NCBI GenBank assembly: GCA_037447655.1 | Contig: JBBHKE010002574.1 | Span: forward strand, 62,001 to 126,000 | Origin: Zygnema cylindricum | Taxonomy: Eukaryota > Streptophyta > Zygnematophyceae > Zygnematales > Zygnemataceae | Direction of reading: 5' to 3' | Length of the DNA stretch: 64,000 bases | Program-made: the position numbers and the translations under genes | Notes under the pieces: generated by a model | Database searches by the model: none | Seen by the model: the letters and a program-made list of their open reading frames with translations, nothing else | Told to the model about the DNA's origin: nothing | Shown here: piece after piece, positions 1 to 64,000 of the stretch | Layout of the letters: each line of letters opens with the position of its first letter | Numbering within the stretch: the first letter of the stretch is position 1

Positions 1-220
1 TTACTATTGACATTGAGGACCAAGGATCAAATCTTACTCAGTCCGCCGCTTTTTTACAATGACTACCTTGCGTCTCTCTTTATCTCTACCTTACCTTGTC
101 ACCTTGGGCGCCAAGGAGGCAACTATGGCTTTCTCTCTCTCACCTAAATCCTAGTAAACTAGTGAACCCTTCGAATTTTAGGAGAGAAAAAAAGCCAGAT
201 GAAAATTACCCTTTTCAACA
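1..220 (-). repeat. 3' LTR fragment of copia element A, cut by the window edge
   Basis: Seen: the sequence ends in CTTTTCAACA at 220, immediately before a pyrimidine tract (221-235) that is the complement of a polypurine tract. The same arrangement marks the LTR edges at 22064 and 28689. A B-box-like GATCAAATC lies at 25-33, followed by six T at 50-55, as in the other LTRs of this family. Only the inner end is in the window, so total LTR length is unknown. Confidence 0.6.
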
Positions 221-1184
221 CTCCTTTTAATTTTTAGCCTTCTTTATTTTTTAGACCACAACCTTTTCTGCAAAGAAATAATTTGGGAGATGGGATAGAC
301 TTACTCATCATATTTGCTAGAAATTCCCTATCTGGTTTACAAACAAGTTTGATAATTTTGTTTCCTACCTTTTCTCTCACAAAGCTATGTTGATGTCCAT
401 GTGTTTTGCCTTAAAATGGTGTTTAAGATTGGCAACAATTGTTGTTGCTATATGATTACCACAAAATATATTTTGCACTTCATTTTTCATAAATCCCAAT
501 TCTTGCAAAAAACATTTCGCCTATATTAACTTTCTCACAGCGTCATGGAGACCATGTACTCAACCTCAACATATACTCAACCTCCATCAATAATTGAGCA
601 ACAACCTTCTACTAATTGCACCTCCAACAACAAGCACTTTAACCAGTTTGCAAGACATATCCTGATGTTGATGTTCTCAATGGCATATCCCGATAGAATG
701 CATCACTCCAAGTAGTGATGTAAGTATTATCCCCACCCAAATTTATCCATAATTCCCTTGTTCCCATAAGATATCTCATCACCCTTTTGGCTACCTCCTA
801 GGCGTTTATCCGTGGATTATTAAGGCTCATACTAAGGACTTCTACAACAACTGGAATATTTGGCTGGGTGCAGTTCATACAATAGATCAGACTTCTTACA
901 ATCTAACTATATGGCATGTTATGCATAAAATCTTATTTTTCTTGACTGATCAGGTCATTCAAAACTATAAATCCACCCTCAACATTTCTTTCACTAACTT
1001 TTTTTAGCTCCATGGGTGTGATCCACGTATTTGCTTGGTCTATTTCAAATATGTGGAGCATATCACCTCTTGCTTCCATTGAAAAAGGTAAACTATGATT
1101 TAACTTATATTTTGTTAGACTATTCATAGGGAGAGACAGAATTAGAGAGAAGGAAACTATGGGTGTCTCCTTGGTGGCCAATAC
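221..1184 (-). pseudogene. Copia RNase H and C-terminal RT remnant (element A)
   Basis: Minus-strand translation matches the C-terminal part of the polyproteins of elements B and D: a segment reading ITPMELKKVSE (933-1181) corresponds to TTPMELKKGSE in B, and the 300-900 stretch parallels the RNase H region with its conserved Asn-Gln positions. Several frame changes are needed to follow it. A 15-bp direct repeat (CTTTATCAAAAAGGT) lies just beyond the end, near 1213-1244. Confidence 0.7.
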
Positions 1185-1514
1185 GGTTCACTAAAGCACA
1201 GGATAGATGGTCACTTTATCAAAAAGGTCTTTATCAAAAAGGTTGGACAGCGGGTCCTATGTAGTGTAGAGTAGCCTGCCGCCCTATTTGCTAAGTCGTC
1301 GTGAAATTGATACAAATACTGGGTGTTATATTGTATTAAATAATGACGTGGCGGCTAATTCATCTAACCGTACAAATTGACAAAGAGACGCATGTGAACC
1401 GACGGCACGAGACACCATGCACGAACGCGAATCACAACCATGTAAATATATTTGATTTGACAATCCTCGTTGCAACCGCCATACCGGAATGGACTTTGTG
1501 GCGTTTTACTTATC
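1185..1514. other. Unassigned insert replacing the RT core of element A
   Basis: The two flanks are the C-terminal and N-terminal parts of one RT, but about 700 bp of RT core is absent and this unrelated stretch lies between them. I see no TIR, target duplication or coding similarity in it. It may be filler DNA from a deletion repair. Confidence 0.4.
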
Positions 1515-2016
1515 ACAATGGTATTATCCGGATTGAGTTCTACCTTGAAGACCCACTTACAACTGATCGCTTTCCCATCCGGTGAAAGTTCAACAAGCTC
1601 CCACGTTTGAGCTTCCATAATTGATTTTATTTTGTCATTTGCCGCAACAATCCACTGATCCTTTTCAGGAACGGAAAAGGCTTTTTGAATGGTAAGAGGT
1701 TCCCTTGTGCTTGTACCATAAGCATGGTCCACTGAATCACCTCTTAACCTGCAATTGTCTTCTTCCCTCTGAAAATTCTGAAGAGGGAACTTCTGGTCCT
1801 CGGAACTTCTGGTCCTCGGCGTTGTCTTTCAGGAGGAGGGGGAGGAGGAGGAGGAGGAGTAGGTGTTTTGGCAGTAGCTGCAATAGCAGGTGGATCCGTT
1901 GGCCCAAAAACGTGTGGAAGTCCAGACGTAGAGGGAGAACGTGCCGATTGCTGGAAAGGAATCTGCTCAAGGATGACATATTTCTGTAGTTTTTTTTTCT
2001 TTTCCGCCTCATTCAA
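1515..2016 (-). pseudogene. Copia RT N-terminus and integrase-RT linker (element A)
   Basis: Contains the copia RT N-terminal block (AQTWELVELSPDGKAISCKW, then VFKVELNPDNT) near 1515-1630, parallel to the same block in C, B and D. Upstream in the element (1640-2016) is a proline- and serine-rich linker with low complexity. The YVDD catalytic region is not present. Nonfunctional fragment. Confidence 0.75.
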
Positions 2017-2026
2017 GCTAAAAACA

Positions 2027-2745
2027 TCAACATATTGACTTTTTTCCTTGATCTGAATATTCGTAGCAATCTGAATTCTGTTTTTTTTTAAGGATTATAT
2101 ACTCAATATCATAGAGATTCATCATCATAGCCGATTCATCATCATAGCCCAAAAATATACCATGTACAGATTTTTGACTTAATTTCCAATTTGGAAGATT
2201 ATCCAACATAAAATATTTTCTTCCAAAGACTCTAAAGTGACAGACATTTGGCTTCCTTGCTGTCCACATTTCATAAGTTGTTTTACCCTTTAAATATCTG
2301 GTTTTTATTGTATTTTTAATGTAGTAAGCACACTGGAAAGCTTCGCCCCAAAATTTCGGATCTACACCTTTATCCATCATCATAGATTTAGCACACTTAG
2401 TCAGGTCGTATAGAGTCTTTCAGCAACACCATTCTGTTGCGGAGTGTAAAGAACAGTAAATTCATGAGAAATTATGTTTGAACTGCATGAATACCTTGCT
2501 CCTCTCCTTCATGAAATACACTCTGCTAAATCGTGAGTAGTCGTCTATGAAGGTGAAAATGTATTTGCTGCCACCACGGGAAAAAACTTTTGCCGGTCCG
2601 TATACATATGAGTGAATAAGGTCAAGAAGATCATTTGCTTGGTGATTTGAAATCTGTGGTAAGGGAAGCTAATGAAGCTTCCCAAGAGCACAACCATCAC
2701 AAACATGGGATTCATTTTGACGAAGTTGGACACCTTCTATCATTT
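2027..2745 (-). pseudogene. Copia integrase C-terminal and core remnant (element A)
   Basis: The open segment 2027-2383 reads KGVDPKFWGEAFQCAYYIKN and then FRVFGRKYFMLDN, the integrase C-terminal part typical of copia. Segments 2400-2745 carry parts of the integrase core in other frames, so at least two frameshifts separate them. No intact DDE triad can be read. Confidence 0.75.
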
Positions 2746-3308
2746 TTGTCTTAACCATCTTTTCCAGCCTCTCATTATATACATCCCCAAGACTTTTATG
2801 TCACAAAACATTTTCAAAATGAACACAAGAGTACACAAAATCAGCTTTATTAACCTAGTCTATCCGATACAACATCTTTAGGCCTCTAATTCCCACTAAG
2901 GCTACTCTCCCATCGTTGCTCACTATCTTTTTGCCTTTGCCCTGAAGGACATGAAAACCCTTACTTTAACTGAGGTAGAAAACAATTTATTCTTAAATTT
3001 GGCATGTATAAAACATCATGCAAAGTTATTTTTAAAAATATGCCATCTATCTCATAATTCAGATCTATGCTACCTTTAATAATTTCTTCAACTATATCAC
3101 CACAAATATAAAAGATATGACAAGTAGGGATATGTGTCATATCTTTGAAATGGGTTATGTTCCAACTCATATGTAAGGAAGTTCCCGAATCCAGAATCCA
3201 CACGAGATCTTTCTCCCCCTCGATCATCTTGGCGAGAGCATAGAACTCGGTGCCATCAGTTTTTGGAAAACTGACAACCTCCGATTTCTCCTTTTCTATC
3301 TCTTTCAC
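2746..3308 (-). pseudogene. Copia protease and GAG-pre-integrase remnant (element A)
   Basis: Segment 2961-3308 reads VWILDSGTSLHMSWN, which carries the aspartic protease DSG active site followed by the His-Met spacing usual in copia proteases (DSGASxHMC in B and D). Here the position after HM is Ser-Trp rather than Cys. The GAG-pre-integrase part next to it is frameshifted. Confidence 0.7.
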
Positions 3309-4167
3309 AGGTTCCTATTTTTTCGCTGAAAAAGCCGCAGTTTTGATCGGAGGCCTTAGTGTAAATGGAGCTCCTTTCACTTTCCACCCTTTGCGATAAG
3401 AACGTGTTTCACACGCATTTTTATACAAAAGGCAAGATTTGAACAAATGACCGTTATTATAGCAATAGACACATCTTTCATTCTGCTGAAAAGATTGTTT
3501 TCCTTGAGGTCTTTAATTTCTCTGAAATTGAGCATTGTAAGCTACTACGGGTTTTCCATAATTAAATGCCAATTGAGTGGCCTCTTCCTCTAGAATATAC
3601 TCTATAGCTGTAGGTAGATTCCAGTATTTCTTTTCCACTTTTCTCTGTTCATCTGGGGCTCCTTTATACTCATTGTAAAGCCCCCCTCACTAAGATCATT
3701 GTTTAATGATATTCCCGAAAGGAACCACTTGAGCATACGTTTTTACTACTAGAAGACTGAATTTATTATAATATTCCGCCATGCTTCCGCCTCTTTATTT
3801 GTATTCCCAGACCTGCCCAGCACTTATAATCTCATGCTGTGCATTAGCTTTAGTATTTTTTTTTTCAAAGCATCCCAAATTTCTAATGCTTCAATAGCCT
3901 GAATGTATGCCATATGCAACTATTTACAAATAATTACTTTTATCAAGTGAAGAGTCTGCTCATTCTTTTGATCATAAATAGGATCAGTTTTAGCCATTGA
4001 TAGATTAACAACATTAAAAAGCTTCACTTATACGAAGACTTTACAAGATCTGCCCAATATAAGTATTCTCTCCTATAAAAAACCAGAATCCGTGAAGGCC
4101 GGCCCATAAACTGTTGTTCTGAGAAAACCGCTGGATATGAAGATGATGATGATGCAGGTGTAGTCAT
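3309..4167 (-). pseudogene. Copia gag remnant with CCHC knuckle (element A)
   Basis: A CCHC zinc knuckle reads CVYCYNNGHLFKSC on the minus strand near 3425-3470 (CX2CX4HX4C). The N-terminus starts at 4167 (MTTPASSSSS) and runs through SEQQFMGRPSRI, which aligns with VEQQVMGLLSRI in element C. The middle of gag is frameshifted. The first ~19 codons lie in the LTR-like edge (from 4112). Confidence 0.7.
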
Positions 4168-5260
4168 CTTATAATTAAACAAGGAGGAAACATTCACAAA
4201 AATCGGTTTGAAAAACAACAACATTACCAGCTGATAACCCATAAACCACAAAACAAAAGCTATCTACTGAAATGAAGATAATAACAAAAAAAACACCCAC
4301 ACAAAATTATAAATAATTCTGCTCAAAAATTTGTGAGATATTCACAATTAAAATTACCAAAAACAACATATATAGTTTTTGATCCATTAATTGTTTCTAC
4401 CTCCAAAAATGACTAAGTCCTACTTATATACATTGAAGATTCACTAGTGAACGTACGAAGTCATAGTCATACCTGCCATACATCTAACAACGTAAAACAC
4501 TAATCATTGTGGGTATACTCGAAATAACAAGGTTTGTCAAATAAAGGAACCATACACTAATAAACTAATGAAATGAAGACAAAGATCAGGTTAACCGAAT
4601 ATTTACAACAACGTAGGATTCCGTATTCCACGAAATATCATCATGTACATGGTCCACTATGAACCGCATTTGTCGGCAATCTTTGTCCGCCACCCACATG
4701 TCAAATTCAGTTTCGCTGGTGAACCTCCACGTGTCATTTCGGTCCTCAAGTGTATCAGTACACCAACATACGGATACTCTAGAATACATTCTCCCTTGTA
4801 ATCGACGAATGGCCCGAGATTGTATGCATCGGTGTACTCCTAACTAAGTCACTGTTACACCAATTCTATTCGTATTAAATCGGGCTCACTGAAAACATTT
4901 TAAGTCTTGTCTCTCTCCCTCAAATTACGAGGCATAGAGAGGACTAAAGCTTTCCATAACAGCACATTAGCCAATGTACCTTCTTGTACATTACAATCTT
5001 CCTATTGGTTTAGGGTTTATTAGTAGGTAGGTGTGAGTAGGGAGACTAAGACTTAGTGAAATTTAGCCACCTCTCGCTAAGGGAGCTTGTAACTATAAAG
5101 GTCATATTTGACCATTCATAACTAATTGTTCAAGGGAGCAAATTCAGAGATTCCTTTTGCGTTTGGCTGACGAGAGTCGAGCCCTCATAGGGGTCAGGGT
5201 GGTCAAAATACTTGTGGGCTAGGGTGGCACTTATTCCGTGGGGAAAAAGAAGGTGCAAGC
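4168..5260 (+). repeat. LTR remnants: edge of A and decayed 5' LTR of element F
   Basis: No gene. From about 4430 the + strand shows the order seen in the other copia LTRs: CACGTG-type sites and GTAC-rich stretch (4720-4840), a TATA-like ACTATAAAG near 5093, then the R/U5 block with ATAACTAATTGTTC near 5120 and degraded hairpins (GACGAGAGTC, 5170-5178). Outer boundaries cannot be placed. 4168-4430 is AT-rich and unassigned. Confidence 0.5.
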
Positions 5261-5269
5261 ATTATCCTA

Positions 5270-6360
5270 ATGGTCTTATATACGTTGTTTACTATATGGG
5301 CTAATAGAGGCCACAAAGTTTCATTATCATTGTGGCATAAGAGATTGGGAAACGTACATGTATCCACACTAAAGGAAATGAGTTATAAGGGAACCGTAGA
5401 AGGGATTAAGTTTGGGGGTGAAATAGAAATGGATGATTGTAGAGGATGTGCACAAAGGAAGATACACAGGTTGCCATTTCCAAAAATTGCCAATTTTAGA
5501 GGGGAAAATGTACTAGGTTTTGTTCACACTAATGTTTGGGGACCAGTTGTAGCTCTATGAGACACCTATTAAGAGAATAAAGACTCATAATGGGGAGAAA
5601 TATAATTCAAAGAAGTTTGAAGAGTTTCTACCCTATAATTTAGAGTAGAATGAAGTAGCTAAGCGACTAAATAAGACACTTAGAGACGGTGTTAGGTGCA
5701 TGCTATGTGATAAGAAAATTGGTTATCAATTTCGAGTCGAGGCTTTGAATTGTGCTAACTCTCTTAAGAATAGAGTTCTTACATCAATAGTAAAAGATGT
5801 AACTCCTTATGAAAGGTGGAGTGGAAATAAGCCAGATTTTTCACAACTTAAATTCTTTGGAAATGAGGTTTATATTTTAATCAATGACAAATCTATGTGG
5901 AAAACAAAAGAAAATTGAAGTCCCACGTATCTAGTGGGATATTCAAATGATGCGAAAGGATATAGAGTTTACGATTTAAAACGGAAAAATGTGATTCTAG
6001 TGAAATACTTTGTCGAAATGGATGAACGGAAACCAGTTGATCCCTTCAAGTTCAACGAGGTAGTGAAAATCAAATGGTTTTGAATGACAGTTCGGAAATA
6101 GGATCACAACTTCGAGATCAAAAACTGTTCAACAATCAGAAAACGAAGAAGGAAAGGGGGGAGATGCGGAAGTGGAACCTCTTGTGGAAATCGAACTCCC
6201 ATTGGACACAGATGTCAAGGAAGACATCCTCGGAGGAAGTGAGACCAAGGAAGAACAAGAGGAAAGCAAAAATCAGCAGGAAAGAACCTGAGAATGCCGT
6301 CCATACGTGCCTCGGAGTTCGAAGGAGGAAGGAAAATAAGTAAAAGATTGCAAAAGAGAC
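5270..6360 (+). pseudogene. Copia integrase remnant (element F)
   Basis: 5270-5560 reads LWHKRLGNVHVSTLKEM, then DDCRGCAQRKIHRLPFPK, the HHCC zinc-binding part and the junction to the core. The first catalytic Asp is changed (HTNVWGP instead of HTDIWGP). The core has an internal deletion, and the DNGGEY motif reads HNGEKY. 5700-5918 is the C-terminal part. 6074-6343 is an out-of-frame linker. Catalytically dead. Confidence 0.75.
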
Positions 6361-6459
6361 ACAGATAAATAATCAACTCACAAGGATGTCACATCCAGAT
6401 GAGCCTCAAACTAATTAGGAGGTTGTCAACACTAAAGAGTGTGATTGATAGATAGGTGC

Positions 6460-7530
6460 AATGAATGATGAAATTAACTCAATTATGGAGGCTAAAACTT
6501 GGGAGTTGCTAGATTGTCGTTCAGATAGAAAACTTATTAGATGTCTATGGGTTTTTAAGTTAAAATTGAATCATGATAACTCTACTAAGAGATTCAGGGG
6601 TTAGTGGCAAAGGGGTACATATACAAAAATAGAATAGGCTTTAGGGAAACCTTTTGCACCGGTGGTGAGGTTTCCATCGGTCAGAATTTTGCTAAATTTG
6701 GCCGCATCAGAAGACATAGAAGTAAATCAGATGGATATTAAAACCGCATTATTGCTCGAAGAATTGGAAGAAGAGATCTTTATGAAGTTACTTGAGGGGT
6801 TTGTGGCGAAAGGGGAGGAGAGCAAGATTTGCAGGTTAATCAAGTCCTTTTTGAACTGAAACAAGCGCCACGGTTGTGGAACATCAAAATTGACGAGTTC
6901 CGTACCAAGCTAGGGGTGAGGAGGAGAGGCACTTTGGGGGGGGGGGGGGGGAGGGGGGGGACCCCCCTGCATATCCACGGGATTTGAGGTTGGGGGGAGA
7001 GGGAGAGGAGGGAGAGGGAGAGAAGAGAGAGGGAGGGAGAGGGAGAGGGAGGGTTAGAATAATCAGCTCGGACCACTCCATTAGCATTTTTGAGGATAAA
7101 AATGGAGTTATTTAAATTGCGGTTTTTGTGGATGATTTGTTAGTATTGAGTAAGTCATTGGAAATAATCACAAAACTTAAGAAAGATTTAAGTCAATTCA
7201 ATTTCAAGGACTTAGGGGAGGCAAGGTATATGTTGAGAATTTAGACAGAAAAAGATAAAGGAAAGAGAAAAAATAGATTAACTAAAATGGAAGCTCTCAA
7301 TGGAGAAAGCCAATGGATATATAACACTTATGGAGTTAAGAAAAAAAAATGAATGAAATGCTGAGGGAGGAGTGATTACGTTGAATGAAGAGAAGAGTGA
7401 GGAAGAGAAAGAGTTCATGGAATGAATACCTTACCATAAGATTGTAGGCAGTATGATTTATTTTATAAGCTGCAAAAGTACGAACATAACTACGGAGTCT
7501 AAATAATTCGACAAAGAGAGATTGAACTAA
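6460..7530 (+). pseudogene. Copia reverse transcriptase remnant (element F)
   Basis: Recognisable blocks are TWELLDCRSDRKLI with VFKLKLNHDN (about 6490-6580), [18 protein letters not shown] with NQMDIKTALL (6662-6760), and the FVDDLL active-site block near 7125-7145. In-frame stops occur near 6600, and a G/GA-rich expansion at 6935-7055 interrupts the palm. Nonfunctional. Confidence 0.75.
6935..7055 (+). repeat. Poly-G and GGGAGA microsatellite inside RT of element F
   Basis: A run of G with one A interruption (about 6936-6960) is followed by ACCCCCC and then GGGAGA-type repeats to about 7055. It sits between RT blocks that are adjacent in elements B-D, so it is a local expansion or filler. 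The antisense proline-rich ORFs here are by-products. Confidence 0.8.
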
Positions 7531-7539
7531 ATGAGTAAT

Positions 7540-8060
7540 AGCGTATGTGGTTGGGACTCTAGATTTATGGTTGCATTTTGGAGGGTGTGATACTGAAATC
7601 ACCACATGCAGTGATGCTAGTTATAGTGATTTCTTTCTCAGATGTATCAACATCTGGGAATTTCTTCAAAATTGGGAGGGTGTTAGCTATTGGAGTAGGA
7701 AGCAACAAAAGGTTTTTGCTCAGTCCACAATAGAGGCTGAGTATATAGCCGCTTGTGGTTCAATAAAAGAGTTGATGTGGGTGAAAAGTTTGCTCGAAGA
7801 ATTGGGATTTATGAAAATTGGAATTGAAAAAATTTTATGTGATAATCATGTTGCCATTGCTAACGCAGCATAACCCAAACACCACTTTAAATCAAAACAT
7901 ATGGATATTAAGCTAAGCTTTGTTAGAATGAAAGTGGAAAATAAAATTGTCAAATTTACGTATTAACCAAATAAGCAAATGATAGCCGACATGATGACTA
8001 AATCTGTCGCGTTGCCTAAACTCATTTATTGCAAAAAAAAAACAGTCTAGAACTTAAAAG
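7540..8060 (+). pseudogene. Copia RNase H remnant (element F)
   Basis: 7547-7873 reads SDASYSD, then WSRKQQKVFAQSTIEAEYIA, then LCDNHVAIA: the RNase H Asp and Glu positions and the DNQAA-like block of copia. The reading frame stops at 7871 but continues with recognisable sequence to about 8060. A PPT-like AATGGGAG (about 8068-8076) precedes the 3' LTR. Confidence 0.75.
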
Positions 8061-8076
8061 TGTCTCGGAATTAATG

Positions 8077-8965
8077 GGAGTGTTGAAAATTAAAAAAAAG
8101 GTAATTCTGATCCTATTTATTATTCTCAAGGGCAAAGACAAAAAAGATGTCATAAAAGAAGAGAGGCCATAGCTGTCTATGGCAGCTAAAGCTAAGGGAG
8201 AGAGAGATAGAAAGGACAGTACCAAAAAAGGTGACCCACGCGAGATTTGATTCGAGGTCCTACAAAGTAAATAAGTAGACGTCCTCCATCCACTAAGGGC
8301 TAGAAGAGTTGTTGCAGATGTAGGGTTTGACAAGTAATTAAATTGTTCGCCGAGCAATAAATTATTAAATGACATTTGACATTTAACTGACAGAGTACGA
8401 CGGCCGCAAGTAACATTCTGCTAGCCGTCTATCGCTTGAGCATCGACAACCCGAAATAGCACTTTTGAAGGCTTGCACCAAAATAGCCACAAAGAGACAC
8501 ATGGCATCGACAACCCGAAATAGCACTTTTGAAGGCTTGCGCCAAAATAGCCACAAAGAGACACATGGCAGGTCGCCAAAGGTCCGCGAAGGAGGACAAG
8601 AAATCCATGGTGTCAGACATGGAAGGTACACCATATTTAGTGGTATCGTAGAGCTGGCATACAATTTTTTGTGGCCGCTAATAAATTTTGTACATAACTC
8701 GTAGTACTATAGGGTTTAGTAAAAAGACTCTAAGAGTATGTAGTTAAGACTTATAGTTTTTTTGAAGCCCTCTCTCCCAGAGGCCACTTTTATAAATCCA
8801 CTGGCTTTGAACAGCCATAACTTACTGCTCAAAGAGCAAATTTAGAGATTCTTTTTTCGTTTGACTCAAAAGAGTCTTCTACTTACAAGGGTGAGGCTTG
8901 TTGTGTTTGGTCGATGGCAACATTCGTTGATGAACCATAGGGGTCAGCGATTATCAAGTAGCTTT
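8077..8965 (+). repeat. 3' LTR of copia element F
   Basis: Starts TGTTGAAAATT right after the PPT. It holds the antisense tRNA-like module (8224-8260), a TATA-like TTTATAAATC near 8789, and the R/U5 block with the hairpin GACTC-AAAA-GAGTC near 8862-8875. The exact 3' end is not visible. A 64-bp tandem duplication lies inside. Confidence 0.65.
8440..8567. repeat. 64-bp tandem duplication
   Basis: Two copies (8440-8503 and 8504-8567) begin GCATCGACAACCCG and differ by about one base, so the duplication is recent. It lies within the U3 part of the LTR of element F. Confidence 0.9.
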
Positions 8966-9769
8966 CAGTTGCTATTTTGTGAATTACAGTCTACAAAATT
9001 TTGGAGTCAACTAGACATACCAGTTATATAGCTTTTAATCCCATTTTCAATCACCGCTGGCTTTACCCAGGATGTAAAAACACAAATTGGCACCACCACT
9101 ATGTGACGTTATTACCAGCATTAACTAAAGTGAACCATTATTCGTGTAACTTCGTTATACATAAAACTCGTATTTTGGTTTACTTCAGAGTACTTTACAT
9201 GCACAACGACCAAATTGCCTCAATAGTGACCAAAGTGAAAAAGGGTGATGGCAGCGAGGAGAAGAGGAAAATAGAGGAATGTGGTATACAAAAATTCAAA
9301 TTCCGAATTGAAACTAGAATACCAAATTCGTTAAAAAAATCATGTTCATCATCAATGTCATTTTTAAGCTCCGTAATTATGTTAATTGTTACTAATTCTA
9401 AGGATTTTTTGGTAAGACTATTTTTACCACAACTTTTCAGATATTAAAACTGTCAAACAAATCATTTATCTCTCTACATATCATAATTGGGATGGTTAGT
9501 GATTGAGCTCACTAGTTCATAAAATTGTCCATTTTTGCAATTCGACAAAACTACTTAAGCCCGTCTTGTTAAACATCTCGATCAACAGATTACAAACTCG
9601 TGGCTTGTAAAAAAATTCTACATGGTTCATTATTTAAAAAGTGATGATTAAAAGAACATGCCAAACACAAACTACAACAAATTTCTTATTTGTAAACAAT
9701 ACGCATGAAAGTAACCAAAATCTCAACAGTTTTCATACACAAAACTACTATCACATATTATTACTTATG
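8966..9769. other. No recognisable gene or element
   Basis: AT-rich. A 148-codon open frame at 9001-9447 (+) has no motif I recognise and no family resemblance, so I do not call it a gene. No TIR or LTR edge seen. Confidence 0.5.
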
Positions 9770-10085
9770 AGAGAGAGAGCGAAATAGATATAGAGTGAGA
9801 GAGAGAGCAAGGAGTGTGATATATATAGAGAGAGAGGGGTGAGGTATAGAGAGAGAGAGCGAGGGGGAGAGGGGGGAGTTAGAGAAAGAAATATATATAC
9901 ATATATATATGGAGAGAGAGGGGGAGAGAGACAAAGATATATATAGAGAGAGAGAGGAGGGGGATAGAGAAAAAGAGAGTGATGGAGAGAGGCGAGAGAT
10001 AGAGAGATATATATGTATAGAGATAGAGAGAGAGAGAGAGAGTGATAAAGAGAGAGAGATAGAGAGAGAGAGAGAGAATTCGAAA
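9770..10085. repeat. GA-rich microsatellite with ATAT interruptions
   Basis: About 315 bp of GAGAGA units interrupted by TATATA blocks. Both strands give long low-complexity open frames (Ser/Leu-rich or Arg/Glu-rich), which are artefacts of the repeat. Confidence 0.95.
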
Positions 10086-10380
10086 GTAAGGTAATTTTGT
10101 TCCAAACTGAACCTCATATTAAAGTTTATAAAGTAGTAAACTCTCACCCTACGAGTATAAATTTCCAAAATGGCGTTTTTGTGACAAAATCCTTTCTCCC
10201 CCTCCTCTCCCTTTTTAAATCCCATATTGCGGCCCCTCAAGTATTCATCCTCTCACGTGTTAAGGACCATTCCCCATAGGACACTCTATCTGTAGCCTGA
10301 AGTCCTATGGTTCTTTGAACTCTTTTCCAAAAATTACATGTAGTCCTTAAAAATATTGTGGCCGCCTCAGCATGCCAACA

Positions 10381-11147
10381 CTAGTGGCCCAAAGCCAGCA
10401 AAGATCTAAAAAATCCACATATAAGTCTAATTAGATTCTCTAGCTCACTTCCCAAAAGCATAGAAATGGAAGTCATGTGACATTCCGGGTTCGTGAATCC
10501 GTGGGGAATGATAGATTGTCTCGCCTTGCTCTCGCTCAATAAATCTCCCTTATCCATCCCCCAAAAGCCTGATGACCACTTTTCAAGAAATTTCATACAT
10601 CGATACACGGAAAAAATTTGGTTACTCCCTGATTCTCGGAAACATGAATTGCCTTCCAAGTAATTTTCCTTCAAAAATGTGAATTTCCTTCCATATCTCC
10701 CTTGGACGATTCTCATATGGCCACTCATTGCTCCCCCCAAATGCTCCATAGTGTCAGCCAAATTCCCAAATATACTCCAATCAATGTAAAGGAGGAAAGG
10801 TTTGTGGTGATCAAGCATCCAGAGCACAAGGTACTGTTTCAGCGAATCGTTAAATAACTAGAAGGCTATCTGGGCCAAGAAATGTTTCAAGGGCCGAGTT
10901 TTCTTCTAGTGGAGGAATCCCGTCAAGGGCCGCACTTTGACCATATGGTGGCCCACTATCCAAGGTGTAACTTCATGTCCAAGGTAAATAATTTTCTGCA
11001 CCCCAAGAAAAAATTTTGCACCCTAAAAAAACCTTTGCCATGGTGGCATTTCAAGCCCGCTGCTTGGAGGGCCTGGAGGACAATCTGGACATGCTCAAGT
11101 TGTTCCTCAAAGAGAGTCATGGGCATTTGAACTCGGCTCCGATCCAC
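10381..11147 (-). pseudogene. Ty3/gypsy RT-RNase H fragment
   Basis: The 10956-11147 minus-strand frame reads EEQLEHVQIVLQALQAAGLK and then FFLG, the typical gypsy RT segment after YLDD. The 10381-10827 frame reads HKPFLLYIDWSIFG, comparable to the RNase H start (KPFILxTDAS). Stops and frameshifts lie between. The remainder of the 148-codon frame is not recognisable. A fragment of an element different from the one at 12-18 kb. Confidence 0.5.
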
Positions 11148-12046
11148 TCCCAGTAGGAGTCACACTTGCACCAGGTGCGTCCTTGGAGGAGCAAGTGGAG
11201 CATTAGAGCTAATAGGAGCACTTGGAGCAAGAGCTGAGCCATTATGAGACATGTTAGCAGAAGCAAACCCAAAGAGGAATACCAATCAGACTAGATCAAT
11301 AGTGTAAGATATGTAACTACAAATGAAAGAGGTCTTTCAACGAAACAAACATGTACTACAAGCAAATCAAAGACAATAGAGCACAAAACACCGTAAACTG
11401 CACTTAGTGCTCTCATTTCCTTAACTCTGTGTAGAATGTACATTCTGTATCGAATTTATCATCCTAATTAAACTAAATACTCAAAAGATCTAGAAAACAT
11501 CTAAAACGTATGTACAGGGTTCACCTAAATATCTTTTTACAAAATTATAAGTATTAGGACCAAAATTGTATAGTAACAATATCTAGAACCAAAATATCCG
11601 AGAGATGTGTTTCACGTCTGCCTTCAAAGGCGGCCGTACACACTAATTTACTCAAAGATAACTATTCCAGTAGATACTAAAAATCCACAAAAAATATATT
11701 TGATATTGAATAACTGGGAGTCCAAAAATATTATAAGTCCTAGACTCTAATTTCTAAGACTTACTAAAGCTTACTTTTCAATACTCCCGTTAAGTATTAG
11801 AAGACTTACTCACTTAGACTCCCCTCCACCGGTCCCTGCCGACCCTGCCTCGCTACTGGCAGTTTCTTCTGGTTTCGGCTGCGCTTCTACCTCCCTTCTC
11901 TTTTCTGCCTCTAATATGGCCTCCGCCGCCATTAATAATCTTTGGGGACGGGTCACATCCTATTGCCCCAATCGTAAAAGTCTCCTCCTTTTAGGTGGTG
12001 GAGAGGACGACGACGCCATAGACACCGTTGTACAAGACAATTCTGG
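11148..12046. other. No confident feature; flank of the gypsy element
   Basis: Mostly AT-rich. AATACTCCCGTTAAG near 11790 resembles the PPT-complement junction of the copia elements, but no LTR can be followed. An open frame from 11916 (+) overlaps the gypsy 3' region on the other strand and shows no motif. Confidence 0.35.
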
Positions 12047-12510
12047 TTATTCCAGAAGTGAAGGCAAACTGATTGTGCGGAGGGAAGTAATTTCTAAGCT
12101 GCCGAGACTAGGTTGGTCGCGAGGGTGGATGGCGACTTTATCAACGAGGATTGAGGGTTTCACTTTTGGACTCTGCAAAGCGTCGCAGCGTGCGAGGGTA
12201 TCGCAACGTCCATCATTTATAAAGCTGCGTCGCTGCGGCGAAACCGAGGGTTCGTTGTTACCAACGTGGTGAAACACAATTGCGCCGTTGCGCTTCCCTG
12301 TCAGCGCAGCGGTGGCGCTGGGATCCTCTGACAGCATCTTAACCATGTTGCGCTGGGGTGGCTGCGATGCTTTAGCGCTGCTGCGCAATAACATTGCCGC
12401 TCCGTTCCTTTGCCGTGTCCCCAATATAATTGCGATGGTTGCGACACCGCGCTTCGCTCCTGTATTGCAGCCGCTGCGATTGCCCATCCGGAGTAGCCGA
12501 GTGTTTGCAC
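12047..12510 (-). other. 3' non-coding or U3-like region of the gypsy element
   Basis: Downstream of the chromodomain the frame stays open to 12047 but becomes low complexity. It contains repeated CAGCG/GCTGCG units and a TATA-like TTTATAAATGA (near 12213-12223 on the minus strand). The 18760-18900 region has the same style of GCTGC repeats, which suggests U3 sequence, but the two are too different to call a pair by eye. Confidence 0.4.
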
Positions 12511-12847
12511 TCTGCTGAAAACGGTGCAACAACTCAGGGGAATGCAGATCCTCCTCGTCCACCCAGGAGTCATCCTCAGCACTGTAGCCCTTCCAACGCA
12601 CCAAATATTGGCTGGAGTTGGAATTCCGAGAGCGGCGCGACAGTACAATCTCTTCCACCTCATACTCGTCCGAGGTACCCTGAACTGGTGGTAAAGGAGT
12701 ATTTGGTCGTCGATTATGAAATAGCGAATCAGGGTTGCGGAATGGTTTAAGGAGTGAAACATGTAAGACATTGTGGATATGCCAGTCCTTCGAAGTATCC
12801 AACTTATAAGCCACGTCACCCACACGGGAAAGAACTATAATGGGCAC
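12511..12847 (-). pseudogene. Gypsy integrase C-terminus and chromodomain
   Basis: Reads GDVAYKLDTSKDWHIHNVLH, then VSLLKPF, the integrase C-terminal block. After about 30 residues the chromodomain begins: YEVEEIVLSRRS, YLVRWKGYSAEDDSWVDEED, then ELLHRFQQ. The aromatic-cage positions Tyr, Trp and Trp are visible. Chromodomains of this class are thought to steer integration to heterochromatin. This part of the frame is intact although the element is dead. Confidence 0.8.
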
Positions 12848-12960
12848 GTGAATTTCAGCGCTAACTTCTTAGAGAGGGCACCCGGCAAGGAGAGGTTTGC
12901 CATATTAAGGCGAACTCTTTCCCCCAAGCTAAAGACGGCTTCTTTCCAGTGAGCGTCGGC

Positions 12961-13419
12961 CTACGACTTTTGGCGAGCTTTTGCTAACTGTAGTGCCTTG
13001 GTCACCTTTTCCAGGTTTCCTTCCAGCGTTTTGGCAAAATCCAGACCTGCCGGCGTATGGCAATTCGCTACCAATAAGGTTTGGGGAAGAGTGGGTTGTC
13101 GTCCATTTAGTGAGAATGGCGTAGCATTCGTAGACAACTGCACCGCATTGTTGTACGCCACCTCGATCGTCGTTAAATGGTCCACCCGATCCATTTGGTG
13201 CACCGAGACATAAGCCCGCAAAGCTTCCTCCAGAGTTCGATTCACCCTTTTAGTCTGACCATCAGTTTGAGGGTGGTAAGCTGTGGACATGGCCAACTGC
13301 ATGCCACACAGCGCAAAAAGATTTCGCCAAAAATGGCTCACGAATTTGTGATCGCGGTCGCTGACGATTCTCTTCGGAAGTCCGTGATGGCGGAATATCT
13401 CCCGAAAGAATAAGTCCGT
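12961..13419 (-). pseudogene. Gypsy integrase core, C-terminal half
   Basis: Reads TTDLFFREIFRHHGLPKRIV, SDRDHKFVSHFWRN, then HPQTDGQTKRVNRTLEEALR. The second catalytic Asp (VSDRD) is present, but the Glu of the usual QTERVNRTLE is Lys here. The frame is cut at 13419 by the composite insertion, and the N-terminal half resumes at 15287. Confidence 0.8.
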
Positions 13420-13600
13420 TGTTGATATTTGGGTATTTTCTAGGTCTTTGTTAGATAGAGAAGAGTAGAGGCAGTCTGCCTCTGACTCCCTCCTCCAAGC
13501 CCCCACACTTGTCGTAGTCACTGAAGGCTGGAGAGGGAGCTAGAGCCATGGCTGCCTAAGCTTTCCAGAGAGACAGGAATAGATAATATAGGTATGTTTA

Positions 13601-13692
13601 CCAAAAATGTATTTGACGGACCCAGGAATTGATCCTGGTACCTACCGTCCGTCAACAGTTCAGTAGCCGTCAGCTTTGTCCATTTAGTCTAC
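13601..13692 (-). other. tRNA-like Pol III module in LTR
   Basis: Minus strand: A-box-like TAAATGGACAAAGC, then GACGGAC and GTCCGTC forming a perfect 7-bp stem that encloses CCAGG-ATCAATT-CCTGG, a 5-bp T-arm-like hairpin with a 7-nt loop, then TTTTT at about 13602-13607. B-box core GATCAATTC fits GWTCRANNC. It is antisense to the LTR. Confidence 0.5.
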
Positions 13693-14461
13693 GAATAGTG
13701 CTACTACGCTTAGGGTTTGATAAATATTTAAACAGTTATAGATAGGATCTTCCATTTAACTGGGTTACGATGTTTACTACATAGAGACAGTTTAGTTTAG
13801 TACGGAGTACAGTACGGGTACGGAACGGATACCGCGCATTTGTTTCGATAGCGAAACAAATACCGCGCATCAATTTTCAACGGCTACAATTGAATGCCGA
13901 AATACATCGGACGGCCGTGATTAGCGCCGGCTACGCGAAAGGATAATTTGGCGGTTTGCAGACGCCGCCACTCCCGATGACACGTGGCAACATCGTACAG
14001 GATTACGTAATTTCCGGAACGGCAGAAAACAAATCCGGGAATTACAAATGTCGCACTATGGCGACATCGTACAATGTACGTACAGAAAGTACTCCGGCAC
14101 TTGTACTTTTTCGTACGGTGTTCTTATGACGCGGCATGACCTGGTGCCACGTGGAGAGATGAGATTGGGAGGCAGGAATTCCGGAGATTATAAGAGCGAA
14201 TCCGGATAGGACATTTGTTGGCTTTTTAGCCATGTTGTACGATGACCGTACAGAAGGTACACCGGCATCTGTACCTTTGTGTACTATACAGTAATGTGAT
14301 TGGTCCGTACCTCAGTAGATAGAGTTTTAGAGAGGGGATAGGACTTAGAAAATTCTGGGTAAGTAGCTGCCTCTCCCAGAGAGCACCCTGTATAAATGGC
14401 AAACTTTGGCCAGCCATAACTATCAATTTACTTGACCATTTTCAGTGATTCTTTTTGCTGC

Positions 14462-14526
14462 GGACTCAGGGGAGTCCAGGCTACACAGGGGTGTAGTCGG
14501 TCAGAGTTTTTGTCTGCCAGGGTGGC
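14462..14526 (+). other. Three R/U5 hairpins with AGGG(G) loops
   Basis: GGACTC-AGGG-GAGTCC (14462-14477), CTACAC-AGGG-GTGTAG (14481-14496) and GCC-AGGGT-GGC (14516-14526). The same series occurs in the LTRs of B, D, G and H with paired changes in the stems (for example CTTCAC with GTGAAG). They lie after the TATA box, so they should be in the 5' leader RNA. Confidence 0.65.
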
Positions 14527-14771
14527 TGTATTTCTAAGGGAAAGTCAAAGTGGGTGAATGTGTCCAAATCTCATATTCTAACTTTGCATTCTGTGGTGGA
14601 ACTGAGCACACAGAAAGTGTTATTTCACAGGGGTGAATCAATATTGGGGTTCTGACTGTCAAGGGGTCAGTCACTTGGGTTTATATTAACTTGGAGTCGG
14701 CACTATCTAGATTAGCTTCTTTTGGATCTGCATACTCTGAGGGCCAATGGAGGTCTCAGAGTTTCATATCA

Positions 14772-15000
14772 TGTTAGATTTCCTAGAAATCCGGGATTCG
14801 GCATGTCCCACACTTGGGAAAATTGAGCCGGCCAGGGTTCGAACCTGGGACCTTTCACTTCAGCTGCGAACGCACTACCACTGTGCCACCAGCTCGATGT
14901 TGAGACTGGCGGGTCCGTACCCATTTATTACGGGCGGCTCGAGTATGGATATTTCCATATTCTACCCCGTATTGGACCGGCTTCACGTGCCAATCCAACA
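14772..15000 (-). repeat. TRIM 3' LTR
   Basis: Minus-strand order: TGTTGGATTGG start, inverted repeat TATGGA/TCCATA, CCGTA-AATAAA-type hairpin, the 71-nt tRNA-like sequence, TTTT, hairpin CCCA-AGTG-TGGG, ATCTAACA end. It lies next to the polypurine tract, so it is the 3' copy. Its left neighbour is TATCA, not TCCGT. Confidence 0.85.
14825..14895 (-). tRNA. tRNA-like cloverleaf in TRIM LTR, copy 1
   Basis: 71 nt. Acceptor GAGCTGG/CCGGCTC pairs at all 7 positions (one G-U). D stem GCAC/GTGC with a GG-containing loop, anticodon stem TTCGC/GTGAA with one G-U, T stem CCAGG/CCTGG perfect with loop TTCGAAC. A box TGGCACAGTGG and B box GGTTCGAACCC are near consensus, and TTTT follows three bases after the end. 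The anticodon by position is CTG, but U33 is G, so decoding use is doubtful. No CCA encoded. Confidence 0.65.
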
Positions 15001-15057
15001 CCCCCCCTCACGGGAAAGCCGGTCAAACCATCCGCAATCCCGCTGGCTCTGATACCA
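15001..15057 (-). promoter_or_regulatory. TRIM interior: PPT and initiator tRNA-Met PBS
   Basis: Minus strand starts TGGTATCAGAGCC (complement of the initiator tRNA-Met 3' end) directly after one LTR and ends GAGGGGGGG directly before the other. The ~35 bp between show no feature. These are the only signals needed for reverse transcription in trans. Confidence 0.9.
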
Positions 15058-15286
15058 TGTTAGATTTCCTAGAAATCTGGGATTCGGCATGTCCCACACT
15101 TGGGAAAATTGAGCCGGCCTGGGTTCGAACCTGGGACCTTTCACTTCAGCTGCGAACGCACTACCACTGTGCCACCAGCTCGATGTTGAGACTGGCGGGT
15201 CCGTACCCATTTATTACGGGCGGCTCGAGTATGGATATTTCCATATTCTACCCCGTATTGGACCGGCTTCACGTGCCAATCCAACA
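15058..15286 (-). repeat. TRIM 5' LTR
   Basis: Differs from the other copy only at two sites: T for C near 15078 and T for A near 15120 on the + strand. Its outer end CCAACA abuts TCCGT (15287-15291), which repeats 13415-13419. Confidence 0.85.
15111..15181 (-). tRNA. tRNA-like cloverleaf in TRIM LTR, copy 2
   Basis: Same as the copy at 14825-14895 except one T-stem change that makes an A-A mismatch in the middle of the T stem. A box, B box and the TTTT after the end are unchanged. It lies in the 5' LTR, where a Pol III transcript would start inside the element. Confidence 0.55.
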
Positions 15287-16032
15287 TCCGTGATATCTCG
15301 TGCAGTGGTTGTGGTGGACGTGGGTAAGAAATGGGCCATTTTTGTTAAGAAATCCACGACGACAAAGATTGAGTCGTAGCCCTCCTTCGTGAGCGGAAGA
15401 GCTACGATGAAATTCATCGAAATTGCTTCCCAATGAAGAGATGGTATGGGAAGGGGTTGTAGCAGACCTTATTGCCCTGGTTCCGATTTGTTCCTGTAAC
15501 AGGAGTTGCACGTTCGGACATTTTCCGCAATGTCGTGAGTCATGTTTGGCTTGTAATACGCCTCAACGACATGCAGGATTGTTTTATCTCGCCCAAAATG
15601 TCCACTGAGCGGCTCATCGTGACTCATTTTAAGAATCGTATAACGTAACTCCACATTTGTCGGAACATACAGTCGTATTGTTTTACTTGGCCTGTACCGC
15701 CACATAGCGTTGGCGGTTCGAATTAGTACCTTCTGTTTAATTAGTTCCTTCAGTGTGACGTTGTCGTCGTAGGCGGCCTTTATTGTGCTTAACCACTGTT
15801 CGTCCACTTGCACAGTACTGGTGACTGCGCTGAGTTTTGGAACTTGCACTGCGGTTAACGTTGCGGTGTTCTCTTTCACAGAGTTCACATGTACATGTTG
15901 CGTTGCTTGCGGTCGTTGCTCCGCTACTGGCGCAACGACTCTCGGTCTTCTTGAGAGCGAATTTGCCGGGTTCGACTTGCCCGGCTTATACTCGATGACA
16001 AGTTCTGATCCAAAGGTCTGAAGAAACGCCAT
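15287..16032 (-). pseudogene. Gypsy RNase H end, integrase zinc domain and N-terminal core
   Basis: 15469-16032 reads YKPGKSNPANSLSRRP (RNase H tail; usual ADALSR), then LSGHFGRDKTIL and CNSCYRNK (zinc domain). A stop follows EPGQ. 15287-15417 reads MNFIVALPLTKEGYDSIFVV, VDFLTKMAHFLPTS. The first catalytic Asp of the usual MDFI is Asn here. The core is then cut by the composite insertion. Confidence 0.8.
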
Positions 16033-16260
16033 CTATCGCACTTGTTTCTTGGACAACTTCGACTGGGTTTGCATATATTGTAGGGCGTGGTGATCCGTGA
16101 TAATTGTGATCCGTTTTCCCTGGATGTAACATTTCCAAACCTCCAGCGCATTGATGATCGCAATAGTCTCTTTTTCATGGGTGGCCCGGTTAAGCTCTGC
16201 TGCCTTTAGTTTTCGACTGTCGTAGGCAATGGGTTGAAGGCCTTTTCCTTGATCCTACAT
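16033..16260 (-). pseudogene. Gypsy RNase H core remnant
   Basis: In-frame reading gives [14 protein letters not shown] (the first Asp block, just upstream near 16255-16300), HEKETIAIINALEVWKCY (the Glu block) and ITDHHALQYMQTQSKLSKKQ (the third Asp). A TAG replaces the usual Trp just before MAFLQTFG near 16030. Otherwise the domain is well preserved. Confidence 0.7.
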
Positions 16261-17460
16261 AAGAATCGCTCCAATAGCCGTATCGTTGGCGTCGGTGATT
16301 ATCGTTCAAGGTAAGTCTGGGTCGGGAACAGCTAACACAAGGGCGGTGACCAACCGCTGCATAAGTCAACCCGAACGGCATTACCCAAAACTGGAAATGA
16401 CCGTACCGAGATCTAAATGCCATCTTTTCTACATCCTCCTTGGCAATTATGATCTGGTGGTAGCCGCTCCGTAAGTCTATCTTGGAAAAATATTTAGCTC
16501 CGCGTAGTCGATCCAATAATTCGTCTATCCTCGGTAAAGGGTACGCATTCTTCACCGTTAATTTGTTTAGCGCTCGGTAGTCTATACACATACGGAAACC
16601 TCCATCTTTCTTGTTTACGAAGAGAACGGGGGCTCCATACGGTGACTTGCTCGGTTCGATTGCTCCGGCTTCGACCAACTCTGCGAGTTGCTTTTTGAGT
16701 TCGTCCAACTCGGTGTAACTCATCTTGTATATCCGATTAGTCGGGGGTACCGCTCCGATAACAAGCTCTATCTTATGGTCTACTTCGCGCTTTGGAGGTA
16801 GTCCTTCGGGGAGCTTCAGGGGAAATACATCTGCGTACTCCTCGAGAAGTTTTGTCACGACTTTTGGGGCCTCTTCGGAAGTCTTTCCAGTGTCGTCACT
16901 TTCTTTTGAGTCGAAGTCGGGGTCCTTCTTCTTCCATTGTTTTGGGATCCCCTCTTCCGCCTCTTCCATTGGCTGGACGACCGCCATACCAATCATTTCC
17001 CCTTTCTTGAGTGCCCTCTTAAGCTGTAAGGCCGAATGTAGGCATCCCTCTTCCGCTCCCTTACCAACCGCTCCCGCTTTTACCTCAAACTCTTCTTCAC
17101 CTTTCTTCGCTCTCATATCACCACTTCGCCAATCAATCGTCGGATTTAATTTTTGCAGCCACGGTTTCCCTTGGATTAATTCATGGTCACCAAGAGGTAA
17201 TACATGAAGCGTTTCATACCACCGGAATTTCCTAATTTCGACGAGTAATTTCAGAGTACGATGGGTAATCGATAAGGAACTTCCGTCGGCCAATTGTACC
17301 GACTGATAATCCTTTAGTACTACGAGAGGAAGTTTCAACCTTTTCATCGTCCCCGCGTTGATGAAGTTCCCCGATGCTCCGGAGTCCACCATGAAGTTAG
17401 TTGCGTTCACTCCGATTTGACCCCAAAATATCAAAGGGTCTCCTCCTTCTCCGGCTAACC
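16261..17460 (-). pseudogene. Gypsy protease and reverse transcriptase, RT active site deleted
   Basis: Protease: [18 protein letters not shown] (DSG site). RT blocks: [73 protein letters not shown]. The sequence then jumps to RNase H (near 16350) without the YLDD motif or the connecting several hundred bases. A long open frame (547 codons to 17833) survives, so the deletion is probably not ancient. Confidence 0.85.
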
Positions 17461-18408
17461 TCATAACGTTAAGTTTTCCCTTTTTGGGACCTTTACGTTT
17501 TGGACATTCTCGAGCCACATGATCTAAGGAACCGCACTGAAAGCATAAGCCATTTTGCCTCCTCCGCTGAAGCTCCTCGGGGGATAAGTCATTGGTCTTG
17601 GTCTTGGTAGGTTTCTTCTTTCTCCGCAGGACGTTAACCACCTTGTTATCCTCGTCAATTGCTCCGAGCTCCATGGGGGTTGGGCCATCGTCTCGTCGGC
17701 TTCCTCCGTCGTTGCTCGACCCGTAATGATAAGGTCTCCAGAGGTTGAAGTCGACCGAATCGGTCCGCTCCGCAAATTGGATGATTGCCGAGAGACTAGG
17801 AGTCGTGCTTTCTCGAGCAAGCCATTGTTCCACATTCTACGAATGGATGATTTAAGCCCCTTCACGTAGCGATCCACAGCTTTATCCCCCGTCATCGTAG
17901 GTATTTAAACCTTACACTCCAAAAACTGTTGCGTAAACTCCAACACCGAAGTTCGTTGCTTCAACACTGGGGTCTTATCTCTTGCAGCCTTAACTGTATT
18001 AACAGGCTGCCAGGCGTCACGGAGGAATTGAACGAAGAGAGCCCAAATGGTCGGTATCTCATCATTTTCCGCAAATGTCCTCCACCATGCTCCCGCTGCC
18101 CCTTTAAGAAGACCACCCGCGTAGTGAATCTTCTCACGGTCCGATAGGCTAGGAAAATTCTCAAGATAATTCGCAACACAGAATAGCCACGTGTCCAGGT
18201 TCGTGTGCCTTGCAGGGTTGAACTCGTCTGGAAGTCTTAACTTCGGTCTCCTGTAGTCCCTCTCCATGCCTCCACGAGGTCGCTCACTAAGACGAGATTT
18301 CAAAGTTGCGACTGTGTTGCTCAACTGTGCGTTCTGTAATCTAACGTTGTCTAACTCCCCGAGAACTTGCGCTAACATTTCTTTAGTGGATACGCCGTGT
18401 TTGCCCAC
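17461..18408 (-). pseudogene. Gypsy gag with CCHC knuckle
   Basis: N-terminal part 17905-18408 contains a coiled-coil-like segment followed by LRLPDEFNPARHTNLDTWLF, typical of Ty3/gypsy gag, and AGAAGAWWRT-like sequence. A stop follows LECKV, the same frame continues (17524-17895), and a frameshift near 17840 leads to the knuckle [14 protein letters not shown]. Start taken at 18408 (GTG in this frame; a true ATG may be internal). Confidence 0.75.
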
Positions 18409-18960
18409 GCTGTGGAGTCACGGAAAATAGCTCCGATTCATGTGTAAAAGGGACAAACAATATAAGTACCATAGTACACCACAATGCACAGCGGAAAGCT
18501 CCAAGGATCTTCCCGTAACAACAGCAAGCGCACACAGCAGTGACAGACAAGGTTGCGCTCTATTTCTCAAGAGGGGATTACAAGATTCAGCGCTCGCTGC
18601 GAAGGTCTACCCAAAGAGTGTCCTATCCACTAAGCCTACCTGACTATTTAAACTAGCTAGCTGGTAGTCAACCTAGTACTGTACAACTGTACACGTGGAC
18701 CTTCACGGTCAACCGAGACAAATCCCCAAAATATCTTCTAGAACAATACCGTTCTATCTACATTCCGCAGCGTTGCTATACTGCTAAGCTGCGTTGCTCT
18801 GCTGCGCTGCTATGCTGCTACGCCACTAAGTAGCTATGCTGCTAAGCTGCTATACTTCTATGTTGCGCTGGTTTGGAATTGCAGCTGCGCTGCTGTAACA
18901 TCGCAACCATAGCAGCCTAGTTGCTAACTACTAGGTACCCAACTCTGTTACCGTGTTACA
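18409..18960 (-). repeat. 5' LTR-like region of the gypsy element
   Basis: No gene. On the minus strand there is a stretch of GCTGC/GCAGC repeats (18760-18900), then a TATA-like GTTTAAATAG (18647-18656), then 240 bp to gag. This order fits U3-R-U5. I cannot define the ends or a PBS. Confidence 0.45.
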
Positions 18961-19091
18961 ACCATGAAAATGTCTTCGCTCTGCCATTTAGCGACGATTT
19001 CTTCCACCGCCAACGGAAACCGAGGTGGGGGGTCATATACTTATAGGGGAAAACTTTTCGAGGGAAGTAGCGGGGGAAAAAAAAAAGGAGA

Positions 19092-20366
19092 ATGTTGGCT
19101 GAGGAGGTGGTTGAAGGGGATAGAATCCTAAAAGAGGGCTTAAATAGAGAAAGGGAGGAGTTTATTAGGGTAGGGGATGTGGCAGAATATGTTAGTGGAA
19201 GAGAAGGGGTTGGATTGGAGCTTGTGTTGAGGGAGGGCGAGGAAACGGATCATGAAATAGATGACAAAGAGGAATGGGATGAGGTAGGAAGGGAAAAGAA
19301 TGGGAATGATAGGGTGGAAACTGGCATTGAGTTGGAGGGGGAGTTAAAGGATGAAGGGGTTGTAGCGGATGAGGTAGGTGTACGCGAACTAGAGGGGGGT
19401 AAGAACGCCGATGTTGATTACCACCCATCGGGAACCGATACCGATGAGTCTATGGTGGATGGAGCCTACCGAAGAGGAGGAAGTGTCAGAAGAAACCATA
19501 TCGTTGGATATTCCGGTGACCAAATACGAGAACGACCCCACAACCTCGGACGACGAATCTTCGAAGAGCTCGAAAAGACCTATGGAAGGAGAGTATGATG
19601 ACGAAGACGAGGTAGCGGGTTTTCCTCCTTCACGGGACCGCGAGAGGGCTCTCGTGGCGGTAGAACCAACTCGAAATCCACAGAACCGTGAAGTTCGCGT
19701 CCTAGAGGAGGAACCGGACTGGTTTTTTTCGCCCCCAGTCGGAGATGAAGCCATACATGGCTTTCGACCAACGGCGGCGCATTACATCCTGATGGAGGAA
19801 TGGCTTGATTATTTGCGTTAAGGGGAGCCTCGACCCATCAACCGGTGGTTAAACCCCGTCTCGGAAATCCTCGACATCTCTCCAGATGTCTCCGCCCACC
19901 CAACATGGTTGTACATTACATCTTACAACCATGCTTCGAAATTTTCATACATTAGGCATTTTCAGCCTAATGATGCCTGATTCACTTGGGTTGTCTGTAG
20001 AGTGAACGGATTCAAGATTGATGTGCTGGAATTATTGCGCCATTATCATCCTTAGGACCCACGGTTATTCACTATCGTTCGTCGTGCAATTCGTACTCAA
20101 GACTTAAATGCATTTTAAGATGCGCGAAGTGCGATTTTGTAGCACTTCCGGAATGCACAAGTGCAAAGAACTTATCTTTGGGAAATTTTGAAGGTTCCAC
20201 ATGTCGATGAGCCCCCTCCACCACTAGAGGTAGAACAATTGAGGAATGAGGTCGAAATTCTCAATCGGTAGGTGGCGGCTCAAGAAATAGCGATGATTAA
20301 GGTTTGTCGGTTGATTGAAAATTTGATTGAGAGCTTGCAGAGGTTAGGCGACTTTGATGGGAGATG
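19092..20366 (+). pseudogene. Degraded acidic ORF, family not recognised
   Basis: Starts ATG at 19092, very rich in Glu/Asp to about 19400 (168 codons open). A second frame (19411-19821) continues with DESSKSSKRPMEGEYDDEDE and then runs as one readable frame with about five stops to 20366, where VEQLRNEVEILNR suggests a coiled coil. Same strand as the transposase pieces that start near 20871, so it could be an accessory ORF of that transposon, but this is only position. No domain recognised. Confidence 0.4.
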
Positions 20367-20870
20367 ATGAGGGTCACACCAATGGCCTTCATTTGACGGG
20401 GAGGTAACTCTATTACTACTTCACCATCCATTGTGTTTCCATTGTTTTTTTTTTTTTTCTTTGTCTATACGTGTATTAATTTCATGCTTCAAATCCCTTT
20501 ACTTATCGTATGTACGTTGAATAATTGTTAACCATTTTTATGGTTTTCTTACTGTCACGTTTATGTCAAACGCTTCTAATTACCGGTTTAACGACAAGAC
20601 TATGTTGACGTTGCATGGACAGTGAAATTGCAAAAAATCATGGGTAGTCCACAGACGAGTATATGTCAAAGGATACATTGAAAAATCAATGTGACGAAAC
20701 ATAATTAGTGACGACAATAAGTAGTCGCTAATTATGTTACGTCAATATTTCGTCGTTAATTTTTGTTGTTCATCATATTTTTTTGGTAAAGTAGCTACAT
20801 CCATTTTGAAACTTATTGTTTGTACATTGTTTGTTTTATTTTTATTGTGAACATAGTATCAAAAAACCAA
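20367..20870. other. AT-rich spacer with inverted repeat
   Basis: Contains an imperfect palindrome near 20700-20740 (ATAATTAGTGACGAC ... GTAGTCGCTAATTAT) whose AGYGACGA motif resembles the tandem repeat at 43132-43500. Otherwise nothing recognised. Confidence 0.5.
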
Positions 20871-21017
20871 GCGATGGTGAGTAGAAAAGAGGTCCATGCT
20901 CGATGGGATAAGAGAGTCAACGCGTACCTTTTCGAATTAGAGTTTTCGGAGGAGATCGGTGGCGGTTACCAAGGCATTACCGGGACAAGGACGCAACGAA
21001 ACCACTTGGGTCATGGT
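20871..21017 (+). pseudogene. Transposase piece 1 (N-terminal side)
   Basis: ATG at about 20873 opens RKEVHARWDKRVNAYLFELE. The frame that continues across element B (ALPGQGRNETTWVMV) is shifted by one relative to this ATG, so a frameshift or short intron lies near 20960. Ends in ATGGT, duplicated at 27458-27462 by insertion of B. Confidence 0.5.
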
Positions 21018-22064
21018 TGAAACTCTGAGACCTCCATAAGTCCTCAGAGTGGACAGCTTCCAAGAAGCCTCTAGGATAATCCTGACCTCTTTGTGTTTAA
21101 GCAAAAATAACTGCCACCCTGGCAGACAAAAACTCTGACCACCTTCACCCCTGTGAAGACAAGACTCCCCTGAGTCGATAGCAAAAAGAATCTCTAAATT
21201 TGCTCCCCTGAGCAGTAAGTTATGGAGGGTCAAAATTGACCTTTTGTACAGAAGCTCTCTAGGAGAGAGGGTCCTATCTTCTATTTTTTCTAAGTCCTAT
21301 CTCTCTCACAGACTCTATCTACTGATGTACGGAACCAATCAGATTGCTGTTCCGTACGCAAAAGTACAGCTGCCGGTGTACTTTATATACGGACACTCTA
21401 CGACATGCCTTAAATGTCGACACGTGGTATGTCCGGAGTCGCTCCTATAATCCTCGGAGATGGCGCGCTCCAATGTAACTTCGCCACGTGTCATCCGATG
21501 TGGCGATGCCCACAAACCGCCGAATTCTCCTTCCGCGATCTCGGCGCTAATTCCGGCCCTCCGATTAAACTCGCATTTGATCGTAGCCGTAATAAATACA
21601 TGCGCGGTATTTGTTTCGCTTACGAAATCAATGCGCGGTATTGATTTCTTATCCGTACCGTAATTCGTACTTTTACACTACCATATCTATGTATCCCGTT
21701 AACTGTTATAGTTAAATGACTTATCCTACGTGTATCTGTTTAAATAATTATCGTACTATATAATACGTAACACTACTCTTAGACTTAACGGCTAAGGCTA
21801 CCGGCTATCTACTATCTGACGGCCGGCAGGTACCAGGATCAAATTTTGTCGCCGGCACATACCTTTTAGTAATAAATCCCTATACTAATAAAAATTTCCT
21901 GTAAACCTGATGATAGCCTAAGTAGCCATGGCTCTAGCTTCCTCTCCAATTTCTCAGTGACTGCGACAAGTTTGAGAGTGAGAGAGAGAAGTTAGAGGTA
22001 GACTGCCTCGGTTTCTTTATTTCTATTCAGACCTAGAAAATACTTAAAACCATTAATTTCTACA
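21018..22064 (-). repeat. 3' LTR of element B
   Basis: Contains hairpins (21143-21158 and 21163-21176, plus strand CTTCACCCCTGTGAAG and GACTCCCCTGAGTC), CACGTG sites near 21420 and 21485, GTAC-rich stretch, and the antisense tRNA-like module at 21781-21868. Confidence 0.95.
21781..21868 (+). other. tRNA-like Pol III module in LTR of B (left)
   Basis: A-box-like TTAACGGCTAAGGC at 21785-21798, stem GCCGGC/GCCGGC enclosing a B-box core GATCAAATT, then CACATACCTTTT, with the T4 run about 8 nt past the stem. Antisense to the element. Confidence 0.45.
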
Positions 22065-22077
22065 CTCCCCTTATTTT

Positions 22078-22755
22078 CTAGTCAATCTTTAATTTCAGAC
22101 CACACTTCTCCCTGCAGAAAATTAGCTTAGGGGAAGGCACAAGTTTGGTCATCATATCTGCTACCATCTCACTATCTGGTCGGTACTCTAAACTGATTAT
22201 TTTATTTTCTACTTTCTCTCTAACAAAGCTGAGTTTAATGTACATGTGTTTAGCTTTAAAATGATGTTTAGGATTGGCAGAAATAGCGATTGCTGCTTGA
22301 TTATCACAAAATATTTTCTGCACACCACTGTTAAGATGACCAAGTTCACCAAGTAAAGACTTGACCCACATCAATTCTTTTACAGCAGAGCAAGAGGCCA
22401 TATACTCAGCCTCCATGGTGGACTGAGCAATAACCTTTTGCTGTTTGCTACTCCAACAGCAAGCCCCATCACCCACCTATAATACATATCCTGAAGTGCA
22501 TCTCCTCATCGGAGCATCACCATAACTAGCATCACTCCAAGTAGTGATGTCAATATTCTCCCCACCCAAATAAAGCCATAGATCCCTAGTTCTCATCAAG
22601 TATCTAAGAACTCTCTTAGCTGCCTCCCAATCCTTCTTAGTGGGAGCATTTAGACTTCTACTCAGCACTCCTACAGCTGTAGCTAAATCCGGCCGGGTAC
22701 AATTCATAAAATAGATTAGACTTCCCACTACTTGCCTGTAAGGAATAGTCTGCAT
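22078..22755 (-). pseudogene. Copia RNase H (element B)
   Basis: Reads SDASYGDAPMRRCTSGYVL (22477-22755 frame), then CCWSSKQQKVIAQSTMEAEY and FCDNQAAIAIS (22078-22476 frame). One TAG between CTSGYVL and GDGACCW joins the two frames, which are otherwise intact. The Asp/Glu positions of RNase H are present. Confidence 0.85.
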
Positions 22756-23636
22756 GAACTTTCTTCAGGAGATAATTCCTCGTCTAAGACTATGACTCCT
22801 TCTTCCTTACTCCCCTCACTTCCCTTCTTCAATTCCATTGGAGTTGTACAACTATTAGCTTTATCCATTTGAAATTTTTCAAGCATGTTCCCTATTGCTT
22901 CTTTTTGAGTCAATCTTATAATTTTTCTTTTTCGGTCTCTCTCTACTTGAATTCCCAAAATATATTTTGCTTCCCCCATATCTTTCATTTCAAATCTCCC
23001 CTTAAGATCGGTTTTCAGTTTATTAATTTTTTCCATTGATTTACTTAAAACAAGCAAATCATCAACATAAATTGCAATAAATATAAAACCTTCCTCATCT
23101 TCGAAAACATAGATTGAGTGATCGGAGCTATTCCGGATATATCCCAGACTGGTAAGAAACTCATCAAGCTTCTTATTCCACTGTCGAGGCGCCTGTTTCA
23201 AACCATAAAGAGATTTAATCAGCCGGCATAGCTTACTCTCCTCTCCTTCTTCCACAAACCCTTCGGGTTGTCGCATGAAGATCTCCTCTTCCAATTCTCC
23301 ATGCAAAAAGGTTGTTTTGATGTCCATCTGGTGCACTTCCATGTCTTCCGCTGCTGCCAGGCTGAGAAGTATGCGGACGGAGGGAAATCTGACCACCGGG
23401 GCAAAGGTTTCCTCGTAGTCAATTCCCTCCTTTTTTGTAAATCCCTTTGCCACTAGTCGGGCCTTGTAGCGCTCGATTGTGTTATCTGGGTTCAGTTTTA
23501 ATTTGAAAACCCACTTAAAACCGATTGGTTTTCGGTTAGGTGGACAATCCACCAGCTCCCAAGTATCGACTCCCATGATTGAGGCCATCTCCTCATTGAT
23601 GGCTGTCTTCCACCGATTTCTTTTTGGACAAGTCAT
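22728..23636 (-). pseudogene. Copia reverse transcriptase (element B)
   Basis: 302 codons open. Blocks: [112 protein letters not shown] (the YVDD active site) and AKYILGIQVERDR. Active-site residues are intact. A frameshift at the C-terminal end leads into RNase H. Confidence 0.9.
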
Positions 23637-23680
23637 CGCCTCTCCATAAGTTTGAGGTTCATCTTGATGAGATAGTTTTG

Positions 23681-24149
23681 TTACCTTGTTATTAACCTGT
23701 TTTCTTGCAGTCTTTTACTACTTCTCCTTCCCCCTTCAAAATCTGAGGCCGGAATAGATGGTTCTCGTGGATTCTTTCGAACAAACTTGGTTTCTCCCCT
23801 ATCCCTTGATTCCGAATCAATTTCCACCACGTCTTCCGCTTCGAGTAGAGTTGTCACTGGAGTTTCCACAGCCGAGTCTTTTTCTGTCTAATTTGTACCT
23901 GCAAGAATGTCATCGTCTCTAAAACCCGGATAGTTAGGAAGCTCAAAGTCATCAGAATTTTCTGACTCAAATCTGATTTTTACTGACTTTGTATATTTGA
24001 AGGGATCCACAGACTTTCCTTCATCCATAACTACTAGATGCTTTACTAAGATTATATCTTCTCTTTTTAGATCATAAACTCTATATCCTTTAACATCCTC
24101 ATCATATCCTAATAAGTATCCCGGTTTTCCTTTAGGATCTAGCTTCCAA
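23681..24149 (-). pseudogene. Integrase-RT linker and integrase tail (element B)
   Basis: Acidic linker (DVVEIDSESRDRGETKFVRK) in the 23681-23869 frame and, in another frame, the IN tail resembling GKPGYLLGYDENVKGYRVYD in element D. Frameshift near 24150-24180. Confidence 0.6.
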
Positions 24150-25139
24150 TTAGACCGATCTGTATCTAGACTGAATACTTGACTGCCGAAAAACCTTTAA
24201 ATGAGATAAGTCTGGTTTCCGGCCTGTCCATCTCTCATAAGGTGTTTGATCTTTTATGGCTGAAGTAAGAACTCTATTTTTGAGGTAATTAGCACAGTTC
24301 ATTGCTTCTGCCCAAAACCTTTTTCCTATCTTCTTATCCGAAAACATACTTTTAGCACTATCACTTAGTATTCTATTTAACCTTTCAGCTACCCCATTCT
24401 GTTCCGGATTTTCTGGAACTCTCTTTTGGTGTTGAACCCCATCTTCCCTCAAAAAATCCTCAAACTGGTTAGAAGTATACTCTCCACCATTGTCACTCCT
24501 TACTCTCTTGATTGGAGTTTCATGGAGTTTTTCGCTCCATGCTTTATATTGTCTAAAACAATCATCAGCTTCTGACTTGTTTTTCAAAAAATACACCAGG
24601 GAATACCGAGACCAATCATCAGTTATAGTCATCATAAATCTCTTCCCCCCCGGTGAGGGCACTCTAGCCGGTCCCCAAATATCTGTGTGTACTAGATCTA
24701 GAATTTTTTCTCCCTTGTAGGTGGCTGTTTTAGGAAAGGGTAATCTGTGTGCTTTACCTTGAGCACACCCACTACAATCACTTATATCATCACTCTCACT
24801 GAACTGAATCCCTTCCACCACTCCCATTCTTTTCATCTCTCTTAACTTATCTAGAATCACATGCCTAAGCCTCTTATGGCACATCATAATATCATGAACA
24901 CCAGCATAATAAAGTTTCTTCGTTTCATTACTTAAGATCAGCCTAAACATCCCATGGCTACCTTTCTCAGCAATGAAATAGACATCCTGCTCAAAACTAG
25001 CAGTAAAGACTCCTTCCCTAGTGCTAGTGAAAAACACCTTATCATCTAATACAGATGTAGAGATAAGATTTTTGTTTAGCTCCGGAATAAACAATACATC
25101 GGAGAATGTTAATATGGATGTCTTTCCTTCTACTAACAC
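24150..25139 (-). pseudogene. Copia GAG-pre-integrase and integrase (element B)
   Basis: 329 codons open. HHCC: MCHKRLRHVILDKLREMKRM with CSGCAQGKAHRLPFPK (the first His-block Trp is Met here). Catalytic core: LVHTDIWGPARVPSPGGKRF (Asp 1), KRVRSDNGGEYTSNQFEDFL (Asp 2), VPENPEQNGVAERLNRILSD (Glu). The DDE triad is present. The frame breaks at 25139 from the protease and at 24150 after LSHLKVFRQ. Confidence 0.85.
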
Positions 25140-26431
25140 TTTCAGATCTACCGATCCAGAAGAGTAGTGGTGACTATCCTCCCATCCCCGTACTCTATCT
25201 CTACGGTGGGAATCTTTTTTATCTTAGTGAACAGGTGCCTATCCTTACACATGTGCATGGAGGCACCTGAATCTATAATCCAGCCTGCTTCACCTTTCAA
25301 TCCACTGTAAGCACATTTCTGCCTTCCTGGAATTTCAACCTTATTTTTCGCCTCCAACTCCTCATCCAAAAGGAGCTCATCGTCCTTGTCCTCGGATTCC
25401 GCCTCAAGTACCTGTGTGACAAGGGCCTTTTTCTTTCCTTTCGGGGTACCACCGGTCTGCCCCTCCTTTAACCGAAGCTCGGTTAGCTTAGTGCACTCTG
25501 CCATATAGTGCCCCGATTTATTACAAAAATGACATAAACCTTTGGGAGCCCTTGGTTCGAACTCGTCAACCTGTTTTTTCTGCTCCCTACCCCCATAGTT
25601 TGCGACTGGTTTCCGGGAATCCTTGTTACTCCAATCGGTCGCTGTTGCCAAGGCTTGGCCACTCTTTCCTCCCCTTCGGATCTCAATCGTATTCTCTCGA
25701 ACGAGAATCATCCTTACCACTGAGTTCCATATCCACCTTGAGTCCAGCAAGTCCTGCACACGGTTGACTATGTTCTCGAACTCATCAGGTAACTTCATTA
25801 GTAAACAGTTAACCTTTTCTTTTTCACTAAAAACTTTTCCCGCACTCTCTAGCTCCATGACGAGTGTAGCAAGCTCATTGCAAAAATCCAACATATTTTC
25901 CCCTTTGTATACATACTCCTTAACTTTCTGATCAGCCAACTGTTGTTGCTGAATCGTACCACTTCGGTACATCTCTATGAGAGCCATCCAAAGATCGGAT
26001 GCCCTCTCTACCTGCAAATGAGGACATGCAAGTCCTTGAGTGAGATGGCGTAGGATGAAGTGCTTTGCCGCCATATTGTTGAAGTCCCAGGTTTCAGTAT
26101 CATTCTCCTTGTTCCTCGGAATAGGTGACATGAATGCTAAACCAGTTGCTATTGGTGTGGTCGCCTCCTTCTCCTTTCCTTTGCCCACCACCTCTCCTTC
26201 CTTTGTTTCCTCCGTTGAAGGTGAATCCTCTTTCCTAGTGAATCTGCTTCCTTTAAACCCTGGAGGAATTCAAAGACTTGATGGACGCCCCAATCGTCCA
26301 CTCACTATCCCCCAAAACCTTTTTTCGCATAGAGCTCCTATCATCATACTTTCCCAGTATATGAAGCCAGTTCCATTAAATATTGGTACCCTAGATGGTG
26401 GGCCCATAACCTGAAACTCTGAGACCTCCAT
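25140..26431 (-). pseudogene. Copia gag-protease (element B)
   Basis: Main open part 25148-26191 with UBN2-like gag (LWMALIEMYRSGTIQQQQLA), knuckle CHFCNKSGHYMAEC and protease site WIIDSGASMHMCKDRHLF. Upstream, the frame runs from an ATG at 26431 inside the LTR (MEVSEFQ) through the PBS (VMGPPSRVPIF) with one TGA at 26270-26272. So gag probably began in U5, as in element C. Otherwise one short frame break at 25140-25147. Confidence 0.8.
26396..26411 (-). promoter_or_regulatory. Primer-binding site of element B (half-tRNA type)
   Basis: GGTTATGGGCCCACCA directly follows the 5' LTR. It is complementary to the anticodon stem-loop region of plant initiator tRNA-Met (UGGUGGGCCCAUAACC as I recall it), not to a tRNA 3' end. 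Half-tRNA priming is known for Drosophila copia and yeast Ty5. The ATG inside it is in the gag frame. Confidence 0.75.
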
Positions 26432-27457
26432 AAGTCCTCAGAGTGGTAGCTTCCAAGAAGCCTCTAGGATAATCCTGACCCCTTTGTGTTTAAGCAAAAA
26501 TAACTGCCACCCTCGCAGACAAAAACTCTGACCACCTTCACCCTTGTGAAGAGAAGACTCACCTGAGTCGATAGCAAAAAGAATCTTTGAATTTGCTCCC
26601 CTGAGCACTAAGTTATGGAGGGTCAAAGTTGACCTTTTGTACAAAAGCTCTCTGGGAGAGCGGGTCCTATCTTCTAATTTTTCTAAGTCCTATCTCTCTC
26701 ACAGACTCTATCTACTAATGTACGGAACCAATCAGATTGCAGTTTCGTACGCAAAAGTACAGCTGTCGGTGTACTTTATGTACGGACACTGTACGACATG
26801 CCTTAAATATCGAAACGTGGTATGTCCGGATTCGCTCCTTTAATCCTCGAAGATGCCGCGCTCCAATGTAACTTCGCCACGTGTCATCCGATGTGGCGAT
26901 GCCCACAAACCGCCGAATTCTCCTTCCGCGATCTCGGCGCTAATTCCGGCCCTCCGATTAAACTCGCATTTGATCGTAGCCGTAATAAATACATGCGCGG
27001 TATTTGTTTCGCTTATGAAATCAATGCGCGGTATTGATTTCTTAACCGTACCGTAATTCGTACTTTTACACTACCATATCTATGTATCCCGTTAACAGTT
27101 ATAGTTAAATGACTTATCCTACTTGTATCCGTTTAAATAATTATCGTACTACACAATACGTAATACTACTCTTAGACTTAACGGCTAAGGCTACCGGCTA
27201 CTGGCTGTCTACCGGCCGGCAGGTACTAGGTTCAAATCCTGTCGCCGGCACATACCTTTTAGTAATTAATCCCTATACTAATATAAATTTCCCGTAAACC
27301 TGCGGATAGCCTAGGTAGCCATGGCTCTAGCTTCCTCTCCAATTTCTCAGTGACTGCGACAAGTTTGAGAGTGAGAGAGAGAAGTTAGAGGTAGACTGCC
27401 TCGGTTTCTTTATTTCTATTCAGACCTAGAAAATACTTAAAACCATTAATTTCTACA
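26412..27457 (-). repeat. 5' LTR of element B
   Basis: Same layout as the 3' copy; ends TTCTACA at 27457, followed by the TSD ATGGT. Holds the tRNA-like module at 27174-27260. Confidence 0.95.
27174..27260 (+). other. tRNA-like Pol III module in LTR of B (right)
   Basis: A-box-like TTAACGGCTAAGGC (27178-27191), stem GCCGGC (27214-27220) with GCCGGC (27244-27249), B box GGTTCAAATCC (27229-27239) matching GWTCRANNC and close to the full consensus, then ACATACCTTTT with T4 ending at 27260. A full 5' acceptor strand is not present, so this is a partial tRNA relic. Confidence 0.5.
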
Positions 27458-27462
27458 ATGGT

Positions 27463-27534
27463 TATACACGAAGAGTTACTTGAGGATTTGGAAGGGTTTA
27501 AGAAAGCGGGAATGAAGATGTCCACCCCAATTCT
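27463..27534 (+). pseudogene. Transposase piece 2
   Basis: After removing B the frame reads ETTWVMVIHEELLEDLEGFK, then KAGMKMSTPIL across the D junction. Ends in ATTCT (27530-27534), duplicated at 40206-40210 by insertion of D. Confidence 0.7.
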
Positions 27535-28689
27535 TGAAATTTTGTGACCTCCATTGGTCCACAAAATGTCTAGCTTATATGAAGCCTCTAGGATAATATT
27601 TGCAGTTTTGACTTTGGAAATGAATAAGTGCCACCCTGGCACACAAAACTTAGACAGACTACACCCTGTGTAGCCTAGACTCCCCTGAGTCTGCAGCAAA
27701 AAGAATCACTGAATTTGCTTACCCGAGCATTAAATTATGGCTGTTCAAAGACAACATATTTATACAGATGGCCTCTAGGAGAGATGACTTTCAAAATTTT
27801 GTTTAAGTCGTGAAAGCCTCACTAATAGCTACTCTAAACCAATCAAAATAAAGTACTCTAATTGTTGTACATACATAGTACACCAGCCGCCGTACTTTAT
27901 GTACGGATATATTCGGCACCACTCACGTTCTGCCACGTGACTAATAGGTCAACTTCATTCTGTCCCTTTTCTCTTCCAGCATCGAATAGGATGATGCCAC
28001 GTGTCATTTCCTCCCATTTCGTCGAACTGCTCCCAGATAATTGTTCCGGCGTACCGGCACTAACGCGTGCCGTCCGTTCTTTTTCGGCGATCAATTTCAC
28101 GCGTTCGATCTGACGGCGCGCCGAATAAAAGTTGATCGTTGAAAATCACCGGTCAATATTCCGTATTGACCGTTGAATTTCGATATTCAACATTCTGTGT
28201 TGACCGTTTGAAATTCATTCTTCTTTTGTGAGCCGTTGATCCTGACATTTAATTTCGTCCGTCGAAATCAAATATTTGTTTCATTTTTTTCGTGCGGTAC
28301 TGCATTTCGTGCGGTACCACACGTTTTATGTTTTGTTTCGTTACGTAAGTCGTTACAATGAATATGTCTCTCTGTCATATTTAAATAGTTACCAAGTTCA
28401 CTTCATATAATGTTTCATCAATACCTAACGGATAAGGCGTGTAACAATTTGTACGGCCTTTGTCTAGAGGTTACGCGATCAAATCCTGTCTGGGTAACGT
28501 GTCTTTTGCATGAGCCTTGACTTTTGCCCATCGTCTCATCTGCCTGAGGCAGCCATGGTTGCCCGTCAATTCTCATCGTCTCATATGCTTGAGGCTGCCT
28601 ATGGTTGCCCGTCAATTCTCATTGACTACGACAAGTGAGAGCTGCAGGATCCTTTAAAAAGATATAATATAAAATATCACTTTTCAACA
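27535..28689 (-). repeat. 3' LTR of element D
   Basis: TG...CA. Hairpins CTACAC-CCT-GTGTAG (27659-27673) and AGACTC-CCCT-GAGTCT (27677-27692), TATA-like TATAAATA on the minus strand near 27760, CACGTG near 27932 and 28008, and the tRNA-like module at 28421-28507. Confidence 0.95.
28421..28507 (+). other. tRNA-like Pol III module in LTR of D (left)
   Basis: CCTAACGGATAAGGCG (28433-28440 region) closely resembles the D-arm/A-box of tRNA-Arg (CCTAATGGATAAGGCG). B-box core GATCAAATC follows inside the stem GTTAC/GTAAC, then GTGTCTTTT with T4 about 6 nt past the stem. The right LTR has the same at 39891-39977 with few changes. Confidence 0.5.
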
Positions 28690-28878
28690 CTCCCCTTATT
28701 TTCTAGTCAATCTTTTCCTTCAGTCCACACTTCTCTCTACAAAATGTTAATTTGGGAGAAGGAACTGGCTTAGTCTTCATATCTGCTACCATCTCTCCAT
28801 CCGGTCTATATTCCAAACTAATTATTTTATTCTCAACTTTCTCTCTAACAAAGCTCAAACGAATATCCATATGCTTTG
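28690..28878 (-). pseudogene. C-terminal end of RNase H of element D
   Basis: Matches the last ~60 codons of the B polyprotein (compare 22065-22250). Ends in CTTTG (28874-28878), the target duplication of C; the rest of the domain resumes at 34794. Confidence 0.85.
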
Positions 28879-29708
28879 TGTTGTTCTACAACCACCGGTG
28901 CAGGTGGAGGAGCAGCAGTAGTAGTAGAAGTAGACATGATACACTCTCAGAAGCTATCAAAAATCCTACCAAACAGCTGTTCTTAAGTGATCACCAATTC
29001 TTATACAAGCATCCAAATCTCACAAAACTCTATCAGAATATAGAGTAACATAAAAAATGACAACTCCCAAAGTTTCAGCGCAATTGACCCAACAACACTC
29101 AAGATATAATACTCTGAAGTTTCCCAGAAACTGTATGCAGTTTTACTACTTGGAAGTCTGGATACATAAAAATGTTCTAAGTCCTAAGTCTTATACTTTC
29201 GGTGTTCTACCGCCGATAACAGTGTACTTGAGAGGTACGTCCAGAATCAACCCATCTACTGAGATCTACGTGTTCTTGATCGTGCCAACCCAATCTATCA
29301 TTGTACAGTCAATATTGCTCAGAATCTATATTAAGTTACTGTACAAATACTTGTCGGCTAAGTCACTTGTGATACTCTTATGAATCTCGTCCGTTGACTA
29401 GATTCATATTAATCGCAGCTGCGTTGTCCCGTACCGGATCACATTTATATCACCCGCGGCTGCGGTGTACTGCACCAAATCATATCCAAGATAGTAGCAG
29501 CTGCGTTGTCTGTACGGATCTTATCCAAAATGACTGCAGCTGCGTTTGTCCTGTCAGTATCGCAGCTTCGCTGCTGCGCTGCTCTGCTGCTGCGCTGCTG
29601 CGCAGCTCTGCTGTATAGCTGCTGCGGTGCTCTTCTGTATAGCAGCTGCGCTGCTGTCTGTATAGTTGCTGCGCTGCTCTGAGACTGAGAGCTTTCCAAA
29701 AGACAACA
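28879..29708 (-). repeat. 3' LTR of element C
   Basis: Near-identical to 33964-34793. The part at 29410-29700 is packed with CAGCTGCG and GCTGC units, with the palindrome CAGCTG repeated. Ends AGACAACA before the PPT complement CTCCCCTAAAGC. Confidence 0.95.
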
Positions 29709-29803
29709 CTCCCCTAAAGCTTTAGACTCAGTATACCAGCGCAGCTGCGGTGATAAACTAGTGCAGTATCGCAGCATAGCAATATAGCAATGCAGCAATT
29801 CAA

Positions 29804-30260
29804 CTATTCACTTAATCCCACTGCTTCCCTACAATACTTCAGTTTAGGAGCAGGAAGAGCTTTAGTGAGCATATCAGCAATCATTTTTGCTTCTGGTAAA
29901 AAACATAATTTAATCACTCTAGAGAACACTTTTTCTCTTACAAAGTGTAATCGTACATCCATGTGCTTGCTTTTGAAGTGATGACTCGGGTTAGAAGCAA
30001 TGGAAATGGCAGCCTGGTTATCACACCAGATCACCTGTGGACCAATTTGCATGTATCCTAGTTCTTGTAACATGGATTTTACCCATAAGAGTTCTTTGAG
30101 GGCCGAGCTTGCTGCCATATATTTCGACTCTATTGTCGATTGTGCTGTCACCTTTTGAAGTTTGCTGCTCCAGCAGCAAGTACCGTTCCCAATTTGTAGA
30201 ACGAATCCCGTGGTAGATTTTACGGCTTGGCATGTCGCCATAGCTTGCATCACTCCATGT
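29804..30260 (-). pseudogene. Copia RNase H (element C)
   Basis: 149 codons open: VLQIGNGTCCWSSKLQKVTA, STIESKYMAASSALKELLWV, WCDNQAAISIAS, HHFKSKHMDVRLHFVREKV, MIADMLTKALPAPKLKYCRE. The upstream part (SDASYGD) is in the neighbouring frame, so a frameshift lies near 30255. Confidence 0.85.
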
Positions 30261-31330
30261 TTGCAGCTTGACTTCTCCTCCGCCTAGAGTGAGTTTGAGA
30301 TCTTTAGTTCCTGCCAAATATCTTAAGACTCTCTTTGCTGCATCCAGATCAGATTTTCTCGGATTTTCTAGACTCCTACTCAGTACCCCGACTGCTGCAG
30401 CAATGTCGGGACGGGTACAGTTCATGAAGTATATTAAGCTTCCCACTATCTGTCTATAAGGTATTATTGCCATAGGATCATTCTCCCCTGATTCTAAATA
30501 CTCGCTAACAATAACACCTGGTTCTGTCTCTTCTCCCTCTAACTTCTGTCGCAACTCTATTGGAGTTAAACACCCTTTTGCCCCCCGCATTCCGTACTCA
30601 TCTAACATGTTTCCAATAGCCTCTTTTTGAGTCAATTTTATTATTTTCTTATTTCTGTCCCTCTCTACCTGGATACACAAAATATATTTTGCCTCACCGA
30701 GGTCTTTCATCTCGAACCGTGAGTTTAGAGCAGTTTTGATTTTGTTAATTTCAGCCATTGATTTGCTAATTAATAGCAAATCATCTACATATACCGCTAT
30801 ATATACTATTCCATTTTCACCCTTTACAACGTAGACAGAGTGATCAGAACTTATCCTTTGAAATCCTAGACTAGTCAGGAATTCATCAAGCTTTATATTC
30901 CACTGTCTCGGGGCCTGTTTCAAGTCGTACAAAGATTTTAGCAACTTGCATACTAAGTGCTCTTTTCCTGGTTCTACATACTTTTCAGGCTGCTTCATGT
31001 AAATGGTCTCTTCTAGTTCTCCATGCAAAAAGGCCGTTTTTACATCCATCTGATGAATTTCCATATCTTCTATAGCAGGTAGGGACAACAAAATCCTAAT
31101 TGTTGGAAATCTTACAACCGGAGAAAATGTTTCTTCAAAATCGATTCCTTCCTTTTGATTCTACCCCTTCGCCACAAGTCTGGCCTTATAGCGTTCAATG
31201 GTGTTATTGGGATTTAACTTCACCTTGAATACCCATTTGCTGCCGATCGCTTTTCGGTCTGGAGGAAGGTCCACGAGCTCCCATGTTTGAGCCTCCATGA
31301 TCGACTTCATTTCGTCGTTTGCCGCCTCAA
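30261..31330 (-). pseudogene. Copia reverse transcriptase (element C)
   Basis: Open 30021-31091: MEIHQMDVKTAFLHGELEET, LYDLKQAPRQWNIKLDEFLT, VYIAVYVDDLLLISKSMAEI (YVDD), AKYILCIQVERDRN, then the RNase H start. N-terminal blocks (AQTWELVDLPPDRKAIGSKW; EGIDFEETFSPVVRFP) precede it, separated by one TAG near 31165. Active-site residues intact. Confidence 0.9.
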
Positions 31331-31344
31331 TCCAGTGATTCCGC

Positions 31345-31692
31345 TCAGGTGATGAGAAAGCTTATTGGATGGTCAAGGGCTCCCCTGAGACTGCCGAGTA
31401 GGCAAAGTGAGAGCTTGCTTGCAGGCGGCTGCTTGATCTTCTTCCCCCCGGAAATTCTGAGGCTGAGATCGTCGGATCCCGCGCATTGCGCTGATTGCGC
31501 TGGTTGCGATCCGTGTTTTGCTGATTGCGCTGGTTGCGATCCGTGTGTTCGTGATTGCGCTGGTTGCGTTCCGTCTGTATTGACTGCTGTTGGTCCGTCT
31601 GGACCCGAAGTTGGTGAGGAAGTTGGAGGGAGTATGATTCCTGAGTCATTACCGGAGTTTGTGGAATCTGCGGGACAAGTTCCTACATGCAA
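31345..31692 (-). pseudogene. Integrase-RT linker of element C with 30-bp repeats
   Basis: Low-complexity frame with the repeat QPAQSxxHGS, encoded by a ~30-bp unit containing ATTGCGCTGGTTGCGATCCG, about three copies at 31488-31575. Out of frame with the upstream gag-IN by one base, so a frameshift lies near 31685. Confidence 0.65.
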
Positions 31693-34022
31693 TCTAAGAT
31701 GGCATACTCTTGTACTTTCTGTTGCCTTTGCTGCTCTGTCATTTGAAATAAATCTATGGAGTCTAGTTCATCCTTAACAATGATGTTTCTAGCTACAACT
31801 ATTTTCTGCCTTTCAAACACAAAGACTCTATAACCTTTCGAGTGATCATCATATCCTAACAGAATACCCGGTAATCCCTTCGGTTCCATTTTCCATCTAT
31901 CTGTAGACGTATCCAATATAAAGCATTGACTACCAAAGACCTTGAAATGGCTAACATCTAGTTTGCTACCCGTCCAGATTTCGTAACGAGTTGTTTCTAC
32001 CGATCTTGATCCTATCCTATTTTTAATATAAACTGCACAATTTAGAGCCTCAGCCCAGAATTTCGGATCCACACCTTTATCGGCAAGCATAGATCTAGAG
32101 CTTTCCGTGAGAGTTCTATTCAGCCGTTCCGACACCCCATTTTGTTCCGGTGAATATGGAACAGTCAGTAGATGACTAATGCCTTCCTCGAGTAAAAAGG
32201 TTTCAAACTCTTTTGATGTATATTCACCACCATTGTCCGATCTGAGCTGCAAAATAGATGAATTATGAAGTTTTTCAGCCCATGCTTTATAGTGTTTGAA
32301 GTGACCAAACACTTCACTCTTCTCCTTCATGAAGTAAACTTTTGTAAACCGTGAGAAATCATCTGTGAAGGTGACCATATATTTCATTCCTCCGGCAGAA
32401 GGAACCTTCGCCGGACCAAAGACATCCGAATGAATTTGTTGTAAAAGTTTGGTCGACCGATGCTCAGACTCGTTAGGAAATGGCAATCTGTGGATTTTGC
32501 CTAAAGCGCAACCATCGCAAGTTTTGACCGGCCCATCTGTGATTGATACACCCTCTATCTTTCCAGCAAAAACCATTTTTTTCAAACTATCATAGTTGAC
32601 ATGGCCTAATCTTTTATGCCACAACTCATCTGAGTGCAAAACACCGGAGTACAAAACATCATTTTCTTTTGTATTAGCCATATCCATGCGATACATCTTG
32701 CTACTATCTCTAGTACGTGTAACCGCAATCTTGCCGTTTTTGCAAACAACCTGCCGACCATTTTTCAAACAGACCTCAAAGCCTTTACTCTCAACCAACG
32801 ACGTAGAAAACATATTTTTCTTAAAGTCAGGCACAAATAAGACATTGTGAAGAGTCGTTTCAATTGGTTTTCCATCCACATCAACTAGCAAGGACACATC
32901 ACCCATTGCACGAGTTTGGACACTCATTCCACAAGCATAATAAATATTTTTCTCCGGCGTTGCTTTCACATTTTTGAAGATGGCCTTGTTCCAACACATA
33001 TGCGATGACGCTCTTGTATCCATAATCCATCCAGGGTCCTTTGCGCCTTCCATTGCTGCCGCCATAGCGAATAGATTTGTGTCGTCCTCCTCAGAAAATG
33101 TCAGAGTTTCGTCTTGGAGTGATGAAGAAGCTGAAAACAGTGCATTTCCACGAGGTGTAGGCCTCGTGAAGCTTTTGTAAAACTGACTTTGTTGCCATCC
33201 TGGCCTGTATAAACCTGTATCGTTAGCTTGTTTAAGTTTAGGACAGAATTTGTATCCATGACCTCTCTCACTACAATAAAGACATGCATTGTTGGATTTT
33301 CTATTTCCCCCCAGATTAAACTGTCTCAATTGGGTAAACTGATTACTTTGCTGATTAAATTGACTTTTCTTTCCAAAGTCTGAATTAAAAGCCTCTACTT
33401 GCTCAACATTGAGAATATTAGATGTAGCTTCCTCCTCTAGTAAAATATTGATTGCTAACTGCAAAGTCCAGCTAGCCTTATCTTTCTGTTTGAGCATGTT
33501 AGATGCTCCTTTCATACTACGAGGGAGACTCCGCATGAGCAATGCTGCCTGTTGAAACTGAGGGAACACCCCACCGGCACAAGCATGTGCATCTACAAGA
33601 ATACGAAATTTGTTAGAATATTCAGCCATTGTACCGCCAGTGTACTTATAGTCCCAAATTTTTCCAGCCAATAGAAGTTCTTCCTAAACATTAGCCTTTT
33701 CATAATCACTTTTAATGGATTTCCAGATATCAATAGCTTTTTTCATTTTTAACCGAGACATAGCTAAGTCCTCAGATATACAAATTTTCAAAATAGAGCG
33801 AGCCTGCGTATTTTTCTTAGACCATGACGGATCAGATTCATCCAAAGAACCATCCAATATATCCAAAAGATTGACATTTTCAAAATGTGTCTCCACCATA
33901 TCCGCCCAGTAAACATACTTATCCCCGGAAAAGATAGGAATTCTTGATAACAGGCCCATAACCTGTTGTTCTACAACCAGCAGTGCAGGTGGAGGAGCAA
34001 CAGTAGTAGTAGAAGTAGACAT
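31683..34022 (-). pseudogene. Copia gag-protease-integrase (element C), one in-frame stop
   Basis: Starts ATG at 34022 inside the 5' LTR (MSTSTTTVAPPPALLVVEQQ), crosses the LTR edge and PBS (VMGLLSRIPIF), and stays in one frame to 31683 apart from a TAG near 33680. Knuckle CLYCSERGHGYKFC. The protease active site reads DTRASSHMC, so the Gly of DTG/DSG is Arg. IN: WHKRLGHVNYDSLKKMVFAG, CDGCALGKIHRLPFP, IHSDVFGPAKVPSAGG, LRSDNGGEYTSKEFE and PEQNGVSERLNRTL give intact HHCC and DDE. Confidence 0.9.
33949..33963 (-). promoter_or_regulatory. Primer-binding site of element C
   Basis: GGTTATGGGCC directly after the LTR (11 bases match the initiator tRNA-Met anticodon-arm complement). It lies inside the gag coding frame as Val-Met-Gly. 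Confidence 0.65.
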
Positions 34023-34793
34023 GATACACTCTCAGAAGCTATCAAGAATCCTACCAAACAGCTGTTCTTAAGTGATCACCAATTCTTATACAAGCATCCA
34101 AATCTCACAAAACTCTATCAGAATATAGAGTAACATAAACACTGACAACTCCCAAAGTTTCAGCACAATTGACCCAACAACACTCAAGATATAATACTCA
34201 GAAGTTTCCCAAAAACTGTCTGCAGTTATACTACTTGGAAGTCTGGATACATAAAAATGTTCTAAGTCCTAAGTCTTATACTTTCGGTGTTCTACCGCCG
34301 ATAACAGTGTACCTGAGAGGTACGTCCAGAATCAACCCACCTACTGAGATCTACGTGTTCTTGATCGTGCCAACCCAATCTATCATTGTACAGTCAATAT
34401 TACTCAGAATCTATATTAAGTTATTGTACAAATACTTGTCGGCTAAGTCACTTGTGATACTCTTATGAATCTCGTCCGTTGACTAGATTCATATCAATCG
34501 CAGCTGCGTTGTCCCGTACCGGATCACATTTATATCACCCGCGGCTGCGGTGTCCTGCACCAAATCATATCCAAGATAGTAGCAGCTGCGTTGTCTGTAC
34601 GGATCTTATCCAAAGTGACTGCAGCTGCGTTTGTCCTGTCAGTATCGCAGCTTCGCTGCTGTGTTGCTCTGCTGCTGCGCAGCTCTGCTGTATAGCAGCT
34701 GCGGTGCTCTTCCGTATAGCAGCTGCGCTGCTGTCTGTATAGTTGCTGCGTTGCTGCGCTGCTCTGAGACTGAGAGCTTTCCAAAAGACAACA
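33964..34793 (-). repeat. 5' LTR of element C
   Basis: Its inner 59 bases encode the gag N-terminus. It carries the CAGCTGCG-rich array at 34500-34770. Followed by the target duplication CTTTG. Confidence 0.95.
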
Positions 34794-36245
34794 CTTTGCT
34801 TTAAAGTGATGCTTAGGATTTGTTTGCAATTGCAATCGCAACTTGATTGTCACAAAATATCTTTTGCACTCCACTCTTCATATATCCTAGTTCTTGAAGC
34901 AAAGATTTCACCCACATCAATTCTTTCACAGCCGAACAAGAGGCCATATACTCAGCCTCCATGGTGGACTGAGCAATCACCTTTTGTTGCTTGCTGCTCC
35001 AACAACAAGCCCCATTCCCAACATACAACACATACCCAGAAGTACACCTTCTCATCGGAGCATCCCCATAACTGGCATCACTCCAAGTGGTGATGTCAGT
35101 ATTATCACCTCCCAAATGCAACCACAAATCTCTTGTTCCTATCAAGTACCGCATGACCCTTTTGGCCGCTTCCCAATCTTTCTTCCTAGGATCATTCAGA
35201 CTCCTACTTAATACTCCCACAGCTGCTGCAATATCAGGACGAGTACAGTTCATAAAATAGATCAAACTAGCGACAACCTGTCTGTATGGAATAGTTTGCA
35301 TGAACTTGCTTTCCTCAGGTCCTAACTCATTATCCATGATCAAGACTCCCTCTTCTGAGCTCCCCTCATTACCCTTCTTTAAGTCCATGGGAGTCGTGCA
35401 ACTATTTGCTTTATCCATCTGAAATATTTCAAGCATATTCCCTATTGCTTCCTTTTGAGTTAGTCTAATTGTTTTCTTCTCTCTATCTCTTTCCATCTGC
35501 TTTCCCAAAATGTACTTTGCCTCTCCCAAGTCCTTCTATTCAAATCTACTCTTTAGATCCTTTTTCAGCCTATTAATTTTCACCATTGATTTACTCAAAA
35601 CAAGCAAATCATCCACATAGATAGTAATGAAAATTATAACCTCCTCATCCTCAAATAGATAGATAGAATGATCCGAACTGATTCGGATAAATCCCAAACT
35701 CGTCAAAAACTGTCCAACTTCTTGTTCCATTGACGTGGAACTTGCTTTAGTCCATAAAGGGACTTTATCAATCTGCACACCTTGTTTTCTTCTCCTTTCT
35801 CCACAAATCCTTACGGTTATCGCATGAAGATCTCTTCTTCCAATTCTCCGTGTAAGAAAGCGGTTTTGATGTCTATCTGATGCACTTCCATGTCTTATGC
35901 TGCCGCGAGACTAAGTAGAATCCGGACGGAGGGGAATCTAACAACCGGAGCGAAGGTCTCCTCATAATCGATTCCCTCCTTCTGTGTGAACCCCTTTGCC
36001 ACTAATCTGGCTTTGTATCGCTCAATGGTGTTATCGGGGTTGAGTTTCAACTTAAATACCCACTTACATCCTATCGGCTTTCTGTCCGGAGGACAATCCA
36101 CCAACTCCCATATGTTTGCTTCTATAATGGAAGCCATCTCATCATTAATGGCTGTCACCCATCTACTACTTTCCGGACTATTAATTGCCTCTGAGTAAGT
36201 CTGGGGTTCGCTAAAATGTGACATCTTAGTTACCTTGTTGTTCAC
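34794..36245 (-). pseudogene. Copia RT and RNase H of element D (5' part)
   Basis: RNase H: SDASYGDAPMRRCTSGYVLY, CCWSSKQQKVIAQSTMEAEY, IFCDNQVAIAIA (to the C insertion). RT: IFITIYVDDLLVLSKSM in 35536-35778; [20 protein letters not shown] and [20 protein letters not shown] in 35895-36245. Stops near 35535 and a frameshift around 35740-35890 interrupt the palm. 34813-35529 is open. Confidence 0.85.
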
Positions 36246-37418
36246 TTGCCTCTCTTGAAGTCTCTTGCTACTTCTCCTTCCTCCCTCAAACTCTGATGCT
36301 GGGATGGAGGGTAATCTCAGATTTCTCCGAACGACTTCATCTTCTCCCCTATCCGTGGAGTCAATCTCCGGACGTTCATCATCTGTTTCCTGTCTTTCCT
36401 CGGGTTGAATTGGAAGTAGTGTCTCTAAGAGAGGATCACTCTCGATCAGATTTTTCTATTCCTCTGCAAGGTCACGCTGAACCTGAGTTCGTTTAGAAGA
36501 ATCTGAATCTAACTCAATTTCTGATTCAATTCTAATTTTGACCGGTTTAGTGTACTTAAAGGGATCTATGGACTTTCCTTCGTCCATAACAACCAAGTGT
36601 TTCACTAGAATTATGTCTTCTCTTCCGAGATCATAAACTCTATACCCCTTTACATTTTCATCATACCCAAGTAAGTATCCCGGCTTTCCTCTAGCATCTA
36701 ACTTCCAATCAGATTTTTTTGTGTTTAGACTAAACACTTGACTTCCAAACACCTTTAAGTGTGAAATATCAGGTTTTCTCCCGGTCCATCTTTCATAAGG
36801 TGTTTGGCCTTTTACGGCCGAGGTAAGGACTCTATTTTTGAGATAGTTAGCACAATTCATAGCCTCTGCCCAAAAACTTTTCCTTATCTTTTTATCTGTC
36901 AACATACTACGAGCACTATCACTTAATGTCCGATTTAGTCTCTCGGCTACACCGTTTTGTTCTGGATTCTTTGGGACAGTCTTTTGGTGTTGAACCCCTT
37001 CCTCTTTCAAGTAATCCTCAAACTCATTAGAAGTGAATTCCCCCCCATTATCACTTCTCACTCTCTTTATAGGTGTCTCATGAAGCTTTTCACTCCAAGC
37101 TTTATACTCTTTAAAATAAGCCGAAGCCTCAGATTTGTTTTTCAAGAAGTATACTCTAGAGTATCTAGACCAATCATCAGTGATAGTAAACATAAATCTT
37201 TTCCCTCCAACTGATGTCACTTTGGCCGGTCCCCGTATGTCAGTGTGAACCAAATCTAAAACCTTTTCACCCTTATATGTTGCGGCTTTTGGAAAAGGCA
37301 ATCTGTGGGCTTTTCCTTGAGCACACCCACTACCATCATCCAAAGTCTCATTATCTCCAAAGTGTATGCCCTCAACTACACCCATTTTCTTCATTTCTTT
37401 CAATCTATCTAGATGCAC
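36246..37418 (-). pseudogene. Copia integrase and linker of element D
   Basis: 36456-37418 open: LVHTDIRGPAKVTSVGGKRF (Asp 1), IKRVRSDNGGEFTSNEFEDY (Asp 2), VPKNPEQNGVAERLNRTLSD (Glu), WTGRKPDISHLKVFGSQVF and GKPGYLLGYDENVKGYRVYD. DDE is intact. The His part of the zinc domain lies just upstream after a stop near 37424. Confidence 0.85.
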
Positions 37419-39022
37419 ATGTCCTTATTTTTTATGCCACATCATCAAATCACTTACACCAGCATAGTAAACTCCCGTCTTTCCATTACTCAAATTCAGC
37501 CTAAACATTCCTTGGCTACCCTTTTCAGCTGTGAATTACACTTCATCCTCATAGCTAGCAACAAAGACTCCCTTTCTAGTACTAGTATCAAAACCCTTAT
37601 CATCTAAGACCGACGTAGAGATAAGATTCTTGTTCAACTCTGGGATAAAAAAAACATCAGAGAAAGTGACTATGGATGCCTTTCCATCAACTAAGACTCT
37701 CAGATCCACAGATCCCACTAAATTAGTGGTGACTATTCTCCCATCCTCGTACTCTATCTCTACAGTAGGGATCTTTCTCATTTTGGTAAACAATGGTTTT
37801 TCTCTACACATATGCATAGAGGCTCCTGAATCAATAATCCATCTTTCTTCTGGAGCTTCTCTTACTCCACCGAAAGCACACTTTTTGCCTCCTTCGAATC
37901 TCTAACTCGCCTTTCACCTTAAGCTCCTTGTTGAGGAGGAGTTCTCCATCGTCCTCATCGGAGTCCTCTCCGATGACTTGTGTTGCCACAAATGCCTTTT
38001 TTTTCTTTGCGGCTGGTTTTCCGGCATGTTCTTCCTTCAATCTCAGCTATGTCAGTTTAGTACACTCTGCCATGTAATGTCTCGACTTCTTACAAAAGTG
38101 ACAAAGCCCCTTCGGAGGCCTCGATCCAGATCCTTCCGATTGATTTCCTCTTCCTCCTCCACCAAAGTTTCTATAAGGTTTCTTGGAATCCTTATCTCCC
38201 TAATTAGTTCCAGCAGCCAACGCCTGAACACTCTTTCCTCCTCTTCGAATCTCAATTGTGTTTTCTCGAACCAAAATCATTCCCACAACGGAGTTCCAGA
38301 TCCATCAATGATCTGGCAATTCCTGAACCCTATTACCAATGTTTTCATAATCATCTGGGAGTTTCATCAACAAAGTATTCACCTTCTCTTTCTCGGTCTC
38401 CCTTTCCCTGCACTCTCCAACTCCATAAATAACCCGACCAAGTCATTACAAAAATCTAACATCTTTCCACCTTTGTACACATATGCTTCTACCTTTTGAC
38501 CTGCCAGCTTCTGTTGTTGAATCGTACCACTCTTATAAATGCTGACAAGAGCCTCCCACAACTCGTTCGCCCTGTCCACATGAAGATGAGGTGTAGCCAC
38601 TGCTTGGGTGAGACGCCCGAGAATAAAATGAGTCGCCAGGGTATTGTTGAAATCCCAGATTACACTTTCATTTTCCTCGGTTTTGTGAACATCTGCTTCC
38701 AAAACCGATCCAGTAGGCATCGGTGTGAGTTTCTCCTTCCCCTTCTCCTTCCCCTTCTCCTTCCCTATGTCCGACACGATGCTTTCTCCAACATCCTCTT
38801 CCACCTCTACCCCCGCAGATCCTCCTGTGAACCGAGATCTTTCAAATCCTGGTGGATCTCCCAATTTTGCGGATGGCCGACGCACACGACCACTCACAAT
38901 GCCCCATAGTCGTTTTTCAACCAGTGCACCCCTTATCATGGTTTCCCGATAAATGAACCTTGTTCCATTAAAATGGGCACCCTAGAGTGTGGGCCCATAA
39001 CCTGTAATTCTGTGACCTCCAT
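37419..39022 (-). pseudogene. Copia gag-protease-GAG-pre-integrase of element D
   Basis: Protease: MHMCREKPLFTK preceded by WIIDSGAS (near 37800-37850). Knuckle CHFCKKSRHYMAEC near 38060-38105. Gag part 38379-38939 with LWEALVSIYKSGTIQQQKLA. Frame breaks near 37830, 38040 and 38370. Upstream, MEVTELQVMGPHSRVPI runs from an ATG at 39022 in the LTR through the PBS, followed by a one-base shift. Confidence 0.8.
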
Positions 39023-40205
39023 TGGTCCACAAAATGTCTAGCTTATATGAAGCCTCTAGGATAATATTTGCAGTTTTGACTTTGGCAATGAATAAGTGCC
39101 ATCCTGGCACGCAAAAACTCTGACCGACTACACCCTTGTGTAGCGTGGACTCCCCTGAGTCCGCTGCAAAAATAATCACAGAATTTGCTCACCCGAGCAT
39201 TAAGTTATGGCTGTTCAAAGACAACATATTTATAAAGATGGCCTCTAGGAGAGAGGACTTTCAAAATTTTGTCTAAGTCCTAAAAACCTCACTAATAGCT
39301 ACTCTAAACCAATCAAAATAAAATACTCTAATTGTTGTACATACATAGTACACCAGCCGCCGTACTTTATGTACGGATATATTCAGCACCACTTACGTTA
39401 TGCCACGTGACTAATAGGTCAACGTCATTCTGTCCCTTTTCTCTTTCGGCATCCAATAGGATGATGCCACGTGTCATTTCCTCCCATTTCGTCAAACTGC
39501 TCCCAGTTAATTGTTTCGGCGTACCGGCACTCACGCGTGCCGTCCGTTCTTTTTCGGCGATCAATTTTACGCGTTCAATCTGACGGCGCGCAAAATAAAA
39601 GTTGACCGTTTAAAATCACCGGTCAATATTCCGTATTGACCGTTGAATTTCGATATTCAACATTCCGTGTTGACCGTTTGAAATTCATTCTTCTTTTGTG
39701 AGCCGTTGATCGTGACATTTAATTTCGTCCGTCGAAATCAAATATTTGTTTCATTTATTTCGTGCGGTACTGAATTTCGTGCGGTACCACACGTTTTATG
39801 TTTTGTTTCGTTACGTAAGTCGTTACAATGAATATGTCTCTCTGTCATATTTAAATACTTACCAAGTACACTTCATATAATGTTTCATCAATACCTAACG
39901 GATAAGGCGTGTAACAATTTGTACGACCTTTGTCCAGAGGTTACGGGATCAAATCCTGTCTGGGTAACGTGTCTTTTGCATTAGCCTTGTCTTCTGCCCA
40001 TCATCTCATCTGCCGAGGCAGCCATGGTTGCCCGTCAATTCTCATCGTCTCATATGCCTGAGGCAGCCTATGGTTGCCCGTCAATTCTCATTGACTATGA
40101 CAAGTGAGAGCAGCCTATGGTTGCCCGTCAATTCTCATTGACTATGACAAGTGAGAGCTGCAGGATCCTTTAAAAAGATGTAATATAAAATATCACTTTT
40201 CAACA
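39003..40205 (-). repeat. 5' LTR of element D
   Basis: Same layout as the left copy plus a 48-bp tandem duplication (unit beginning GCAGCCTATGGTTGCCC) near 40070-40160. tRNA-like module at 39891-39977. Confidence 0.95.
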
Positions 40206-40210
40206 ATTCT

Positions 40211-40965
40211 AGGGGACATGGCACGGGATATAATAAGACGAAGGAGAGAAGAGTATGGCCCGGAATGGTTCAATAATGATGGGTCGGAAACACACCCAAT
40301 AATCAATAAAAGGTTGGTGCAAAGGTGCCAAGAAAAGCACAACATTGTCGTGCGTGCATGAAAGGGGAAACTACAATGTAGTCTTGATAAAGAGGACTAC
40401 ATCGAGCGAACCGTAGCCTTCCACATGGGCGTACTAAAACGAGGGTTTGAATCCGCTAAGCCACGCTTGATTTTGGAGTTATTATGCTAATGTTTTGTAT
40501 ATTCCTATTGATTTTTCATTTTGCATTATTTTATACTTAATGACATATACTCACCAAATAATAATTTGTTTATTTTCTATTTTTTTTCGCATGTATACCT
40601 AGAATTTTGAATGAAGATCTCGTGGAAAACATGGACGAAACATACGTGATTGTCAATCAAGACAATGGGAAGACATTGGGGTTTGAGGGGATAACCTGGT
40701 TAAATATACCGACGACGCTGGAGGTGGTGAATCCATGACTCTCATGGTTCGAATAACAAGTGGGGTTAACGCACGCATCGAGAGCATGATGATCATTTTT
40801 GTAAATCGTGCACGAAGTTACCCGATACAAGGTTTACTGGACAACGTCCCGGGTGAGTATTATTCTCTATACTCAATTTTCAATTTCATTCTGTTGCAAG
40901 ATTTTCCTTTCACAAAGATTTATGTATGTCTTAATCTCGCTGGGAAAATGTAGGCAAGCAATATG
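40211..40965 (+). pseudogene. Transposase piece 3: first catalytic Asp region
   Basis: Begins GDMARDIIRRRREEYGPEWF after the D junction. The middle (40460-40600) is AT-rich and may be an intron ending near 40605. MDETYVIVNQDNGKTLGFEG starts at 40631. A frameshift precedes GGGESMTLMVRITSGVNARI, then SYPIQGLLDNVPG. A GTGAGT...TAG intron occupies 40853-40953. The exon is cut by LTR G at 40966. Confidence 0.7.
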
Positions 40966-42014
40966 TGAAACTCTGAGACCTCCATAAGTTCTCAGAGTGG
41001 ACAGCTTCCAAGAAGCCTCTAGGATAACCCTGACCCCTTTGTGTTTCAGCAAGAACAACTGTCACCTTGGCAGACAAAAACTCTGACCAACTTCACCCTT
41101 GTGAAGGCAAGACTCTCCTAAGTCGATAGCAAAAAGAATCTCCGAATTTGCTCATTTGAGCAGTAAGTTATGGAGGGTCAAAGTTGACCTTTTGTATAGA
41201 AGCTCTCTAGGAGAAAGGGTCCTATCTCCTAATTTTTCTAAGTCCTATCTCTCTCACAGACTCTATCTATTGATGTACGGAGCCAATCAGATAACTCCAC
41301 CGTACACAAAAGTACAACTGCCGGTGTACTTTATGTACGAACACATAATGTCGACACGTGGTATGTCCGGATTGGCTCCCTTAATCCTCGGGGATGCCGC
41401 GATCCAATGACATTCCGCCACGTGTCATCGATGTGGCGATGATCAATAACCGCCGAAATTCTTTTCCGCGATCTCGGCGTTTAATTTCGGCCGTCCGATT
41501 AAATTCACATTTAATCGTAGCCGTAATAAATACATGCGCGGTATTTGTTTTGGTAAAGAAATAAATGCGCGGTATTCGTTTCTTATCCGTACCGTAATTC
41601 GTACCTTTACATTACTGGATCTATGTCCCTCGTAAAACTATTTTAGTTAAATGAACTATCCTACGTATAAATGTTTAATTAATTATCAAACCCTATGGTA
41701 TGTAACACAATCTCTAGAGTTAACGGTTAAAGCTAACAGCTACCGGCTAGTTTGGTCGGCAGATTGCAGGTTCAAATCATGGAGGTGACACATATATTTT
41801 AGTAAATATATCCTTAATTATAAATAAACTAATATTTATATCCCGTAAACCTCTGGATAGCCTAGGTAGCCATGGCTCTAGCTTCCTCTCCAATTTCTCA
41901 GTGACTACGACAAGTTTGAGAGTTGGAGAGAGAAGTTAGAGGTAGACTGCCTCGGCTTCTTTCTATATTTCTATTCAGACCTAGAAAAACTTTAAAAGAC
42001 CATTAATTTCTACA
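40966..42014 (-). repeat. Solo LTR G (B family)
   Basis: 1049 bp, TGAAACTC...TTCTACA, no internal region. Flanks ATATG (left) and GTATG (right) match at 4 of 5 bases, so the target duplication has one change. tRNA-like module 41717-41801 with A-box-like TTAACGGTTAAAGC, B box GGTTCAAATC and TTTT. Confidence 0.85.
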
Positions 42015-42741
42015 GTATGAAGTTATAATTATTTTCTAATTATGGTCCATTATATATGTTTCTAGGTGTTTGTTATTGGACGCGTCCGAAAGGTTAGAAC
42101 GACAAAACGGTCATCCCACAACGGTTCGGAGAGACGAGGGCTTATCAAGGGGACCGGTTGGGACGACAAAAAATCATGTTCCTTGACAACTGTGGTGGAC
42201 ATAATATGTCGGAGGATCTGGAGCGAGCTCTTTAAGCAAAAAACACAATTCTCCACTTCTTTCCCCCTAATGCAACGCATCTTGTTCAACCGGCCGACTC
42301 GTTTGTCATTTCTATAATTAAGGACGTATGAACTCGCATATGGGACAGTTGGAAAGCTAAAGGTATCGAAACCGGGGAATGGGCTAAACCTTCGAGCCGT
42401 GGGTGGTCCGGAAAATTGGTTGGACCCGGTAAGGCATTTTTTTTGAAATTGGCAAGGGACTCTATCCGAGAGGTTAATGCGATGAGGGACAGAAACGGAA
42501 TGAGTTATGCTCAAAAATCCATGATTCAATGTGGCTTGTTCTTACGCAACGAACCGTGGGAAGAAGACATGCTCACACAGCAATTGCAAGCAATAATCAC
42601 CAAACACCGCAACCACTTCGAAGGCGAGGTAGTAGAACCCCCTTGCCCAAAGGCAAGATAATTCCTCCATAATATTGAAGATGCCGACAGTAAGCAAGAC
42701 AGTATTTACACCGATGGGGCGATGAGCGGCAGCGAGGTCTA
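42015..42741 (+). pseudogene. Transposase piece 4: C-terminal catalytic region
   Basis: A short intron ends TTCTAG at 42065. The frame from 42176 reads MFLDNCGGHNMSEDLERAL (second Asp), a TAA, then FFPPNATHLVQPADSFVISI (third acidic residue), a TGA in place of an expected Trp codon, then WSGKLVGPGKAFFLKLARDS, REVNAMRDRNGMSYAQKSMI and HRNHFEGEVVEPP to 42660. A short acidic tail follows a stop to 42741. Resembles DDE_1 transposase C-termini. Confidence 0.75.
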
Positions 42742-43131
42742 AAGATTTTATATGATTACATATTTTTTGTTTTTTTTTTAACTCGTAGTTTGGGAATGGT
42801 TGTTGAATTATAGAATAAAAATAGACGTGATAATCATAGCAGCCTGATGTAGGCAGTTATTGAAGTTTAGTAGCTATTCACTTCATAGGACAAACAAGAT
42901 TTGATATATTTGTACGATTTTTTTTGGGATAATATGTTGATGTTTTCTAAAAAAAAAAATTGTTGTTTATAATGGCGTATCATTTCACTTAAATTTAATA
43001 GTGTGTTTATCGTAATATGTTGTTAAAGTGGTATACAAAAAATGGAGTGTGCGTGTACACTAGAGTGTGCGCGTACACTGGAGTGTGCGTGTACACTGGA
43101 TGTATGGAATTTTATGCACTGTATATGTTAA
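42742..43131. other. AT-rich 3' flank of the transposase; 22-bp repeats
   Basis: No gene. 43039-43102 has three copies of a 22-bp unit GAGTGTGCGYGTACACT, each nearly self-complementary. The rest is AT-rich. Confidence 0.7.
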
Positions 43132-43500
43132 ACTAATCATTGATGAGTGGGCTTCGTCGTCGATTAGTCACCCATTGACGAATTTTTAATTGTTGTCACA
43201 TGAAAAACTAATCAGCGACGAGTAGGCTTCGTCGCCTTCCTAGTCATCCATCGACGAATTTTAATTGTTGTCACATGAAAAACTAATCAGCGACGAGTAC
43301 ACTTCGTTGCCTTCCTAGTCATCCATCGACGAATTTAAATTGTTGTCACATGAAAAAATAATCAGCGACGAGTAGGCTTCGTCACCTTCTTAGTCATCCA
43401 TCGACGAATTTTAATTGTTGTCACATCAAAAACTAATCAGCGACGAGTAGGCTTCGTCGCCTTGCTAGTCATCCATCGACGAATTTTAATTGTTGTCACT
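43132..43500. repeat. Five tandem ~75-bp repeats with inverted motif
   Basis: Units begin AACTAATCAGCGACGAG, contain GGCTTCGTCGC (pairing with GCGACGAG) and end ATTGTTGTCACATGAAA. Such AGCGACGA arrays are typical of subterminal regions of plant DNA transposons. The related inverted motif at about 20700-20740 may be the partner at the other end. Confidence 0.85.
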
Positions 43501-43557
43501 GTATGAAAGGGCAGTTTCAAGATTTTTTTTTTTCCTTATCAGCGGCGATACTGCCTC

Positions 43558-44604
43558 TGAAACTCTGAGACCTCCATAAGTCCTCAGAGTGGACAGCTTC
43601 CAAGAAGCCTCTAGGATAATCCTGACCCCTTTGTGTTTAAGCAAAAATAACTGCCACCCTGGCAGACAAAAACTCTGACCAACTTCACCCCTGTGAAGAC
43701 AAGACTCCCCTGAGTCGATAGCAAAAAGAATCTCTGAATTTGCTCCCCTGAGCAGTAAGTTATGGAGGGTCAAAGTTGACCTTTTGTACAGAAGCTCTCT
43801 GGGAGAGAGGGTCCTATCTTCTAATTTTTCTAAGTCCTATCTCTCTCACAGACTCTATCTACTGATGTACGGAACCAATCAGAATTGAGTTCCGTACGCA
43901 AAAGTACAGCTGCCGGTGTACTTTATGTACGATATTGTACGACATGGCCAAAATGTCGACACATGTCAAATCCGGATTCGGTGCCATAATCTCCGGAGAT
44001 TCCACAATCCAACGGAATTTCGCCACGCGTCATCCGATGTGGCGATGGCCACAAACCGCCGAAATCTTCCTCCGCGATCTCGGCGCTAATCCCGGCCGTC
44101 CGATTAAATTCGGCTTTAATCGTAGCCGTAATAAATACATGCGCGGTATTTGTTTCATTTACGAAACAAATGCGCGGTACTGATTTTTGTCCGTACCGTA
44201 AGTCGTACATTATATATTACTGGATCTATGTATCCCGTAATTCATTTCAGTTAAATGGTTTATCGCACGTATACATATTTAAATAAATATCAAACTATAT
44301 GATACGTAACACTACCGCTAGACTAAACGGCTAAGGCTACCGGCTATTTCCTGCCTGCCGGCCGGTAGGTACAAGGATCAAATCCTGCCGCCGGCACATA
44401 CATTTTAATTAAATATATAAACCCTAATATAAAATTCCCGTAAACCTCAGGATAGCCAAGGTAGCCATGGCTCTAGCTTCCTCTCCACTTTCTCAGTGAC
44501 TGCGACAAGTTTGAGAGTTGGAGAGAGAAGTTAGAGTAGACTGCCTCGACTTCTATATTTCTTTTCAGGCCTAGAAAATACTAATAAAACCATTAGTTTC
44601 TACA
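43558..44604 (-). repeat. Solo LTR H (B family)
   Basis: 1047 bp, TGAAACTC...TTCTACA, flanked by perfect GCCTC duplications (43553-43557 and 44605-44609). tRNA-like module 44320-44407: A-box-like TAAACGGCTAAGGC, stem GCCGGC/GCCGGC, B-box core GATCAAATC, TTTT. Confidence 0.95.
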
Positions 44605-44609
44605 GCCTC

Positions 44610-45499
44610 GTCACTGTATTGAAATCCTATACAATCTTCCACTTTGTCGTTATCTCCGACAAAAAAAAATATGTCCTCTTCATTTTCTGCCCATGTAACG
44701 ACAACCCTTCGTCATTGCACAGACTTACAGCGCCGACACTGGTCCGTCGCTGGTCCATGAGGAGCGAGTTTAAACATTAAATGGATAAGATTCTGACTAT
44801 TAAGAAAGACGCCCGCTTTTATTGTGCATCATTTTCACATTTTTACATCGAGAAGAAACAATCAAATGGAATGAATACAAAACCAAATATAAGTACAATA
44901 CGATCAAGGTAAAGGGAGAGCAGTGAGATACATAAAGTTATAATGTCGGCATGTAAGGATGATACACAAAAGAGTACATGGCGATCACATTAGATACAAT
45001 TCAATACAAAAAAGATATGAAGATATACACATGAATCAAAATGAAAAAAAACAAAATTTTACAAAAAAACAGTGTAAATTCACAGTAAAATAGTCATTTA
45101 TAACAACAGTGGAAGCTAGGAAAATACAATTTTATATTTCACGGTGATATCCTTTACAACGTTATACTCCACAAAGTATGTGTTGAATCCATATAATCTA
45201 CAACATGATACAAAGCCGTATGTCATATACTACTCAAAAAAACCCGTTTATATAATGGAAAACCCATACTAAAAATAAAAGTTTACCTAGGTAATACTAC
45301 ACAGAATATCTAAGTGGTCACCGCCAGCCGTCACGGCAAAGATAGGTCCCTGCAAAGTACTCCACGAGTTGCTCCAAACGATGTATTCCGACCAACTTCT
45401 CGTATATGAACCTAAATTCTTCACGGAATTCATATGTTGTCGTGGGGTGAGAATAAATTCACCGACCGTCGATTGGGTTTCACCGGAAAAAAAATTTGA
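44610..45499. other. No recognisable gene
   Basis: 44610-44760 continues the CGTCR-rich flank seen at 43.1-43.5 kb and may be the transposon end. The rest is AT-rich with no ORF or repeat I recognise. Confidence 0.5.
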
Positions 45500-46115
45500 A
45501 TGTCGATTTTAATATCGTATACAAAGGATAAACAAAGGAAAAACGAACAACAGGGGATACTTGAGTTAGAAAATAGGGGGGAAATGAAAAAGAGAAAGTG
45601 GGCGACGAGAGTGAGAGTGACGAATAGAGAAAGGGTACGGGACTTAACGAGAGAAAGAAAGAGAGAGAGAGTGGAAAGAAGAGAGGGGATAGATTAATAT
45701 AGATAAGGTATGGAAAAGAATAGAAGAGAGAGAGAGAGAGAGTATAGGATGAAGAAGGGGGTATACAATATTAGAAAAAAAGTACGGGATAGAATAAGAG
45801 AGAGAGAGGGAGAGAATGGGAACAAAAGAATGACAGATAGTAGTTGGGGAAATATGTAAGATAGAAAGGATGAGACAGACAAAGTGGATAGAATATAGTG
45901 ACTGCCAGTAATAGGGCCAGTAATAGGTAAATGGTACAGAACAGGACGAGACAAAGGGAGAGTTTGGGAAAGAGAGAGTGCGAGAGAGAGTAGAAAAAGG
46001 GGACGAGAAGAACGAAAAAGTTTTTACAATGCGAAGAGGGAGAGAGAATGAGAAAGGAAAAAAAGATAGAAACGAAAAGAGGGTGAGAGTGGGACGAAAA
46101 ACCGGATACAGCGAC
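45500..46115. repeat. Purine-rich (GA) low-complexity tract
   Basis: GAGAGA and GGGA runs through about 600 bp. The long open frames on both strands are by-products of the composition. Confidence 0.85.
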
Positions 46116-46681
46116 ACACTTACCCATGCTATTATTCGTATATCGTAGAAGATGACGCGCCCTTATAGGTTGTATCGCCATGTAATCGACAACCCTAATA
46201 TTATTGTAAAATCCCTAATAATCCATGGCGGACTGAATGTCGTTCCATCACCAGTGGCGGCGGTTCGACGCATTTTCTTAAAAAAATATATTTTTTTACT
46301 GAAATGGACCCAGGGTTTTCGCACATCACTCACCCGTTGACCAGGACGTGGATGGGATTGGTCAGAACACGAATCTTTTATTTGTGTTCTGTCCGCACTC
46401 GCCGCTAATTTGTTATCTTTTCGGGTTTTCAAGGCGCCACGTATTTTTCCAATGTAAATTGTGTAACTTTATTATAATATGTACGCATTATGACTCTAAA
46501 TTGTTGTCATTTTGTGTACCACACCCCATTTTAGAGTCAAATTCAACTCTAGTCAAGGTTTATCTCCTTCACAAGTCCGGTATTACCGTTATGTTTCACT
46601 TTGAACATGTAATAGGATACATATGCACTATTAAGTTACACGGACCTCAAATAATGTTCAAACGGTTACATATTAGAATAA
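46116..46681. other. Unassigned flank of the fold-back element
   Basis: An open frame at 46348-46725 (+) has no recognised motif and runs into the TIR, so I do not call it. Ends with TAGAATAA (46674-46681), the target duplication of the next element. Confidence 0.5.
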
Positions 46682-47095
46682 GGGAATTGCTAATCGCAGG
46701 GACGATTTTTGCTGCGCGCAGATAGTTGTCAGAAATTGTACATTCGAAGTACAGTTCCGCACAATCTACGTACTTTTAAATTCAGATTTGACGTTTAGCC
46801 CGTCGAACAAATTTGACTGGCGAAATATTGTAACGGCGGCTAAAAAACTGTCGCGCTTGCGAACGTCGACCGTCATAAAAAAAAATACAATTCACCGGCG
46901 CAGGTTTACTGGAACAAAACTGCGGCATCCACATATAAATATAATGGCTGCGCGCAGGTAGTTTCTCACTTCACGTGAGCTCCACTGTGAGAGCACACAC
47001 CGACATTTTGACTTAGCCGCAAAAGTGGAATCTAATCGCGAACCGTTACACTGATTTTAGACACAAATTAAAGGACGACGTACAAGTGTACAACA

Positions 47096-47576
47096 CATAG
47101 TTGTTCACGGCGTTTAGTGCGAAAGATTTAATTGCGACGAATTATACGTAACAAACGCATTGAACCTTTTGAAAAAATCGTAAAAATCGTTAATGAATTT
47201 TCGTCCGTACTATTCCGTACATGTAAACAAAAATAAATTTCACATATATCGCAGTTTCTACCATTTCGTACATTTTCCGTATCTTTTTTTAATACTCCGT
47301 ACATTTTTGGTACAATTCCGTACATTTACGTAAAATTTTTGTTCAGTTTACCGGACAGAAAGTACTACGAAGTGCAACGTAACTTTTCGTCAAATTTCGT
47401 ACATTTACCGCACAAAACCGTACAGCTATCGTAAAATACCGTACAGTTTCCGTAAATCAGCCGTTCAGTTTACCGGACAGAAAGTACATCGCGTTTTTTT
47501 CCGATTTATTCAAAAGTCACGAATTATACGTTTTAATCGGAAAAAAGGAAAAAATCGCGCGATTTGAACAACTATG
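47096..47576 (+). mobile_element. hAT-like MITE X, copy 1
   Basis: 481 bp, ends CATAGTTGTTCA/TGAACAACTATG, flanked by GTACAACA on both sides (47088-47095, 47577-47584). Internal inverted segments around CCGTTCAGTTTACCGGACAG. No coding potential. Confidence 0.9.
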
Positions 47577-48115
47577 GTACAACATGAAAAAACTCGCACG
47601 AAACGAAATAAACTTCGTACAAAATAAAAAAGCGTAGCGTTACTGTAGTTTCATCATAGTTGTTCAAATCGCGCGATTTTTTCATTTTTTCCGATTAAAA
47701 CGTATAATTCGTGACTTTTGAATAAATCGGAAAAAAACGCGATGTACTTTCTGTCCGGTAAACTGAACGGCTAATTCACGGAAACTGTACGGTATGTACA
47801 GTAATTGTACGGTTTTGTACCCAAAAAGTACGGAATTTGACAAAAAGATACGTTGCACTTCGTAGTACTTTTTGTCTGGTAAACTGAACAGAAATCTAAC
47901 GGGAAACGTACGGAATTGTACCAACATTGTACGGACTATGACGAAAAAAAACGGGAACTGTACGAAAAATGTACAAACTGCGGGATATGTAAAATTTATT
48001 TTTGTTTACATGTACGGAATTGTACGGAAGAAAATTCATTAACGATTTTAACGATTTTTTCAAAAGGTTCAATACGTTTGTTACGTATAATTCGTCGCGA
48101 TTAGATCGTTCGCAC

Positions 48116-48326
48116 TAGTGTTGGGTATCGGGTAGATTCATATCGCGATAATCTCGATATTCGATATATCGAATATCGATCGAGGAGGATCCTCGATATA
48201 TCGTACCGAGACCAACATAAATTATCGCGATATATATCGCAAAAATTTCGTGTCCGTACAGGCAGAGTACGGAAAACCGTACGAAAAATAGTACGGAGAA
48301 TCGTACGAAAAATCGTACGGGTTTTT

Positions 48327-48358
<32 letters not shown>

Positions 48359-48583
48359 CTGAGCGCTCAGTGGGGGGGGGGGGGGGGGGGGGGTGGGGGT
48401 TTTGGAAAAAAAAATTTAAAATTTTCATATTCGATATATCGTCGATACGATATATTGGCGATATATCGGCGATATATCGCGATAATTTGAAATTCGATAT
48501 ATCGAAGCGATATATCGAATATCGGGTACATGAAATTCGATATATATCGAATATCGGCAATGGGTCCTCGATACCCAACACTA
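48116..48583. mobile_element. hAT-like MITE Y with CGATATATCG array
   Basis: 468 bp, TIR TAGTGTTGGGTATCG and its complement, flanked by GTTCGCAC (48108-48115, 48584-48591). The interior is full of TCGATATATCGA-type palindromes and holds a long C/G hairpin. Non-coding. Confidence 0.9.
48329..48399. repeat. C29-centre-G22 perfect palindrome
   Basis: A run of 29 C, then ACTGAGCGCTCAGT, then 22 G, T, 5 G. The centre is itself palindromic, so one strand can fold end to end. The G side could form quadruplexes and the C side i-motifs. Run lengths may be imprecise because such tracts are hard to sequence. Confidence 0.9.
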
Positions 48584-48763
48584 GTTCGCACGAAACGCCG
48601 TGAACAACTATGAGTTTCATCGATATTTATACGCGGGTACGCATTTTTATTTTGTACGAAGTTTATTTCGTTTCGCGCGAGTTTATACATGGTGTACGTC
48701 GTCCTTCAATTTGTGTCCAAGTTCAGTGTAACGGTTCGCGATTAGATTCCATTTTTGCGGTTA

Positions 48764-49474
48764 AGGGCAAGGTTCCATTAGGGAAAAAATGACGTTGTTT
48801 ACTGAAAGCCGTACTGTTCTGTACAGTGCCGTACCAAAAAAAATAAAATGTCAGAAAAACAAGGCTACTGTACTGAATGAGGGATTTGATTCTCCATGTT
48901 TATGGGCGTTAATGTGGACCGTCGGATGCATAATCGGATATGACATCGTCTGACACTTTCAGTTCGCAACAAGTGACCCCGAGTAGGTCAATTCTCAGCG
49001 CCTGAACGAATTGCATCGTGCCTCGTGGAAAAGTGAACAAATATCTACGATGACCGCGCGACCAGGTGGGTACACGTCGCACATGACATGTGCCTTCCGC
49101 CAGGGAGGATTCGAGGCCACCGGAAGCCGCAATAAAATCTTTGACGGAGGATATTGTTTCACGCGTCTGTCGCCATCCACTAACCATTTTGACATTTTCA
49201 TACGTTTTTACAAATCCTAAGTTTCGTCAGCCCGTACAAATTTTATTCAATACGTCGTACGAGTCACTTTTTACCTTCGTTGATAAAAATGTGTGGTCGC
49301 AACTTGCTTTCAAAGATTCTGTAAAGATTACCAGAATCACGTTCATCTACGACGTGGACCAATAAAACTGTGCAGCGCAAATAAAATGTCGGTTACTGAC
49401 CCGACACAATGGAACGGTCGCTTCAGTAAACGAATTTTCGACGTTTACTGAGACCGCCTAATGGAACAACGCTC
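48764..49474. mobile_element. Harbinger-like MITE Z
   Basis: About 710 bp with imperfect TIR GGGCAAGGTTCCATTAGG versus GAGCGTTGTTCCATTAGG, and TTA next to each end. Its absence from the other arm of the fold-back element shows it is an insertion. TIR style and TTA fit PIF/Harbinger. No coding potential seen. Confidence 0.65.
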
Positions 49475-49824
49475 TTAGTCAAAATGTCGGTGTGTTCTCT
49501 CACAGTGGAGCTCACGTGAAGTGAGAAACTACCTGCGCGCAGCCATTTTATTTATATGTGGCTGCCGCAGTTTTGTTACAGTAAACCTTCGCCGGCCGTG
49601 TGAATTGTATTTTTTTTATGACGGTCGACGTTCGCAAGCGCGACACTTTTTTAGCCGCCGTTACAATATTTCGCCATCAAATTTGTTCGACGGGTTGACC
49701 GTCAAATCTGAACTCAAAGGTACGTAGCTTGTACGAAAATGTACTTCAAATGTACAATTTCTGACAACTACTGTACCTGTGCGCAGCAAAAATCGTCTCT
49801 GCGATTAGCAATTCCCTAGAATAA

Positions 49825-50557
49825 ACTTTTACTGCCATACGACATATGTAAGCATGCGACGATACGCTTTCGTAACATACGCATTTTTTCGCATGTGAAC
49901 ATGTCATCCGTTCACATTATCACACACAAAAACAAGCATTTGAATACATACGAACGCCTATGTTGCAAACTAAACTCCACGTTTATTCTAAGCGCAGTTC
50001 TATATGCGACCGACATATATTCATCACACTTTCCGTACGATTTCCGATAATGAAGTACAGAAATGTACGGACAGCCACCTTACGTACACAACACTATTCA
50101 TGAAATATGTACGGTGACACCATTGACACTTATTCACAAGAACCGTAATTAACGTCACGGAAAAAATAGAATCAGTCATTGTATTTCGGGTATCAATGTC
50201 AAAATTTTGGGGCGCCGATATAGAGTACATAAGTCTATTAAGTAATAATGATTCACGGTGTAGATGTCATGATGACTGAACAAAAAGCTTCTCATCTTCA
50301 TCATTATTCTTTGCCAAACTGTTACTGGTAATATTTAATTCGTAATTTCCCGTGCAGCCGTACTGCGCAATTAAACTACAGTACAGTACCGTACAGTACC
50401 GTACGTGTGTGTACTTCTCCAAGTGAAAAGTCTCTCTCCGTCAGAGCATGCCCTCGCCAGCTGAATGCATTCCCTGTATAGTCCTTGGGGTTCTTTCCGA
50501 TCCGCGATGACGTCATAGCTGCATCCCTGCCCGCGCCTGGTGCAAACACGTGGCGCC
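49825..50557 (+). promoter_or_regulatory. Upstream region of the GH31 gene
   Basis: No ORF. Holds a repeated CAGTACCGTA motif at about 50380-50405, a perfect TGACGTCA (bZIP/CRE-type) at 50508-50515 and CACGTG at 50547-50552, ten bases or fewer from the ATG. No clear TATA box. The transcription start is not determinable. Confidence 0.45.
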
Positions 50558-51506
50558 ATGGCGCGTGGAGGCCTCGTCGGAGCTGTACGGATGTCTCGCC
50601 ATGGCCTCCAGCAAGGTCTCAAGGTGAAGCAGCTCTTCCAAATCCTCGCCGCGGGATTCGCGCTCCTTTGTCTCTTCCACTTCAGCCACGTGGCGCCTTC
50701 CGGTCGCGCGATAACCAGAGCCTCTGGCGGAGCGAAATCGGGGAAGTCGGGGAGTGCCAGCTGGCATTACGACACGCGTCGGCTGGTGGTGGAAGGAGCG
50801 GGTGACACGTGGGAGGAAGATGAGGCGGGAGGCGGAGGTACGGTTTCTGGCGGAGGTCCGTACAAAGCGGCGCAGTTTGCGGAGGCCGGCATCATCGTAC
50901 GGATCGCGGCGAAGCGCGGCCTGCGAGTGCCGGCGGGCGGTGCGGGGGAGGCGCTGAAGCTGAGGGATTTGGTGGACCCGAGGGTTCAGGGAGGGGAGAA
51001 TTTGTGGGGAGAGAGAGGGGAGGTAGAGGGGGAGGAGGGAGGGAAGAGGAGGTGGGAGGACGGGGTGGAGAGTGACGACGATATGGTGGCGGTAAGGGCG
51101 GTGGAGAAGGCATTGCAGGAGACGTCAGCGGTGGAGGTAGAGAGAGGGGAGGGAGGGGGAGGGGGAGGGGGAGGTGAGGTAGGGGAGGAAGGAAGGCGGA
51201 GGGTAGGAGGAGCGGAGGAGGGAAGAGCATGGAGTAGGAGTGAGGTGAATGGGGAGGGAGATGAGTGGGATACGGCCGGGAGGGAGGGAGTGGAGAGACA
51301 GGACTCGTGGGAGGACAGCGAGGAGGTGGAGGGGAAGAGGGGGCGAGAGAGAGAGGAAGACGAGGATGACGGAGGTGGTGCTGAGGGCGGAAGGAAGGGG
51401 AAGCAAGGTGTGGCTGGGAGTGATCTTAGCGGTGTGAAGGGGGAGAGGGAGAGCGAGGGCTCTGGAGGGGTGGGATCTCTGGGAGCCGATGCTCTTCTCG
51501 TCATGG
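50558..51506 (+). CDS. GH31 gene exon 1: signal anchor and acidic linker
   Basis: ATG in strong context (GCCATGG). Basic N-terminus, then a hydrophobic stretch FQILAAGFALLCLFHF (about residues 27-42) that should act as a type II membrane anchor or signal sequence, so the protein is expected in the secretory pathway. From about residue 150 the exon is Gly/Glu/Arg-rich low complexity. Donor G|GTGAGT at 51507, phase 1. Confidence 0.75.
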
Positions 51507-53754
51507 GTGAGTCTTTTCACGTCTCATGTGTCACGTCACTCTCTCTCTCTCTCCCTCTCTCTCTCTCTTTTATCGCTCTCTCTCCTGTCTGTCCTTCTCT
51601 CTCATCTCTCCCTCTGTCCTCTCTTTCTCTTCTCTCTCTCTCAATTCTCCCTCATCTCTCCCTCCCTCTCCTCTCGCTCGTCTTCTCGTTCTCTCTCTAT
51701 CTTTCTCCCTCCTCGCTTGTCTCTCCCTTTCTCTCCTCTCTCTCTCTCTCTCTCCTCTCCCCCCTCGGATATATATGGTACAAGTACACAAATAAGGTAC
51801 CTTTTGGAGAGTCTCTCATCACTCGATTCCGTTCCCTTGTCATAAAATGAAATTGTTTGGCTCAGAATCGACGGGTATCGAATTGCGGTTTCTATATTGG
51901 CAGTGCTCATTTTCTAGAGGACCACGGAGGTCGGTTTGGACTCAGTTAGGTTTTAAAAACTCCCTCGCTCTGATTTGCAATCTTGTTTCTCTAGCCGTTT
52001 GAGCCAAAAACTTTCCTCTCCTTCTCCTTTGCAGATTCTCCTCCGGTGATTCCCCCTGTGTATGTCTCCACGGACCTCATTTCTGTGACTGTGGTTGACT
52101 CGGGCAGGACAAAAGTGACGGTCAGGGGCAAAATTGTTGATCTGCCCGGCAGGAGGCCTGGGACTGCCCCGATAAAGTTTCTACCGTTGACTATCGATAT
52201 TCCTCCAATTGAAGTGGGCGGTCATATTGTGGCCGGACTGGAGGTGGTCCCAACAAAAGGGGGGGGGGGAGAGGGAGAGGGAGACATTTTGAAGTGGAAT
52301 CTTTTGAAAAGGCCAAATGCAAAGGGTGAGGTGGACTTGAGGAACAGTAGCGAGGAGGGAGAAGAGACAGAAGGGAAGGACAGGGAGAAGAATGAGAACA
52401 TGGAGGTAGACAAGGAGGGCCATAAAGACGGAGGTGAAGGTGACAGTTCGGATGTATTTGATGGGTCTTATCAAAATTATATGACTAAAAGGAAAAGTGG
52501 AACTGAGGAGGGCGTTGGAGAAGAGTTTGAAGATGCTGTGAGAGATGCATCGGAGGATGAAAACGAGTCAGTAGAGGAACTTGGTGGGAAAGGAGGTCCA
52601 AAGAGACAATTAAAGACCTGGAGTGCAGATACTGTGGGACACAAGGATAAGACCAGAGAAAGGGGCAGTGGGGAATTTGCCAATGCAATCGAAGGAAATA
52701 CCAAACGACGTTTAGAAACGGAGGGAGCGACTGGAATGGGGAAGCCCGGAGTCGGGGAAGGTGGTGCGGCTGAAGGTGTGGAGGCTTTGCTTGCCCATAT
52801 GCCATCAACTTATCTTGTTTTTTTTGTTTGCCCTTATGCCTTCAAATGCCGTCACGTTAATTATTATTGTACATCAGATAGTCAAGTTCATACTGTGACA
52901 ACCGTGTGAGTGTTGCAAGATGTTGACTTTTTGGGAAAGACATATACTACGGAACATTGATAAACACAGGAAACCAACGTTCCACAAAGTATACCCTGTC
53001 CCCGAAGGAAGAAATCCTGTTGCCACGTTTGGTGCATAATTGTGGCAAATGTATTCATGACTAATGCTTTGTCAGATGTCATTTGGCGATTTGTGTCTAT
53101 GCTTCAAGAAGGCGGTTGGTGTAAGTGAGTTACCTAATGAAGTCTATAGCTTGTGAAACTGGACGGTTATGATTCTAATAAACAACTAGCTAAGCCGCCC
53201 ATCACTACTAGAGTAATGGAATTATTAGTGCAAATGCGAAACTAGGATGTGTAACACTAATTTAGTGTAGGGAGGCATGGCTGATGTAATTCACTTCCTT
53301 GAATACTGTTACGGACACTGATTTTTGATTTTTGGCCTGAAAAACAGGCGACATTGTTGTAAACTCTAGTGGCAATGGGCAATGTAGTGAAATCAGAACG
53401 TTTATGATTCTAAAGAAAATCTAGCTTGTGAAACAGGACGTTTACTATTCTAAGGAAAAACCAGCTTGTGAAACAGGACGTTTATGATCGAAGGAAAAAC
53501 TAGCTTTTCGAATAAAACATTTATGATTCCAAGGAAAAACTAGCTTGTGAAATAGAAGGTTTATCATTGTAAGGAAAAACTAGGTTGTGAAACAGGACAA
53601 TGTGTGATTGTTGTGCTCACTGACCTTGCATTGTGAAGGCTGATCGTGCCTCCAGGCAGTCGGCTGCCGCCTCTCGATGTGGAAGTCAGAGTGTCTGCGG
53701 AGGTCATCGGCCCGGCAGCGGTGGCCGTGACCTGGCAAATTCAGGTATCCCTTC

Positions 53755-53823
<69 letters not shown>

Positions 53824-56800
53824 CATGTTTTTTCTCCCTCTGGAGATGAGGGATCCTTGTGACTATGGCAATAGTAGAATCAGCATGACGAGGGCATTTT
53901 TTTTTATTCTTTCGTTTTACACGAGGTGGCTTTTTGAGATTTTTGTTTGCGGAACCACAGTTAAGGCACTTAGGAGAACAAGGCGATTTAGTGGGGCATG
54001 GAGGTGATGTGTTGGATAGAGAGTTATTGAGGAGCGAAGAGGAGGGATTAACATCTTAGGCAAGAATCACCGCTTTTCTTTCAGGTAGAAGTGTCCGAGG
54101 GTAGGATGCAGAGCTATGATTTGGACTGTGTGGAAATGACATGATCATTTCATAACATGTCTGTAACTCACTTTTTGCATTTGGTACTTCTTATTTCACA
54201 TACTCTATTTGGACAAGAAGGTCAGATGGATAGGCTGTCGATGTGTTGAAGCATTAAATGAATGCGCATATGGCGTTTTAAGTTCTTAGAAGTATTTTTT
54301 TTTTTGTTTTTATGTTCAACAAGCGGTTATTCACTAGAGACATTATGGTATCACTTTGATTTGGAACATATGATTGTCCGCAGACCTGTCACTAACAGTT
54401 TTGAAAAGCCTGTATTTGTTTGTGACTTTTTGTGTTGTGGCAAAATGACCTTGCTGCTTGATTAACTGTTTTGAGCAAATATTGAAGTTCATAGCTTGTG
54501 AATTTGCGGATTGTGAAATTGTGGAAACGGAAAGGACACCCTTTCTGTGACAAGATGCATTGGGGCCACCTGAGGAGATCATGCACCGAGAGTATTCCGT
54601 TTTGTTACCTCTCTGTTACAGTTTAATTGTGTGAAAGCCATTGGACATGCTATATGCGGAAACCCCATACTATACTACGCGTATAATTTGCGGTAACCAC
54701 ATTTTGCGTTTCCAGTTGTTTTCGCACATTTGAACTATGGTTTGCATCGCTGGTTAGGTATTTTTTCCGGTCAGCCAACTATTTGCCTGTTTAAATGATT
54801 CATCTTAATCTGAGGTTTTTTGAAATCCTTAATCACGGAGCTGATGGATTGCAGGAGGGTGAAGGGTACAACAGTGGTCCACTTGAATTCGTACTTCGAA
54901 TCCGGGACAACAGTGAAGTCTGGCTCGGGGGAGGGGAACGAACCACTTCTTTGAACCAAAAAGGTCGACAATTGTCTATGAGGAGCCTCAACTGGCAAGA
55001 CTTGGGCTCTTCTGTGAGTAAGCTCACACAGCTGGCAATTGGAGGAGTTGAATGAACGAATTGTTAATCGAATTGTTAATTGAATGCAAGAAACGTCTTT
55101 AAGTGAATCTGTTTCTATGTATAGGAGTGGCTCTCAATTGATTTGATTGAGGAGGTTCTTTGAAGGTGAAGCTGTGAATTTTTCCTTGGGGCCCGAGTTT
55201 CAGCTCTCTGAATTTGTTTAAGTATTGCTATGGAGGCTTTGATTTGTTTTTGAAAGCCTGAAACGTAAGGGAATTTCAGAAGGCTTTTTTGGGCCAGTTA
55301 TTATCCTTGTTTTTTTGGGAACGGTGGGACACAAGAAAAAAAACCAAACCAGGTAGTTATTCTTGAATGGACACCACTAAACACAGATAAAAAGGTTTTT
55401 GGTTTTGCAGGAGGCACAGGACTCTTGGAAGCCTGTCCCCTTTATTATGAGCAGTGGTGGTTATGGAGTATGGGTGGACTCTTATGTTAACGGAACGTTT
55501 GATGTGAATTCTCCTTCTGATCCAGATAATTTGGTAGGTGGTTGTTCATACTTCGAAAGATAAGGGATACCAGAAGGAAGGATTGGCGATAGGTCGGGTG
55601 ACTCCCTTGGGGATTTGTTTTGTATGCTGTAAGATTTTCATAGTTTTTATTATTGCCCTCACCTTCCGGAGGGCAAAGGACATATAGGAGACATGCGGAG
55701 GAATGTTTGTTCAGTTTATAGTTTTCACAATTTTTTGATCTCTTTTTCCCTTTGGATATTTGCAGTGTTTGATAGCTGAGTTCTGGAGTTAAGAGCAATA
55801 AAACCTTAAGAATGGCTTCTCCCTCTCCCTCTCTCCTCCCTGTCTCTCTCCCTCTCCCTCTCTCTTCCCTTTCTCCCCCACCCTTTTCCTTTCTCCCTCT
55901 CCCTCTCCCTTTCTCCCTCTCTCTCCCCCTCTCCCTCTGTCTCTCTCTCTCTGTCTCTCTTTCTCCTACTTCCCTCTCTCTCTCCCCCTCTGGCACTATC
56001 GCTCCCCTATTTCCCTCTCGCCATCTCCTGCCTTTCTCTCCCGCCTGTCTCTCCCCCCTCTCTCTCCCCTTTCTCCCTCTCTCCCTCTCCCTCTCCCTCT
56101 CCCTCTCCCTCTCCCTCTCCCTCCAATTGTGTCATTATACTTTAGTGCTGTAATCCCAGGGGAAATTTGCTGGTTTGTTTTCCGCAGGTAATCCGTTATA
56201 CTGAAAAGGTGTTACGTGTCGTCTTCATTGGAGGGCCGGCGTTTGCTGACATTTTGTCTCAATTCACTGCACTTGTGGGAAGGCCTCCAGTTCCCCCCCT
56301 TTGGGCATTTGCACCGTGGATGGGACGTGACACCAGTTCAACTGCAAGTGACGTATGTTCTCCCACTGTTTTGGATGACTAATCGTTGGAAAACCTTGTG
56401 AAAGACAATTTTATGTCTGGTTTGCATAACTAACATATGATGGACTGGTGCGAAGATTTCTATCTCCTAGGATGTCAAACTCAAGCTGCTCGCAATCACA
56501 GAATAAGTTTAATGCAACTCGAGAAAAATGGTAAAGTAGAGGCTTCTAGAGAGGGTCGATCTGCTACTGCCTGGCAAATTAAATTATGCCAGCTGTCCCA
56601 AAAACCCCAAAAAGCTCTGAACAACCTTAAAAACACTTTGAAAAACCTTGAAGAACCCCTAATTCCTGCAGGTTTTGGGAGATGCAAAAGCGCTTCGCAA
56701 AGCCGGCATCGCCTCGTCGGTGGCGGTTTTTGACAGCCTGGCAGAAAGCGGTTGCAATGGATTTGTCCTAAGTCACAATCGCTTTCCGGATCCAAAGGCT

Positions 56801-59800
56801 TTTTTTGACCATCTCCAAGAGCTTGGGTACGTTTTTGACTCGTCTTAAATGGGAAAGGGAAAGCGAAAGGGAAAGGGAGTTGAGGGAAAACGTAAAGTTT
56901 TTTTTATCGATGTGCGACAGAATGGGAATGGCAGGGAAGGGAAGAAAATCTGATGCTGTATTTCCATGTGACCAGATGATTGTATTTTATAAACCTTGAA
57001 AAGCGATGCAATACTGGCCAAAGGCTGCCAGTGAGAGAGGTTCTATGTTGCATAAAGGTTAGGGAGAGGTTTCGCTTGGTTACATGGAGGTGTAACGCAC
57101 TTTCAAGACTGAAAGAGGAAAAAAGAATCACTTTTCCTGGATTTTCTTTTATATGTCGCACCGTAACATCCACTGCAACTGGATCTAGACGGTCAGGTCA
57201 ACATTATTCTTTTTTCGCTGAAAATTTTTCCATTGCATTTTTCTTTGAGGATTTGAACTTGCATCAGTTATTTTTCTGCCCATAACCTCGAAGAGTATTT
57301 CCAAGACCACGAGATACTTTTCGCCATGAACTTTAAGGTCATCAACGGAAGTAATTGGGTTTCCAAAATCACCTTCCTTTCTAGACATTGCTCTTTTAGG
57401 AAGTGAGGCTGGGCCACAAGCGTCCTTATCCTAGATTTGAGAAAAACAAAAGAACTGGCTATCAACTACATGTCAACACTCTCTTTTGTGTAAAATCTGA
57501 ATGCAACGAACACAAAGAGTCGTAATTAAACGTACTCGTGGAATCTTAATTGCCGCGCATAACATTGATTTAAGTACATGGGTTAGAGTGTTAGTCAGTT
57601 TTTAAATTACTTCTGCTGATTGGGAGCCAGTGCAACTTACTGTGCACCTGCTAATTGTGGCGGTCATTCACAATTTATGGTACACCTAAAAATAGAAAAT
57701 TGGAGGTACTTACAATATTTTTGAGGTAAAAATCTTTCTACCATGGTTCGGGATTAGACAAATGGACTGAGGTGGAATGAGACATGTTGGACAGACTATA
57801 GACCTATTTCCCCTAAAAAATAATAAATTAAATTAAACTCCCATTTTAATGAAGATAGCAAATTACATTCACATGGAACTTATGAAATAACGACGACATC
57901 GTCATTGTGTATACTTGTCAATGTTAGGGTGGTAACTGAGAACGTGGACTTAATGTTCGAATTGTAGACAACTTTCTGGTTAGTTAACACACCAGGATTC
58001 TTAAATGTGTTGGTTTGCTTATGTGTAAATGTTTTTATTTCAAATAATAAGTACGGTTTGTAGTTTTATGTCTGATGGATTTGTTTTTTTATATGGTCAT
58101 TGGTTATTTCCCTTCCATAGGATCTATGCTTAATGATGTTATGCACTTTGTAGATTATATCCTTATTTGCGTCGTCCACACTTATACCAGTTATGAAGGA
58201 ATTGAAGTTTACCATTTGCATAGTTTACAGTTGTCACAAATTTTACGAGTTATTTGTGATGCTTACCGAGCGAATACAAATAGATTTTTTGTGATACCTA
58301 AGGTATACTACTGAGCAGAACCAAATGCGTACATTTGTCAACCTTAACCAAGTGGAAGCTGTCATTCGCATGTCATCGGTACACTATAAACGTTTACGTG
58401 AACACCAAATTTTAATCCATAAATGTTTTTGTTTTTAAACACGACTTCAAAACCACGTGTTGTACATATTTGGTCATTGAAGATACGCGATTTCGTCATC
58501 GATTAATTGCAATAATCATGATAATTTCCTGACAATGACAAAATTTAGCTCAGCTGGGAGGTTGATAATCTGGCATTTGGTCTTCCTTTTATGAAGTCGT
58601 GGGTGGATTTCATGTAATATTAATGATGGATGTAATATTAACTATGAATATATGATGGTGTGGGGATCTATTTGCGGTTTCGTCAGCTTTGTTGCTGTAC
58701 TCCGTCTTGCACCGTGTGTCAGTGGAAGGTTCCTCCACGACCACCTTTGGAGTTCTGTAGCAGTGGACTACTTGGTCAAGAATGTCTCAGGACAACCGCA
58801 GGTGAGTGAAGTAATTCTAAAAATGTTCTTCAAAACCACTTTAATAGCTATATGCACCTATTTACCAGCATATGCTTAAGAGATCGTTTCGAGGGAAGAC
58901 ATTTGACGTTAACTTTTTGGTTTTGGTGGGTTGTTTTTTGAGGCAGGTTAAGGATAATGTGGCCTTGGTGGACCTCACTCACGAGGCTGGCCTTGAGTGG
59001 TGGAGTCGGCAGCTGAACCGTACCGCGAGATGGGGAGTCTTGAAAGGCTTTGAGGCCGATGATCGAAACGGAGGACATCTGTTAAAGGGAGCGGTAGTGG
59101 CGGATGGAACTCTTGCAACTGCGCTGGAAAACAAGGTCAATTACTTGAAACTTGTAGCCTTTTATATTCCATGGTGAAGGACTACGAGGGTGGGGGGAAT
59201 AGTGTTGGTTGATTGGTCGCAACGTTGTTAACCAGAGGGGAAATGATTAGCACATTTGAGTTTTCTAGCGATGTGATGTAGATGATTTGGAGAGTAAGGA
59301 TATGCATCTTGAAAGTGGGAATTGAGCTGCGATGTGACGCAGAGTACCCGACTGTTTGGAGCCACTCTGAGTAGCTTCGTGACAAGACGTCACAAGGGAG
59401 ACGGGGTAACTCTCGCACATACCGGCTTTACTGGCAGTGGAAAGTGAGCAAATGATTCCCTTCTAGAACCTTAATAACCTGCAAATAGTTTTTTAAAGGC
59501 AAGCTTTCTGCATGCTGATATTAAAACTAGAGCACATGTTCAAGATAGGTGACCATTTACTTCACATTTTTAACTTCACAAATGTTGTAAACTTCTAAGT
59601 GTTAAGCAATCATTTTGAAGTTATTGCAGTAAACATCGTGGATAACAGCAGTTATAGTTTCCGTTGTTGTCCTATGACAGGTCTTTCATGTGGTCAAGCA
59701 TAAAGCATGGAGCCTCTCTTTCGGGAAGAGGCCTCCTTGCAACAATTGTTGCTGGTCAGACGGCTTCTCTTTCAGGATTGTTTTTATGGGGCCATCCCAT

Positions 59801-60095
59801 TCGCCCACTCCCGTTTCCTCTCAAATCAAAGGAAATGTTCATTCGCTGGACTCAGTTTGGGTAAGAGTTTCTTCTTGTCTTTTTTTTTTTTTTTTTCCCA
59901 GTCAAGACATGCTGTGAAATTCTTTCCTCAGAGTTCTGATCTCCAGCAGCTGTGACACAGCCCTCCCTTCTTTTTCATCCTCTCCCATTCCCTCCCTGCC
60001 CGCCTCCCTCCCACTCTCCCCTCTCCTCCTATGTCCGTTTCTTCTCCCCGACCACTCGCCTGCTCCCTCCTCGCTATTTCACATCTTCATTAGTT

Positions 60096-60134
<39 letters not shown>

Positions 60135-63100
60135 CCTCGCCCGTCACTTTTCCCTTGCCTTCCTTTTCCTCATACTCCTTTTCCCCCCCCCCCCCTCCTT
60201 TTCCCTCCCCCTCTCTCCCCTCTCTCTCTCCCTTTACCCATCTCCAACTCCTCCCCTCCCTCCCTCCCTCCCTCCCTGGGAAAACTTGCCATTTACGTGT
60301 TTCTGCAGGGCGTTTTCTCCTCTTATGTACCACATTTTGGGCCGAAATAATACCAACCTTTGGAGCTATGACCAACAGACGATTCAAATTGTCCAGAGAT
60401 TCACTCATCTTCACCTCTCTCTCGCTCCCTACCTCCTCCGAGCCTCGGAGAAGGCGAGTAAAATGGGTCGACCAATCATGTGTCCCATGGTTGTCTGTTT
60501 TCAAGCCGACGTAAATTCCGTAAAACGGAACGGACAGTTTCTTCTCGGCGAGGATCTTCTTGTGGCTCCGGTGTACCGACCTCATGGATATGTTCAGGTA
60601 CTATTTCTGAAACTACATCGTGAATCACTGTTAGAGTTAAGAAATAAATAGTGTAAAGAAAAAATTAGTGTTATTAACTCTATTTTGGGTTCAAGGGCCT
60701 AATGCCCACAAAAATTAACGCTAATAGCTATTCACGGTGTAGGTGTGATTCTCTGAAACTAGGTGTGATCTAGGTATGTTTCTAACACTCGGTAAGATTC
60801 GGAAACTCAGTCATAACACCAATTGAGGTCTTCCGGAATGCTAAGGAGAGAAAGATGACCAAAAAAGAGACAGGTGAGTGGAAAAAAGAAAATGATCGGA
60901 AAACAGAAAGATGACCAGATAGAGAGATGTGACCAAAAACGAGACATGTGAGTAGAAAAATGGAATTTGACCGACAAGCCGAAAAATACCATTAGGGACC
61001 AAAAGGGTGGCCAAATGGATGACCAAAAAGTGGTCATCTTTTTGGGGGTGAAAAACCCATGCATCATATTTGTGCGGATGATGAGATGCCATTTTGTTTA
61101 GGAATTTGTTTCTATAAATTCACGCTTTATCATCGAAATCACGAGCTAAAATGGTGTCAAAGTTATTGCTGTTAGACCTGCGATTTATTGACCTGCCTCT
61201 CCTTTGCTAGTATCATGTCTCCTTCTACCGTACCTTTTGACATGACTGAAATCTGAAGCAATTTTTTCATACCTTATCGTTATTTGGCGATCCTTCCTCT
61301 CTTTCCTTCCATTACTCCCTTTTTCTAACAAACACTGTTCAAACCTGGCTGCCTCTGTCTACTTTCATGTTCTCTCTCTCCTCCTCCCTCACTTATCTTG
61401 GATACTACTCTAACTTGGATCTGAAGTTATCAAAACAAAAACTTGATGACATGAAGTACATCGTCAAACCATATCTTTACATTTTAAAGAAGCCAGCCCT
61501 TTATTCTTCCTTCCAAGTTTGTGAATCTAGCACTTGCCATTTTCTTGTGTATGTTCCCACTTAATCCCGTTTCTCTCCCTCCTTCCCTCCCCTCTCTCCC
61601 TCCCTCCCTCCCTCCCTCCAAAGAAAACTTATTCACTTCAGTTATGGTGCCTGTAGTACTTCTTATCTTCCCCTTCAATTAGGAAACAAACAACTAAACC
61701 GTGAAAGGTTCCAGTTGAGAAAATTGGTAAGAAATGTATTTTTCTCGGAATTTTATCTGATCTCCCAACTACTGTACTTGGTGTGCCCTCCTACCCACAT
61801 AAAGACCACATTTCTCCATATGTTCTTATTTTGACAAATAACCCACATAAAGACCACATTTCTCCATATGTTCTTATTTTGACAAACTTGAAAGTTGTGA
61901 TTCATGCTAGTCTCTGTTTTTTATTTTTAAAGATGGGTGATTGGGGTTCACGTTTCATCTTAGGTATTGGTTTATGACCCTTGCTGTTGTTAATTTGACA
62001 ATTTATACCCAATTAAGGTCAACGTCCAATGTCCAATGTTGAATATTCAACGTCCATCATCCAATTGTCGCCCTTTTTCTGTTTAATTCTTGTTTTACAA
62101 TCTAAACTTATGGCTATTGGCTTACATTCAAATGTTACATTTGCTCTTTTGTAGCTGTTTATAATCAATACTTCTTTTATTTTTATTCAATGTCCTAGTG
62201 GAATTGCTAGTAAACAGTTTTAGTGCTTAATTTGCATTTGTTTTTACTATATTCAAACTGTTTCTGTAAACTATTGTACGGAAAAAACTAGGAATTTTAT
62301 TGAAAAGGGAGCTTTCAGGTAGCTTTGGTAAATTAAAAAATTGGTCGAAGACTGAAACTGACCATGTAACTGTACTGAGGCATGTTCGTTTACCCTTCGT
62401 GAGTTTCAGAACCTACTATTGAGTAGAATGTCTGGAAGAGTCTGTCTTGTGATACCTGGTTTCTTTAAATACTTTATTACAGGGAGGATTTGCTGGTTTA
62501 CTGTATTAAAAGATTCAGGGTTTAAATTTACTTTTTATTGTGGTGTATGGGTCCCGAAATAGTTGAGGCAGTCAGTTGCTGCGAAGAGAGCCTCAAGGGT
62601 TTTACCTTCCGCAGTTATTAAGCTTTTCTAATATCATATATCCAGGCTCTGGACAGCTGGAAAGATGCTTGGGCCATTTGTCGGGCTTTATCATTTGCTC
62701 TGAACTGGTTTTACCTTAAAGTGTCAATAATCAATTAGTGCTAGACTTATAGCTGAGATTTATATTGTTGGTCTTGTAGTCAACTTTTTGCCATTTTGCA
62801 AAAAAGTGGTTCGGTAAAGGTGGTTTCATTTCCCGTTGCATGTGGTCCGTTAATTCTTTTCAAAGAAACCATGAGAGGATTTAAGCATATTGAACATAAT
62901 TGGCCAGTTGAATGGTGATGTGGTTATCATGACCTAGGATAAGTGAAGTTGCAATTCTTGCTCGTCTTTAGTTTCGTTGTAGTTTTTCAGGAGGATAAAC
63001 TGTTAATAAGCCGTTTGAAGACTGCTTTCACAATGGTTCTATATTGTGTATCCTCTCGATTTGACTAATTCAAATCACTAACATCTAACATATCTTCTAT

Positions 63101-63453
63101 ACTGATTTTCAATAGCAAACGGGGAAAGGAAACAACATCCTTTTTCTTAATGCATTGACCTTTTGTAAAAAACTCTAAAAACTCTAAAATTCCTACAAAT
63201 TTTTTGCAGAAAATCTCATCAAAAAACTGGTTCCACTTTTGTGACAGGTGTACCTTCCTGAGGCCTACAACTGGGTGAATTTTTGGACTGGGGAAAGTCT
63301 TGAAGGTGGGCGTCTGGTGAATCTGGAAGTTCCTTTGGAGCAATCGGCTGTGTTTGTGAGGGCAGGAGCAGTTTTGGAGGTGATGTCAGAAGACATGGAG
63401 ACACTCGTCACAACTGGGAGTTACGGCCAGGCATTTGGAAATGGCATGGAAAA
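50558..63453 (+). CDS. GH31 family glycoside hydrolase homologue, 12 exons visible, 3' end outside window
   Basis: Exons by GT-AG sites and frame: 50558-51506, 52035-~52775, 53656-53744, 54855-55013, 55412-55533, 56188-56352, 56672-56826, 58687-58801, 58947-59173, 59681-59860, 60309-60597, 63248-63453; phases agree except between the fourth and fifth. Domain order: membrane anchor, acidic linker, N-terminal beta domain, (beta/alpha)8 barrel, C-terminal beta domain. GH31 enzymes remove alpha-linked hexoses. Putative nucleophile Asp in GFEADDRN, but the acid/base block WxGDN/C reads WSSIK and the DIGG motif reads PIRP, so activity is doubtful. Substrate cannot be assigned. C-terminus lies beyond 64000. 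Confidence 0.8.
51507..52034 (+). repeat. Intron 1 with CT-rich tract
   Basis: About 230 bp of CT repeats start 30 bases after the donor (51538-51770). Similar tracts are in introns 3, 5 and 10. The open frames across it are low-complexity artefacts. Confidence 0.85.
52035..52775 (+). CDS. GH31 gene exon 2
   Basis: Acceptor TTTGCAG. Reads DSPPVIPPVYVSTDLISVTV, then a beta-rich stretch, then a long acidic tail (EEGEETEGKDREKNENMEVD). The donor GAAG|GTGTGG at 52776 is the best phase match to exon 3, but GAAG|GTGGTG at 52761 is also possible, so the end is uncertain. Confidence 0.6.
53385..53600. repeat. About five imperfect ~41-bp repeats in intron 2
   Basis: Unit AGCTTGTGAAACAGGACGTT plus TATGATTCTAAGGAAAAAC, spaced 38-43 bp. 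A further copy lies at about 53147-53190. Intronic minisatellite. Confidence 0.8.
53656..53744 (+). CDS. GH31 gene exon 3
   Basis: Reads SRLPPLDVEVRVSAEVIGPA then AVAVTWQIQ, a GH31 N-terminal beta-domain segment. Donor CAG|GTATCC at 53745 is followed directly by a (CT)n tract. The acceptor CCAG at 53655 is chosen for phase; AAG at 53638 is an alternative. Confidence 0.6.
53760..53818. repeat. (CT)n microsatellite, intron 3
   Basis: A nearly pure CT run of about 58 bp starting 15 bases after the exon 3 donor. Confidence 0.95.
54855..55013 (+). CDS. GH31 gene exon 4
   Basis: Acceptor TTGCAG, donor TCT|GTGAGT, 53 codons. Reads VWLGGGERTTSLNQKGRQLS: the conserved GGGE block of GH31 N-terminal domains, followed by the usual RGxxxxxxNxD-like segment. 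Confidence 0.8.
55412..55533 (+). CDS. GH31 gene exon 5, with an apparent frame break
   Basis: Reads EAQDSWKPVP from its first base and then would stop (TGA at 55448-55450). The frame one base over gives FIMSSGGYGVWVDSYVNGTF, the expected continuation (compare VPFxxSSxGYG in GH31). So one base seems missing around 55438-55443, or the exon 4/5 boundaries differ. Confidence 0.65.
55810..56125. repeat. CT/CCCT-rich tract, intron 5
   Basis: Over 300 bp of CTCTCC-type repeats ending about 60 bases before the exon 6 acceptor. It gives long artefactual ORFs on both strands. Confidence 0.9.
56188..56352 (+). CDS. GH31 gene exon 6
   Basis: Reads VVFIGGPAFADILSQFTALV, GRPPVPPLWAFAPWMGRDTS: the entry to the catalytic barrel (GP.....Y..LTGRP..PP.WA.G). 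55 codons, phase 0 at both ends. Confidence 0.85.
56672..56826 (+). CDS. GH31 gene exon 7
   Basis: Reads VLGDAKALRKAGIASSVAVF, DSLAES, then NRFPDPKAFFDHLQELG: the barrel strand after the LDDW position and the conserved RFPDP motif. Donor GG|GTACGT, phase 2. Confidence 0.85.
56827..58686 (+). other. Intron 7, no feature recognised
   Basis: 1860 bp, AT-rich. Short ORFs only. Exon 7 and exon 8 join in frame across it, so no exon seems to be missing. Confidence 0.7.
58687..58801 (+). CDS. GH31 gene exon 8
   Basis: Joins exon 7 exactly (GG|C gives Gly). Reads FVAVLRLAPCVSGRF and DYLVKNVSGQPQ, the conserved barrel segment (aPcI... GyfVKN..G.P). Donor CAG|GTGAGT. Confidence 0.85.
58947..59173 (+). 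CDS. GH31 gene exon 9: nucleophile region
   Basis: Reads VALVDLTHEAGLEWWSRQLN, then GVLKGFEADDRNGG. VDLTHEAGLEWW equals the DxTnPeAxxWW motif. In GH31 the nucleophile Asp follows the short strand ending GFKxD; here GFEAD. The usual Gly-Glu after it is Arg-Asn. Donor TG|GTGAAG is inferred from phase. Confidence 0.75.
59681..59860 (+). CDS. GH31 gene exon 10: acid/base region, altered
   Basis: Reads SFMWSSIKHGASLSGRGLLA, then GLFLWGHPIRPLPF and EMFIRWTQFG. Active members have WxGDN or WGGDC (acid/base Asp) and WxxDIGG at these places. Here both Asp positions are lost, although the surrounding pattern (GL...I..G..SLSG, RW.Q.G.F) is kept. Confidence 0.8.
60309..60597 (+). CDS. GH31 gene exon 11
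   Basis: Joins exon 10 in phase. Reads AFSPLMYHILGRNNTNLWSY, RFTHLHLSLAPYLLRASEKA, RPIMCPMVVCFQAD, FLLGEDLLVAPVYRPHGYVQ: the end of the barrel (R.rl.LlPYly) and the GxdlLVAPV motif before the C-terminal domain. Confidence 0.9.
60598..63247 (+). other. Large intron 11 with CT tracts and a 48-bp tandem duplication
   Basis: 2650 bp with no coding similarity. Two copies of a 48-bp unit (ACCCACATAAAGACCACATT...) at 61793-61840 and 61841-61886, and a TCCC-rich tract near 61570-61620. The upstream intron (59861-60308) has a CT/C-rich tract at 59990-60280. Confidence 0.7.
63248..63453 (+). CDS. GH31 gene exon 12
   Basis: Reads VYLPEAYNWVNFWTGESLEG, LEVPLEQSAVFVRAGAVLEV: the YLP...W.d.w.g....gG..v....PL...PvFvr.Gsi motif of the C-terminal beta domain. 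Ends phase 2 at AA|GTGAGG. No further exon seen to 64000, so the gene continues outside. Confidence 0.85.
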
Positions 63454-64000
63454 GTGAGGACGGGGCTCTGTGGTCTTTTTCGCTCTTTTTTCACACATGT
63501 TTGCGTCAATTTCTGGTATTTCTCGAGTGTGTCTGACGTGCTTTTTCGGTTGGTGAGCTTCTTGAGTCAGGTTTGATAGGGAAGACACGGGATTGCTTTT
63601 TTGTCAAACCGAGTTAAATTCTCTGAAAGCTGGTTTAGTTGGTCTTATATTGGTGGTTAGTGAAAGTGAAGAGGTTGCTCCTTGTGGCTGCCATTTTTGT
63701 TTAATTCAGTCAGCCATCACGAAAACGTCACACGTCTTCGTTTCTCTTTTAGTCAGCCGACAACATAAGCATAAGCATCTCCAATTTTGAAACATCTGAT
63801 GGGCGACATTCTGCAAATTAGAATCGTCCATTCTGAAATCACCTGCAGCAAAGCTACCCAACACTGCCTCCCTGACTCGGCAAACACTGCCTGACTGAGT
63901 TCTTATCAACACCTGGAACTGACACTTTCTGATTCACAGAAATAATTTCCTGATTGACCAAACCCTCTTAAACTTGGTCAACATATACTGATTATGCAGT
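63454..64000 (+). other. Start of intron 12, to the window edge
   Basis: Follows the donor GTGAGG. Contains no recognisable GH31 C-terminal sequence. Short inverted repeats (ACTGCCTGACTG-type) near 63870-63900. Confidence 0.5.

Follow-up and report, generated by a model that had tools for sequence, protein, structure and literature searches.

A Helenus-type TRIM with tRNA-like units in its LTRs from a probable zygnematophycean alga

Background

What is a tRNA-like sequence doing in both LTRs of a retroelement of 515 bp, and is an element of this kind new? The element lies in a 64,000-nucleotide stretch of DNA, referred to here as the window, and a preliminary description, made from the sequence alone, suggested that no TRIM family with a tRNA gene in its LTRs had been described. 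That claim is superseded by Helenus, published in 2024 for TRIMs with tRNA-derived LTRs, for which a group named TRIMp3 has been proposed and which, in the accessible text, occur in fungi, animals and one plant (Kojima 2024, PMC10886601); the accessible part of a 2026 meeting report also mentions Helenus (PMC12859917). The only plant family in the accessible text of Kojima 2024 is Helenus-1_SMo from Selaginella moellendorffii, with an LTR of 120 bp and an interior of 85 bp, and a functional Pol III promoter is there an expectation for Helenus, stated without demonstration (PMC10886601). The tRNA-bearing TRIM of the window is real and recently active, and its kind has been known since 2024; what is added here is the host group, a comparison of three families, and a cloverleaf that is retained without decoding.

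Anatomy of the element

The element and its surroundings comprise the following features (positions in the window, strand in brackets).

14772..15286 (-): whole TRIM element, family A, 515 bp
15058..15286 (-): 5′ LTR, 229 bp, TGTTGG...CTAACA
14772..15000 (-): 3′ LTR, 229 bp
15110..15181 (-): tRNA-like unit of the 5′ LTR, with a T-stem mismatch (ARAGORN, Rfam, folding)
14824..14895 (-): tRNA-like unit of the 3′ LTR, cloverleaf fold (ARAGORN, Rfam, folding)
15164..15174 (-): A box, 5′ LTR
15121..15131 (-): B box, 5′ LTR
14878..14888 (-): A box, 3′ LTR
14835..14845 (-): B box, 3′ LTR
15105..15108 (-): TTTT, possible Pol III terminator, 5′ LTR
14819..14822 (-): TTTT, possible Pol III terminator, 3′ LTR
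15209..15216 (-): TAATAAAT, weak TATA-like motif at -35 of the 5′ LTR unit (from LTR offsets)
15186..15188 (-): CAA at -7 of the 5′ LTR unit (from LTR offsets)
15045..15057 (-): PBS TGGTATCAGAGCC
15001..15009 (-): PPT GAGGGGGGG (from the sequence)
15287..15291 (-): TSD ACGGA, proximal copy
13415..13419 (-): TSD ACGGA, distal copy, beyond the copia LTR
13420..14766 (+): copia solo LTR, 1347 bp, adjoining the TRIM, followed by TATCA (14767-14771)
15292..17836 (-): gypsy element, protease to the first part of integrase, the insertion target

Read along the minus strand from 15286 to 14772, the element consists of the 5′ LTR, the PBS, a 57-bp interior that ends in the PPT, and the 3′ LTR. The coordinates given in the preliminary description are right, with the element read on the minus strand, and so are its main structural points: the direct repeats (14772-15000 and 15058-15286) differ at two of 229 positions, being identical at 227; an A box TGGCACAGTGG and a B box GGTTCGAACCC are seen in both LTRs together with TTTT; and the interior holds both a PBS and a PPT. 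At up to one mismatch the PBS sequence has a single match in the window, where 0.03 would be expected. The one reading frame of more than 120 aa across the TRIM lies on the plus strand, antisense to the element and spanning both LTRs, and it was not taken as a gene.

The tRNA-like unit

ARAGORN reports two tRNAs on the minus strand, at 14824-14895 and 15110-15181. The Rfam tRNA model scores 53.6 bits for the unit of the 3′ LTR, the subject of the covariance-model check that had been proposed, and 45.5 bits for that of the 5′ LTR, against a gathering score of 29; both scores come from a scan of 13300-15400, and a scan of the whole window at default gathering scores listed the 3′ LTR unit only. 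A complete cloverleaf had been claimed for both LTRs. It stands for the 3′ LTR unit, of which it is the minimum-energy fold; the 5′ LTR unit folds otherwise, and one of the two LTR differences breaks a T-stem pair there. The TTTT, which had been placed three bases past the unit, begins one base after the discriminator base A73. The fold energies of both units are unremarkable against shuffled sequences (z -0.66 and -0.73), so the tRNA-like character is argued from the covariance-model score and from the comparison of families.

The isotype label given by ARAGORN is Gln (CTG). Position 33 is U in working tRNAs and is G in this unit. Since, in addition, the four sampled host tRNA-Gln (TTG) genes are only 51-61% identical to the unit, the label is not taken at face value. 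Among the 27 host tRNAs named by ARAGORN (of 28 fetched, with no name for locus L150, from 63 scored matches among 24,620 candidates) no source tRNA was found: the best identity is 69%, with tRNA-Arg CCT for the unit of family A and with tRNA-Trp CCA for that of family C, compared with a mean of 63% among the host tRNAs themselves. The source of the unit could possibly be the head of a SINE.

Copies and recent movement

The genome searched comprises 352.8 Mb in 2689 contigs. A search with the element gave 53 matches, the best 40 being scored of 975 candidates, and the sample therefore represents the closest copies. An exact 5-bp TSD flanks 30 of the 40 A-type loci inspected (39 fetched and the window copy); the ten misses include two one-base mismatches (L037, L047) and the copy in the window, which is counted by its immediate flanks. 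At seven of the 40, three or more LTR pieces are arrayed in tandem. Solo LTRs are found at four loci (L048, L052, L055 and L063), three of them, all but L048, with an exact 5-bp TSD in their printed flanks. Both LTRs are identical in six of 33 two-LTR copies, with a median of three differences.

At up to three mismatches, the 5′ half of the tRNA-like unit has 643 matches genome-wide and the first 25 bases of the A LTR have 534, with none for either reversed control; these figures count LTRs rather than elements and, by sequence, should leave out type C. The recent movement and the further copies anticipated in the preliminary description are thus borne out, in the near-identical LTRs of the window copy, the identical LTRs elsewhere, and hundreds of LTRs that include solo LTRs and TSD-flanked copies. 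The unit is likewise present in other members of the family and in two further families, so neither outcome named there as refuting is seen. An assembly artefact is rejected, as copies lie on many contigs with clean TSDs. The exact 24-base pattern of the unit was absent from viral contigs.

The insertion site

No matching TSD is found in the immediate flanks of the TRIM. The gypsy integrase upstream of it (in the minus sense) ends in ACGGA at 15291-15287 and resumes with ACGGA at 13419-13415, continuing at 13414 and below, and the joined flanks form an open frame. The distal ACGGA lies 1.35 kb from the TRIM, past the adjoining copia solo LTR. Since TATCA alone separates this solo LTR from the TRIM, the 5-bp duplication (13415-15291) encloses the solo LTR, TATCA and the TRIM together. 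On the plus strand the duplication reads TCCGT, and the TRIM and the copia solo LTR stand in opposite orientations within this composite insertion, which reflects either two insertions and a small rearrangement or two cDNAs joined before integration. A protein search with the gypsy pol gave many plant matches; one with the start of a window ORF gave none.

The end of the copia solo LTR was placed by comparison with other copies in the genome, the majority ending at query positions 1346-1349, and with one complete copy that carries the TSD CAAGC. Further LTRs of this family lie in the window near 21.0, 26.4, 41.0 and 43.6 kb. A short hairpin lies within the solo LTR at 13615-13653 (-); its loop (GGATCAATTCC) is B-box-like and is closed by a stem of 7 bp. 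It resembles a tRNA without D and anticodon arms, and Rfam reports nothing for it up to E 5. At locus L082 (C172:144100-146020), the copia that has the 1347-bp LTR shows an interior of some 1.86 kb with one long gag-like frame. Its PBS-like start, GGTTATGGGCCC, appears to resemble the complement of the initiator-Met anticodon arm. The adjoining copia was considered as a helper of the TRIM, but its PBS is different. This copia LTR is associated with a TRIM LTR end a second time at L062:1494-2875 (C569), where the 5′ LTR of a TRIM is reduced to positions 99-223 and a related copia LTR is inserted six bases before the TRIM LTR end, with no TSD.

Three families in one genome

Twenty loci were fetched from exact matches to the tRNA unit; for 19 of them, the listed LTR-start matches include no exact one close by. 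By best match they divide into 12 of a second family, B, and eight A-like loci, some diverged. Family B has the PBS TGGTATC(GG or AA)AGC and the PPT CTCGAGGGGGGG, from which L095 departs by one base; all three copies checked have exact TSDs. Searching for an A box and a B box followed by the LTR end and PBS yielded 132 matches, against none in the reversed control; hand-sorting of the 100 listed assigned 71 to A, 15 to B and 14 to a third type, C, for which seven of ten loci fetched have exact TSDs. LTRs of families A, B and C measure 229, 222 and 229 bp, and their interiors 57, 66 and 57 bp. At L121 (C1014:82167-83528), one of these seven, a C-A-C tandem LTR array lies inside one exact TSD (CTTCT), and this array is a product of recombination between subfamilies. 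Locus C427, sorted as A, has a C-like U5 and is likely another chimera.

Conservation was compared on one real copy per family, with the LTR split into U3 with leader, tRNA unit and U5. Identities in these three parts are 53/105, 69/72 and 30/55 for A-B, 54/106, 63/73 and 28/55 for C-B, and 85/106, 65/73 and 45/52 for A-C. The unit is far more alike than the remaining LTR between A and B (69/72 versus 83/160, p 2e-12) and between C and B (63/73 versus 82/161, p 1e-7), and is not significantly more conserved than its flanks between A and C (p 0.24). The LTR of A is nearest that of C and the unit of A nearest that of B, which implies either exchange of the unit between families or faster change in C.

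Of 167 modules collected from the fetched loci, 163 are of standard length, and T stands at base 33 in none of these. The full set of 21 cloverleaf pairs survives in 96 of 127 A modules, 9 of 16 B modules and 15 of 20 C modules; these shares do not describe a random sample, since loci were selected for close or exact matching. Within family A, variation per site is 1.1% in the unit, 1.0% in U3 and 1.8% in U5, and paired sites vary as much as unpaired ones. The inserted A copies decay as if neutral, and any selection would act on active lineages rather than on copies at rest.

The motifs around the unit differ by family. Family A has its TATA-like motif at -35, CAA at -7 and TTTT one base after the unit; family B has TATATAAA at -32, with neither CAA nor, in the rest of the LTR, TTTT; family C has TTTT, with neither a TATA-like motif nor CAA near the unit. 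As the upstream and downstream Pol III motifs vary in this way, the tRNA body alone is common to the three families. In flowering-plant tRNA genes, according to the accessible text of one paper, the TATA motif occurs in 22-32%, CAA within 10 nt in 36-45% and poly(T) in 67-72% (PMC11700998).

Transcription and the role of the unit

The preferred and rather probable reading is that this streptophyte, probably zygnematophycean, hosts a Helenus-type TRIM (TRIMp3) whose unit serves as a Pol III-type promoter and as an R region and does not function as a tRNA, the element being mobilised in trans. In the 5′ LTR, the A and B boxes of the unit would be recognised by TFIIIC and Pol III of the host, with transcription starting at the unit or slightly ahead of it. 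Some transcripts would escape termination at the short TTTT and run on through U5, the interior and U3. In A and C these would stop past the 3′ LTR unit; in B, whose LTR lacks TTTT, they would stop farther downstream. The R region required for first-strand transfer would then be the tRNA-like unit, the RNA of the element would be primed at the PBS, and packaging, copying and integration would be carried out by proteins of an autonomous LTR element, probably of the Copia type.

Several observations favour this reading: both LTRs hold the unit with its A and B boxes; identity in the A-B and C-B comparisons is much higher in the unit than in the LTR around it; and exact TSDs, copies with identical LTRs and the 643 genome-wide matches to the 5′ half of the unit are found. 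The absence of U33 from all 163 modules also favours it. The CAA and TTTT of family A are common motifs of flowering-plant tRNA genes in the accessible text cited above (PMC11700998), and the accessible text of Kojima 2024 reads the same anatomy likewise (PMC10886601). Counting against it, the flanking Pol III motifs are not common to the families, the TTTT inside the 5′ LTR should cut most transcripts short, and the TATA box of B at -32 might just as well be a Pol II element. Between A and C, moreover, conservation of the unit does not significantly exceed that of its flanks, inserted A copies decay as if neutral, and no helper element was found, the adjoining copia having a different PBS.

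Some of these same points would be expected if the unit were a captured tRNA or SINE head carried as a passenger, with no role of its own, in a Pol II-transcribed TRIM. The motif of family B at -32, the lack of extra constraint on the unit among inserted A copies, and the A-C comparison all accord with this; nevertheless the unit persists in three families at 96% (A-B) and 86% (C-B) identity where the rest of the LTR is at about 50%, and a passenger is quite unlikely. That the retrotransposon has spread a functional tRNA-Gln gene family is hardly credible. The ARAGORN call and the 96 A-type modules with every pair intact would suit such a gene, but the missing U33 and a best host identity of 69% lead to its rejection, the four sampled host tRNA-Gln (TTG) genes are no closer to the unit than other isotypes, and the triplet varies by family (CTG, CTT, CTC).

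The main importance of the unit might instead lie in its RNA fold, with the R-region cloverleaf retained for end processing, packaging or strand transfer and the boxes being secondary. Units of A and B differ at one of 50 positions outside the boxes compared with two of 22 inside, and three anticodon-stem pairs that differ in C from A and B are all still paired (T-A to C-G, C-G to G-C, G-T to A-T), two of them by substitution on both sides; pairing is kept although U33 is gone. Set against this, two double changes in three lineages are few, the fold energies are not unusual, an exchange of the unit between families would also account for the likeness of A and B, and 31 of 127 A modules no longer keep all their pairs, as neutral decay would give. 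A role chiefly as folded RNA is considered unlikely. A related and tentative proposal, itself somewhat doubtful, is that the cloverleaf is a selected, exchangeable TRIM cassette, kept as an RNA fold by compensatory change and passed between families after it had lost decoding. If so, a promoter function alone would not suffice for the R region, which would need to act as a folded mimic of a tRNA in end processing, packaging or strand transfer.

Relation to known elements

By its structural features, the family A TRIM is of the Helenus type, being likened to it by described anatomy rather than by consensus sequence. It has two LTRs, is short and non-coding, and carries a tRNA-like sequence with A and B boxes in its LTRs, a PBS and a PPT, and a 5-bp TSD (stated for plant and fungal Helenus). 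In the accessible description it also shares with Helenus the presence of solo LTRs, tandem arrays (reported for LTR-11_DR), a misfit isotype call and several families per genome. It differs in its probable algal host, grouped with Zygnematophyceae, and in its dimensions, since the LTRs (229, 222 and 229 bp) and interiors (57, 66 and 57 bp) of the three families contrast with the 120 and 85 bp of Helenus-1_SMo; its PBS is of the initiator-Met 3′-end type, which a minority of fungal Helenus families use according to the same text.

Cassandra resembles the element, in the accessible text of the papers concerned, in having a Pol III-type RNA gene in its LTRs, tandem LTR-interior arrays and a PBS, TGGTATCAGAGC, that is common to both; these 12 bases of the TRIM PBS are read in Cassandra as of tRNA-Met type (PMC7215508, PMC10853983). 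However, Cassandra (Kalendar et al.) carries a 5S rRNA sequence where the TRIM has a tRNA-like unit, and Cassandra is rejected, as Rfam detects no 5S in the whole window at gathering scores or in 13300-15400 up to E 5. The tRNA-headed SINEs (SINE2) likewise have a tRNA-derived Pol III promoter, are non-coding and occur in many copies. They lack LTRs and integrate in the LINE manner, whereas the TRIM has LTRs, a PBS, a PPT, exact 5-bp TSDs and solo LTRs, all of LTR-type retrotransposition, and SINE2 is rejected also.

TRIMs have been reported from Selaginella, two green algae and a red alga, with none in Physcomitrella, in the accessible text of Gao 2016 (PMC4717578), and the word tRNA is absent from the main text of that paper. 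In the accessible open-licence literature no paper on tRNA-bearing TRIMs in streptophyte algae was found.

The host

The host is probably a zygnematophycean alga. A search of the assembly for the rbcL family, directed at the host, gave no match. The host HSP110-type exon falls in an 11-row tree group with Mesotaenium and Closterium (support 100/100), set apart from the remaining nine rows, of which eight are named land plants; the tree covers one gene and 19 of 120 listed proteins, with a midpoint root and a host row that fills 46% of the columns. This placement would widen the plant hosts of tRNA-bearing TRIMs, of which one spikemoss has been published, to the apparent algal sister group of land plants, and such elements may therefore date further back in plants, or have arisen more frequently, than that one host indicates. 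With three families in one genome, a promoter role as against an RNA-fold role, and the swapping of units among TRIMs, become testable. Annotation of such genomes is also prone to mistake the hundreds of modules for tRNA-Gln genes.

Atypical copies

A few loci depart from the usual arrangement. A dense cluster of A-type LTRs at L075-L077 (C144) includes several spaced at 243 bp and one that is oppositely oriented and overlaps another. At L058 (C683, about 106.2-107.2 kb) the LTR folds back on itself near the U3 palindrome and carries an inverted piece of its own upstream flank, after which the LTR resumes at the tRNA-like unit. At L072:1500-1624 (C301) only LTR positions 105-229 are present, beginning one base ahead of the tRNA-like unit and running to the LTR end. 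As a single case with no TSD seen, this piece is not taken to mark the transcription start, and it resembles an integrated strong-stop product.
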